A stretch of DNA of 40,905 nucleotides from a virus: positions 1 to 40,905 of IMG/VR virus record IMGVR_UViG_3300017755_000017; one strand, given 5' to 3'. Shown here piece by piece: positions 1 through 40,905 of the stretch; position 1 is the first letter of the stretch, and every line of letters starts with the position of its first letter. The position numbers and the translations under genes are program-made. The notes under the pieces were generated by a model. The model ran no database searches. It saw nothing but the letters and a program-made list of their open reading frames with translations, and was not told where the DNA came from.

Positions 1-1062
1 AACTATGATGTCACTTATCATATAGATGCATATAAGACAGGTGAGTTTTTAAGAAAAAAATGTTTAGCAACAGGTAGAGTAAAACGAATTGAAGCAACAA
101 TAGAAAATGTTAATTTAAATGATTTGGGTGGTATTAAAAGTTTAGATTTAAGTAATGGTGAAAAAGTAAATGGTGATTTCTTTGTTGATTGTACAGGTTG
201 GGCAAAGGTATTAATTGATAAAGTTGGTGCTAAATTTAAATCATATAGAGATAATTTATTAGTAAATAAAGCAATAGTATTTCCAAGACCAACAAAAGAA
301 AATGAAGTTATAAAAAATCATACTGTAGCAACAGCTAGAAAATACGGATGGACTTTTGATTTACCTTTACAAAATAAAGTTGGTAGAGGTTATGTATTTA
401 ATGGTGATATGATAAGTGTTGATGATGCTATAAAAGAAATGAACGATTGTTATGATGAAGAAATAGACGTTAAAAAAGTTATAGATTTTAAAAGTGGTCG
501 TTTAGATAAAATGTGGATAAAAAATGTTTTGGCTACAGGATTAAGCGCTAGTTTTTTAGAACCGTTAGAGGCAACAGCAATACATACTACAATATCTCAA
601 TTTACACATTTTATGGAAAATTATTTTACAAAAGACTTAAACTTATATGATAAAAGTTTACAAAAACAATACAATGATTATATGACAGGTTATGTAGATG
701 ACATAAGAGATTTTATTACCTTTCATTATATTACACCTAGAAAAGATACAGAATTTTGGATTGAATCATCAGACCCTAAAAGATGGTCGGATGAATTAAA
801 AAAGAAAATGTATATATGGCAAAGTAAAATGCCAAGACAAATAGACTATCCACATAGGGGTGTATGGTATGGTATAGGTAATTCATTGTGGTTACAAGTT
901 GGTATGGGTATGAATTTATTTGATAGTGGCATTGCTAAAAAAGAACTAAATTATTATGGCCTTTATGATAAAGCAAAAACAGATTATGATTTAATAAAAG
1001 AAAAAGCGACTGCTGTCGTTTCTAATTTACAAACAACAAATGAGGTGTACAACTCTTTATGA
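1..1062 (+). CDS. Flavin-dependent tryptophan halogenase family protein, 5'-truncated by the window
   Basis: The reading frame is open from base 1, so the gene begins before the window. The TTG at 124 is only the first start-like codon inside it. The 353 visible residues match the C-terminal two thirds of flavin-dependent halogenases of the PrnA/tryptophan halogenase family, which use FADH2, chloride or bromide and oxygen to halogenate an aromatic substrate. Seen: a YHIDAYKTGEFL stretch near the visible start, DCTGW at visible residues 63-67, and the family block GLSASFLEPLEAT near residues 180-192. The N-terminal FAD-binding GxGxxG and the catalytic Lys lie in the missing part and cannot be judged. 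The stop overlaps the gp47 start by 4 bp. The substrate is unknown; members occur in marine T4-like phages. Confidence 0.85.
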   Translation, partial: NYDVTYHIDAYKTGEFLRKKCLATGRVKRIEATIENVNLNDLGGIKSLDLSNGEKVNGDFFVDCTGWAKVLIDKVGAKFKSYRDNLLVNKAIVFPRPTKENEVIKNHTVATARKYGWTFDLPLQNKVGRGYVFNGDMISVDDAIKEMNDCYDEEIDVKKVIDFKSGRLDKMWIKNVLATGLSASFLEPLEATAIHTTISQFTHFMENYFTKDLNLYDKSLQKQYNDYMTGYVDDIRDFITFHYITPRKDTEFWIESSDPKRWSDELKKKMYIWQSKMPRQIDYPHRGVWYGIGNSLWLQVGMGMNLFDSGIAKKELNYYGLYDKAKTDYDLIKEKATAVVSNLQTTNEVYNSL

Positions 1063-2123
1063 AAATAGCATTACTTAACGACACACACTTTGGTGTAAGA
1101 AATGATAGTCAGGCATTTAGAAACTATCAATTAAGATTTTACAATGAAATATTTTTTCCATATCTAAAAGAAAACAATATTAAAACACTTGTACATTTAG
1201 GTGACGTTGTTGATAGAAGAAAGTTTATTAACTTTCAAACTGCTTCTGTTTTTAAAAAACATTTTTGGGATAGATTATGGAAAGAAAAAATAGACACACA
1301 TATAATTATAGGTAACCACGATACATATTATAAAAACACAAACGAAGTAAATGCTATTGAAAACTTATATACTAGTTTTGACGGAGTAAACGAACCATTT
1401 ATATATACTGGTCCTAAAGAAGTTGAACTTGGTGGTTGTAATATATTGTTTTTACCTTGGATATGTGATGATAATATTGAAGATAGTATCCACGCATTAG
1501 ACAGTGCAACTGCTAGTGTTGTTATGGGACACCTAGAGATAAAAGGTTTTGAGATGCAAAAAGGTATGATAAACGACCAAGGTTTAGAAAAGAATCAATT
1601 TAAAAGATTTGAAAAAGTTATTAGTGGTCACTTTCATAAAAAATCAGATGATGGTCAAATATATTATTGTGGTGCTCAATATGAAATGACTTGGTCAGAT
1701 TATAAAGACCCAAAAGGTTTCCATATTTTTGATACAGAAACTAGAGAACTAACAAGAGTGTCTAATCCTTTAAGAATACATAAAAAATTAATTTACAATG
1801 ATAAAGAAACTAACTATGCAAATATAGACCTTTCAGAATTTGAAGACAGCTTTGTAAAGATATTTGTTGTAAATAAAACTGATGATAATATGTTTAATAA
1901 TCTATTAGACAATATGCATAATAAAATAAACACACACGAAATAAATGTTATTGAAGATTTAAACTCTGATGTAACAGCAAGTGTGAGAGAAGATATATTA
2001 GATCAAGGTGAAGACACACTTACGTTTTTAGGTAATTACATAGATCAAGCAGATACTGAATTAGATAAGCAAAAACTAAAAAATGTAATAAAAGAAATAT
2101 TTGTTGAGGCAAGTGAAAGATGA
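1059..2123 (+). CDS. 47: gp47-like recombination endonuclease subunit (SbcD/Mre11 family)
   Basis: The nuclease subunit of the phage Mre11/Rad50-type complex, which processes DNA ends for recombination-dependent replication together with gp46. The 354-residue protein has the calcineurin-like metallophosphoesterase motifs in order: D8-x-H10, GDVVDRR (D49), GNHD (N86, H87, D88), MGHLE (H158) and GHFH (H191, H193), which together form the two-metal site. The length is close to T4 gp47. It overlaps the halogenase by 4 bp and the gp46 gene by 4 bp (ATGA), the usual sign of translational coupling of the two subunits. Family assignment is firm; the details of function follow from T4. Confidence 0.95.
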   Translation: MKIALLNDTHFGVRNDSQAFRNYQLRFYNEIFFPYLKENNIKTLVHLGDVVDRRKFINFQTASVFKKHFWDRLWKEKIDTHIIIGNHDTYYKNTNEVNAIENLYTSFDGVNEPFIYTGPKEVELGGCNILFLPWICDDNIEDSIHALDSATASVVMGHLEIKGFEMQKGMINDQGLEKNQFKRFEKVISGHFHKKSDDGQIYYCGAQYEMTWSDYKDPKGFHIFDTETRELTRVSNPLRIHKKLIYNDKETNYANIDLSEFEDSFVKIFVVNKTDDNMFNNLLDNMHNKINTHEINVIEDLNSDVTASVREDILDQGEDTLTFLGNYIDQADTELDKQKLKNVIKEIFVEASER

Positions 2124-3835
2124 TTGTATTTAAAAAATTACGTTGGAAAAACTTTTTATCTACTGGTAATAATTATATAGAAGTAGAATTAAACAATTCA
2201 CAAACAACATTAATAATTGGTCCAAATGGTTCTGGTAAATCTACTTTATTGGATGCTTTATGTTTTGCTTTATTTAATAGACCATTTAGATTAATAAAAA
2301 AAGAACAAATTATAAACACAATAAACACAGCAGATTGTTTAGTAGAATTAGAGTTTACTATAGGCAGAAAAGAATATAAAATTATTAGAGGTATCAAACC
2401 AACTATTTTTCAAATATATTGTGATGGTACTCTACTTAACCAAGAAGCGTCAACTATTGATTATCAAAATGTATTAGAAGATCAAATACTAAAATTAAAT
2501 TATAGGGCTTTCAAACAAGTTATTATATTAGGTTCTTCAGCATATCAACCATTTATGCAGATGAGACCTAGACATAGACGTGAGGTTGTAGAAGAAATAT
2601 TAGATATTAGAGTGTTAACTCATATGGATATATTGTTAAGAAACCAACAAACAGATTTATCAAACAAAATAACTGAAGCCAAACATCAATGTGATTTAAT
2701 TGAATCAAAGTATGAACTAGAAAATAAACACTATACAGAACTTAAAAATAGAAGTACAGAAGACCTTGATGTAAAAAGAAACTCATTAGATAAAATAAAA
2801 GAAGACAAAAGAAAATATTTAGAAGATGTACAAAAACTAGACAATGAATATAAGTCATTAGAAGATGATACAAAAGACAAACAAAAAGTAGAAAAAAAAC
2901 TAAAAGAGTTAGAGAAAATAGAAACTAAAATTGAAACGAATCTTAAATCACACGAAAAGAATTTAAAATTTTTTGATGATAATGATTCGTGTCCTACTTG
3001 TACTCAACAAATAGAGCCAGAGCTTAGAACAGAAAAGACAAGATACGAAAAAGGTAAGATTACTACGTTAAATCAAGGAATGAAACAATTAGTAGAAGAA
3101 ATAACAAAAACCGAGAATAGATTAAATGACCTTGACAAAATCTCAAAAAGGATGTATGATATACAGATAGATATGTCAAAAATAACTACATCTGTTGATG
3201 AGTTAAAAAAGTATTCTGACAATCTACATAATGAAATTGTAACACTAGAAAGCAAAGATAGTGATACAAAAGATATTGAAGAACAGTTACAAAAGTTTAA
3301 AACAGAATTAGAACAAACTAAAACTGATTTAGACAAAATAATTGAAGAAAAGAAATATGCTGATGTAATTAGAGAAATATTATCGGATAAAGGTGCTAAA
3401 GCTAAGATTATTAAAAAGTATCTTCCGATAATGAATACTTTGATAAATCAATATTTACAACAAATGGATTTCTTTGTTTCTTTTCATTTAGACGAAGAAT
3501 TTAAAGAGACAGTAAAAAGTAGATTTAGAGATACCTTTGATTACAATAGTTTTAGTGAAGGTGAAAAAATGAGAATAGATTTGGCATTAGTATTTACTTG
3601 GAGAGCTATTGCTAAAATGAAAAACAGTACAAATACAAACTTAATGATACTAGATGAAATATTTGATAGCAGTTTAGATGGTCAAGGTACAGATGACTTC
3701 TTTAAGATTGTTAAGGGTATGACAAAAGAAAACATCTTTATTATATCACATAAAGGCGATATACTATTTGATAAATTTACAAACATAATTAAATTTGAGA
3801 AAGAACACAATTTTACGAGGTTACAAAATGTCTAA
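2120..3835 (+). CDS. 46: gp46-like recombination endonuclease subunit (SbcC/Rad50 family)
   Basis: The SMC-like ATPase partner of gp47. The 571-residue protein has Walker A GPNGSGKS at about residues 34-41, long charged coiled-coil arms, and a zinc hook CPTC at residues 291-294 in the middle of the coiled coil. The C-terminal ABC signature FSEGEKMRIDLALVF is followed by Walker B LMILDEIFDSS and a terminal His in ISHKGD. The order nucleotide-binding half, coil, hook, coil, second half is complete, so the gene looks intact. It is coupled to gp47 upstream, and its 3' end overlaps the deformylase start by 8 bp. Confidence 0.95.
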   Translation: MIVFKKLRWKNFLSTGNNYIEVELNNSQTTLIIGPNGSGKSTLLDALCFALFNRPFRLIKKEQIINTINTADCLVELEFTIGRKEYKIIRGIKPTIFQIYCDGTLLNQEASTIDYQNVLEDQILKLNYRAFKQVIILGSSAYQPFMQMRPRHRREVVEEILDIRVLTHMDILLRNQQTDLSNKITEAKHQCDLIESKYELENKHYTELKNRSTEDLDVKRNSLDKIKEDKRKYLEDVQKLDNEYKSLEDDTKDKQKVEKKLKELEKIETKIETNLKSHEKNLKFFDDNDSCPTCTQQIEPELRTEKTRYEKGKITTLNQGMKQLVEEITKTENRLNDLDKISKRMYDIQIDMSKITTSVDELKKYSDNLHNEIVTLESKDSDTKDIEEQLQKFKTELEQTKTDLDKIIEEKKYADVIREILSDKGAKAKIIKKYLPIMNTLINQYLQQMDFFVSFHLDEEFKETVKSRFRDTFDYNSFSEGEKMRIDLALVFTWRAIAKMKNSTNTNLMILDEIFDSSLDGQGTDDFFKIVKGMTKENIFIISHKGDILFDKFTNIIKFEKEHNFTRLQNV

Positions 3836-4394
3836 AAAAGATTATAAATTGATACCACCAACAGATCCTAGAGTGTTATCAGCAGTAGCACCATTTACGG
3901 ATGATATGTTAAAAGAGCATGGCTTTAAAGATAGAAAAGAATTATCTGATAAACTATTTGAAACAATGTTTAGATTTGGTGGCATAGGATTATCAGCAAA
4001 TCAAATAGGTTTACCATTTAATGTTTTTGTTATGGGAGGACATCCTGAATTAGAAAAAGGAATAAAAATAACTTGTTTCAATCCTGTAATTATACAAAGT
4101 AGTGAAGAAACGGTTGTAATGAAAGAAGGTTGTTTAACTTTTCCATTTGTATTTTTATCTTTGACAAGACCTCGTAAAGTCACAGTAAAATACGAAGATG
4201 AAAAAGGTGATTTAAAAGAAGCATATTTTGATGGTATGATGAGTAGAATCTTTCAACACGAACACGATCATATGATGGGTAAAGTATTTGTTGATGGTGT
4301 AACAAAACTAAAATTAGATAGAGCATATAAGAAAGCTGAAAAAGAAATGGATAAATTAAAAAAATATCAAAATGCAGTCAAGTCAAAAAAGTAG
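3828..4394 (+). CDS. def: Peptide deformylase
   Basis: Removes the N-terminal formyl group from nascent proteins at the ribosome exit. All three family motifs are present in this 188-residue form: GIGLSANQ at 52-59 (motif 1), EGCLTF with Cys102 (motif 2), and QHEHDH at 143-148, where His144 and His148 would bind the metal with Cys102 and Glu145 is catalytic. I chose the ATG at 3828 because GAGG lies about 7 bp upstream; an in-frame start at 3795 would sit inside gp46 without an obvious SD. Compared with bacterial enzymes it has a lysine-rich C-terminal helix. Phage deformylases are known from marine myoviruses; the usual explanation is faster maturation of host or phage membrane proteins, which this sequence cannot test. 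Confidence 0.95.
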   Translation: MSKKDYKLIPPTDPRVLSAVAPFTDDMLKEHGFKDRKELSDKLFETMFRFGGIGLSANQIGLPFNVFVMGGHPELEKGIKITCFNPVIIQSSEETVVMKEGCLTFPFVFLSLTRPRKVTVKYEDEKGDLKEAYFDGMMSRIFQHEHDHMMGKVFVDGVTKLKLDRAYKKAEKEMDKLKKYQNAVKSKK

Positions 4395-4413
4395 ATTATT
4401 GAGAAATGGACTT

Positions 4414-4560
4414 ATGGTACAAGAGTTAGAAAAACCAATTACTTTAAAGATACATACAAAGTGCCCTAGGAAGTGGATGATAACAGATTTAGAAACAGGT
4501 GAGAAGTATAAAGCCACAGGTAAAACAGAATTATATAAGATGTGGAAAAAGTATGAGTAA
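4414..4560 (+). CDS. Small hypothetical protein between deformylase and methyltransferase
   Basis: A 48-residue basic protein starting MVQELEKPITLK. The frame is also open from an ATG at 4372 inside the deformylase gene, but that would add a 14-residue overlap product without a clear SD; GAG at 4401 favours the ATG at 4414. The central part, KWMITDLETGEKYKATGK, reads like a small beta-hairpin fold. The stop overlaps the methyltransferase start by 8 bp, which supports it as a real coupled gene. I do not recognise a family. Confidence 0.55.
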   Translation: MVQELEKPITLKIHTKCPRKWMITDLETGEKYKATGKTELYKMWKKYE

Positions 4561-5692
4561 TTATAAACCTTACAAATTAAAAGACGTAATAGATAATTCA
4601 AATAAAGAATTATTTACTGTCATATCTACTTTTGCTGGTGGTGGTGGTTCTTCTACTGGTTATAGACTAGCTGGTGGTAAGATATTATGTGTAAATGAAT
4701 TTGTTGAAGCAGCAGTAGAAACATATAAATCAAATTATCCAAACACACCTGTTTTACCAGATGATATAAAACAATTAAAAGGTGAAGACTTTTTAAAGAT
4801 TGCTGGTATCAAAAAAGGCGAGTTAGATATATTAGATGGTAGTCCACCTTGTTCAGCGTTTAGTACAGCAGGTAAAAGAGAAAAAGGTTGGGACCAAACA
4901 AAGACTTATTCAGATGGTAAACAAGTTGAAAATATAGAAGATTTATTTTTTGAGTTTACTAGAATTGCAGGTGATATAATGCCTAAAGTAGTTATTGGTG
5001 AAAACGTGGCTGGTATTACTATGGGTGAAGCAACAGAATATAGAAATAAAATTATTAATGAATTTGATAAACTAGGGTATGAAACTGTTTATAAAGTATT
5101 AAGTGCAGCAGATTTTGAAACACCACAAGATAGAAAGAGATGTTTTTTTGTTGCTGTTAGAAATGATATAATGGAAAATGCAGGTATAAACTTTATGACT
5201 TTAGAGAGTGAAATATATCCTGAGCCTGTAACACCTGAACGTATATCAATTAAGTCAGCGATAGATGATTGTAAAAATGACCCTGAACAAGAAAAAGAAT
5301 TATTTGAATATGTACAAAAGGGCTTTCAAAAAAAGTGGATAGAACTATTAGAGTTTAATCCTAAAAGACATAGAAAACCAAGTGATATTGATTTCATAGA
5401 TATAAACCCTAAAAGATCAATGTTTAATATGATAAGACCTTGTCCTGATTTACCAAGTCCTACATTAACACAAAGGGGACAACAGATGAGTGTATCAGGT
5501 GTATTTCATTATGCCAAGAATAGAAAACTTACAATACCAGAATTAAAAAGACTTATGGGTTTACCTGAAGATTTTAGATTAGAAGGTAAATTTGATAAAC
5601 AAGCTGAAAGAATCGGTCGTATGGTTGCCCCTCTAATGATGAAGAATCTGGCGGCAAATATATACGAAAAAGTGTTAAAAAGAACAAAATAA
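4553..5692 (+). CDS. C5-cytosine DNA methyltransferase, copy 1 (Arg in motif X)
   Basis: Transfers a one-carbon group from an SAM-type donor to cytosine C5 in DNA. The 379-residue protein starting MSNYKPY has motif I FAGGGGSSTG (27-36), motif IV GSPPCS with catalytic Cys100, motif VI ENV (150-152) and motif VIII QDRKR (192-196). A target-recognition region follows, then motif IX near LTIPELKRLMGLPEDF and motif X RIGRMVAPLMMK. In ordinary family members motif X has GN (GNSV, GNAVPP); here the Asn is Arg356 (codon 5618-5620). The start at 4553 is chosen over 4499 because copy 2 aligns from here (MNNYKRY) and the overlap with the upstream gene is then 8 bp. The target site is unknown. No restriction enzyme gene is adjacent, so self-modification is likelier than a restriction system. 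Confidence 0.92.
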   Translation: MSNYKPYKLKDVIDNSNKELFTVISTFAGGGGSSTGYRLAGGKILCVNEFVEAAVETYKSNYPNTPVLPDDIKQLKGEDFLKIAGIKKGELDILDGSPPCSAFSTAGKREKGWDQTKTYSDGKQVENIEDLFFEFTRIAGDIMPKVVIGENVAGITMGEATEYRNKIINEFDKLGYETVYKVLSAADFETPQDRKRCFFVAVRNDIMENAGINFMTLESEIYPEPVTPERISIKSAIDDCKNDPEQEKELFEYVQKGFQKKWIELLEFNPKRHRKPSDIDFIDINPKRSMFNMIRPCPDLPSPTLTQRGQQMSVSGVFHYAKNRKLTIPELKRLMGLPEDFRLEGKFDKQAERIGRMVAPLMMKNLAANIYEKVLKRTK

Positions 5693-5739
5693 GAACATTT
5701 ATCTTAAATAAGTATTGATATTACTAGCCAAATTAAACC

Positions 5740-5767
5740 TTGACATTTATAAGGTTCCTGATATTAT
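5740..5767 (+). promoter_or_regulatory. Sigma70-type promoter, possibly giving a leaderless mRNA
   Basis: TTGACA at 5740-5745, a 16-bp spacer and TATTAT at 5762-5767. The -10 box ends only 6 bp before the ATG at 5774, so transcription would begin at or next to the start codon. There is no Shine-Dalgarno sequence in between. Confidence 0.65.
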
Positions 5768-5773
5768 GGCTGT

Positions 5774-8032
5774 ATGACTAAACTAAACTTTACTACTAAA
5801 AGCCAACTGGCTAAATTACTCGCTACAGAAAATATCATTGTAGAACAAAATCAAGTTAGAACCGCATCGTTTGATACGTTGAATCGTATTTTAACTATTC
5901 CTATTTTCAAATTTGAAAGTGGTGATGTGTACGATATGTTAATTGCACACGAGGTATCACACGCTTTATATACTCCAGCTGATGGTTGGAAAAAAGTTGA
6001 AGATGATGAGTTAAGATCATATGTAAATGTATTAGAAGATACAAGAATTGATAGACTTATACAAAAGAAATATCCAGGTGTTATTACAAACTATTTAAAT
6101 GGTTTTACAATATTAAACAAAAAAGATTTCTTTGGTATTAAAAGTAAAAACATCAATACAGATTTGATGTTAATTGATAAAATTAATTTGAGAAGTAAAT
6201 CATCAAATAGATTACCATTTAAATTTACAGATGAAGACCAAATATGGTTGAATAAAGTTGACGACCTAAAAACTTTCAAGCAAGTTGTTGGTCTAGCTAA
6301 AGATATGTTAGATTGGCAAAAGAAAAAACTTGAAGATATGAAAAAATTACCTGACTTTGATGAGCACGTAATATCTAAAAATTATGACTTGGAAAAAGGA
6401 CCTGATGCTGGTGAAGGTGACGGCGAAGGTGAAGAAGTTGATAAACAAAAAAACGTATCTCAAGGTAAAGAAGAATCTAGTGACAATTCAAACAAACCAG
6501 CTGTAGGTGATAAGACTGCTAAAGACAATAACAAAAAAGAAGGTAATGCAACTGGTGGTAATGTTCCTGAAGGTGGTGGTAACAAAAATGATAAGTTGTC
6601 AGCGATTACTGATAAAGCTTTTGAAATGCAAAAACAAACTTTATATGATGGTGATAAAAAATATACTTATGTTAGTTTACCAAAACCTAAACTAAAAAAT
6701 ATTCTTGTTTATAATAATGAGTTTAGAGATATGTATAGAAAATTTATCAAAAATGAAATTAAAAGTCATACAGGTAATCAGTGGTATTACCAAGAGTTGA
6801 AAAAAGATTTTACAAAACATAAAAATGATATGAAAAGAACAGTTATGTATTTGGTAAAAGAATTTGAGATGAAAAAATCTGCTACTGCTTACAAAAAAGC
6901 ACAAACAGATAAAACTGGTGTTATTGACCCTCTTAAATTAAAAAATTACAAATTTAGTGATGACATATTCAAAAGATTAACAATCTTACCTAATGAAAAA
7001 AATCACGGTATGATGATGTTACTTGATTGGTCAGGTTCAATGCAAGATTGTCTAATGAAAACTGTTGATCAGTTATTGAATCTTGTTTGGTTCTGTCAAA
7101 AGATTAGAATACCTTATGATGTTTATTTCTTTACAAGTGAAATGGAAAGAGATGACTTTCCAAGAAGATCATCTATTTGTAGCGTAGATGCATCAACTAA
7201 AGATAAAAATACAGCATTTGAATTTAAACACGGTAGTTTAAACCTAGATCACGTTAGATTAGTAAACATTGCTAATCACAAAATGAAAACAAAAGATGTT
7301 GACGAATCATTAATGTATTTGTATTCAATGGGTCAATATTTTGGTGAAAGATATAGTTGGTCATACAGAAGTGGTAGACAACACTATTCACAAAATCATT
7401 TTGGTATACCTAGAGAATTTTGGTTAGGTTCAACACCATTGAACGAAGCTTTAGTTGCTTTTTCAGAAATGGTACCTCAATTCAAAAATACTTATAGAGT
7501 TGAAAAGATGACTTTGATTACACTTACAGATGGTGGTGCTAATTCATCAAATGGTAAATGGCATCAATCAGATACAGGTTGGAATATTGAGGATACTTAT
7601 TCTGGTGAGATGGTATTAAAACATAATGGTAAGTATTACAAACCAGATGAAAAACAATTATATTCAAGTGGTAAGTTAACGACTCATATGTTAAATGTAT
7701 TGAGAACAGAACACAATGTTAATACTATTGGTTTCTATATTCTTAAAAGAATAAGAGGTTGGGATGGCGAGAAATACTTTCCAGCTTGGGGTAAAGATAC
7801 TATTAAAAGAAAAAAACAATTTACAAAAGATAAAGTGGTTACACATAAAGAACCAGGTTACAGTAGATTCTTTGTAGTCAATGGTAAAAGTATGGATGTG
7901 CAGAACACAGATTTAGAAGGTATTAATCCCGAATTGAAAACTGGTAAGATTAAACAATTATTCAGTAAAAGTATGAAAGGGAGAATCACTAGTAGAGTGT
8001 TATTAAACAAATTTATTGAACAGGTGGCTTAA
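5774..8032 (+). CDS. CobT-like protein: zincin-like HExxH region plus von Willebrand A domain
   Basis: The 752-residue protein has three parts. Residues 1-200 contain HEVSH at 59-63 followed by VLED at 86-89, a spacing like the HExxH plus downstream Glu of gluzincin metallopeptidases. Residues about 205-270 are an acidic, Gly/Asn-rich linker. The C-terminal half holds a VWA domain with the MIDAS motif DWSGS at 418-422, a GSTPLNEA threonine and LTDGGAN. This layout resembles the CobT-like proteins of marine T4-like phages. With the MoxR/CobS-type ATPase just downstream it forms an AAA+/VWA pair. Such pairs serve cobaltochelatase in bacteria but also act as chaperones (RavA-ViaA, NorQ-NorD). 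No CobN subunit is in this window, so a cobalt function is not supported; the HExxH region suggests a peptidase or a remnant of one. Confidence 0.85.
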   Translation: MTKLNFTTKSQLAKLLATENIIVEQNQVRTASFDTLNRILTIPIFKFESGDVYDMLIAHEVSHALYTPADGWKKVEDDELRSYVNVLEDTRIDRLIQKKYPGVITNYLNGFTILNKKDFFGIKSKNINTDLMLIDKINLRSKSSNRLPFKFTDEDQIWLNKVDDLKTFKQVVGLAKDMLDWQKKKLEDMKKLPDFDEHVISKNYDLEKGPDAGEGDGEGEEVDKQKNVSQGKEESSDNSNKPAVGDKTAKDNNKKEGNATGGNVPEGGGNKNDKLSAITDKAFEMQKQTLYDGDKKYTYVSLPKPKLKNILVYNNEFRDMYRKFIKNEIKSHTGNQWYYQELKKDFTKHKNDMKRTVMYLVKEFEMKKSATAYKKAQTDKTGVIDPLKLKNYKFSDDIFKRLTILPNEKNHGMMMLLDWSGSMQDCLMKTVDQLLNLVWFCQKIRIPYDVYFFTSEMERDDFPRRSSICSVDASTKDKNTAFEFKHGSLNLDHVRLVNIANHKMKTKDVDESLMYLYSMGQYFGERYSWSYRSGRQHYSQNHFGIPREFWLGSTPLNEALVAFSEMVPQFKNTYRVEKMTLITLTDGGANSSNGKWHQSDTGWNIEDTYSGEMVLKHNGKYYKPDEKQLYSSGKLTTHMLNVLRTEHNVNTIGFYILKRIRGWDGEKYFPAWGKDTIKRKKQFTKDKVVTHKEPGYSRFFVVNGKSMDVQNTDLEGINPELKTGKIKQLFSKSMKGRITSRVLLNKFIEQVA

Positions 8033-8062
8033 AAATGACGATATATCTAGCAATTATCTATA

Positions 8063-8091
8063 TTGACTTTCACTTAAAATCCCTGTATAAT
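8063..8091 (+). promoter_or_regulatory. Sigma70-type promoter for the MoxR/CobS-like gene
   Basis: TTGACT at 8063-8068, a 17-bp spacer and TATAAT at 8086-8091, in the gap between the VWA gene and the ATPase gene. A strong SD (AAGGAGG, 8111-8117) lies 6 bp before the ATG at 8124. Confidence 0.8.
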
Positions 8092-8123
8092 AATAGTATA
8101 ATCATTAATAAAGGAGGACTAAA

Positions 8124-9338
8124 ATGATTGAGTTGAACAAAGTACAAACGGAACAAGTAACCGTTTTATATGATGTCTATAAAAAAGACGTTTTAACTAG
8201 GGCAGAAATTAATGCCGTAGTAAAAAAGGGTAAAATAAAAAACCCATCTTGGCTGAAAACAGACAAGTATAAAGTTGACAGAGGTTGTTACAAATTACCT
8301 CTTAACAATACCGAAGATAATAATAAAGTAGATGATAAGGTATTAGATGACGCTCCTAAAAAACAAGAAGCGGCATATATCGTTTCATCTCTTACAGGTG
8401 ATATAGTTCCTAAAAAAGATAAGGTGTTTGTACCTTTTGGTAACTATTCAGATGTTAAGAATATTATCAAGTCGGGTCAATTCTATCCTTGTTTTGTAAC
8501 AGGTTTATCTGGTAACGGTAAGACTATGGCTGTTACTCAAGCTTGTGCTGAGATGAAAAAAGAATTGATAAGAGTTAATATCACAATTGAAACAGATGAA
8601 GATGATCTATTAGGTGGTTATAGACTTAAAGACGGTCAAACTGTTTGGCAGAATGGTCCAGTAATTGAGGCTATGGAAAGAGGCGCATTACTTTTACTTG
8701 ATGAAGTTGATTTGGCAAGTAATAAGATTATGTGTTTACAACCAATCCTTGAAGGTTCTGGTGTCTTTGTTAAGAAGATTAACAAATTCGTAAAACCAAA
8801 AGCTGGGTTCAATGTGATTGCAACTGCTAACACTAAAGGTCAAGGTTCCGAAGACGGTAAGTTTATCGGTACTAATATCTTAAACGAAGCATTTTTGGAA
8901 AGATTTCCTGTTACTTTTGAACAGAAATATCCTACTGCAAAAGTTGAAAAAAAGATATTGACTAATACATTAAAGGCCAATGGTAAGTCAGACGCTAAGT
9001 TTGTTGAAAAACTTGTCACTTGGGCTGATGTCATTAGAAGAACCTTTTTTGACGGTGGTGTAGATGAGATTATCTCTACTAGAAGATTGGTACACATAAC
9101 ACAAGCTTATGCAATCTTCGGTGATAAAATCAAAGCTATTCAGTTATGTACTAATAGATTTGATGATGATACAAAGAATTCCTTTGTTGAATTATATACA
9201 AAGGTAGACTCTGGTTCTAGTTTAGATGATATTCTAAAAGAACAGAATGAGGCTGACCTTTCTCAACAATTGGAATCAGAGGATGATAGTGACTCTGATG
9301 AAACAGATGCAGATCAATCTGCAAGTGTTTATAATTAA
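8124..9338 (+). CDS. cobS: MoxR/CobS-type AAA+ ATPase
   Basis: The 404-residue protein has Walker A GLSGNGKT at 127-134, a MoxR-type DLLGGY insert near 161-166, Walker B LLLLDEVD around 189-196, and the sensor-like ATANTKGQG with a following arginine-rich helix. The N-terminal 110 residues are family-specific and the last 40 are very acidic (EDDSDSDETDAD). Phage homologues are usually named CobS after the cobaltochelatase ATPase. The adjacent VWA protein (5774-8032) is the expected partner, with the ATPase remodelling a target held by the VWA domain. The gene has its own promoter and a near-perfect SD, suggesting strong expression. The actual target is unknown. Confidence 0.88.
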   Translation: MIELNKVQTEQVTVLYDVYKKDVLTRAEINAVVKKGKIKNPSWLKTDKYKVDRGCYKLPLNNTEDNNKVDDKVLDDAPKKQEAAYIVSSLTGDIVPKKDKVFVPFGNYSDVKNIIKSGQFYPCFVTGLSGNGKTMAVTQACAEMKKELIRVNITIETDEDDLLGGYRLKDGQTVWQNGPVIEAMERGALLLLDEVDLASNKIMCLQPILEGSGVFVKKINKFVKPKAGFNVIATANTKGQGSEDGKFIGTNILNEAFLERFPVTFEQKYPTAKVEKKILTNTLKANGKSDAKFVEKLVTWADVIRRTFFDGGVDEIISTRRLVHITQAYAIFGDKIKAIQLCTNRFDDDTKNSFVELYTKVDSGSSLDDILKEQNEADLSQQLESEDDSDSDETDADQSASVYN

Positions 9339-9350
9339 CCTATTAGTTTA

Positions 9351-9400
9351 GTCCTCCGTGGGTGGTGAAATATCCACCCACACTTTAGGACAGAAAGGAG
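9351..9400 (+). promoter_or_regulatory. Leader hairpin with anti-SD-like sequence in front of ribosomal protein S21
   Basis: GTGGGTGG (9358-9365) pairs perfectly with CCACCCAC (9374-9381) around an 8-nt loop, and GTCCT (9351-9355) pairs with AGGAC (9387-9391) as an outer stem. The S21 SD, AAAGGAG (9394-9400), follows at once. CTCC at 9354-9357 could instead pair with GGAG of the SD (9397-9400). The two pairings exclude each other, so this may be a switch for S21 translation. Confidence 0.55.
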
Positions 9401-9405
9401 TAAAA

Positions 9406-9615
9406 TTGACAGGTATAAAAATAGAAGTAAGAAATAACAACGTAGAAAAAGCCCTTAGGATTTTGAAAAAAAAACTTATGAAAGATGGTGTCTTAAAAGA
9501 ATTAAAAGCTAGACAATATTATGAAAAACCATCTGACCGTAAAGTCCGTAAGAAAAAAGAAATGATTGCTAATTGGAAAAAGAAACAAAGACTATTAGAA
9601 AAATTTAAAGATTAG
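9406..9615 (+). CDS. rpsU: Ribosomal protein bS21
   Basis: A phage copy of the small-subunit protein that sits near the anti-Shine-Dalgarno end of 16S rRNA and helps start translation. The 69-residue protein reads MTGIKIEVRNNNVEKALRIL..., and the family signature ALRILKKKLMKDGVLKELKA followed by RQYYEKPSDRKVRKKKE is clear; length and charge fit bS21 (about 65-71 residues). I start it at the TTG at 9406 because AAAGGAG lies 5 bp upstream and the homology begins there. The frame is open from a GTG at 9358, but that codon is buried in the leader hairpin. Phage bS21 genes are known, including in SAR11 phages. It may replace host S21 and bias ribosomes toward phage mRNA. Confidence 0.93.
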   Translation: MTGIKIEVRNNNVEKALRILKKKLMKDGVLKELKARQYYEKPSDRKVRKKKEMIANWKKKQRLLEKFKD

Positions 9616-9618
9616 AGA

Positions 9619-9720
9619 ATTTACGCCCTTTGATCCCTTATATATATTGTAGTCAAGGCATCTCATAAGACCTTGACGGCGTAAATAAGCCGACTTCGTT
9701 CGGCGTTGCTAAGGTGAGAT
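9619..9720 (+). ncRNA. Candidate structured RNA with nested stems and a possible pseudoknot
   Basis: ATTTACGCC (9619-9627) pairs with GGCGTAAAT (9678-9686). Just inside, GTCAAGG (9652-9658) pairs with CCTTGAC (9671-9677), stacked directly on the outer stem. The 12-nt loop of that inner hairpin contains ATCTCA (9660-9665), complementary to TGAGAT at 9715-9720, which would make a pseudoknot. Between them GCCGA (9689-9693) pairs with TCGGC (9700-9704). The segment is richer in GC than its surroundings, begins 4 nt after the S21 stop and ends just before a terminator. It does not fold as a tRNA. Function unknown: a trailer of the S21 mRNA, a small RNA, or a cis regulator. Confidence 0.5.
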
Positions 9721-9722
9721 TT

Positions 9723-9767
9723 GGCAGTTTCACTCCTTGATAAAAGAAACTGCCCTTGTATTTTTAT
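9723..9767 (+). terminator. Rho-independent terminator after S21 and the structured RNA
   Basis: GGCAGTTTC (9723-9731) pairs with GAAACTGCC (9746-9754) as a 9-bp stem, followed by a T-rich run CTTGTATTTTTAT. It would end the ATPase/S21 transcript ahead of the hsp20 late promoter. Confidence 0.75.
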
Positions 9768-9779
9768 AATTAATGATTA

Positions 9780-9787
9780 TATAAATA
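9780..9787 (+). promoter_or_regulatory. T4-type late promoter for hsp20
   Basis: TATAAATA, the T4 late consensus, 58 bp before the hsp20 ATG. The transcript would start close to a small hairpin formed by TACAAC (9792-9797) and GTTGTA (9808-9813). Confidence 0.65.
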
Positions 9788-9845
9788 ATTGTACAACGCC
9801 ATAATGGGTTGTATTAAATAAACTTGCTTAACAAAAGGAGTTATA

Positions 9846-10286
9846 ATGACTAATAAAGCACTTTCTATTTTTAATCAATTAAGACCACTATCCGTAGGAT
9901 TTGATGATGTATTTGACCACTTTGAGTCAATGTTTGAAGGTCCCACTTTAACACTAGGGTCTAATTACCCACCATACAATATCGTAAAAACTGGTGATAA
10001 TAAATTTGATATTGAGGTCGCACTTGCTGGTTTCAATAAAAAAGATATTAACGTCACAAGCGAAAACGGTATGTTGACTATCGAATCAAAAGAAGATGAT
10101 AAGTCAAAAGATAAAGACGGTGAGGTATTGCATAAAGGTATATCTAAAAGATACTTTAAGAAATCTTTTACAATCGCTGATGATGTAGAAATCACAGGCG
10201 CTAATTTAAAAGATGGTATGTTAAAAGTATCAATGGAAAAGATAGTACCAGAAGCGAAAAAACTAAAAACTATTGAAATCAAATAG
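9846..10286 (+). CDS. hsp20: Small heat-shock protein, Hsp20/IbpA family
   Basis: An ATP-independent holdase that keeps unfolding proteins soluble. The 146-residue protein has a short N-terminal arm (QLRPLSVGFDDVFDHFESMF, as in IbpA) and a complete alpha-crystallin domain from about residue 38 to 135, with YNIVKTGDNKFDIEVALAGF and the late DGMLKVSME strand. A C-terminal tail carries an I-x-I-like KTIEIK. An AAAAGGAG SD precedes the ATG. It lies between a terminator and another terminator-like hairpin, with its own late promoter, so it is a single-gene unit. Hsp20 is one of the most common accessory genes in marine T4-like phages and may assist capsid assembly. Confidence 0.93.
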   Translation: MTNKALSIFNQLRPLSVGFDDVFDHFESMFEGPTLTLGSNYPPYNIVKTGDNKFDIEVALAGFNKKDINVTSENGMLTIESKEDDKSKDKDGEVLHKGISKRYFKKSFTIADDVEITGANLKDGMLKVSMEKIVPEAKKLKTIEIK

Positions 10287-10296
10287 TTAAAAATAG

Positions 10297-10330
10297 AGAG
10301 GCCGAGAACGCATTGACATTTTCGGCCTCT
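10297..10330 (+). terminator. Hairpin after hsp20 whose loop holds the next promoter's -35 box
   Basis: AGAGGCCGA (10297-10305) pairs with TCGGCCTCT (10322-10330). A G-T wobble and two A-T pairs extend the stem to 12 bp, leaving a 10-nt loop CGCATTGACA (10309-10318). The following run TAATATATAAT is AT-rich rather than pure T, so termination may be partial. The loop contains TTGACA of the promoter for the next gene. Confidence 0.65.
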
Positions 10331-10341
10331 TAATATATAAT
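10313..10341 (+). promoter_or_regulatory. Sigma70-type promoter of the clamp/clamp-loader region
   Basis: TTGACA at 10313-10318, a 17-bp spacer and TATAAT at 10336-10341, 11 bp before the ATG of the DUF3310 gene, with GGAG in between. It likely drives the genes from 10353 through the replication operon. Confidence 0.8.
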
Positions 10342-10352
10342 GGAGTTATATT

Positions 10353-10688
10353 ATGAAATACGGTGAAGACAGAATATTGAACGAGATTGGTGATTATATA
10401 GAAACAACTTATAGTCAGCATTATTCAACCACAAAAGACGGTTTTCAAGTACAAGATATGTTAAGACAACTTGACATTGATAAAGATTTTTGTCAAGCAA
10501 ATGCTATCAAATATCTTTGTAGGTATGGAAAAAAAGCTGGGTATAATCGTAAAGACTTATTAAAAGCAATTCACTACATAGTTTTATTAATGTCATCGCT
10601 TGACAAAGACTATATAGAAGATGGCAAACCTGTAGAGGTCTCTACAGAAAACTTTGACTATTCAGGTGTTAGCCATAATGAGTCATAA
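10353..10688 (+). CDS. DUF3310-like phage protein
   Basis: A 111-residue protein. The core FCQANAIKYLCRYGKKAGYN followed by RKDLLKAIHYIVLL (residues about 50-84) matches the phage DUF3310 family, in which a conserved NAIKY-x-x-R-x-G-x-K motif lies in two helices. The family is found in many phages, usually near nucleotide or replication genes, and its biochemical role is not established. Here it is the first gene after the 10313 promoter and sits directly before the sliding clamp. No membrane segment or signal is visible. The family call is good; the function is unknown. Confidence 0.75.
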   Translation: MKYGEDRILNEIGDYIETTYSQHYSTTKDGFQVQDMLRQLDIDKDFCQANAIKYLCRYGKKAGYNRKDLLKAIHYIVLLMSSLDKDYIEDGKPVEVSTENFDYSGVSHNES

Positions 10689-10718
10689 TATATTATTTTA
10701 AATTATGAAGGAGATGAA

Positions 10719-11384
10719 ATGAATATAACAAGTGATACACTTTCGGTTTTAAAAAATTTTTCTGAAATCAATCAGAACATTTTATTTAAACCTGGAAATA
10801 AGATAAGTACAATATCTGCTATGAAAAACATATTAGCAGAGGCAGAAGTTACAGAGAACTTTGAATCAGAATTTGGAATTTATGATTTACCAGAGTTTTT
10901 GAGAGCAGTAGAGTTATTTGAAAAACCTGCATTCAAATTAAATGGTGGTGAGTATGTAACAATTGCTGACGACAAAACAAGACAATCAATCAAATACTTT
11001 TTTGCTGATAAATCAGTTATTGTTGCGCCATCTAAAGGCATTAATATGCCAGATAAAACAGTGGCGTTTACTCTTAAAAAAGACGACTTTGGTAAACTAC
11101 AAAAAGCTGTAAACACTTTAAATTTACCTGATGTTGCTGTTAAGGGTGATGGTAAAGTAATTTCTTTAGTTGCACTTGATAAAAAGAATAAATCATCAAA
11201 TGACTATTCAATCAATATTGGTGAAACAGATAAGAAGTTTACTGCATACTTTAAAGCAGAAAACTTTAAAATCATATCAGATGATTATGATGTTGCTATT
11301 TCAAAAGCTAAAATTAGTAACTTCATTAACAGAAACAAACCTATAAAATACTGGATTGCATTAGAACCTGACTCGGAGTTTTAA
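10719..11384 (+). CDS. 45: gp45-like DNA polymerase sliding clamp
   Basis: The trimeric ring that tethers DNA polymerase to the template and, in T4, also activates late transcription. The 221-residue protein starts LKNFSEINQNILFKPGNKI around residues 11-29, as T4 gp45 does, and has two clamp-like beta domains. Length equals the family norm (about 225). GAAGGAG lies 5 bp before the ATG. It heads the T4-like order 45, 44, 62, regA. The nearby late boxes (9780, 26772, 36052, 36714) fit clamp-dependent late transcription, although gp33 and gp55 homologues are not in this window. Confidence 0.92.
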   Translation: MNITSDTLSVLKNFSEINQNILFKPGNKISTISAMKNILAEAEVTENFESEFGIYDLPEFLRAVELFEKPAFKLNGGEYVTIADDKTRQSIKYFFADKSVIVAPSKGINMPDKTVAFTLKKDDFGKLQKAVNTLNLPDVAVKGDGKVISLVALDKKNKSSNDYSINIGETDKKFTAYFKAENFKIISDDYDVAISKAKISNFINRNKPIKYWIALEPDSEF

Positions 11385-11504
11385 ATGAGTGATAGAGAAT
11401 TTGTCCCTATGACACCAGAAGAAGAAGACGAAACTGCTGGTGTAAAAAGAGATGAAAATGGTAATGTAATTTCAGAACAAACTGAAAATAATGAAAATGA
11501 ATAA
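11385..11504 (+). CDS. Small acidic hypothetical protein between gp45 and gp44
   Basis: A 39-residue product starting MSDREFVPMTPEEEDETAG, rich in Glu, Asp and Asn. The ATG follows the gp45 stop directly, with ACTCGGAGTT just upstream providing a usable SD, and the stop leaves 15 bp before gp44. Position and spacing fit a translated gene in the clamp/clamp-loader operon. It is too short for family recognition. An acidic peptide here might bind the clamp or loader, but that is only a guess from position. Confidence 0.5.
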   Translation: MSDREFVPMTPEEEDETAGVKRDENGNVISEQTENNENE

Positions 11505-11519
11505 CTTGAGGTTTATATT

Positions 11520-12464
11520 ATGTCAGACTTTTTATGGGTTGAAAAATACCGTCCTAAAAAAATTAGTGAGTGTATTCTTACAGAAGATTTAAAACATACA
11601 TTTACTGAATTTCTAAAACAAAAAGAGATACCTAATCTGTTGTTATCAGGTAGTGCTGGTACAGGTAAGACTACTGTTGCCAGAGCATTATGTGAAGAAC
11701 TAGGTGCAGATTATATTATAATAAATGGTTCAGATGAAGGCCGTCAGATTGATACGTTAAGATACAAAATCAAAAACTTTGCTGCAACTGTATCTCTTAC
11801 AAAAGAATCTAATCACAAAGTTGTTATTGTAGATGAGGCAGATTATATGAATGCTGATAGTGTTCAACCTGCTTTAAGAAATTTTATTGAAACATTTTAC
11901 AATAATTGTAGATTCATATTTACTTGTAATTATAAGAACAAAATCATACCAGCGTTACATAGTCGTTGTACGGTGATTGATTTTCGTATTACTAATGGTC
12001 AACGAGTAAAGACTGCTACTGCCTTCTTAAATCGCCTAGAAACTGTCTTAAAGGGCGAGAATATAGGGTTTGAGAAGAAGATACTAGCAGAACTAATACA
12101 AAAATACTATCCTGATTTTAGAAGAACAATCAACGAATTACAGAGGTATTCTGTAAGAGGTAAGATAGATAGTGGTATTTTGTTTAGTTTATCAGAGGCA
12201 AATACTAAAACTCTCATTGTAAAACTTAAAGAAAAAGACTTTAATGGAATGAGAAAATGGGTGATTCAAAATTTAGATAAAGAACCATCATCTCTTTTTA
12301 GTAGTGTCTATGATGTATTGTATAATCATTTAGAACCAAAATCTATTCCACAAGCAGTATTAATTATTGCTGGATACCAATATAAATCAGCGTTTGTAGC
12401 CGACCAAGAGATAAATATGGTTGCGTGTTTAACCGAAATAATGGCAGGATGTAAGTTTAAATGA
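11520..12464 (+). CDS. 44: gp44-like clamp loader large subunit
   Basis: The AAA+ ATPase that opens and loads the sliding clamp together with gp62. The 314-residue protein begins LWVEKYRPKKISECIL, typical of RFC/gp44, and has Walker A GSAGTGKT at 44-51, Walker B VVIVDEADY, and the sensor/arginine-finger segment HSRC. Length fits T4 gp44 (319). It is followed by a short overlapping reading frame and an oxygenase gene before gp62. In T4 44 and 62 are adjacent, so an insertion between the two loader genes is unusual. Confidence 0.95.
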   Translation: MSDFLWVEKYRPKKISECILTEDLKHTFTEFLKQKEIPNLLLSGSAGTGKTTVARALCEELGADYIIINGSDEGRQIDTLRYKIKNFAATVSLTKESNHKVVIVDEADYMNADSVQPALRNFIETFYNNCRFIFTCNYKNKIIPALHSRCTVIDFRITNGQRVKTATAFLNRLETVLKGENIGFEKKILAELIQKYYPDFRRTINELQRYSVRGKIDSGILFSLSEANTKTLIVKLKEKDFNGMRKWVIQNLDKEPSSLFSSVYDVLYNHLEPKSIPQAVLIIAGYQYKSAFVADQEINMVACLTEIMAGCKFK

Positions 12465-12610
12465 CTTTATATTTAAGAAAACTAATCGTTAAATTAAGAA
12501 TGTATTACTGTGACCTACGAGGACACCACGGCAAGAGATGGAACTACGAGCCAGGTGACCACTATATGGGCAGAGGAATTGATAGAAGACGAAGAAATGG
12601 AAAAAGTTAG
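12461..12610 (+). CDS. Small basic hypothetical protein overlapping gp44 and the oxygenase
   Basis: An ATG at 12461 overlaps the gp44 stop (ATGA) and opens a 49-residue frame, MTLYLRKLIVKLRMYY and then a His/Arg-rich part ending RRRRNGKS. It ends 14 bp inside the next gene. The stretch 12510-12600 is clearly richer in GC than its neighbours and reads sensibly in this frame, which argues against extending the oxygenase upstream to the GTG at 12510. No family recognised. It is Arg-rich and could bind nucleic acid. The case rests on the ATGA coupling and codon pattern. Confidence 0.5.
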   Translation: MTLYLRKLIVKLRMYYCDLRGHHGKRWNYEPGDHYMGRGIDRRRRNGKS

Positions 12611-13202
12611 TTACTTTAGTTTGTTTCCCAAACTAGTGTATTCATCTTTTTTAGGTAGAGATTTTACTGGAGCTGAAAAAGAATACACAGAGATTTTAAG
12701 TAGGAATACTAATAGAAATAGTAGTAATTCCATATCACAAAATATCAATGTGTTGGAACACCCTGCTTATGCTGATATTAAAACTTGGCTAATAAAAAAT
12801 TTAAATAATTATAGAGATAACATATTAAATCCAAAATTTGATATGGAAATTTATATAACAGAGTCTTGGGTAAACTATACTAATCAAAACGAAAAACATC
12901 ATCCTCATAAACACTCAAATAGCTATTTGAGTGGAGTGTTTTATTTGAATGGAATTGATGATGATACCATACAATTTTATCAGGATGAAAATTTATTTGA
13001 CATTGAAACGGATAATTATAATTTATATAATTGTCCATCTTGGAATTATCCAGTAAGTACAGGTCAATTAATTTTATTTCCATCTGGTATTAGACACGGA
13101 GTTGCTACTAATACACAAAATAAAACTAGAATAAGTTTGGCATTTAATACTTTTTTAAAAGGTAAAATATCAGATACAAGAACAATAGGATTGAAAATAT
13201 AA
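12597..13202 (+). CDS. 2OG-Fe(II) oxygenase-like protein (TIGR02466 type)
   Basis: A 201-residue protein with the features of the phage 2OG-FeII_Oxy_5/TIGR02466 group: ESWVNYTN, a histidine-rich HHPHKHSNSYLSGVFYLN segment (His101-His106), then GQLILFPSGIRHGV (His167) and a C-terminal NKTRISLAFNTF with Arg178 as likely 2-oxoglutarate ligand. Such enzymes couple oxidation of a substrate to decarboxylation of 2-oxoglutarate; the substrate here is unknown. I use the ATG at 12597. A longer frame from a GTG at 12510 would add 29 residues that overlap a better-looking frame. It sits unusually between gp44 and gp62. One of four oxygenase-like genes in the window. Confidence 0.75.
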   Translation: MEKVSYFSLFPKLVYSSFLGRDFTGAEKEYTEILSRNTNRNSSNSISQNINVLEHPAYADIKTWLIKNLNNYRDNILNPKFDMEIYITESWVNYTNQNEKHHPHKHSNSYLSGVFYLNGIDDDTIQFYQDENLFDIETDNYNLYNCPSWNYPVSTGQLILFPSGIRHGVATNTQNKTRISLAFNTFLKGKISDTRTIGLKI

Positions 13203-13594
13203 TGTATGAATTGAAAGATTATTTAAAGGCAATAAATGAAACAAAAATGCCTTTGTTAGATTCGGATGATATTACTTGGGAAAAGAAATATCCACCATAT
13301 GTAATTAATCGTTGTTTATCAATGTTCTATGACACATTGATGTCAGCAAATGAAATGAATGGTTATCACTTTTTATCAAAGAAACTACAATTTCATTTTT
13401 TACTAAATAGTGTTAGGAAGAAAAAAAGATTTGGAGGCAAGTGGCTTTCTAAATCTAAAATTAACGAATTAGAATTTGTTAAAAATTATTATGGATATAG
13501 TAACGAGAAAGCGAGAGAGGCTCTAACAATACTATCCAAAAAACAAATTGAATGTATTAAACAGAAGTTAAATACAGGTGGGAGAAAAAGATGA
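13202..13594 (+). CDS. 62: gp62-like clamp loader small subunit
   Basis: The single small subunit that completes the gp44/gp62 clamp loader. The 130-residue protein starts MYELKDYLKAINETKMPLL and has the conserved WEKKYPPYVINRCLSMFYDT block (residues about 27-46) and a C-terminal ALTILSKKQIE motif typical of marine gp62 proteins. It is shorter than T4 gp62 (187), as in many marine relatives. It starts at the last base of the oxygenase stop and overlaps regA by 4 bp, so it is translationally coupled on both sides. Confidence 0.88.
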   Translation: MYELKDYLKAINETKMPLLDSDDITWEKKYPPYVINRCLSMFYDTLMSANEMNGYHFLSKKLQFHFLLNSVRKKKRFGGKWLSKSKINELEFVKNYYGYSNEKAREALTILSKKQIECIKQKLNTGGRKR

Positions 13595-14019
13595 GTGATG
13601 AGATTAAGTGGTCTCCAGAGGATATGTTAGAGGTCACTATAAACAAACCTGATGATTTTTTAAAAGTCAGAGAGACCTTAACTAGAATTGGTGTAGCAAG
13701 TAGAAAAGATAAAACATTATTTCAATCTTGCCATATACTACACAAGCAAGGAAAATATTTCATAGTACATTTTAAAGAGTTATTTGCATTAGATGGTAAA
13801 TCATCTACATTATCAGAAAACGATATACAAAGAAGAAACACAATAGCAGTATTATTACAAGATTGGAATTTGATTGACGTGGTTAAAAAAGAAGCTACTA
13901 ACAACAAAGCTCCATTAAGTCAGATAAAAGTTTTACCTTTCAAAGAAAAGAAAGAATGGAATTTATCAGCAAAATATAATATTGGTAAAAAAGTTGAAAA
14001 GACTGAAGATGAGAAATAA
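13591..14019 (+). CDS. regA: RegA translational repressor
   Basis: An RNA-binding protein that in T4 blocks the start sites of early mRNAs, including clamp-loader genes and its own. The 142-residue protein has the family block EVTINKPDDFLKVRETLTRI and, later, DKTLFQSCHILHKQGKYFIV followed by HFKELFALDGK, very close to T4 RegA. Length is near the T4 protein (122) with about 20 extra C-terminal lysine-rich residues. Its place after gp62 is the T4 order. Likely targets would be AT-rich start regions in this operon; I cannot define the operator from sequence alone. Confidence 0.93.
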   Translation: MSDEIKWSPEDMLEVTINKPDDFLKVRETLTRIGVASRKDKTLFQSCHILHKQGKYFIVHFKELFALDGKSSTLSENDIQRRNTIAVLLQDWNLIDVVKKEATNNKAPLSQIKVLPFKEKKEWNLSAKYNIGKKVEKTEDEK

Positions 14020-15513
14020 ATGCAAGTACCAAAGTTTAGAGAATTTATCACAGAAACAGATGTAGGTCGTAAAGACAAACCTATAACAGTTGCTATTGTA
14101 ACGATAGCAGATTCAAAAGACCCTAAAGAAAATACAACTGCTGATCTTATATCAAAAGCGTGTAAGAAAAAAGGCATTAAGTGTGTTATAGTAAATACTA
14201 AATCAACAATCATCACACAAAAAGACGAAGACAAAAATACATTAACAGTATATAATTATGACGGCAAGAATGCTGAACATACATTTACTGGTAGAGATAC
14301 TTGTTGTATAGTTAGAGGTGGCGCTTTGGAAGACGAAGCTGGTTTATCAATCATCTCCGCTTTTCAAAACTCACAAGCATTTATGATGAATACTAGGGCA
14401 GCAATGTTGACCTGTGATAACAAACTTACAACTGCATTACTATTTGAAAAGTATGGAATACCCACACCTAGAACAGCATACGTTTCTAACGAAAATAATA
14501 TTAAAACAGCATTAGATATGATTGGTGCAAAATTTCCAATCATCTTAAAAACATTAACAGGAACTCAAGGTGTTGGTGTAATTAAAATAGAAAGTTACGA
14601 AGGTCTTGTGGCTACGTTACAAGCAATGTGGAAATTAGAGGCAGAAGTATTAATACAAGAATATATGCCTAGTGATTTTGACGTAAGAACTTTCTGTGTT
14701 GATAATAAAATATTTGCTAGTACAAAAAGAAGTCATAGTAGCTATGATTTTAGATCAAACACACATAGAGGTGCTGAGGCAGAGCCATATATTTTAAGTA
14801 AAGAAGAAAAAGAATTAGTTTTAAAAACTGCTAGAGCTTCAAAAGCATATATGGTAGGTGTTGACCATATTATACATAAAGACAAACCATACTTACTAGA
14901 AATTAATGGTAGTCCAGGTTCAGGTGCAGATTACGAGGGTTATCAACACAAAGATTATTACTCTGATTCAGAACCAGCTGGTAGAATAGATGGTGAAAAA
15001 ATGATGTCAAATGTAATAGATTGGGTTAATGATAGAGCACATTGGGATAGACAATCACTTGTTGAGTGTGGTTGGTTAGAAACAATAGACCTAGATGAAA
15101 TTGGTAAAGTAAGATGTAAGTTTGATACTGGTAATGGTTCTAAAGCTTGTGCATTACACGCTGATGAAATTATATCAGATGGTAAAATTGTCAAATGGAA
15201 ATATAATGGCAAGACTTTCACAAAACCTAGACACGGAAAAAGTGAAGTGTTCAGATCAAATGCTACTAACGAACCATCAGAAGTTAGACCTACAATCTTA
15301 CTGGATATTACATTTAATGGTTTTACATATAAAGACGTAGAAGTAGGTTTAGACCAAAGACCTAGGTCAAGTTCTGACTTACTAGTCAATAGAGATTTAA
15401 TGAGATTAATGAATTTGAGTGTCAATCCTAATAGAACTTTCGTATTAAGTAGAAGATTGAGACCAATTGATAAAAAAGGAAAGCCAGATAAAGTAGGGTT
15501 TGATAAGAAGTAG
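14020..15513 (+). CDS. rimK: RimK-type ATP-grasp ligase fused to a RimB-like aspartyl protease domain
   Basis: Residues about 20-340 form a RimK-like ATP-grasp ligase: GGALEDEAGLSII, MLTCDNKLTTALLFEKYGIP, a LKTLTGTQGVGVI P-loop, and LLEINGSPG (292-300) for metal/ATP binding. Residues about 350-485 form a retropepsin-like domain with KFDTGNGSKACALHA (Asp369-Thr-Gly) and a C-terminal RPRSSSDLLVNRDLM, resembling the ATP-dependent zinc protease family (RimB-like). In bacteria RimK adds glutamates to ribosomal protein S6, and RimB is linked to the same pathway. A single chain with both is notable. The N-terminus FREFITE|T resembles a prohead-protease-cut tag, so the enzyme might be packaged. It starts right after regA. 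Confidence 0.85.
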   Translation: MQVPKFREFITETDVGRKDKPITVAIVTIADSKDPKENTTADLISKACKKKGIKCVIVNTKSTIITQKDEDKNTLTVYNYDGKNAEHTFTGRDTCCIVRGGALEDEAGLSIISAFQNSQAFMMNTRAAMLTCDNKLTTALLFEKYGIPTPRTAYVSNENNIKTALDMIGAKFPIILKTLTGTQGVGVIKIESYEGLVATLQAMWKLEAEVLIQEYMPSDFDVRTFCVDNKIFASTKRSHSSYDFRSNTHRGAEAEPYILSKEEKELVLKTARASKAYMVGVDHIIHKDKPYLLEINGSPGSGADYEGYQHKDYYSDSEPAGRIDGEKMMSNVIDWVNDRAHWDRQSLVECGWLETIDLDEIGKVRCKFDTGNGSKACALHADEIISDGKIVKWKYNGKTFTKPRHGKSEVFRSNATNEPSEVRPTILLDITFNGFTYKDVEVGLDQRPRSSSDLLVNRDLMRLMNLSVNPNRTFVLSRRLRPIDKKGKPDKVGFDKK

Positions 15514-15515
15514 TA

Positions 15516-15544
15516 TTGACAAATCCCTTAAATTATGGTATAAT
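15516..15544 (+). promoter_or_regulatory. Consensus sigma70-type promoter upstream of the ferredoxin/polymerase operon
   Basis: TTGACA at 15516-15521, a 17-bp spacer and TATAAT at 15539-15544; both boxes are perfect. AGGAG and the ATG at 15566 follow. It should drive 15566, ferredoxin and gp43. Confidence 0.85.
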
Positions 15545-15565
15545 GAAACACAAATAGGAGATATT

Positions 15566-15889
15566 ATGTCAGAAGTGAAAATATTAAGATTGGTTACAGG
15601 CGAAGATGTCATAGCCAAAATAGGCGAGAACGATCAAGGTGTAAGTTTAAATAAATCGTTTGTTATCATACCTCAACAATTAGGTCCAGGAAAACCTGTT
15701 CAATTGATGATGACACCATACGCACCATATAGTAAAAGCGACACTATAACAATTAAATCAGATAAGATTATTTCTTCAGTAGAACCAAAAGAAGAAATAC
15801 TAAAATCTTATACTCAAAATACAAGTCGTATTTTACAACCAAATAGCAATTTAATAACAGAAACAAAGTTACCAAAATTAGATAGTTAG
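15566..15889 (+). CDS. Conserved phage hypothetical protein, possibly Sm-like fold
   Basis: A 107-residue protein starting MSEVKILRLVTGEDVIAKIG. The opening matches a group of small marine T4-like phage proteins with the pattern VKI-x-RLxTGE, which reads like the first strands of an Sm/LSm barrel; I cannot confirm the fold. The middle holds a PYAPYSKSDTITIKSDKI segment and the last 40 residues look disordered. The ATG at 15566 is preceded by TAGGAG. A longer frame from 15500 would start upstream of the -10 box and is unlikely. First gene after a perfect promoter and coupled to ferredoxin (GTG overlaps its stop). If Sm-like, RNA binding would be expected. Confidence 0.65.
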   Translation: MSEVKILRLVTGEDVIAKIGENDQGVSLNKSFVIIPQQLGPGKPVQLMMTPYAPYSKSDTITIKSDKIISSVEPKEEILKSYTQNTSRILQPNSNLITETKLPKLDS

Positions 15890-16221
15890 TGATTACAGTA
15901 AACTTTATACGGACAAATAACGAAAAAGTCCAAGTAAAGGTGCCAATTGGTTGGACTGTAATGGAGGCAGCTAAAGAGGCAAACTTGGATGAGATACCAG
16001 GCGACTGTGGTGGTTGTTGTGCTTGTGCAACTTGTCACGTCTATGTAAACAATGCATGGATTGACAAACTTGGTATAATAGATTATAATAAACCTGAACA
16101 AGAATTATTAGAGTATGAGAAAGGTTATAAAAAAGGTATTAGTAGATTAGGTTGTCAAATCCAATTAACTAAAGAACTTGATAATATAACTTTTCATTTG
16201 AAAGATGATGAACTTTTATAA
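15889..16221 (+). CDS. [2Fe-2S] ferredoxin, adrenodoxin-like
   Basis: A 110-residue electron carrier. Cys40, Cys46, Cys49 and Cys89 give the C-x5-C-x2-C ... C arrangement of adrenodoxin/ISC-type [2Fe-2S] ferredoxins, in GDCGGCCACATCHVYV and RLGCQI; Cys43 and Cys44 are extra. It starts at a GTG that overlaps the previous stop and ends 17 bp inside the polymerase gene, so it is tightly coupled in an operon with gp43. No ferredoxin reductase is visible here. Possible clients are host or phage iron enzymes; a link to the oxygenases is speculation, since 2OG enzymes do not need it. Confidence 0.9.
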   Translation: MITVNFIRTNNEKVQVKVPIGWTVMEAAKEANLDEIPGDCGGCCACATCHVYVNNAWIDKLGIIDYNKPEQELLEYEKGYKKGISRLGCQIQLTKELDNITFHLKDDELL

Positions 16222-18697
16222 AAATGTAATTGAATATAGAGGCAAACTTTTGGTTCGTGGTATACACGAAGGTAAAGAGTTTAAAGAAAAGATTGATTAT
16301 AGTCCTACGTTATATGCTATGACACAGGAACAAACAAACCATAAAACTCTTAATGGTCAATATCTAAAACCTATTACGTTTAAATCTATTTCAAAAGCAA
16401 GAGAGTTTAAAAAGAATTATAATTTAGATAATGCACCAATCTTTGGTATGGATAGATACCAATATCAATATATCTCTGATAGTTATCCTAATGATATGCA
16501 ATTTTCTAAAGACCATATTAAAATATTTACACTTGATATAGAGTGTGGTGCAGAAAATGGTTTTCCTGATGTAGAAAATCCTATTGAAGAACTACTAGCA
16601 ATTACAGTAAAAAATCAATCTAACAAACAAATTATAACTTGGGGTACAGGTGAGTTTAAAACAGATAGAACAGATGTAACTTATGTAAGATGTAAGTCAG
16701 AAAAAAGTCTTATTATGGAGTTTATGAAATTTTGGATGAAGAACTATCCAGATGTTATTACTGGTTGGAATACAAAATTTTTTGATTTACCTTATTTACT
16801 TAATCGTATAATTTCATTAACAGATGAAAAAGTTATTAAAAGATTTTCACCTTGGAATTTAGTTGAAAGAGAACAAATAGTAGTTAGAGGTAGACCACAA
16901 ACCTCTTATAACATATTTGGTGTTGTAATGTTAGATTATTTAGATTTGTATAAAAAATTTATACCAGCAAGACAAGAAAGTTATAAACTTGATTACATAG
17001 GTAAAGTAGAACTTGGTAAAGGTAAAGATGAAATGCCATATGATACATTTAGAGAATGGTATACAAAAGATTTTCAATCTTTTATAGATTACAACATACA
17101 AGACGTTGAAATTGTTGATGGCTTAGAAGATAAACTTAAACTGATTGAGTTAGTATTGACTATGGCATACGAGGCAAAAGTAAATTATAATGATGTATTT
17201 TCTCAGGTTAGAATGTGGGATATGTTAATATATAATTTTTTAAGAAAAGAAAATACAGTTGTGCCACCAAAGGAAGATAATGTTAAGGAAACAAAGTACG
17301 ATGGCGCTTATGTAAAAGAACCATTAACAGGTATGCATAACTGGATTGTTTCTTTTGATATTAACTCACTATATCCACATTTAATTATGCAGTACAATAT
17401 CTCACCAGAAAAAATTATTGGTATGAAACCAAATGGTATATCAGTTGATAGATTGTTAAACCATGCGACACCTTTAACACATTTAAAAACTGAAGGTGCT
17501 TGTATTACACCAAATGGTGCTACATTTAAAACAGATAGTCCAGGTTTTTTACCTAGACTTATGGAAAAAATGTATAATGATAGAGTTAAATTTAAAACAC
17601 TAGCATTTCAAGCAAAGAAAGAATACCAAAAGACAAAAGACCCTGTAACTGCTAAAGAAATATCTCGTTGTCACAATATACAATGGGCAAAGAAGATTGC
17701 TCTTAACTCAGCTTATGGTGCGATAGGTAATCAATACTTTAGATACTATGATGTAAGACAAGCAACTGCTATTACATCATCTGGTCAATTTGTAATTAGA
17801 TTTATTGAAAAGAATGTAAATGAATATATGAATAAGATATTAAAGACACACGATAAGGTTGATTACATTGTTGCGTCAGATACAGATTCAATTTATCTTA
17901 CACTAGACAAATTAGTACAAGCAACTTGTAAAGATAAAACAAAAGAAGAAACATTAAGATTTTTAAACAAAGTTGTCAGTAGTAGAATAGAACCTTTTAT
18001 AGACAAATGTTTTGATGAACTTGCTGAATATACAAACGCTATTGAACAAAAAATGGTTATGAAACGAGAAGTAATTGCTGATAAAGGTATATGGACTGCT
18101 AAAAAAAGATATATGTTAAACGTATTGGATGAAGAAGGTATTACATACGAAGAACCTAAATTAAAAATTATGGGTATTGAAGCCGTTAAATCATCTACAC
18201 CTGAAGTTTGTAGAGGTAAAATTAAAGAAGCAATCAATATCATAATGAAAAAAGATGAAAAAACTTTGATTGATTTTGTTTCTAAATTTAAAGAAGAATT
18301 TTTTAATATGAAAGCTGAGCTAATATCTTTTCCTAGGTCTTGTAATAACTTGGCCAAGTATAGCCATGCCAGTAGTGTGTTTATTAAAGGAACGCCAATG
18401 CACGTAAAAGGTGCTTTGATTTATAATCATCAAATAAAACAATTCAAATTGACCAATAAATATCCTTTGATACAAGAAGGCGATAAAATTAAGTTTATAA
18501 AATTACTAGAACCTAATCCATTTAAGTTTGATGTAATAAGTTATATGACCAAATTACCTAGTGAGTTTAAATTGAAAGAATATATTGATTACAATATGCA
18601 ATTTCAAAAAACATTTTTAGACCCATTAAGTTTTATATTGAACTCAATAGGTTGGAACTATGAAAAGAAAGCAACATTAGAAAGTTTTTTTGAATGA
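16205..18697 (+). CDS. 43: gp43-like family B DNA polymerase
   Basis: The replicative polymerase with 3'-5' proofreading. The 830-residue protein has Exo I FTLDIECG (D111, E113), a later ITGWNTKFFDLPYL exonuclease segment, and the polymerase motifs FDINSLYPHLI (Asp385), NSAYGAIGNQY and ASDTDSIY (Asp559 and Asp561). Length is a little under T4 gp43 (898). Two adjacent ATGs occur at 16205 and 16208; either may be used. It overlaps the ferredoxin gene by 17 bp and the acetyltransferase gene by 4 bp. No intein or intron is visible. Confidence 0.97.
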   Translation: MMNFYKNVIEYRGKLLVRGIHEGKEFKEKIDYSPTLYAMTQEQTNHKTLNGQYLKPITFKSISKAREFKKNYNLDNAPIFGMDRYQYQYISDSYPNDMQFSKDHIKIFTLDIECGAENGFPDVENPIEELLAITVKNQSNKQIITWGTGEFKTDRTDVTYVRCKSEKSLIMEFMKFWMKNYPDVITGWNTKFFDLPYLLNRIISLTDEKVIKRFSPWNLVEREQIVVRGRPQTSYNIFGVVMLDYLDLYKKFIPARQESYKLDYIGKVELGKGKDEMPYDTFREWYTKDFQSFIDYNIQDVEIVDGLEDKLKLIELVLTMAYEAKVNYNDVFSQVRMWDMLIYNFLRKENTVVPPKEDNVKETKYDGAYVKEPLTGMHNWIVSFDINSLYPHLIMQYNISPEKIIGMKPNGISVDRLLNHATPLTHLKTEGACITPNGATFKTDSPGFLPRLMEKMYNDRVKFKTLAFQAKKEYQKTKDPVTAKEISRCHNIQWAKKIALNSAYGAIGNQYFRYYDVRQATAITSSGQFVIRFIEKNVNEYMNKILKTHDKVDYIVASDTDSIYLTLDKLVQATCKDKTKEETLRFLNKVVSSRIEPFIDKCFDELAEYTNAIEQKMVMKREVIADKGIWTAKKRYMLNVLDEEGITYEEPKLKIMGIEAVKSSTPEVCRGKIKEAINIIMKKDEKTLIDFVSKFKEEFFNMKAELISFPRSCNNLAKYSHASSVFIKGTPMHVKGALIYNHQIKQFKLTNKYPLIQEGDKIKFIKLLEPNPFKFDVISYMTKLPSEFKLKEYIDYNMQFQKTFLDPLSFILNSIGWNYEKKATLESFFE

Positions 18698-19176
18698 AAA
18701 TAATAAAAGATAATATTAACGATTTTTTCAAATGGGTTAAGGGTACTGATCTTGTTTTACTAGACGACATAGATGTAGCAGAGGATCCTGTTAGACCTGA
18801 ATTAACTTTAGGTTTTAGAATTACACACGGTAGAAAAATCTTTGGATTAAGATACAACAACGAAATAGAAGCAATAGTATGTATTGCATTGTGTCCTGAA
18901 ATACCACATACTGTAAGAGAAATGGATTATATGAGTCAAGCAGCTAATTCAAACGGACACGGTGAGATAGTGGTTGCATATACAGTATGGTCTCGTAAAC
19001 GAGGTGCAGGTAGAGAAATTATAAGTAAATTAAGAGAATGGGCATTAGAAAAAGATTATAAAAGATTAGTTACCTTATCTCCATTAACACCTATGGCAAC
19101 TCACTTTCATATTAAAAATGGTGCTAAACAAGTACACATAAATGAAGTAACACAAAATTTTGAGTATAAACTATGA
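18694..19176 (+). CDS. GNAT-family acetyltransferase-like protein
   Basis: A 160-residue protein with a GNAT-like core. It has a beta-rich central part (KIFGLRYNNEIEAIVCIALC) and the acetyl-CoA loop region RKRGAGREIISKLREWALEK around residues 107-126. The final helix-strand segment is MATHFHIKNGAKQV. The R-x-x-G-x-G/A signature is present as KRGAGR. It begins 4 bp inside the polymerase gene, so it belongs to that operon, and overlaps the next gene by 4 bp. The substrate (a protein, nucleotide or small molecule) cannot be told from sequence. Confidence 0.75.
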   Translation: MKIIKDNINDFFKWVKGTDLVLLDDIDVAEDPVRPELTLGFRITHGRKIFGLRYNNEIEAIVCIALCPEIPHTVREMDYMSQAANSNGHGEIVVAYTVWSRKRGAGREIISKLREWALEKDYKRLVTLSPLTPMATHFHIKNGAKQVHINEVTQNFEYKL

Positions 19177-19697
19177 CAAAAGATGTAACAATAATAGATA
19201 ATTTATTACCTGATAATTTACACAAAATGTGCTATGAACTTATTACACAGGAAGCTTGTTGGCAATTAAGTATGGCATCTATGGATTCAGCACACAAAAT
19301 TGCTGGTACAACACTATTTGATTTATATGATGGAGTTAATACAAATACAAGATCACAAACACTTGCTTCAGTAATATATCAAATGGTAAGAACTAAAATA
19401 CCAGCATTACCAAATGATTTAAGAAGAATACAATTAGGAGCTAAAGCAGCAAACCAAGATGATGTAATACATAAAGATAGTGAAAGAGATGATAGAATAA
19501 CTGTACTTTATCATTTAAATTACGAGTGGAATCCTATTTGGGGAGGACCTACAGTTGTTAATGGAGTATCCTACGATTATAAACCTAATCGTGCATTGAT
19601 TTATAAATCAAATTTATTGCATGGAGGTAAAGCTGGTACTGGTAAAATGTTTAGAACTTATATTAATTACATAATAGCTGATAATAGAGATGAATAG
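19173..19697 (+). CDS. 2OG-Fe(II) oxygenase, HxD type
   Basis: A 174-residue protein with a conventional iron triad: VIHKDSERDDRITVLYHLN gives H100-x-D102, SNLLHGG gives H150, and MFRTYINYI gives Arg161, the likely 2-oxoglutarate contact. WGGPTVV matches the loop before the second half of the barrel in prolyl-hydroxylase-like proteins. The complete motif suggests an active enzyme. It lies directly upstream of the DNA modification genes, so oxidation of a modified base is conceivable, but a protein or small-molecule substrate is equally possible. Overlaps with neighbours (4 bp upstream, 8 bp downstream) show it is in the same operon. Confidence 0.82.
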   Translation: MTKDVTIIDNLLPDNLHKMCYELITQEACWQLSMASMDSAHKIAGTTLFDLYDGVNTNTRSQTLASVIYQMVRTKIPALPNDLRRIQLGAKAANQDDVIHKDSERDDRITVLYHLNYEWNPIWGGPTVVNGVSYDYKPNRALIYKSNLLHGGKAGTGKMFRTYINYIIADNRDE

Positions 19698-19836
19698 TTT
19701 ATTAATTTTAATCGTTGTAATACATTGGAGTGTAGCACTTGGTATGTATTTTGCTGCAAGTACAAGGTTAACCATACCACAATTTTTGATGTTGGTATTA
19801 GGGTTTAGATATATGATGTTATCTTATGGATTTTAA
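19690..19836 (+). CDS. Small membrane protein, two hydrophobic segments
   Basis: A 48-residue frame starting MNSLLILIVVIHWSVALGMY, with a second hydrophobic stretch QFLMLVLGFRYMMLSYGF. It overlaps the oxygenase stop by 8 bp and the adenine methyltransferase start by 11 bp, the same overlapping style used across this region. Two short transmembrane helices with a turn TRLTIPQ are likely. No family recognised. Small phage membrane proteins often modulate host membrane functions or superinfection, but nothing here points to a specific role. Confidence 0.55.
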   Translation: MNSLLILIVVIHWSVALGMYFAASTRLTIPQFLMLVLGFRYMMLSYGF

Positions 19837-20362
19837 AACAAACAAAAAATATGGAGTGATATATGCAGACCCACCTTGGACGTTTAAAACGTATAGCAAT
19901 AAAGGAAAAGATAAAAGTCCTGAAAAACATTATTCTTGTATGCCTTTATCTGACATCCTTCGGTTACCTGTTGGCGACCTTGCTAAGGATGATGCAGTCC
20001 TCTTAATGTGGGTAGTTGACCCATTATTAGATCAAGCATTTAAAGTAATAGACGCTTGGGGTTTCAAGTATAAGACAGTAGGATTTACTTGGGCAAAGAC
20101 AAATAAAAAATCTTTAGGTTTTTTTACAGGCTTAGGTTACTGGACTAGAGGAAATCCAGAGATGTGTTTATTAGCAACAAAGGGTAAACCTAAACGGCTA
20201 AATAAAAGTATACCACAATTAGTGGTTAGTCAAAGACAAGAACATAGTAGAAAACCAGATATAGTATATAATCATATAGAAAAAATGTTAGAAGGACCAT
20301 ACATAGAATTGTTTGCTAGACGTAAAAGAGATGGTTGGTTTAGTTGGGGTAACGAAGTATGA
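19826..20362 (+). CDS. MT-A70-type adenine-N6 methyltransferase
   Basis: A 178-residue protein with the catalytic DPPW (D15-W18) in VIYADPPWTFKTYSNKG. A GFKYKTVGFTWAKTNKKSLG strand-loop follows, then GYWTRGNPEMCLLATKG and a C-terminal GPYIELFARRKRDGWFSWGNE. This is the MT-A70 family order: DPPW first, then the SAM-contacting ELFAR near the end, a circularly permuted beta class. Phage members methylate adenine in DNA. It is the first of three modification genes (with 20441 and 21597). No partner restriction enzyme is visible. The target site is unknown. Confidence 0.9.
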   Translation: MDFKTNKKYGVIYADPPWTFKTYSNKGKDKSPEKHYSCMPLSDILRLPVGDLAKDDAVLLMWVVDPLLDQAFKVIDAWGFKYKTVGFTWAKTNKKSLGFFTGLGYWTRGNPEMCLLATKGKPKRLNKSIPQLVVSQRQEHSRKPDIVYNHIEKMLEGPYIELFARRKRDGWFSWGNEV

Positions 20363-20454
20363 TACTGCACTTGACTCTATCTTTATTATATGTTATAATG
20401 ATCTATGGTTTTGTCATATGGTTATTAATGAAGTGGAATAATGAACAATTATAA
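20359..20454 (+). CDS. Possible tiny membrane peptide
   Basis: A 31-residue frame, MILHLTLSLLYVIMIYGFVI and then WLLMKWNNEQL, starting with an ATGA overlap at the end of the adenine methyltransferase and ending 14 bp inside the second C5 methyltransferase. It is one hydrophobic helix. However, the DNA also carries a consensus promoter (20371-20399), whose TTGACT and TATAAT boxes themselves encode part of it, so the frame may be incidental. Confidence 0.35.
   Translation: MILHLTLSLLYVIMIYGFVIWLLMKWNNEQL
20371..20399 (+). promoter_or_regulatory. Sigma70-type promoter for the C5 methyltransferase 2 / CmoA-like pair
   Basis: TTGACT at 20371-20376, a 17-bp spacer and TATAAT at 20394-20399, 41 bp before the ATG at 20441. 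It gives the methyltransferase/CmoA-like pair its own start of transcription, separate from the MT-A70 gene. Confidence 0.78.
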
Positions 20455-21604
20455 AAGATATACATTAGAAGATACTTTACAAAGTGAGAAAAAAGCACTA
20501 TTCAATGTGCTATCAACTTTCGCTGGTGGAGGTGGTTCGTCAACAGGTTATAGACTGGCTGGTGGTAAGATACTAGCTGTTAATGAGTTTGTTGAAGAAG
20601 CACAAAACACATATAGGGAAAATTATCCCAATACATTAATTATACCTGGTGATATAAACAAGTTGACAGGAAAAGATTTTTTAGATAAGATAGGATTAAA
20701 ACCAGGTGAACTAGATTTATTAGACGGTAGTCCACCTTGTTCAGCATTTAGTATGGCAGGTTCAGTATCACACGGTAAAGGTAATACACACGCTGATGCA
20801 TTTGGTAAAACAAAACAATATAGTGATATTAAAGGTGTAAGTAACGTAGAAGATTTATTTTTTCAATTTTTAAGAGTGGCAGATGAAATAAAACCAAAAG
20901 TAATTATTGGTGAAAATGTTGAAGGTTTGACAATGGGAGAAGCAAAAGAATACTTCCATAAGATACAAAATACTTTTGAACAAATGGGTTATCTAGTTGT
21001 TGCTGATGTATTAAATGCTAGTTATTTTGGCGTACCACAATCTCGTAAAAGAACTTTTTTTATTGGTGTTAGAGAAGATGTTGCTGATAAGATTGGTTTA
21101 AATTTTATGACAATGTATCAATTGTATCCTGAAGTAAACAAAGAACAAACTATTTTGAGCGAAGCAATAAGTGATATTGTAAATGAAGACAAAGAAGAAT
21201 TAGATTATTTGTTTGAGAAGATAGGACCTGATAGAGCTGTTGGTAAGACATTGGCTAAAATGCCTACAGATCCTGACAAAGTATTAACAGGTATGGATTA
21301 CCACGAGAAAGGTCATCACTTTAATTTAAAAAGAAGTAGTTTAAGAAAACCTTGTCCAACAATAACAGCTATGGGTAATCTTGCTGGTGTCGCTGGTACT
21401 TGTCATCCAATAGAGAATAGAAAGTTTACTATAAAAGAATTAAAAAGAATTATGAGTCTACCTGAAAACTTTAAATTAACAGGTCAACATAAACAGAAGT
21501 CAGAACGGATAGGTCGTATGGTGCCACCGTTAATGATGAAAGCACTTTCGGAAAGTGTATATAACAAAGTATTGAAACCATATAAGGAGATATGTAATGA
21601 CTAA
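20441..21604 (+). CDS. C5-cytosine DNA methyltransferase, copy 2 (Arg in motif X; next to CmoA-like gene)
   Basis: A 387-residue paralogue of the protein at 4553. Motif I FAGGGGSSTG (27-36), GSPPCS with catalytic Cys100, ENV (158-160), QSRKR (200-204) and a motif IX region TIKELKRIMSLPENF are intact. Motif X reads RIGRMVPPLMMK, with Arg359 (codon 21515-21517) in place of the family's Asn. The two copies are nearly identical in the first 50 residues but differ from the motif IV/VI insert through the target-recognition region, so they probably modify different sites. The gene has its own promoter and overlaps the CmoA-like gene by 8 bp. Together these suggest that the donor may be carboxy-SAM rather than SAM; that is inference. 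Confidence 0.92.
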   Translation: MNNYKRYTLEDTLQSEKKALFNVLSTFAGGGGSSTGYRLAGGKILAVNEFVEEAQNTYRENYPNTLIIPGDINKLTGKDFLDKIGLKPGELDLLDGSPPCSAFSMAGSVSHGKGNTHADAFGKTKQYSDIKGVSNVEDLFFQFLRVADEIKPKVIIGENVEGLTMGEAKEYFHKIQNTFEQMGYLVVADVLNASYFGVPQSRKRTFFIGVREDVADKIGLNFMTMYQLYPEVNKEQTILSEAISDIVNEDKEELDYLFEKIGPDRAVGKTLAKMPTDPDKVLTGMDYHEKGHHFNLKRSSLRKPCPTITAMGNLAGVAGTCHPIENRKFTIKELKRIMSLPENFKLTGQHKQKSERIGRMVPPLMMKALSESVYNKVLKPYKEICND

Positions 21605-22274
21605 ATTTACTTTTGCCACAAGCAACGAAGGCTTTGATAATCACATAGATAAATCTGTACGTGGTTATAGTAACTTATGGAGTGATATACTTTCATTGTC
21701 AAAATACTTTGTAGAAGACAATACAAATGTTGTTGATATAGGTTGTTCTACTGGTAAGTTATTAAAGGGTATGATAGAACAAAATCAAAAACACATACCA
21801 AAAGCAAAGTATATGGGTATAGAAATTGAAGAAGATTTTTATGGCGACTATGTTTTTGATGAACAAAAGTTTGATAATTTAAGATACCATAAAGGTGATG
21901 TTAGAAGTTTTGAATTTAATAATTGTAGTTTAGTTACTTCAATATTTACTTTACAATTTATGCCACCAAAAGATAGAGAAGAAGTTATTAATAGAGTATA
22001 TAATGGTCTTAATGTTGGTGGTGCTTTTATCTTTTCAGAAAAAACTTTTAGTTGTAATCCTAGAATACAAGATATGATGACCTTTACATATTACGATTAC
22101 AAAAGAAATAATTTTACTGATGCAGAGATATTAGACAAAGAAGTACAGCTAAGGCATATGATGAAACCAAATACAAAGACAGAGTTGTATGATATGTTTA
22201 CTAATGCTGGTTTTGAAGTACACAATTTCTGGCAGAACTTTAATTTTATAGGGGCGATTGCTTTAAAGAAATAA
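21597..22274 (+). CDS. cmoA: CmoA-like carboxy-S-adenosylmethionine synthase
   Basis: A 225-residue class I methyltransferase fold. The sequence follows CmoA along its length: FDNHIDKSVRGYSNL (13-27) resembles the CmoA opening, VVDIGCSTGKLL (45-56) is the SAM-binding loop, and TLQFMPPKDREEVINRVYNG with LNVGGAFIFSEKTF matches the CmoA core. A DYKRNNFTDAEI segment and a final NFWQNFNFIGAIALKK follow. E. coli CmoA converts SAM and prephenate to carboxy-SAM, used by CmoB on tRNA wobble uridine. No CmoB-like gene is in the window. The close coupling with the C5 methyltransferase (8-bp overlap, shared promoter) suggests the product serves DNA modification. An ordinary SAM methyltransferase remains possible until the carboxylate-binding residues are aligned. 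Confidence 0.78.
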   Translation: MTKFTFATSNEGFDNHIDKSVRGYSNLWSDILSLSKYFVEDNTNVVDIGCSTGKLLKGMIEQNQKHIPKAKYMGIEIEEDFYGDYVFDEQKFDNLRYHKGDVRSFEFNNCSLVTSIFTLQFMPPKDREEVINRVYNGLNVGGAFIFSEKTFSCNPRIQDMMTFTYYDYKRNNFTDAEILDKEVQLRHMMKPNTKTELYDMFTNAGFEVHNFWQNFNFIGAIALKK

Positions 22275-22282
22275 ATATCTTT

Positions 22283-22588
22283 ATGGCAATTACAAAAAAA
22301 TCTTATGAAGATTTAAGACAGTATTGGGACTATCAAAGAAAAGTAGAATACAATAAAGAGATGGTACACTTTATGGCTGATAGATTTGAGGGTAGAGTGT
22401 ATAATGATTTTGGTATGGTACATATAGATGAGATGAAAAATGTTTTATGGACAAAAGTTGATCCTAAAGATTATGAAGAACCTAGAAAAGGTTATGTACC
22501 AGCAAATCCAAAGTTAAGATTTGAATGGGAAGGTGGGGCATATTTACCTCAACCAGCAATACCTCATTATGATGATGAAAAGCATTGA
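22283..22588 (+). CDS. Hypothetical protein upstream of uvsX
   Basis: A 101-residue protein starting MAITKKSYEDLRQYWDYQRK. It is charged, with an N-terminal helix pair and a C-terminal region rich in Pro, Tyr and Trp (LRFEWEGGAYLPQPAIPHYD). No membrane segment. It lies 8 bp after the CmoA-like gene, so it probably shares its transcript, and its last bases contain the -35 box of the uvsX promoter. I do not recognise a family, and no catalytic pattern is visible. Confidence 0.6.
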   Translation: MAITKKSYEDLRQYWDYQRKVEYNKEMVHFMADRFEGRVYNDFGMVHIDEMKNVLWTKVDPKDYEEPRKGYVPANPKLRFEWEGGAYLPQPAIPHYDDEKH

Positions 22589-22613
22589 CATTTTAAATAG
22601 AATGATATATAAT
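22585..22613 (+). promoter_or_regulatory. Consensus sigma70-type promoter for uvsX
   Basis: TTGACA at 22585-22590, a 17-bp spacer and TATAAT at 22608-22613; both boxes are perfect. TAGGAG and the uvsX ATG (22642) follow. The -35 overlaps the stop of the preceding gene. Confidence 0.85.
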
Positions 22614-22641
22614 AGAAACATAAATTTATAGGAGTTATGGA

Positions 22642-23658
22642 ATGAGTGATTTTTTAAAAGATATAATTAAAAACGTAGATAATGAATATGCCTCACTAGC
22701 AAGTGAAGGTATTGATGGCGCAGATGTAACAAGTTTTATAGACACAGGTTCTTATTCTTTTAATGCTCTTTTATCAGGTAGTATATATGGTGGTATGCCT
22801 GGAAATAAAATTACAGCAATCGCTGGTGAAGCAGCAACAGGTAAAACATTTTTTGCTTTAGGTATTTGTAAACATTTTTTAGATACCGATAAAGACGCTG
22901 GTGTAATTTACTTTGAATCAGAAAGTGCTATTTCAAAAGATATGATTGAAGGTCGTGGTGTAGATAGTAAAAGAATGGTCATAGTACCAGTTGCTACAGT
23001 ACAAGAGTTTAGAGCACAATCAATAAAAATTATAGACAAATATTTAGAACAACCAGAAGCAAATAGAAAACCTTTAATGTTTGTATTAGATAGTTTAGGT
23101 ATGTTATCTACTACAAAAGAGATGGAAGATACAGCTGCTGGTAAAGAAACAAGAGATATGACTAGATCACAAATAGTCAAATCTACATTTAGAGTTTTAA
23201 CATTGAAATTAGGTAAAGCAAATATACCTATGATAATGACTAACCATACTTATGATGTCATTGGTTCAATGTTTCCACAAAAAGAAATGGGTGGCGGCTC
23301 AGGTTTGAAATACGCTGCCTCATCTATCATCTATCTAAGCAAACGTAAAGAAAAAGACGGTACTGAGGTAGTTGGTAATATAATTCATTGTAAAAATTTT
23401 AAGTCAAGGTTGACAAAAGAAAACGCTATGATTGATGTAAGACTCACTTATGAAAAAGGTTTAGATAGACACTATGGTCTTTTAGAACTAGCAGAAGAAG
23501 CTGGTATCTTTAAGAAAGTATCTACTAGATACGAAACACCAGATGGTACGAAAGTCTTTGGTAAGTCTATCAATACAGAACCTAAAAAATATTTTACAAA
23601 GGAAGTATTAAAACAGATAGATGACCATGCTAAACAAAAATTTTCTTACGGAACATAG
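22642..23658 (+). CDS. uvsX: UvsX RecA-like recombinase
   Basis: Catalyses strand invasion for recombination-dependent replication and repair, with gp46/gp47 preparing the ends. The 338-residue protein has Walker A GEAATGKT (62-69), the FESESAIS catalytic-Glu region, Walker [12 protein letters not shown] and an L2-like [13 protein letters not shown] segment. Length is slightly below T4 UvsX (391). It has its own consensus promoter. The 3' end overlaps the next gene by 38 bp, one of the longer overlaps in the window. A UvsY gene is not visible nearby. Confidence 0.95.
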
Positions 23659-24310
23659 AGAACATTTATTATTTTTTACACATTTAACAGAAAGACTTTA
23701 CGACTTTCCACTTAATGATGATTTAATAGATGCTTTACATACAGCAAGAAAAAATCTAAAATTAAAAGAAAACAAAACTTTTGATGATCCTAATTTTCAG
23801 TATGGTAATAAAACATTAGGTGGTTTCCAACCTTGTTTTCCAGTTGCCAATTTTACAGATATTACTAAAGAACACGCACCATATTTACAAGACAAACATT
23901 TTGAAGCTATAAAATCTTTTAAAAATAATATAATTATAGACACGGTAGATGATTATATTAACAGATATTATCCAAATACTCGTAATGAATTAACGTATGC
24001 TAATTGGGCTGTTATGTATGACAAAAATTCTTTTCAAAGAGTACATACACACGGTAGCAGTTTATTTACTTCTATTTTTTATGTTGATATGCCTAAAACA
24101 AAATATCCATATGAAGGACAGATAGAAATAACAGATGTAAGTAGCAACCACGATGGATTAACAACGAGAGTAGTAGAACCTATAAAAGGTTTAATGGTAA
24201 CTTTTCCAGGGAAGTATCCTCACTATACTTTACCTATACAAAGTGAGGGCGAAAGAATTGTAATAGTAAATGATGTTAGGTTAAAAAATAATGACACACC
24301 AGGAAAATAA
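23621..24310 (+). CDS. 2OG-Fe(II) oxygenase-like protein (TIGR02466 type)
   Basis: A 229-residue protein with [20 protein letters not shown] (His142, His144), [24 protein letters not shown] (His201) and ERIVIVND (Arg212), the same pattern as the protein at 12597 and typical of phage 2OG-FeII_Oxy_5 proteins. The iron triad would be H-x-H ... H rather than the classic H-x-D. ATGs at 23621 and 23627 both lie inside uvsX; the choice is open. It overlaps the next gene by 20 bp. Located between uvsX and gp41, where marine T4-like phages carry variable genes. Substrate unknown. Confidence 0.72.
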
Positions 24311-24584
24311 AAAATATATTTTTGTACAAAAAGAAGGTGCAGATTGGACAGGTATAAAATTAATAGATGAAAAATATAAAGGTGTTATATTTAAATATGG
24401 TAAGGTTGCATTTGCTAAAGATGAAAATCCAGATGGTACTTTACCTATGAAATTTGATTATGATATTTTACAAAACCCTAACCAAATAGATATTGACAAA
24501 AACGAATTTATAGATTATATTGGAGACATACTTTTAGAAGTTTTAGAAAAACAAATAAAGGAAGGCAAGGCAATCGTTGACTAG
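24291..24584 (+). CDS. Hypothetical protein before gp41
   Basis: A 97-residue protein starting [20 protein letters not shown]. Predicted beta-rich N-terminal half (IKLIDEKYKGVIFKYGKVAF) and an acidic helical C-terminus (EFIDYIGDILLEVLEKQIKE). No membrane segment or catalytic signature. It overlaps the oxygenase by 20 bp and the helicase by 8 bp, so it is cotranslated with gp41. Position next to the helicase would suit a small replication accessory protein, but I see no similarity to T4 gp59 or gp61. Confidence 0.6.
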   Translation: MTHQENKKYIFVQKEGADWTGIKLIDEKYKGVIFKYGKVAFAKDENPDGTLPMKFDYDILQNPNQIDIDKNEFIDYIGDILLEVLEKQIKEGKAIVD

Positions 24585-25947
24585 TGAAAGAATAGAAATA
24601 ACTATATTAAGAAATCTAATTTTTAATGAAGATTATACAAGAAAGGTTTTACCTTTTTTAAAAGAAATATATTTTTCTGATAGAAATGAACAGGTTTTAT
24701 ATAAACAGATAGAGTTATTTGTAAACGAATATAAAAATCTTCCAACAAAAGAAGCTCTATTAATAGAACTCAATCAAAGAAAAGATATAAACGAAGATGA
24801 GTTTAAAGCAGTAAAAGAATTGATGACAACACTTTCAACAGAAGATGTTGATGGACAGTGGTTGTTAGATACTACAGAAAAATTTTGTAAAGATAGAGCA
24901 GTACATAATGCTGTGTTAGATGGTATCAAAATTTTAGATAAGAAAGATAAAAAGAGAACACCAGAAGCAATACCAAGTATTCTTGCTGATGCATTGGCTG
25001 TTTCTTTTGACAATCATATTGGGCACGATTATTTAGAAGATGCAGAAAAACGATATGATTGGTACCATACAAAAGAGAAAAAGTATCAATTTGATTTGTC
25101 GTATATGAACAAGATTACTAAAGGTGGTGTACCAAGTAAAACTTTGAATATCGCTCTTGCTGGTACTGGTGTAGGTAAATCTTTGTTTATGTGCCATTGT
25201 GCTAGTAGTTTTTTGGCTCAAGGTCAAAATGTTTTGTACATTACTTTAGAAATGGCAGAAGAAAGAATTGCTGAAAGAATAGATGCTAATTTATTAGATG
25301 TAACTATTGATGATTTACACACAATGCCTAAACAATTATATGAAGATAAGATTGGTAAAATTAGGAATAAGACTTCAGGTAAATTAATTATAAAAGAATA
25401 TCCAACAGCATCTGCACACGCAGGTCATTTTAGAGCTTTGTTAAATGAATTGGCTTTAAAAAAATCTTATAGACCTGATGTTATATTCATAGACTATTTA
25501 AACATCTGTACAAGTAGTCGTTTCAAAGGTGGTAATATTAATTCATACACATTGATTAAATCTATTGCTGAAGAACTCAGAGGTCTTGCAGTAGAGTTTA
25601 ACTTGCCTATCTTTAGTGCAACACAAACAACAAGAACTGGTTTTGTAAGTACAGATATTGGTTTAGAAGATACATCAGAATCTTTTGGTTTACCAGCAAC
25701 TGCTGACTTTATGTTTGCTTTAATATCAAATGAAGAATTAGAATCATTAAATCAAATGAAAGTTAAACAGTTAAAGAATAGATACAATGACCCAGGTATC
25801 AATAGATCATTTATTATTGGTGTAGATAGAGCTAAAATGAAACTCTATGATGTAGAAAACTCAGCACAAAATATTGTACAGAGTAGTGATACTAAAAAAA
25901 GTGATCCTGATACGTCATATGAAAAGTTTTCGGATTTTAAATTATGA
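24577..25947 (+). CDS. 41: gp41-like replicative DNA helicase
   Basis: The hexameric 5'-3' helicase of the fork, DnaB family. The 456-residue protein has an N-terminal helical domain like DnaB/gp41, Walker A GTGVGKS at 196-202, a TLEMAEERIAERID H1a-type motif, Walker B VIFIDYLNIC and a FSATQTTRTG sensor segment. Length matches T4 gp41 (475). The start is a TTG at 24577 with GGAAGGCAAGG upstream; no ATG fits before the conserved N-terminus. The gp61 primase is not in the window. The stop overlaps the next gene by 4 bp. Confidence 0.94.
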   Translation: MTSERIEITILRNLIFNEDYTRKVLPFLKEIYFSDRNEQVLYKQIELFVNEYKNLPTKEALLIELNQRKDINEDEFKAVKELMTTLSTEDVDGQWLLDTTEKFCKDRAVHNAVLDGIKILDKKDKKRTPEAIPSILADALAVSFDNHIGHDYLEDAEKRYDWYHTKEKKYQFDLSYMNKITKGGVPSKTLNIALAGTGVGKSLFMCHCASSFLAQGQNVLYITLEMAEERIAERIDANLLDVTIDDLHTMPKQLYEDKIGKIRNKTSGKLIIKEYPTASAHAGHFRALLNELALKKSYRPDVIFIDYLNICTSSRFKGGNINSYTLIKSIAEELRGLAVEFNLPIFSATQTTRTGFVSTDIGLEDTSESFGLPATADFMFALISNEELESLNQMKVKQLKNRYNDPGINRSFIIGVDRAKMKLYDVENSAQNIVQSSDTKKSDPDTSYEKFSDFKL

Positions 25948-26510
25948 TTTATGATTTAAAACATTATGTTCAACATCAAAAAAGTTTTCTACCTAAAACC
26001 TTTTGTGATAAAGTGTTAGGTGAAATGAAATCTACAAAGTTTGAAGAACATACATTTTTTAATCCTAAAACAAATCAACATGCACCTATGAGTGGTAACC
26101 AAGAGTTATCAATGAGTTTTGATAATACACCATCAAAAAATGAATTAACAGATAGATTGTGGAATGCAATAAAAAATTATAAAGAGTTTATAAACATGCC
26201 TTGGTTTTCAAGTTGGCAAGGATACTCTGCTGTTAGATTTAATGAATACAAAGAAAATAAAAAGATGGCTTTACATTGCGACCATACTAAAGATTTGTTT
26301 GATGGTGAGAGAAAAGGAATACCAATATTAAGTGTGTTAGGTGTTTTAAATGATGATTATGAAGGTGGCGAATTTATAATGTTTGATGATTACGAAATAG
26401 AGTTTAAACAAGGTGATGTGGTAATATTTCCTTCTTTGTTTTTATATCCTCATAAAGTTGAACCAGTAACAAAAGGTACTAGATATTCATATATCAGTTG
26501 GGTATGGTAA
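25944..26510 (+). CDS. 2OG-Fe(II) oxygenase, prolyl-4-hydroxylase-like
   Basis: A 188-residue protein with a canonical triad: MALHCDHT gives H111-x-D113, FLYPHKVEPV gives H170, and KGTRYSYISWVW gives Arg180, with the P4H-type GVLNDDYEGGEFIMFDDY and GDVVIFPS strands between. The pattern is complete, so an active enzyme is likely. P4H-like proteins are frequent in marine T4-like phages, where the target (often thought to be protein) is unproven. It follows gp41 with a 4-bp overlap and ends 7 bp inside the next frame. Confidence 0.85.
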   Translation: MIYDLKHYVQHQKSFLPKTFCDKVLGEMKSTKFEEHTFFNPKTNQHAPMSGNQELSMSFDNTPSKNELTDRLWNAIKNYKEFINMPWFSSWQGYSAVRFNEYKENKKMALHCDHTKDLFDGERKGIPILSVLGVLNDDYEGGEFIMFDDYEIEFKQGDVVIFPSLFLYPHKVEPVTKGTRYSYISWVW

Positions 26511-26761
26511 AAAAGAAAAAACAAAAAGTAGTATTCCATAAAGGTGATAGAAGACCTAGCAAAGGTGTACAATTAAACTACTCAAAAGAGATGTTAAAAA
26601 AGGGTAGAAAGATATTGTGGTGCGTTAGAGAACAACCTAGTAATAAAATTGTGGCAAAATATTTTTTTGAAGAAGACGCTGATAAACTAGTTAAATATCA
26701 AAATAAAAATCAAGTCTTTGCTAACAACGGCGGAATACCTTCCTTTTTATACAAAGTCTAA
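26504..26761 (+). CDS. Small basic hypothetical protein
   Basis: An 85-residue lysine-rich protein starting MVKKKKQKVVFHKGDRRPSK. I prefer the ATG at 26504 to the in-frame TTG at 26498; both overlap the preceding stop. The segment GRKILWCVREQPSNKIVAKY followed by FFEEDADKLVKYQNK looks like a small alpha/beta unit; the basic N-terminus may bind nucleic acid. Last gene of the replication arm before the late region. No family recognised. Confidence 0.55.
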   Translation: MVKKKKQKVVFHKGDRRPSKGVQLNYSKEMLKKGRKILWCVREQPSNKIVAKYFFEEDADKLVKYQNKNQVFANNGGIPSFLYKV

Positions 26762-26771
26762 TAAAAACATT

Positions 26772-26779
26772 TATAAATA
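26772..26779 (+). promoter_or_regulatory. T4-type late promoter
   Basis: TATAAATA, exact T4 late consensus, in the 86-bp gap before the ligase-like gene and 22 bp upstream of a sigma70 -35 box. The following operon could thus be expressed both early and late. Confidence 0.65.
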
Positions 26780-26801
26780 GTTAAGATATTTGATTTTTTA
26801 C

Positions 26802-26830
26802 TTGACTATGGGCAATTATTTTGGTATAAT
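26802..26830 (+). promoter_or_regulatory. Sigma70-type promoter for the nucleotidyltransferase cassette
   Basis: TTGACT at 26802-26807, a 17-bp spacer and TATAAT at 26825-26830, followed by a strong SD GGAGAGGG just before the ATG at 26848. It is the last sigma70-like promoter I find in the window. Confidence 0.82.
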
Positions 26831-26847
26831 GGAACAATTGGAGAGGG

Positions 26848-28068
26848 ATGTTTAGTTTTAAAGGATTTATAACAAAAGGTACGAATACACACCTAGAACA
26901 TTTAGAAGATGACATTATTAATAATGGTACTAGAGGTGGCAGAAACGCTGTTAACTTTTTAAAATCATTAAAGAAAATGTTATCTAGTAATGTAGGCGGC
27001 AAGCTTAATGTTACAGTTAAATGGGATGGTGCGCCTGCTATTATCTGTGGTAAAAATCCAGAGAACGGAAAATTCTTTGTAGGTACAAAATCAATATTTA
27101 ATAAAAATCCAAAAATCAATTATTCAACTGGTGACATTAGAAAAAATCACTCTGGTGATTTGGCTAACAAGCTTTCTATATGTTTAAGAGAATTATCAAA
27201 ATTAAGAATGAACACCATACTACAAGGTGATTTATTATTTACATCAAAAGATTTAAAAAGAACAAGTATAGATGGTGAGGATATGTTTACTTTCACACCA
27301 AATACTATTACATATGCAGTACCAACAAATAGTGGTCTAGGTAAAAAGATTGCTAGAGCAAGATTAGGTATTGTTTTCCACACAATGTATTCTGGTAAAG
27401 ATATGAAAAGTTTAAATGCTACTTTTGGTAGATTTACAGGTTTACCTAGAACTAGCTCTATCTTTATTACAGATGCAACATACAAAGATTCATCTGGTAG
27501 TGTTACTTTCAATAGAGCAGAATCAGCTCAAGTAGATAGTATGATAAGAATGGCAGAAGGTTCACTATCAAAAGCAAAACCAGTGTTAGATAAATTTAAT
27601 ACTAACGATGCTTTATCCGTAGGTTATAGATTAAAAACTTTCTTTAATTATTATATAAAAAATACTCAAGGCGATATGGGTAGAGTAAAAGATATGATTA
27701 ATCAATTTGAAACCTATTATGAAAATATGTTAAAAGCAGAAATAGATAAAGTTAGTAGAGAACAAACTAAAGATAAGTACAGAACATTTTTAAAAAATGG
27801 ACAAGACTTTATAAACAAACATAGACAATCTATTTACTTTGCCGTAGCAAGTTATATTACTTTACAAAAAGCTAAAAATTTTTTAATTAGAAAACTAAAT
27901 CAAATACAAAGTGTTGGACATTTTATAAGAACAGCTGATGGTTACAGAGTAACAGCGCCAGAGGGTTATGTGGCTGTAGATAGAGTTGCTGGTGCAGTAA
28001 AACTTGTAGATAGATTAGAATTTAGTAGAGCAAACTTTACAATAGCTAAAGATTGGGTAAAAGGATAA
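26848..28068 (+). CDS. Ligase/nucleotidyltransferase-like phage protein (DUF6267-like)
   Basis: A 406-residue protein. Its N-terminal half has VKWDGAPAIICG with K58-x-D60-G61, the KxDG motif I of the covalent nucleotidyltransferase superfamily (DNA/RNA ligases, capping enzymes). FFVGTKSIFNK follows, and then LQGDLLFTSKDLK, which resembles the later acidic motifs. The C-terminal half is helical (about 250-360). Marine T4-like phages carry homologues of unknown function. It starts a three-gene run with a kinase-like and a polymerase-beta-like/HIGH-type transferase gene, which supports a role in joining or end-modification of nucleic acid. A structural role cannot be excluded, since the opening MFSFKGFITKG resembles the N-terminal tags of head proteins. 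Confidence 0.6.
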   Translation: MFSFKGFITKGTNTHLEHLEDDIINNGTRGGRNAVNFLKSLKKMLSSNVGGKLNVTVKWDGAPAIICGKNPENGKFFVGTKSIFNKNPKINYSTGDIRKNHSGDLANKLSICLRELSKLRMNTILQGDLLFTSKDLKRTSIDGEDMFTFTPNTITYAVPTNSGLGKKIARARLGIVFHTMYSGKDMKSLNATFGRFTGLPRTSSIFITDATYKDSSGSVTFNRAESAQVDSMIRMAEGSLSKAKPVLDKFNTNDALSVGYRLKTFFNYYIKNTQGDMGRVKDMINQFETYYENMLKAEIDKVSREQTKDKYRTFLKNGQDFINKHRQSIYFAVASYITLQKAKNFLIRKLNQIQSVGHFIRTADGYRVTAPEGYVAVDRVAGAVKLVDRLEFSRANFTIAKDWVKG

Positions 28069-28751
28069 TGAAAAAATTTAGTAACATATTAATAAATGAA
28101 GGCCTTTACGATCCAGGTATATTCAAAGTATTCTTTTTAGCTGGTGGTCCAGGCTCAGGTAAAACTTTTGTTACTGCAGGTGCATTTGCTGGCACTGGAT
28201 TAAAGTTAGTAAACTCTGATAGATTTTTAGAAAGTGGTTTAAGAAAAGCTAACTTGTCTTTATCAATGCCAGATGAAGAAGAATATTTTAGAAATATTAT
28301 AAGAACACAAGCTAAAGCAAAAACTGAAAAACAATTAGACTTATACTTAAAAGGTAGATTAGGAATAGTTGTTGATGGTACAGCTAGAAATTTACAACTT
28401 ATACAAAGTCAATATAATAATTTCAAAGCTTTAGGTTATGATTGTTATATGGTATTTGTTAATACAAGTTTAGATGTGGCATTAGAAAGAAATGCTAAGA
28501 GAGAAAGAACTGTACCAGAATATATTACAAAAAAAAGTTGGGAAACTGTACAAGCTAATATAGGAAAATTACAAAACGTCTTTGGTTTAAGTAATTTTTT
28601 TATAGTAGATAATAATAGAAGTGAACAAGAATTAATATCACAAACATTAAGTAGAGTTGGTTCTATTGTTAGAAGATTGTTAAATACTCCAATAAGAAGT
28701 TACATAGCCAAAAGATGGATGGCTAAAGAAAGAGCAGCTAAAAGAAGATGA
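28068..28751 (+). CDS. P-loop kinase-like protein (polynucleotide kinase / zeta-toxin type)
   Basis: A 227-residue protein. VFFLAGGPGSGKTFVTAGAF carries Walker A GGPGSGKT at 26-33. LKLVNSDRFLESGL supplies an acceptor-site Asp, GIVVDGTARNLQLIQSQYN a Walker-B-like strand, and LERNAKRERTVP an arginine-rich lid. This is the layout of polynucleotide kinase and zeta-toxin families. The ATG at 28068 overlaps the previous stop by one base and has AAAGG upstream; the frame's upstream ATG (28053) is inside the preceding gene. The N-terminus reads MKKFSNILINE|G, with an I-x-E site like those of the prohead protease. Likely partner of the flanking ligase-like and transferase genes. Confidence 0.75.
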   Translation: MKKFSNILINEGLYDPGIFKVFFLAGGPGSGKTFVTAGAFAGTGLKLVNSDRFLESGLRKANLSLSMPDEEEYFRNIIRTQAKAKTEKQLDLYLKGRLGIVVDGTARNLQLIQSQYNNFKALGYDCYMVFVNTSLDVALERNAKRERTVPEYITKKSWETVQANIGKLQNVFGLSNFFIVDNNRSEQELISQTLSRVGSIVRRLLNTPIRSYIAKRWMAKERAAKRR

Positions 28752-31258
28752 TAAAAGAAAGTATTATAGACATACCTAGAAGAATATATGCAACAGGTGT
28801 ATTTGATGATGCAGAAACATCAAATCCAAAATTAAAACCTGTTGTTCTTAAAATGATAAAAGATCAAATTAAAGAATTTGAGAAGTACCATCCTGTAAGC
28901 AAATATTCATTAATTGGTTCTATACTTACAAAAAGATATAGAAACGATGCAGATTTGGACATTAACGTATTGTTTGATGTACCAGAAAAAGATAGAGAGT
29001 CAGCTAGAATAGCATTAGCTAAAAATTTAAGAAGTATAAACGGAAAACTTATACCAGGAACAAAACACCCTATAAACTATTATGTTATAACTGATCCAAA
29101 TTTAAAAGATAAGAATGATGCTATGGCAGATGCTATCTTTGATGTAGAAGCAAATAAATTTATAAGAAGACCTAAAGAACAATCATTTGATTCAGAAAAA
29201 TATACGGCAGAGTTTCAAAAAAAAGTATCTGAAATAGATGTTGTAAAAGGTGAACTAAAAAGAGATATAATAGATTATGAAGAATTAAGAGAATTACAAC
29301 CAGATGATATATTAGATTTACAAAATAATATTAATTCTAAATTAGAGGAAATAGAAGATAGTATTAAAACATTAATTGACATAGGTGACAAAGTTATTAA
29401 AGATAGACAAGATGCATTTAATAACGATATGGGTCCAGAAGAAATTAGAATGTTTGGTCAAAAACATAAACTACCTAAAAATGTTATTTACAAAATGTTA
29501 GAAAAATACCATTACTTAAAATTTTATAAAAAATGTAAAGATATATTAGACGATGGTAAAGTAACCGATGCTGAAATAGATGATTTAAAAAATGAATCAA
29601 TAGCTAGTAAGTTTGATACATTAATTAGAAAGACTATTAAAGCGCCTAGAATTAAAAAAGGTTTACAATTATATTTAAAATATCTACAACAAGGTGTAAC
29701 AGATGCTAAAAACAAAGCAGCTCAACATATGGGATTAGGTTATAGAGAATTTGGTCTCGCTGTTAGAGATGCTGGTTTACCAGAAGAAGTAGAACTACAA
29801 GAATTTAGAGAAGGTAAAAGAATGGCATTTACATTTGGTAGATTTAATCCACCAACAATTGGCCATCAAAAATTAATTCAAAAAGTATTGGCTCAAAGAG
29901 CAAACGATCATAGAATTTATTTAAGTAGGTCACAGGATAAGAAAAAGAATCCATTAGAACCACGTTATAAGTTAACAGTTATGAAACAAATGTTTCCACA
30001 ATACAGTAGAAAAATTGAAATCATACCTACTAATATGGTTATGGATTTAGCATCAAAATTATTTAAACAAGGTTATGAAAATATAACAATGGTTGTTGGA
30101 AGTGATAGAGTACGAGAATTTTCAACAATACTTAAAAAATATAATGGTATAAAAAGTAGGCATGGTTATTATCTATTTGGTGATATAGATGTTGTATCTG
30201 CAGGTGATAGAGACCCTGACGCAGATGGAGCAGTGGGTATGTCAGCAAGTAAAATGAGAGATGCCGCAGCAAAAGGCGATAAAGAATCTTTCAAAAAAGG
30301 TTTGCCAGGTAATTATAGAGGCATAGCAGATGTAGAAAGATTAATGTCAAATGTTAGAGTAGGTATGGGATTACCTAGTATGATTAAATCAGAAAAGATT
30401 TATGAAGAACAAGGAGAAAAAGTTATGACATTAAAAGAATTTGAACAACAACAAGTAAGAGATTTATATATTAGAGAACAAATTTTTAACGTAAATGAAA
30501 AAGCGTTTAATAAAAAAACAGAAGTTACAGGTAAAGTAGTTAGACGAGGAACAAATTACATAGTCATAGAAGACGATCAAAGTAACTTACATAAATCTTG
30601 GATATGGGATTGTCTTCCTATATCAGCAGACAAAGAGGCAGCAGTGAGAGAACACGATTTAGACATAGACTATGGATTTAAAGCTGTATCAGAAATATCT
30701 GAAATGGATAAATCACCACAAGACAAAACAGTGGGTAAAAAATCAGGTACACAACCTAAAAAATATTACAAGGACCTATCAAAAGGGGAAAAAGAAAAAC
30801 GTGCAGACTTCTTTAAAAAACAAAAATATAAAAAGAGTGATGACGAAGACGATTACAAATCTGCCCCAGGTGATAAAGGTGCCAAAACTAAACCATCTAA
30901 ACACACACAAAAATACAAAAAGATGTTTGGTGAATTAAAGAAAGAATTAGTCAATATGACAAACAAAGAAGCTTACGAGATTGGTGCAGATTATGCCAAT
31001 CACACAAAAGATATTACACCTGGTGAGAAACCAGATGCACCACCAGTAGATGCCAAATTGAGAGGGTATCCTAAAGATCATAAGAAACCCCATCCTGGGC
31101 CTGCTGATGAAAAAATAACCAAAGAAGATATAGATAGTTGGTCAACTTCAAGTGAAACAATAGATAAATATAAGGAAAGGTACGGCGATGATTGGAAGTC
31201 TAAGGTTGACGAAGACAAGATAAAAATGTTGTCGTTTAAAGATTATGTTAAGTTTTAG
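28748..31258 (+). CDS. Bifunctional nucleotidyltransferase: polymerase-beta-like plus HIGH-type cytidylyltransferase-like, with long tail
   Basis: An 836-residue multidomain protein. Residues about 50-110 hold SLIGSILTKRY and NDADLDINVLF, the GS ... DxD (D69, D71) of the polymerase-beta nucleotidyltransferase fold. Residues about 359-520 form a cytidylyltransferase/NMNAT-like domain with MAFTFGRFNPPTIGHQKLI (TIGH at 370-373) and MSASKMRDAA as the second nucleotide-binding motif. After about residue 555 comes a charged, Lys/Asp-rich tail. An in-frame ATG at 30425 has AAGGAG (30411-30416) 8 bp upstream, so the tail (277 residues, starting MTLKEFEQQQ) could also be made separately. It ends with MLSFKDYVKF, nearly repeated at the start of the next gene. 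The overall role is unknown. Confidence 0.75.
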   Translation: MIKESIIDIPRRIYATGVFDDAETSNPKLKPVVLKMIKDQIKEFEKYHPVSKYSLIGSILTKRYRNDADLDINVLFDVPEKDRESARIALAKNLRSINGKLIPGTKHPINYYVITDPNLKDKNDAMADAIFDVEANKFIRRPKEQSFDSEKYTAEFQKKVSEIDVVKGELKRDIIDYEELRELQPDDILDLQNNINSKLEEIEDSIKTLIDIGDKVIKDRQDAFNNDMGPEEIRMFGQKHKLPKNVIYKMLEKYHYLKFYKKCKDILDDGKVTDAEIDDLKNESIASKFDTLIRKTIKAPRIKKGLQLYLKYLQQGVTDAKNKAAQHMGLGYREFGLAVRDAGLPEEVELQEFREGKRMAFTFGRFNPPTIGHQKLIQKVLAQRANDHRIYLSRSQDKKKNPLEPRYKLTVMKQMFPQYSRKIEIIPTNMVMDLASKLFKQGYENITMVVGSDRVREFSTILKKYNGIKSRHGYYLFGDIDVVSAGDRDPDADGAVGMSASKMRDAAAKGDKESFKKGLPGNYRGIADVERLMSNVRVGMGLPSMIKSEKIYEEQGEKVMTLKEFEQQQVRDLYIREQIFNVNEKAFNKKTEVTGKVVRRGTNYIVIEDDQSNLHKSWIWDCLPISADKEAAVREHDLDIDYGFKAVSEISEMDKSPQDKTVGKKSGTQPKKYYKDLSKGEKEKRADFFKKQKYKKSDDEDDYKSAPGDKGAKTKPSKHTQKYKKMFGELKKELVNMTNKEAYEIGADYANHTKDITPGEKPDAPPVDAKLRGYPKDHKKPHPGPADEKITKEDIDSWSTSSETIDKYKERYGDDWKSKVDEDKIKMLSFKDYVKF

Positions 31259-31265
31259 AGATTAT
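31226..31265 (+). repeat. Near-repeat encoding MLSFKDY / MLSFRDY across a gene junction
   Basis: Two 21-bp copies (31226-31246 and 31245-31265, 16 of 21 bases equal) lie 19 bp apart, in different frames. The first ends the 28748 protein (MLSFKDYVKF); the second begins the next gene (MLSFRDYKEK) and supplies its ATG. Confidence 0.6.
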
Positions 31266-31781
31266 AAAGAGAAAATTAGTAAGAGTGTTCACTATCATAT
31301 AGAGAACAAAATACCACTTGCTGAGAACATTTATAGACTACACAGCGAAGAATTTTATAAGTTGTTTAGAGAGGCAAGAGATTTATTTAATGAGGGTGTT
31401 TTAGAAGTACATAGCTCTTGGGATAGACAATTACTAGAAAGTGACATTGGTGAGTTTGGTATATACGAAGAAGAAAAAGTACCTTTAGATATACCAATTG
31501 AAGAAGAAGAAAAAAACCCACCTTTAAATAAACCAAAAAGAGGTGGACCTAAAAAGTTTTATGTATTTGTCAAAGATGGCGACAAGATTAAGAAAGTCAC
31601 TTGGGGAGATACAACTGGACTATCAGTTAAACTGAAAAATCCAGAGGCGAGAAAAAGTTTTGCTGCTAGACACAGATGTGATCAGCAAAAAGACAAAACA
31701 AAAGCAGCGTATTGGGCTTGTAATTTACCTCGTTATGCTAAAAGTTTAGGTATGTCAGGTGGCGGAAACTTTTTTTGGTAA
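31245..31781 (+). CDS. DUF5872-like phage protein, probably virion-associated
   Basis: A 178-residue protein. The N-terminal 90 residues are helical and acidic. The C-terminal part KKFYVFVKDGDKIKKVTWGD and RKSFAARHRCDQQKDKTKAA with a following YWACNLPRY matches DUF5872, a domain with an ARH-x-C ... YW-x-C pattern (Cys in RHRCDQQ and YWACN) found in many phage proteins. The two Cys may bind zinc. It starts with the MLSFRDY tag-like sequence and overlaps the preceding gene by 14 bp. Probably a head or core protein from its neighbours; no direct proof. Confidence 0.65.
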   Translation: MLSFRDYKEKISKSVHYHIENKIPLAENIYRLHSEEFYKLFREARDLFNEGVLEVHSSWDRQLLESDIGEFGIYEEEKVPLDIPIEEEEKNPPLNKPKRGGPKKFYVFVKDGDKIKKVTWGDTTGLSVKLKNPEARKSFAARHRCDQQKDKTKAAYWACNLPRYAKSLGMSGGGNFFW

Positions 31782-32059
31782 TGAGTTTTCCGTTTGTTGA
31801 TATACGAGATGTTTTTGATAAAAATAAATTTACAAGAACATTTAAAAAGAATGTTAAATTAGATGAATTAGTTTGGCATAGAGATAAAAAAGATAGAGAA
31901 TTTATGGTTATGGAAGGAATTGGATGGAAGTTACAAATGGATAACGAGTTACCATCTGAATTAGAAATTGGAAGAGTATATAATATAGAAAAAGGAAAGT
32001 ATCATAGATTAATGAAAGGTAACAGCGATTTAAAATTAGAAATTAGGGAGTACAAATAA
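31781..32059 (+). CDS. Small conserved phage protein, possibly cupin-like
   Basis: A 92-residue protein starting MSFPFVDIRDVFDKNKFTRT. The pattern VWHRDKKDREFMVMEGIGWK and later GRVYNIEKGKYHRLMKGNSD suggests a small double-stranded beta barrel like a cupin, with His residues at positions that could bind metal; this is only a pattern-level guess. The ATG at 31781 overlaps the previous stop by one base (TAATG) and its stop overlaps the next ATG by one base. An in-frame TTG at 31775 is a less likely start. Confidence 0.6.
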   Translation: MSFPFVDIRDVFDKNKFTRTFKKNVKLDELVWHRDKKDREFMVMEGIGWKLQMDNELPSELEIGRVYNIEKGKYHRLMKGNSDLKLEIREYK

Positions 32060-34323
32060 TGAGTTTTATAGAAACATCACACAAAGTTTACAAAGATGTT
32101 GTTGAGTCAATGTCAGCAAATCTTATAAAAAGAGCTAAAGAGATTGCTGCTAAAATGGCTGGTAGCTACTCTAATGCTGTAAGAGAAATAGAAAAATTAC
32201 AAAAGAATTTATCCAATCATCCAGACGTTAAAAAAGCATTATTAACTGCTAACGAAGAAACATTGGATACCTTTACTGCAGAAGAAATATCAGAAAAGAT
32301 TAAGCCATTTATGATTTCATATAGTAAGAATGGTCAACACGCTGGATTTGAAGACGGTGATAGTTTAGCAGATATTCAAAACAAAGCAGCGTCATTAAAG
32401 AAAAAAGGTTTCACTATTGATAAAATGGGTAGATATAATCCACCTGTTAAAAAAGAAGAAATAGAAGAAAGTGCTAGTCAAGTACAAGTAAGACCTGATG
32501 GTAAAGGAAACTTTAATCTAATTTTTAGAGGAAAAGAGATAGGTTATTATCATAGAGAAGGTAGCAAATATATTGTTTACTACGACAAAGATGGTGACGA
32601 CTACGACCAATCAGATGAAGTTTCTAATGAAATGCAAGCTAAAAAATTAGCTTACGATAATATGAATGAAGAAATACAAGAAGGTATTAAACCTTATGTA
32701 TCTATGCAAAGAAATAAAGATACAGGTAAGATGAACTATGTTGTATTAGATAAAGATGAAAAAGAAGCTTTCAGATCGTCAGATGAAAGAGTGGCAAAAG
32801 ATTATTGGAAAAAGAATTACGATAAACTAAAAGAATCTAATTACATTGATTTAAAAGGTAAAATGACAGATAGTCAAATAGCCAATATCAAAAAAGTTTG
32901 GTCAGGTAAAACTAAAGCTGATTTAACTCAAGGTATTAAAGATATGATTAGCAAGATGGACCCAATTACAAAATTAGGTATCAAACAAGCTAAAATAAAT
33001 GTATTATCTGATTTGATTGAAGCAACAATGTCACCTCAAATGATAGCAACTCTCAAAAGAGAATATGAACCAATGAGAGGTAGAAAAATTACAGCTGCTA
33101 GAGCTAGACAATTAATGAACATACTAGATAAATTAGATGATAAAAATTTAAATTTATTAGCTAAACAAAATATACCTTTTGTATCTAGTGGTTCTAAATC
33201 TAAATTAATGGTTAGAAATATGAAAGTTAAGATTACCGACATAGACCCATTCAAAGAAGATATTGATTTAGATGAAGAAATGTTTGAAGCTTGTTGGACT
33301 GGTTATAAGCAAGTGGGTATGAAAAACAAAGGTGGCAAAAAAGTACCAAACTGTGTACCAGAAGATAACGAAATAGAAGAAAAATATACTGTACAGATAA
33401 CTAAAAAAGATGGTACTACTATTGAGTTAGGAAAATATAACACACCTGCTGAGGCACAAAAATTTGTTGATATGTACGGCAAAGGTGCTAAAGTTAAAAA
33501 AGAAGAATTAGAAATAGAAGAAGGTAAAATTAAAGATATATTCACTGCTAATAAAGAAGGTGAAAGTATTGCACAAATAGCTAAAAGATTAAAAATATCT
33601 TTATCTACTGTTAAGAGTGTATTAGGCGAAGCTATATCAGTCAAGGCATTTAAAAATGCTGTTGATCCATCAAAAAAAGGTTTAGAGATTTCTAAAACTG
33701 GTGGTATGAGTGGTACTATTATGATTAAAGATAAGAAAGAATTAAAAGATTTAGAAACTAAAATAGCACAAGCGAAAAGATTATACAATATTAAAGAAAC
33801 AAAAGCTATGAGCGATAGAGAGAAAAGATTACAAAGAGCTAAAGATATGATTAAGTATTATGATGCTCAAAAGAAAGCCGCTCTAAAAGGTAAGAATAAA
33901 GATTTAGCAAAGAAGATGTTAAAGAATGATTTATCTAAATCACAAATTAAAAAAGTACATAAAGTGGCTGACGATTTACCAAAGAAAGACTTTAAAGATA
34001 GATATGGTAAAGAAAAAGGTGACGCTGTTAGATTTGGCACTGCAACTAATATGGTTAAGAAAAAATTAGGTATGAAAGAAGAAAAAAGATTATATGTAGA
34101 AATGATTGCTGGTCTTAAAAAGAAGTCAGAAAAATCTGGAATGTCATATGGTATTCTAAAAAAAGTTTACGATAGAGGAATGGCTGCATGGAAAGGTGGA
34201 CATAGACCTGGTGCATCTCAACAACAGTGGGCATTTGCTAGAGTAAATTCATTTATAACAAAATCCTCAGGAACGTGGGGAGGCGCTGATAAAGACTTAG
34301 CTGCTAAAGTAAAGGGAAAGTAA
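32059..34323 (+). CDS. Mosaic polyprotein, probable head-interior protein with many L/I-x-E sites
   Basis: A 754-residue protein made of unlike small modules joined by Glu-rich linkers. Modules include a YDKDGDDYDQSDE unit (about 140-200), a KPYVSMQRNK unit (about 210-250), CWTGYKQVGMKNKGGKKVPN (412-431, found in many marine phage proteins), an HTH-like SIAQIAKRLKISLSTVKSV segment (503-521), and a C-terminal DUF5824-like domain with GMSYGILKKVYDRGMAAWKG (694-713). The linkers carry I/L-x-E followed mostly by a small residue: I135-E137|S, I206-E208|G, L257-E259|S, L319-E321|A, I486-E488|G and L522-E524|A. These resemble T4 gp21 prohead-protease sites. AGGGAG lies 8 bp before the ATG. Probably packaged and cut during head maturation; not proven. 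Confidence 0.65.
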   Translation: MSFIETSHKVYKDVVESMSANLIKRAKEIAAKMAGSYSNAVREIEKLQKNLSNHPDVKKALLTANEETLDTFTAEEISEKIKPFMISYSKNGQHAGFEDGDSLADIQNKAASLKKKGFTIDKMGRYNPPVKKEEIEESASQVQVRPDGKGNFNLIFRGKEIGYYHREGSKYIVYYDKDGDDYDQSDEVSNEMQAKKLAYDNMNEEIQEGIKPYVSMQRNKDTGKMNYVVLDKDEKEAFRSSDERVAKDYWKKNYDKLKESNYIDLKGKMTDSQIANIKKVWSGKTKADLTQGIKDMISKMDPITKLGIKQAKINVLSDLIEATMSPQMIATLKREYEPMRGRKITAARARQLMNILDKLDDKNLNLLAKQNIPFVSSGSKSKLMVRNMKVKITDIDPFKEDIDLDEEMFEACWTGYKQVGMKNKGGKKVPNCVPEDNEIEEKYTVQITKKDGTTIELGKYNTPAEAQKFVDMYGKGAKVKKEELEIEEGKIKDIFTANKEGESIAQIAKRLKISLSTVKSVLGEAISVKAFKNAVDPSKKGLEISKTGGMSGTIMIKDKKELKDLETKIAQAKRLYNIKETKAMSDREKRLQRAKDMIKYYDAQKKAALKGKNKDLAKKMLKNDLSKSQIKKVHKVADDLPKKDFKDRYGKEKGDAVRFGTATNMVKKKLGMKEEKRLYVEMIAGLKKKSEKSGMSYGILKKVYDRGMAAWKGGHRPGASQQQWAFARVNSFITKSSGTWGGADKDLAAKVKGK

Positions 34324-34324
34324 G

Positions 34325-34909
34325 ATGACAAAATATCTAAAAACTAAGCCTGGTAGTTTGGAAGACAATTATCAGCAAATGTTCAAAAAAGAATTAGAAA
34401 AATCTGGTAAATCTTTAGGTTCAATGAGTGACCAAGAAAAGAAAAACTTTTTTAATAAGATTGATAAAAAACATAAAGCTAAAAGTGAAGATTTAAATAA
34501 AGATGATGAGAAAACAGTTAAACCTATTATCAAACAACTTAAAAAATCTGTAACTGCTCACAATAAACAAGCAAAAGATTTAGAAAAAGCTGTTGATGAA
34601 GCTGTTGATCCAGAAACTATAAACAATATGAGAGATAAGATTACTAAACTTAATGATAAGATCAATACATTAAATAAAGGTAATCCAGAAAATCAATCTA
34701 AAATCGCTGTAATGCAGGCAGATATTGAAGCAACTAAACTCAAAATGAGAGAGATGCAAAGAAAAGATGCCGAAGACAGAACTAAAACAGATACTGCAGA
34801 AGAAGTAGAAGGTGAAAAGAAAATGAAATATAAAGAAATGAAGAAAAAAACTATGACAAATAAACCTAAAACTCCTGTAGATGTTAACCCAAGTGTTGAA
34901 TATAAGTAA
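34325..34909 (+). CDS. Coiled-coil phage protein, possible prohead core or structural protein
   Basis: A 194-residue, highly charged protein starting MTKYLKTKPGSLEDNYQQMF. Heptad-like helices run through residues 60-150 (IIKQLKKSVTAHNKQAKDLE and INNMRDKITKLNDKINTLNK), with a Lys/Glu tail. The opening PGSLE ... and a KKHK segment are familiar from marine T4-like proteins near head genes. It begins 1 bp after the stop of the mosaic protein. Scaffold-like composition (high K+E, no Cys, coiled coil) suggests a core or scaffold role, but sequence alone cannot decide. Confidence 0.6.
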   Translation: MTKYLKTKPGSLEDNYQQMFKKELEKSGKSLGSMSDQEKKNFFNKIDKKHKAKSEDLNKDDEKTVKPIIKQLKKSVTAHNKQAKDLEKAVDEAVDPETINNMRDKITKLNDKINTLNKGNPENQSKIAVMQADIEATKLKMREMQRKDAEDRTKTDTAEEVEGEKKMKYKEMKKKTMTNKPKTPVDVNPSVEYK

Positions 34910-34918
34910 TGAATAAAA

Positions 34919-35569
34919 ATGAATTTTGTAGCAAACATACCTTATATAAAGTGTTGGGTTAGAAAAGAATACTTACACGACCTTGAGAGAGGACACGGAG
35001 AGTTTGTAGAGTGTGTTCTATTGGCCGTCAAGTCAGTACAAGGACGTGCTCTTATGTTTGAAGCATACTTACCAGAGTATGGTGCTTGTTTTGATAAATT
35101 TCCTATATCAGCTTTTGTTTGGAAAACAGATATAAAAGAAGAAGAACAATTACCATTGAGCACAATTGAATTGTGGGATAGCTTTAGTAATAATATTCAA
35201 GTATGGAGTAAGAGATTATTAAAAAACTGTGATGTAGAAATTATGTTAAAGGGTGGTGGCAGAATGAAAGGTGAATACCTTTTCACAATAGATGCCTGCC
35301 ACGGTGATAACAATATGATTGATGTTGGTGTTAGTGAAGTACCAAGTGAACATAAACAACATAATTTTGGTAAACTAAACAATGGACAATTCTTTGCTCA
35401 ACCAAATAATAGAATGTTATGGTACGAACAAAGTTTAACACCTAAAGAATTAAAAAGACCAGACTTTCAAGTATCAACAAGAGAGTTTTTCTGTGAACAA
35501 GAAAGTAAATGGGCGTTTGGTGATAGTAATGATTACTTTTACAAAGACGAGGAGAGAGAAGAAAAATAA
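34919..35569 (+). CDS. Conserved marine T4-like hypothetical protein
   Basis: A 216-residue protein whose first half (YIKCWVRKEYLHDLERGHGE, VKSVQGRALMFEAYLPEYGA, DKFPISAFVW) belongs to a widely conserved marine T4-like group of unknown function. No motif for an enzyme is visible. Residues about 110-150 (VEIMLKGGGRMKGEYLFTID) suggest a beta barrel; the C-terminus is acidic (DEEREEK). It ends one base before the HAD gene (TAATG), so the two are coupled. A short alternative frame opens at 34909 but is less convincing. Confidence 0.65.
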   Translation: MNFVANIPYIKCWVRKEYLHDLERGHGEFVECVLLAVKSVQGRALMFEAYLPEYGACFDKFPISAFVWKTDIKEEEQLPLSTIELWDSFSNNIQVWSKRLLKNCDVEIMLKGGGRMKGEYLFTIDACHGDNNMIDVGVSEVPSEHKQHNFGKLNNGQFFAQPNNRMLWYEQSLTPKELKRPDFQVSTREFFCEQESKWAFGDSNDYFYKDEEREEK

Positions 35570-36048
35570 TGTTACCTAGAATTTATTGTGATATGGATGG
35601 AGTATTATGTGACTTCAAAAAAAGCGCAGAGAAAGTTACAGGCAAACCTATCTCTCAATGGATGTATGCAAGTAAAACAGAAAAGTGGGATAAGATAAAA
35701 AACAATAAGAGATTTTGGTATGATCTACCTTGGCAACCAGGTGGTAGAGAACTATGGGCATTCATATCACGTTATAATCCACACATACTATCGGCGCATG
35801 TTGAAGAAACACACGACCCTAATTGTATACCAGGTAAATCACATTGGGCTAGAAGTAATCTAGGTCTAGGTTTCAATAGAATTAATCTCGTAAAGAGAGT
35901 ACAAAAACAAAACTTTGCCAATAAAAACTCTATACTCATTGATGATTATAGAAAAAATACAGATCAATTTACTGCTAGAGGAGGCAAAGGAATAGTACAC
36001 ACTAGCACGTCAATTACCATAAGAGAACTTAAAAAACTAGGCTTTTAA
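35569..36048 (+). CDS. HAD-family phosphatase, 5'(3')-deoxyribonucleotidase-like
   Basis: A 159-residue protein with the HAD motif I YCDMDGVLCDF (Asp8 nucleophile, Asp10), motif II-like Ser in HILSAHVEE, a Lys in the PGKSHWARSNLGL segment and motif III ILIDDYRKN. This is the layout of small phage 5'-nucleotidases of the NT5C group, which dephosphorylate deoxynucleoside monophosphates and could balance nucleotide pools. It directly precedes a late promoter. The substrate is inferred from the family only. Confidence 0.8.
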   Translation: MLPRIYCDMDGVLCDFKKSAEKVTGKPISQWMYASKTEKWDKIKNNKRFWYDLPWQPGGRELWAFISRYNPHILSAHVEETHDPNCIPGKSHWARSNLGLGFNRINLVKRVQKQNFANKNSILIDDYRKNTDQFTARGGKGIVHTSTSITIRELKKLGF

Positions 36049-36051
36049 TCT

Positions 36052-36059
36052 TATAAATA
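36052..36059 (+). promoter_or_regulatory. T4-type late promoter
   Basis: TATAAATA, exact T4 late consensus, 4 bp after the HAD gene stop and 56 bp before the ATG at 36116. The leader contains an AAAGGGAGAG SD. Confidence 0.75.
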
Positions 36060-36115
36060 TACACATATATATTTAAAATTGAGTACCTTAACAATTAACA
36101 AAGGGAGAGAATACT

Positions 36116-36400
36116 ATGTCAAGTTGGGCAAAAGCGGATGCCGCAGGGTCGGCTCCATTATGGGCAGCAAGCCAATTCGGTTTAGCGCCTACAACAGGAA
36201 ACAGAACTACGTTGTTTGGTAATACAACAGCAGATCAAATTATTACTAATTCAACAATAGGGTTGTTTAATTACACACACAGTGAAGTGCCAGCAGGCGC
36301 TCACCAAGGTTGGGTTTTGAAAACAACTGGTAAGTCTAGCTCAGGAAGAGATGGACGAGTAACAGTTGAAACATTAGTATGTATGACATCTAATACATAA
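36116..36400 (+). CDS. Probable virion structural protein (late gene)
   Basis: A 94-residue protein starting MSSWAKADAAGSAPLWAASQ, rich in Ala, Thr, Gly and Ser, with RTTLFGNTTADQII and GAHQGWVLKTTGKSSSGRDG. Composition and the exact late promoter directly upstream point to a virion protein; similar small proteins occur as structural components in marine T4-like phages. Its GC content is a little higher than neighbours, as for highly expressed structural genes. A perfect hairpin with a TTCG loop follows. The location in the particle is unknown. Confidence 0.65.
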   Translation: MSSWAKADAAGSAPLWAASQFGLAPTTGNRTTLFGNTTADQIITNSTIGLFNYTHSEVPAGAHQGWVLKTTGKSSSGRDGRVTVETLVCMTSNT

Positions 36401-36410
36401 TAATTAATTA

Positions 36411-36430
36411 GTGGCCTCTTCGGAGGCCAC
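36411..36430 (+). terminator. Strong hairpin with TTCG tetraloop after a late gene
   Basis: GTGGCCTC (36411-36418) pairs perfectly with GAGGCCAC (36423-36430) around TTCG. There is no T run downstream (ATTAAAGAGG follows), so it may act as an RNA stabiliser or processing signal rather than a full terminator. Confidence 0.6.
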
Positions 36431-36448
36431 ATTAAAGAGGAAAATAAA

Positions 36449-36715
36449 ATGGCTAAATGGGCTTATATAAAATACAAAGGTGCTGCAGATAGAGATGCAC
36501 ATAGAGGTGTAGTATATGATATACAAGACACACCTTCTAATCCTGAAGTAGAAAGAAATATGAGAGCAGAAGAAGTAAATACTACAGGTCCTAGTGGCGA
36601 GTGGATTCAATGCTCTGATGATACAGCTTTAGGTGATGCATATGATGGTAATGGTAATTGGGTAGTAATGGCCGATTATCTTACTGGTAGAGAAAACGGC
36701 ACTATAACTTGGTAA
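36449..36715 (+). CDS. Small late protein, probably structural
   Basis: An 88-residue acidic protein starting MAKWAYIKYKGAADRDAHRG. Contains VVYDIQDTPSNPEVERNMRA, EWIQCSDDTALGDAYDGNGN and a C-terminal YLTGRENGTITW. Its ATG follows AGAGGA and comes 18 bp after the strong hairpin. Flanked by two late boxes, it is likely transcribed late. No family recognised beyond resemblance to small marine phage virion proteins. Confidence 0.6.
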   Translation: MAKWAYIKYKGAADRDAHRGVVYDIQDTPSNPEVERNMRAEEVNTTGPSGEWIQCSDDTALGDAYDGNGNWVVMADYLTGRENGTITW

Positions 36716-36721
36716 TAAATA
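36714..36721 (+). promoter_or_regulatory. T4-type late promoter variant
   Basis: AATAAATA, one base from the T4 consensus, overlapping the stop of the preceding gene and 66 bp before the ATG at 36788. Confidence 0.55.
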
Positions 36722-36735
36722 TATTAACAAAGTGA

Positions 36736-36771
36736 TGTAGGAAAATACCTACAGTAGCATTCCCGAAAGGG
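36736..36771 (+). promoter_or_regulatory. Two small hairpins in the leader of the 36788 gene
   Basis: TGTAGG (36736-36741) pairs with CCTACA (36748-36753), and CCC (36762-36764) pairs with GGG (36769-36771) around GAAA, a GNRA-type loop. They would lie near the 5' end of the late transcript, ahead of TAGGAG. Confidence 0.4.
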
Positions 36772-36787
36772 TTAATAGGAGATAAAA

Positions 36788-37255
36788 ATGGCAGATAAAA
36801 AAATAACAGCGCTGACCGATTTAGGTACAGCATTAGCAGATGCGGATTTGTTTCACGTTGTGGACGACCCATCAAACACACCAATAAACAAAAAGATTTC
36901 AGCAGCAAATGTTTTTAACAACATACCGTCTTGGTTAGGATTGAAACAAACATCTCAATCATTAACTTCAGATGGATCAACTGCATTAATTATTGATGTA
37001 ACATCAGCAATAACAGAAATCAATGCAACAGGTGGTACAGGTGCAGCTTCAGTAGCAGATGGTGCAGATGGTCAAGTTAAGACTATCATTAACACAGCAA
37101 CATCAGGAACTAGTGCAATCACAGTAACACCAGCAAGCAGAAGAGGTTATTCGTCAATCACTTTAGATAAAGAAGGTGAGACAGTTACTTTGATGTTTAA
37201 AAATTCAAAATGGAATGTCATTGCAGAAGGTAATGGCGCAACAGTGAACGCTTAA
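36788..37255 (+). CDS. Probable virion structural protein, tail-fibre or decoration type
   Basis: A 155-residue protein starting MADKKITALTDLGTALADAD, followed by LFHVVDDPSNTPINKKISA. This opening is common to phage tail-fibre-like and decoration proteins of marine phages. The rest is beta-rich with many Thr, Ser, Ala and Gly (ITEINATGGTGAASVADGAD), ending in WNVIAEGNGATVNA. A near-consensus late box and leader hairpins precede it. Likely a virion surface protein; copy number and location are unknown. Confidence 0.7.
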   Translation: MADKKITALTDLGTALADADLFHVVDDPSNTPINKKISAANVFNNIPSWLGLKQTSQSLTSDGSTALIIDVTSAITEINATGGTGAASVADGADGQVKTIINTATSGTSAITVTPASRRGYSSITLDKEGETVTLMFKNSKWNVIAEGNGATVNA

Positions 37256-37272
37256 TTTATTAAGGAGATATT

Positions 37273-37470
37273 ATGGCTATTGATGAGAAATTAATTATAG
37301 AAGAAAAAAAACTATTAGAAAAAGATTTTAGTACATTAAAAACTAAAATTGAAAAGTTTGAAGCAGACTTGGGTCAAATGAGAAGCAATTTAAATGCAAT
37401 CTATGGCGCAATACAACAATGTGACAAACTTATGAAAATAGGGAAAGAGAAACAAGATGAAAAGGTTTAA
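37273..37470 (+). CDS. Small coiled-coil protein
   Basis: A 65-residue helical protein starting MAIDEKLIIEEKKLLEKDFS, with hydrophobic residues spaced as in a coiled coil (LKTKIEKFEADLGQMRSNLN). TAAGGAG lies 7 bp before the ATG. Its 3' end overlaps the next small gene by 14 bp. Similar small coiled-coil proteins occur in this position in marine T4-like phages. Function unknown. Confidence 0.6.
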   Translation: MAIDEKLIIEEKKLLEKDFSTLKTKIEKFEADLGQMRSNLNAIYGAIQQCDKLMKIGKEKQDEKV

Positions 37471-37594
37471 ATCTTACATAAACGAAGAGGATTTAAAAGA
37501 CTTTGAAGAAGATTTGGTAGGTTCGTCAGAAGTAAAATCTGATAAAGACCAAAAAAAAACTAAAGAAGAAGAGGAAAAAAATGAAAACATTTAA
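37457..37594 (+). CDS. Small acidic protein with head-tag-like N-terminus
   Basis: A 45-residue protein, MKRFKSYINEEDLKDFEEDL, ending in a Lys/Glu-rich tail. It overlaps the genes on both sides by 14 bp. The start MKRFKSYINE|E parallels the next gene's MKTFKQHIKE|S, each with F at position 4 and I-x-E at 8-10, as expected of capsid-targeting sequences cut by a prohead protease. It may be little more than such a tag plus a charged tail. Confidence 0.5.
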   Translation: MKRFKSYINEEDLKDFEEDLVGSSEVKSDKDQKKTKEEEEKNENI

Positions 37595-38012
37595 ACAACA
37601 TATAAAGGAAAGTCACGCTTCTTATGGTGTTGGTACGCAGGATCAAAATTCTGCTGAAGACAGCAACAAAGGTGCACACAATATTGACAATCCTGAAGTT
37701 TTAAAAAGTGTGAATGCTTTTGTTGGCGCAATTGCAGACCGTGAATATATAGACCCTTCTCACGCTGTTAATGAATTAAAAGAAAAACTAGGAAGACTTG
37801 GTTTATCTTTTGATGATGTTAAGTTAGAGGGAGATAATGGAACAGTTACACTAGCAGTGAAACAGTTTGGTGGTAGATTTGGTAAGGACATAGATGGTGC
37901 CGATATTAATGATGATGGAGTTAGTCATAAAAAATCTGGTGGCTTAAAAATAGAGTTTAAACACGAAAAAATGTCAAACAATACATCAAAAGTTTTTGCT
38001 AAATTAGTATAA
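37581..38012 (+). CDS. Probable head-interior protein with N-terminal targeting-like tag
   Basis: A 143-residue protein starting MKTFKQHIKESHASYGVGTQ. The first ten residues look like the N-terminal capsid-targeting tags of T4 internal proteins, with I8-x-E10 before Ser. The rest has a helical segment (NPEVLKSVNAFVGAIADREY), a beta part (VKLEGDNGTVTLAVKQFGGR) and an Asp/Gly-rich loop (GKDIDGADINDDG) that could bind a metal ion. An AGGAAA run precedes the ATG. Marine T4-like homologues are known only as conserved proteins of unknown function. Confidence 0.6.
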   Translation: MKTFKQHIKESHASYGVGTQDQNSAEDSNKGAHNIDNPEVLKSVNAFVGAIADREYIDPSHAVNELKEKLGRLGLSFDDVKLEGDNGTVTLAVKQFGGRFGKDIDGADINDDGVSHKKSGGLKIEFKHEKMSNNTSKVFAKLV

Positions 38013-38031
38013 CTTTTTATTGTTTGATATT

Positions 38032-38394
38032 ATGTTTAAACAGATCACTGAAGATAATTGGTTGTTGTTTGCACAACAAAACTATGACAATCCTACTCTA
38101 CAAAAAGAGGAGGAATTATATGATGACTTGAAAAGATTTAAGTATTTAAAACGTCTATTAAGAAAATATAAACATACAGGCGATTTAAATATTAGACTTG
38201 TGGTTAATCATATTATAGTTTTACAAAATGTATTTGGTGTAGAAGCTTCGGTTACATTATTGTTATATAAATTAAATACACAATATTGGCCAGCTTTAAA
38301 ATCTGTTTTGAACTATCTAAATTATCTATATCCACACGAATTAAATATTGTGGGTGCAGATGATAATGTAGAAAAAATGTTAGAGGAACTATAA
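38032..38394 (+). CDS. Conserved marine T4-like hypothetical protein
   Basis: A 120-residue helical protein starting MFKQITEDNWLLFAQQNYDN. The frame is open from a TTG at 38020; I prefer the ATG at 38032 because the conserved text begins there, although neither has a good SD. Helices DDLKRFKYLKRLLRKYKHTG, RLVVNHIIVLQNVFGVEASV and WPALKSVLNYLNYLYPHE fill the protein. It is coupled to the next gene by a one-base overlap. Homologues are common in marine T4-like genomes in a run with the following genes; role unknown. Confidence 0.65.
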   Translation: MFKQITEDNWLLFAQQNYDNPTLQKEEELYDDLKRFKYLKRLLRKYKHTGDLNIRLVVNHIIVLQNVFGVEASVTLLLYKLNTQYWPALKSVLNYLNYLYPHELNIVGADDNVEKMLEEL

Positions 38395-38984
38395 TGGCAA
38401 GTAGAAGTGTGGATTTATTAATAGCTTACAGAATTATAAAACTATTAGTAACTCCATTTAATAAACAAGAAGCTTATAAGACAGGTATCATAGACGAAAA
38501 GGGTAAAGTCTTAAAGAAGATGAAAGACTTAACTACGGAAAAAGAACGTAGCTCTTATACTATGTTACATAGATTTATTTTCAATCTAAAAAGAATATTA
38601 CAAAAATTTGGATTAGGAAGTAAAGTAGGTTCTTTTGCTGTCGCTATGGGACTACTGCTCAAAGAAGACAAATCCTTTCAACAACATCAATCACTAATAG
38701 AATCAACACTTGTAAAATATCTAAAAGAAAATAAAGACTTTGATATGCCTACGATAAATGAAGAAGTTTTTAAACAAGATATTTTACCAGAAGGTAATTA
38801 CAAAGTAAACTATGATGTAATTGATGAAGTAGGTAACATAGTGGCTAACAAAAATGATATTGTAGTTACTGAAAAAAGTATTAAGCCATTAAACACAATA
38901 CTTGGTATTGATTTGTATGAAGTTATACATAGTCAAACTGGTAAATACTTTACTATAAATGGAGATAATTTAACAAATGCCTAG
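38394..38984 (+). CDS. Conserved marine T4-like protein, possibly virion-associated
   Basis: A 196-residue protein starting MASRSVDLLIAYRIIKLLVT. Residues 1-105 are mostly helical and basic (LHRFIFNLKRILQKFGLGSK, VGSFAVAMGLLLKEDKS). Residues 110-196 look beta-rich (YKVNYDVIDEVGNIVANKND). Conserved next to its present neighbours in marine T4-like phages, usually without known function. The 3' end overlaps the next gene by 8 bp. The hydrophobic FAVAMGLLL stretch is too short for a confident membrane segment. Confidence 0.6.
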   Translation: MASRSVDLLIAYRIIKLLVTPFNKQEAYKTGIIDEKGKVLKKMKDLTTEKERSSYTMLHRFIFNLKRILQKFGLGSKVGSFAVAMGLLLKEDKSFQQHQSLIESTLVKYLKENKDFDMPTINEEVFKQDILPEGNYKVNYDVIDEVGNIVANKNDIVVTEKSIKPLNTILGIDLYEVIHSQTGKYFTINGDNLTNA

Positions 38985-39531
38985 TCAAAAATACAAAGAG
39001 TTTTTAAGAAAACATACTACTGAAGATATTGTTAATAAAATGAGTGAAGGAAAACAAACTACAGAAGATGCTCCAACAAACTCTGTTGGTACAGGTGCTA
39101 ATGTAGCATTGCCACCAACACACGAGCCAGGAGTTAAAAAGAAAAAGAAAAAAGATACTGTCATAGGAACTTTAAAAAGATATGTCAAAGAAAACAACGA
39201 TAACAATAATGTTATTTTAAAACAAATACTTGACACAATAGATAAAGTTGAAATGAAAATTGACAATAAAGATGGTAAAACAGATATTGAATTAGTAAAA
39301 GAACAACCAAAAAAATCATTCAAAGAAAAGTACAAGTTAGGTGAGTATGGAAATCCTAACTTTGTAGGAGTGGGTGGGTTTTCTATTGGTAGTGTAGACA
39401 GTTTCAAACCTATAGCTGATTTAGGTGACGGTCCTCCAAAAGGACAAGGAAGTAGAGATAGTAGAGCTATGGGTTTAGTTGCTCAAAAGAAAAATATCAA
39501 ACAAAAGAAAATAAAACAAAAGAAGGATTAA
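38977..39531 (+). CDS. Conserved marine T4-like protein with disordered basic regions
   Basis: A 184-residue protein starting MPSQKYKEFLRKHTTEDIVN. The middle segment TNSVGTGANVALPPTHEPG (76% small or Pro-type residues) is a hallmark seen in marine T4-like head-associated proteins. Lys runs (KKKKKKD and the C-terminal KKNIKQKKIKQKKD) suggest DNA contact, fitting an internal head protein. The opening MPSQKYKEFLRK resembles the other tag-like N-termini here but lacks an I-x-E site nearby. It overlaps the previous gene by 8 bp. Confidence 0.6.
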   Translation: MPSQKYKEFLRKHTTEDIVNKMSEGKQTTEDAPTNSVGTGANVALPPTHEPGVKKKKKKDTVIGTLKRYVKENNDNNNVILKQILDTIDKVEMKIDNKDGKTDIELVKEQPKKSFKEKYKLGEYGNPNFVGVGGFSIGSVDSFKPIADLGDGPPKGQGSRDSRAMGLVAQKKNIKQKKIKQKKD

Positions 39532-39532
39532 T

Positions 39533-40105
39533 ATGGAACTATTAATAGCTTTGGCAACAAAATTTTGGCAATGGTCATTATTAATTATATTAGTGATTGT
39601 TGGTCTAATAATTAATTTATTAGATAGAAGAAAAAGTAATTGCACATTTCATTACGAAGAACTACCACATTTACAACCTATTAAAATATCTACAAAGGGA
39701 AAAGGTTTTTTCAAAGGTATAATTATGTGGCTTCTTTCAACAAGAAATTGGAAGATTACAAAAGATTGGAAATATAGATACAATGGTATTGAGTATATCA
39801 TACCAGCTGGTTTTCAATTTGACGGAGCAAGTATACCAAAATTTTTAAGAACATTTTTTTCACCAGTAGGTGTATTACTTGTTGGTGGTTTAGTACACGA
39901 TTATATGTACAAATATGCGTGTATGAAAAGAACTGTCTCAAAAGATTCACTTATGTTAGTAGATCAAAAGAAAGCAGATCAAATCTTTAGAGATATAAAC
40001 ATAGAAGTAAATGGATTTTATTTTATGAATTATCTAGCATACTGGTCATTAAGAATAGGTGGCTTTGTTGCGTGGAATGGTCATAGAAAAAGAGAAAAAA
40101 AATAA
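39533..40105 (+). CDS. DUF1353-like protein with N-terminal membrane helix
   Basis: A 190-residue protein. Residues about 10-31 (FWQWSLLIILVIVGLIINLL) form a transmembrane helix. The rest matches DUF1353, a phage family with the signatures FQFDGASIPKFLRTFF, VGGLVHDYMYKYAC and KADQIFRDIN; the conserved Asp/His residues suggest a metal-dependent hydrolase, but activity is not established. It starts 1 bp after the previous stop and is followed directly by a small membrane protein and a spanin pair, so a part in lysis or envelope attack is possible. Confidence 0.72.
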   Translation: MELLIALATKFWQWSLLIILVIVGLIINLLDRRKSNCTFHYEELPHLQPIKISTKGKGFFKGIIMWLLSTRNWKITKDWKYRYNGIEYIIPAGFQFDGASIPKFLRTFFSPVGVLLVGGLVHDYMYKYACMKRTVSKDSLMLVDQKKADQIFRDINIEVNGFYFMNYLAYWSLRIGGFVAWNGHRKREKK

Positions 40106-40114
40106 GGAGAACTT

Positions 40115-40216
40115 ATGTTTTTTACAATAGGAATAATTATAGGATTTGTTTTAGGTTGGTTCGTAAACGACAAATGGGACTGGGTAAAATCTAAAGCAGT
40201 ATTTTGGAAAAAGTAA
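40115..40216 (+). CDS. Small single-span membrane protein
   Basis: A 33-residue protein, MFFTIGIIIGFVLGWFVNDK and a basic aromatic tail ending VFWKK. TAAGGAG lies 6 bp upstream, a strong SD, which makes the frame credible despite its size. One transmembrane helix with a Gly-x3-Gly-x3-Gly face (GIIIGFVLG) that could oligomerise. Located between DUF1353 and the spanins; a holin-like or accessory lysis role is possible but unproven. Confidence 0.6.
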   Translation: MFFTIGIIIGFVLGWFVNDKWDWVKSKAVFWKK

Positions 40217-40219
40217 ACA

Positions 40220-40678
40220 ATGAGATTATTTTTAATAGGCATCATCATCACATCATTATTAGGTGCTGGTGCCTATGTGCTTAAACTACAAAGAGATAAT
40301 GGTATTTTAAAAGCGAATGCTGTTAAATTAGAATCTGCTATAGGTGAACAAAAAGCACTTATAGAAAATCAAAAGAAAGACTTCCAAGATATATTAGATG
40401 CTAACAATAAGATGAATGAGTTAGTAGGTGTATTAAAAAAAGATTTAGAAGATTTAGATAAACGATTTAACAAAAAGAATAGAGATGTTGGTAAGTTAGC
40501 AATAGCTAAAACCAAGTCTATTGAAAGAATAACAAACGGTGCAAGTGCGCTGGCTACAAGATGTATAGAAATAGCTAGTGGTGCCAAATTAACAGAGGCA
40601 GAGAAAAATGCTACAAAGAAATCTGAAATCAATTCAGAATGTCCTAGTATTGCTAATCCTAAGTATATTCCTTACTAA
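40220..40678 (+). CDS. Inner-membrane spanin (i-spanin, Rz-like)
   Basis: A 152-residue protein with an N-terminal signal-anchor (LFLIGIIITSLLGAGAYVLK) followed by a long helical periplasmic domain (residues about 25-105) rich in Lys, Glu and Leu (ALIENQKKDFQDILDANNKM, ELVGVLKKDLEDLDKRF). Two Cys (in TRCIEI and SECPS) lie near the C-terminus, where disulphide dimers are common in spanins. Topology, coiled coil and the overlapping lipoprotein frame downstream fit an Rz-type spanin, which fuses inner and outer membranes in the last step of lysis. Sequence similarity between spanins is low, so the call rests on architecture. Confidence 0.72.
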   Translation: MRLFLIGIIITSLLGAGAYVLKLQRDNGILKANAVKLESAIGEQKALIENQKKDFQDILDANNKMNELVGVLKKDLEDLDKRFNKKNRDVGKLAIAKTKSIERITNGASALATRCIEIASGAKLTEAEKNATKKSEINSECPSIANPKYIPY

Positions 40679-40905
40679 TTGTGCAGGAGTAAAAACATTA
40701 GAGATATTTAAAAAAGAAGTGCCTAGGGAAAAACTCAATTTGAACACCCCTACACCACTTGAATTAGAAAATCTACGATGGATTATTATAACTAGTAAGA
40801 ATGCTGATGAAGTGTTTAAGAAACTAGAAGAACAAGGTATTGATCCTGTTCTATGGGGTCTTACTGATAAAGATTTTGAACTATTAGCAAAGAACTTTGC
40901 CAGAA
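40608..40905 (+). CDS. Outer-membrane spanin lipoprotein (o-spanin, Rz1-like), 3'-truncated by the window
   Basis: An ATG at 40608, inside the i-spanin gene, opens a frame that runs off the end of the window (99 codons). The N-terminus MLQRNLKSIQNVLVLLILSI and then FLTNCAG gives a signal peptide with a lipobox LTNC, so Cys25 would be lipidated. The mature part has Pro-rich TPTPLELENL and a conserved segment WIIITSKNADEVFKKLEEQG followed by DPVLWGLTDKDFELLA that is familiar from marine phage proteins. A lipoprotein gene overlapping an i-spanin gene in another frame is the hallmark of Rz/Rz1 pairs. Confidence 0.7.
   Translation, partial: MLQRNLKSIQNVLVLLILSIFLTNCAGVKTLEIFKKEVPREKLNLNTPTPLELENLRWIIITSKNADEVFKKLEEQGIDPVLWGLTDKDFELLAKNFAR

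Follow-up and report, generated by a model that had tools for sequence, protein, structure and literature searches.

The closest described system to the locus analysed here is that of Synechococcus phage S-B43, which encodes CmoA, the C5-carboxymethyltransferase CmoX and the ligase CmoY (Yang et al., Nat Commun, 7 December 2025; PMC12783734). S-B43 CmoA is an active carboxy-SAM (Cx-SAM) synthase with a kcat ten times that of the E. coli enzyme, and CmoX uses Cx-SAM as its sole cofactor, giving 5-carboxymethylcytosine (5cxmC) as product (PMC12783734). In the CmoX crystal structure (PDB 8YF3), Arg350 touches the Cx-SAM carboxylate, and the R350N variant accepts neither cofactor (PMC12783734). 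The target of the enzyme is GC, and its mark gives resistance to HhaI; CmoY adds glycine, and the virion DNA carries only the glycine amide 5gcxmC, not bare 5cxmC (PMC12783734). The same study lists 5,615 candidate CmoX sequences and cites the engineered M.MpeI N374K, in which the change of the motif X Asn to Lys permits use of Cx-SAM (PMC12783734). In E. coli CmoA, Arg199 binds the carboxylate through a salt bridge (PMC3663124, PMC4482062).

Here, the window is the whole 40,905-nucleotide (41-kb) stretch of viral DNA that was analysed (IMG/VR record IMGVR_UViG_3300017755_000017), part of the genome of a marine T4-like phage. The original prediction for this DNA was that a cytosine methyltransferase with a motif X Arg and an adjoining CmoA-like gene together write 5cxmC. 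The chemistry is upheld by homology to S-B43 CmoX, by the Arg itself and by gene co-occurrence, and, judged from sequence, the phage very probably makes 5cxmC via Cx-SAM; the newness is not upheld. Since the best PDB match of the methyltransferase is S-B43 CmoX (8YF3; 461.6 bits, E=1.7e-137), whose activity is already proven, the hypothesis appears right but was published in December 2025, and natural 5cxmC as a discovery was anticipated by that work. The window provides an independent sequence-level check of the newly published CmoA-CmoX system and adds to the main text of the S-B43 study (PMC12783734) a second CmoX enzyme and the lack of a detectable finishing ligase.

Gene content of the locus

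The features of the locus are listed in Table 1. The CmoX-B and CmoA open reading frames overlap by 8 bp, in agreement with the overlap first described, and a Shine-Dalgarno-like GGAG lies directly 5' of the CmoA gene. The promoter that had been proposed ahead of this gene pair exists as a string, but as promoter-like sites in this AT-rich region are no commoner than in shuffled DNA, its function is plausible and unproven. A profile search of the window yielded no match to the CmoB family PF08003, as expected from the earlier statement that no CmoB was in view.

Table 1. Positions of CmoX, CmoA and associated features in the window
Feature	Coordinates	Strand	Details
CmoX-B, putative DNA cytosine C5-carboxymethyltransferase	20441..21604	+	387 aa; PF00145; Cys100 in SPPC; Arg359 in motif X
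CmoA-type carboxy-SAM synthase	21597..22274	+	225 aa; TIGR00740; phrog_4752; CmoA fold
CmoX-A, second divergent CmoX paralog	4553..5692	+	379 aa from ATG 4553; PF00145; Arg356 in motif X
Promoter-like site TTGACT-N17-TATAAT, inferred	20371..20399	+	upstream of CmoX-B; 11/12 consensus, TG before -10
101-aa protein, next gene of likely operon, not core	22283..22588	+	homologs are 62 ORFs
Promoter-like site TTGACA-N17-TATAAT, perfect 12/12, inferred	22585..22613	+	before uvsX; possible end of CmoX-CmoA unit
RimK-type ATP-grasp ligase	14020..15513	+	PF08443 E=1.9e-36; probably unrelated to CmoX-CmoA

Several neighbouring genes were considered as parts of the system and set aside. The 101-aa protein is missing from 24 of the 94 loci with B-type CmoX and CmoA despite enough downstream sequence, and the GNAT and 2OG oxygenase genes adjoining CmoX-B are found in the closest relatives only. 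A role for the upstream MT-A70 protein (19826-20362) as an adenine carboxymethyltransferase is unsupported, because proteins 50-59% identical to it are common in phages absent from the list of organisms with a CmoA match. No depletion of the GC dinucleotide as a modification footprint was detected (odds ratio 0.97).

Among the other genes of the window are a tryptophan-halogenase-like flavoenzyme, of which the C-terminal part lies at the window edge (124-1062; PF04820), and four 2OG-Fe(II) oxygenase-like genes within 14 kb (12510-13202, 19173-19697, 23621-24310 and 25944-26510). In loci L040, L042, L044-L046 and L050, a protein resembling S-adenosylmethionine decarboxylase (SpeD) by eye is encoded between CmoA and uvsX, directly after CmoA.

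CmoX-B and its Cx-SAM site

CmoX-B is a complete C5 cytosine methyltransferase (PF00145, E=4e-54) with a catalytic SPPC motif. Alignment to M.HhaI with phmmer pairs query residues 23-359 with chain residues 14-304, and since the alignment ends at this point, Arg359 stands opposite M.HhaI Asn304; in a multiple alignment it occupies the same column as Arg350 of S-B43 CmoX. The claims of a full methyltransferase at this position and of an Arg at the expected site in motif X are therefore both confirmed. CmoX-B is 56.5% identical to S-B43 CmoX (tblastn), and the residues of the S-B43 Cx-SAM site (Phe25, Glu47, Phe48, Asp69, Cys98 and Arg350) are all kept in CmoX-B and CmoX-A, with the catalytic Cys100 likewise present in both paralogs. 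In the target-recognition region, the B type shares 42% identity with S-B43 CmoX together with the block DYHEKGH-FN-KR, which is not kept in the A type (26% identity). By analogy with S-B43, the target of CmoX-B would be GC.

The CmoA-type protein

The protein encoded directly after CmoX-B had been described as following CmoA along its length, and this description holds: TIGR00740 matches residues 4-224 (116.9 bits, E=1.1e-33; curated cut-off of 193.3 not reached), and a fold search with the predicted model (mean pLDDT 81) returned E. coli and H. influenzae CmoA as top matches (4iwn/4gek/1im8). S-B43 CmoA likewise scores below the curated cut-off. The window protein is 52% identical to S-B43 CmoA and 56% identical to the S-CRM01 homolog. 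The E. coli SAM-site residues Tyr39, Asp62, Gly64, Ser66, acidic 89, Phe137 and Glu164 are matched by Tyr24, Asp47, Gly49, Ser51, Glu76, Phe121 and Glu148, and Asn90 and Asn132 are replaced by Ile77 and Ile116, both Asn residues being lost in S-B43 CmoA as well.

The carboxylate-binding residue, which the original prediction would have present, is not conserved. The column of E. coli Arg199 holds Glu182 in the window protein, with Arg186 four residues on, one turn later in the same predicted helix, and both residues are invariant in 20 relatives. This Glu/Arg pair recurs in the active S-B43 CmoA, so the missing Arg199 does not refute the assignment and reflects a property of the phage branch rather than lost function. 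By this comparison, the Arg199 salt bridge appears not to be a defining feature of phage CmoA, and we infer that Arg186 may have taken over the carboxylate contact.

A second CmoX paralog

The window encodes a further enzyme that had been missed, CmoX-A, which carries its own motif X Arg and all Cx-SAM contact residues of S-B43 CmoX and matches 8yf3 with 381 bits. Its open reading frame is open from GTG 4499, and most relatives start at or after ATG 4553. In a maximum-likelihood tree of CmoX sequences, CmoX-A belongs to a distinct clade (A) with good support, and CmoX-B groups with S-B43 and S-CRM01 CmoX. The two window paralogs are 61% identical in the catalytic half versus 29% in the target-recognition region, and from these sequences CmoX-A probably recognizes a target different from that of CmoX-B; as CmoX-B and S-CRM01 CmoX also diverge in this region (35% identity), different targets for the A and B types are suggested rather than established. 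Pairs of A-type and B-like CmoX were found in contigs G001, G005, G007 and G008, and loci L114-L117 carry such a pair in tandem; the dual CmoX repertoire is a repeated arrangement in related phages. A different tandem is found in L077 (372-2695), in which two A-type CmoX genes follow a CmoY fragment and precede CmoA.

Co-occurrence of motif X Arg and CmoA

The expectation that motif X Arg enzymes would accompany CmoA in other phages was strongly borne out, with CmoA within 2.5 kb of the CmoX-B-type gene in 64 of 71 non-redundant loci. Of the remaining seven, four run into a contig edge, and the others come from a divergent group of three with a weakly detected CmoA. In a census of untruncated CmoX-like open reading frames of A, B or S-B43 type from about 200 fetched loci, motif X Arg was present in every sequence except the L192/L204 lineage, which has Leu; an apparent natural Lys in L192/L204 was rejected as a search-pattern artefact. 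Arg and CmoA occur together in S-B43, S-CRM01, RN05-S, Mcat8, PaBG, an Erwinia jumbo phage and TurkishDelight. Record searches for CmoA gave no match in nine records with motif X Asn, Leu, Met or Glu enzymes (Terrisporobacter phage, RB16, PaV-LD, P23-45, Eldridge, Mcat25, Melnitz, a Flavobacterium phage and a faecal contig), controls that are few, mutually related and not phylogenetically independent.

One exception to this rule, and a counterpoint to the 5cxmC reading, is the SPbeta-like Staphylococcus phage (L209 4959-6658), in which CmoA lies directly before an HhaI-like methylase with Gly instead of the motif X Arg. The two Leu enzymes (L192 781-1989 and L205 3995-5212) are followed by Tet/JBP-type oxygenases, although the L192 oxygenase matches just under the Pfam cut-off. 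The identity of the motif X residue thus seems to track the partner enzyme. This suggests that the L192 and L205 methyltransferases make 5mC destined for oxidation.

Discussion

By analogy with their S-B43 counterparts, CmoA, CmoX-B and CmoX-A of the window are all predicted to be active. In the proposed mechanism, CmoA would convert SAM and prephenate to Cx-SAM, Cys100 of CmoX-B would attack C6 of cytosine as in C5 methyltransferases, and the carboxymethyl group would be moved from Cx-SAM to C5, with Arg359, in place of the usual Asn, holding the carboxylate and shutting out ordinary SAM. CmoX-A, supplied with Cx-SAM by that one CmoA, would perform the same reaction, probably on another target sequence. 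Most likely the resulting base would shield the phage genome against restriction, whether it stays bare 5cxmC or undergoes a further step that this fragment does not reveal.

Membership of both proteins in SAM methyltransferase superfamilies would also fit a methyltransferase that makes plain 5-methylcytosine beside a CmoA-like protein that is an unrelated SAM methyltransferase or a tRNA-modification enzyme, and the TIGR00740 score of the window CmoA below the curated cut-off, a feature shared with S-B43 CmoA, counts in the same direction and against the 5cxmC reading. However, the motif X Arg aligns with the Arg that confers Cx-SAM specificity on S-B43 CmoX (PMC12783734), CmoB is without a match in the window, and CmoX and CmoA are tightly coupled across phages, adjacent in dozens of contigs, which leaves plain 5-methylcytosine highly improbable. 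The 5cxmC reading itself includes two accounts, not exhaustive, of what becomes of the base. In the first, 5cxmC is a handle that a CmoY encoded elsewhere in the genome completes with glycine or another amine, as might be expected from the CmoX-CmoY-CmoA operons of A-type relatives in other phages, from the tandem order CmoY-CmoX-A-CmoX-B-CmoA in L116/L117 and from the S-B43 virions with glycine amide alone (PMC12783734). Against this, profile searches for the CmoY ligase family PF00733 yielded no match in the window, none in the long B-type contigs that were searched, apart from G021 and those of the A-type CmoY clade, and none in the complete genomes of S-CRM01 and RN05-S, though these have CmoA and CmoX; S-B43 CmoY as a query also found no relative in S-CRM01 or RN05-S. 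On balance, a CmoY elsewhere in the genome is a real possibility, somewhat short of an even chance.

The window covers just 41 kb of a larger genome, which leaves the absence of CmoY from the whole phage unproven and gives no view of any later pathway steps; the two complete genomes, lacking both PF00733 and a CmoY relative, make bare 5cxmC or another tailoring enzyme likely in those phages. The second account, a ligase-less variant in which one CmoA feeds two CmoX enzymes with different targets and 5cxmC stays bare or is processed further by some enzyme that is not CmoY, is a tentative one, at appreciably less than even probability. A substitute for CmoY could in principle be the RimK-type ATP-grasp protein, adding amino acids to 5cxmC, as it belongs to a carboxylate-amine ligase family and is present in many of the longer contigs from the B-type clade that lacks CmoY. 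Its relatives, however, occur in Melnitz, Mosig (Pelagibacter phage), S-RIM8 and S-RIM12, where CmoA was not found, none of them appearing by organism among the CmoA matches listed, and it is missing from the CmoY-less S-CRM01 and RN05-S, so this role is very unlikely. By eye, the C-terminal extension of the RimK-type protein resembles a RimB-like retropepsin domain.

If the ligase-less two-enzyme variant is true, anionic cytosines would be denser or differently patterned than in S-B43. Phages often carry two CmoX types, and two enzymes that differ in their target regions might carboxymethylate sites outside GC. S-CRM01 and RN05-S are named isolates in which bare 5cxmC as the final DNA base could be directly tested.

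Compared with known systems, the window CmoA shares the fold and most SAM-contact residues of E. coli CmoA (4GEK/4IWN), but the E. coli enzyme works with CmoB on tRNA and has Arg199 where the window protein has Glu182 and, one turn on, Arg186. Engineered M.MpeI N374K is alike in that a basic residue replaces the motif X Asn and makes Cx-SAM usable (PMC12783734), and differs in being engineered, in its CG target and in having Lys rather than Arg. The Melnitz/L192-type C5 methyltransferases are of a related enzyme lineage, with Leu at motif X, a Tet/JBP-like oxygenase partner and no CmoA found. The Synechococcus phages S-CRM01 and RN05-S resemble the window in their motif X Arg and in a CmoA that adjoins CmoX, in complete genomes without PF00733, whereas each has a single CmoX, with CmoA upstream of it. 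S-B43 differs in its gene order (CmoA-CmoY-CmoX versus CmoX-CmoA) and from the two CmoX paralogs and undetected CmoY of the 41-kb fragment, yet it shares with the window the motif X Arg, the Cx-SAM contacts, the catalytic Cys, an adjacent CmoA that also has the Glu/Arg pair, and a similar B-type target region.
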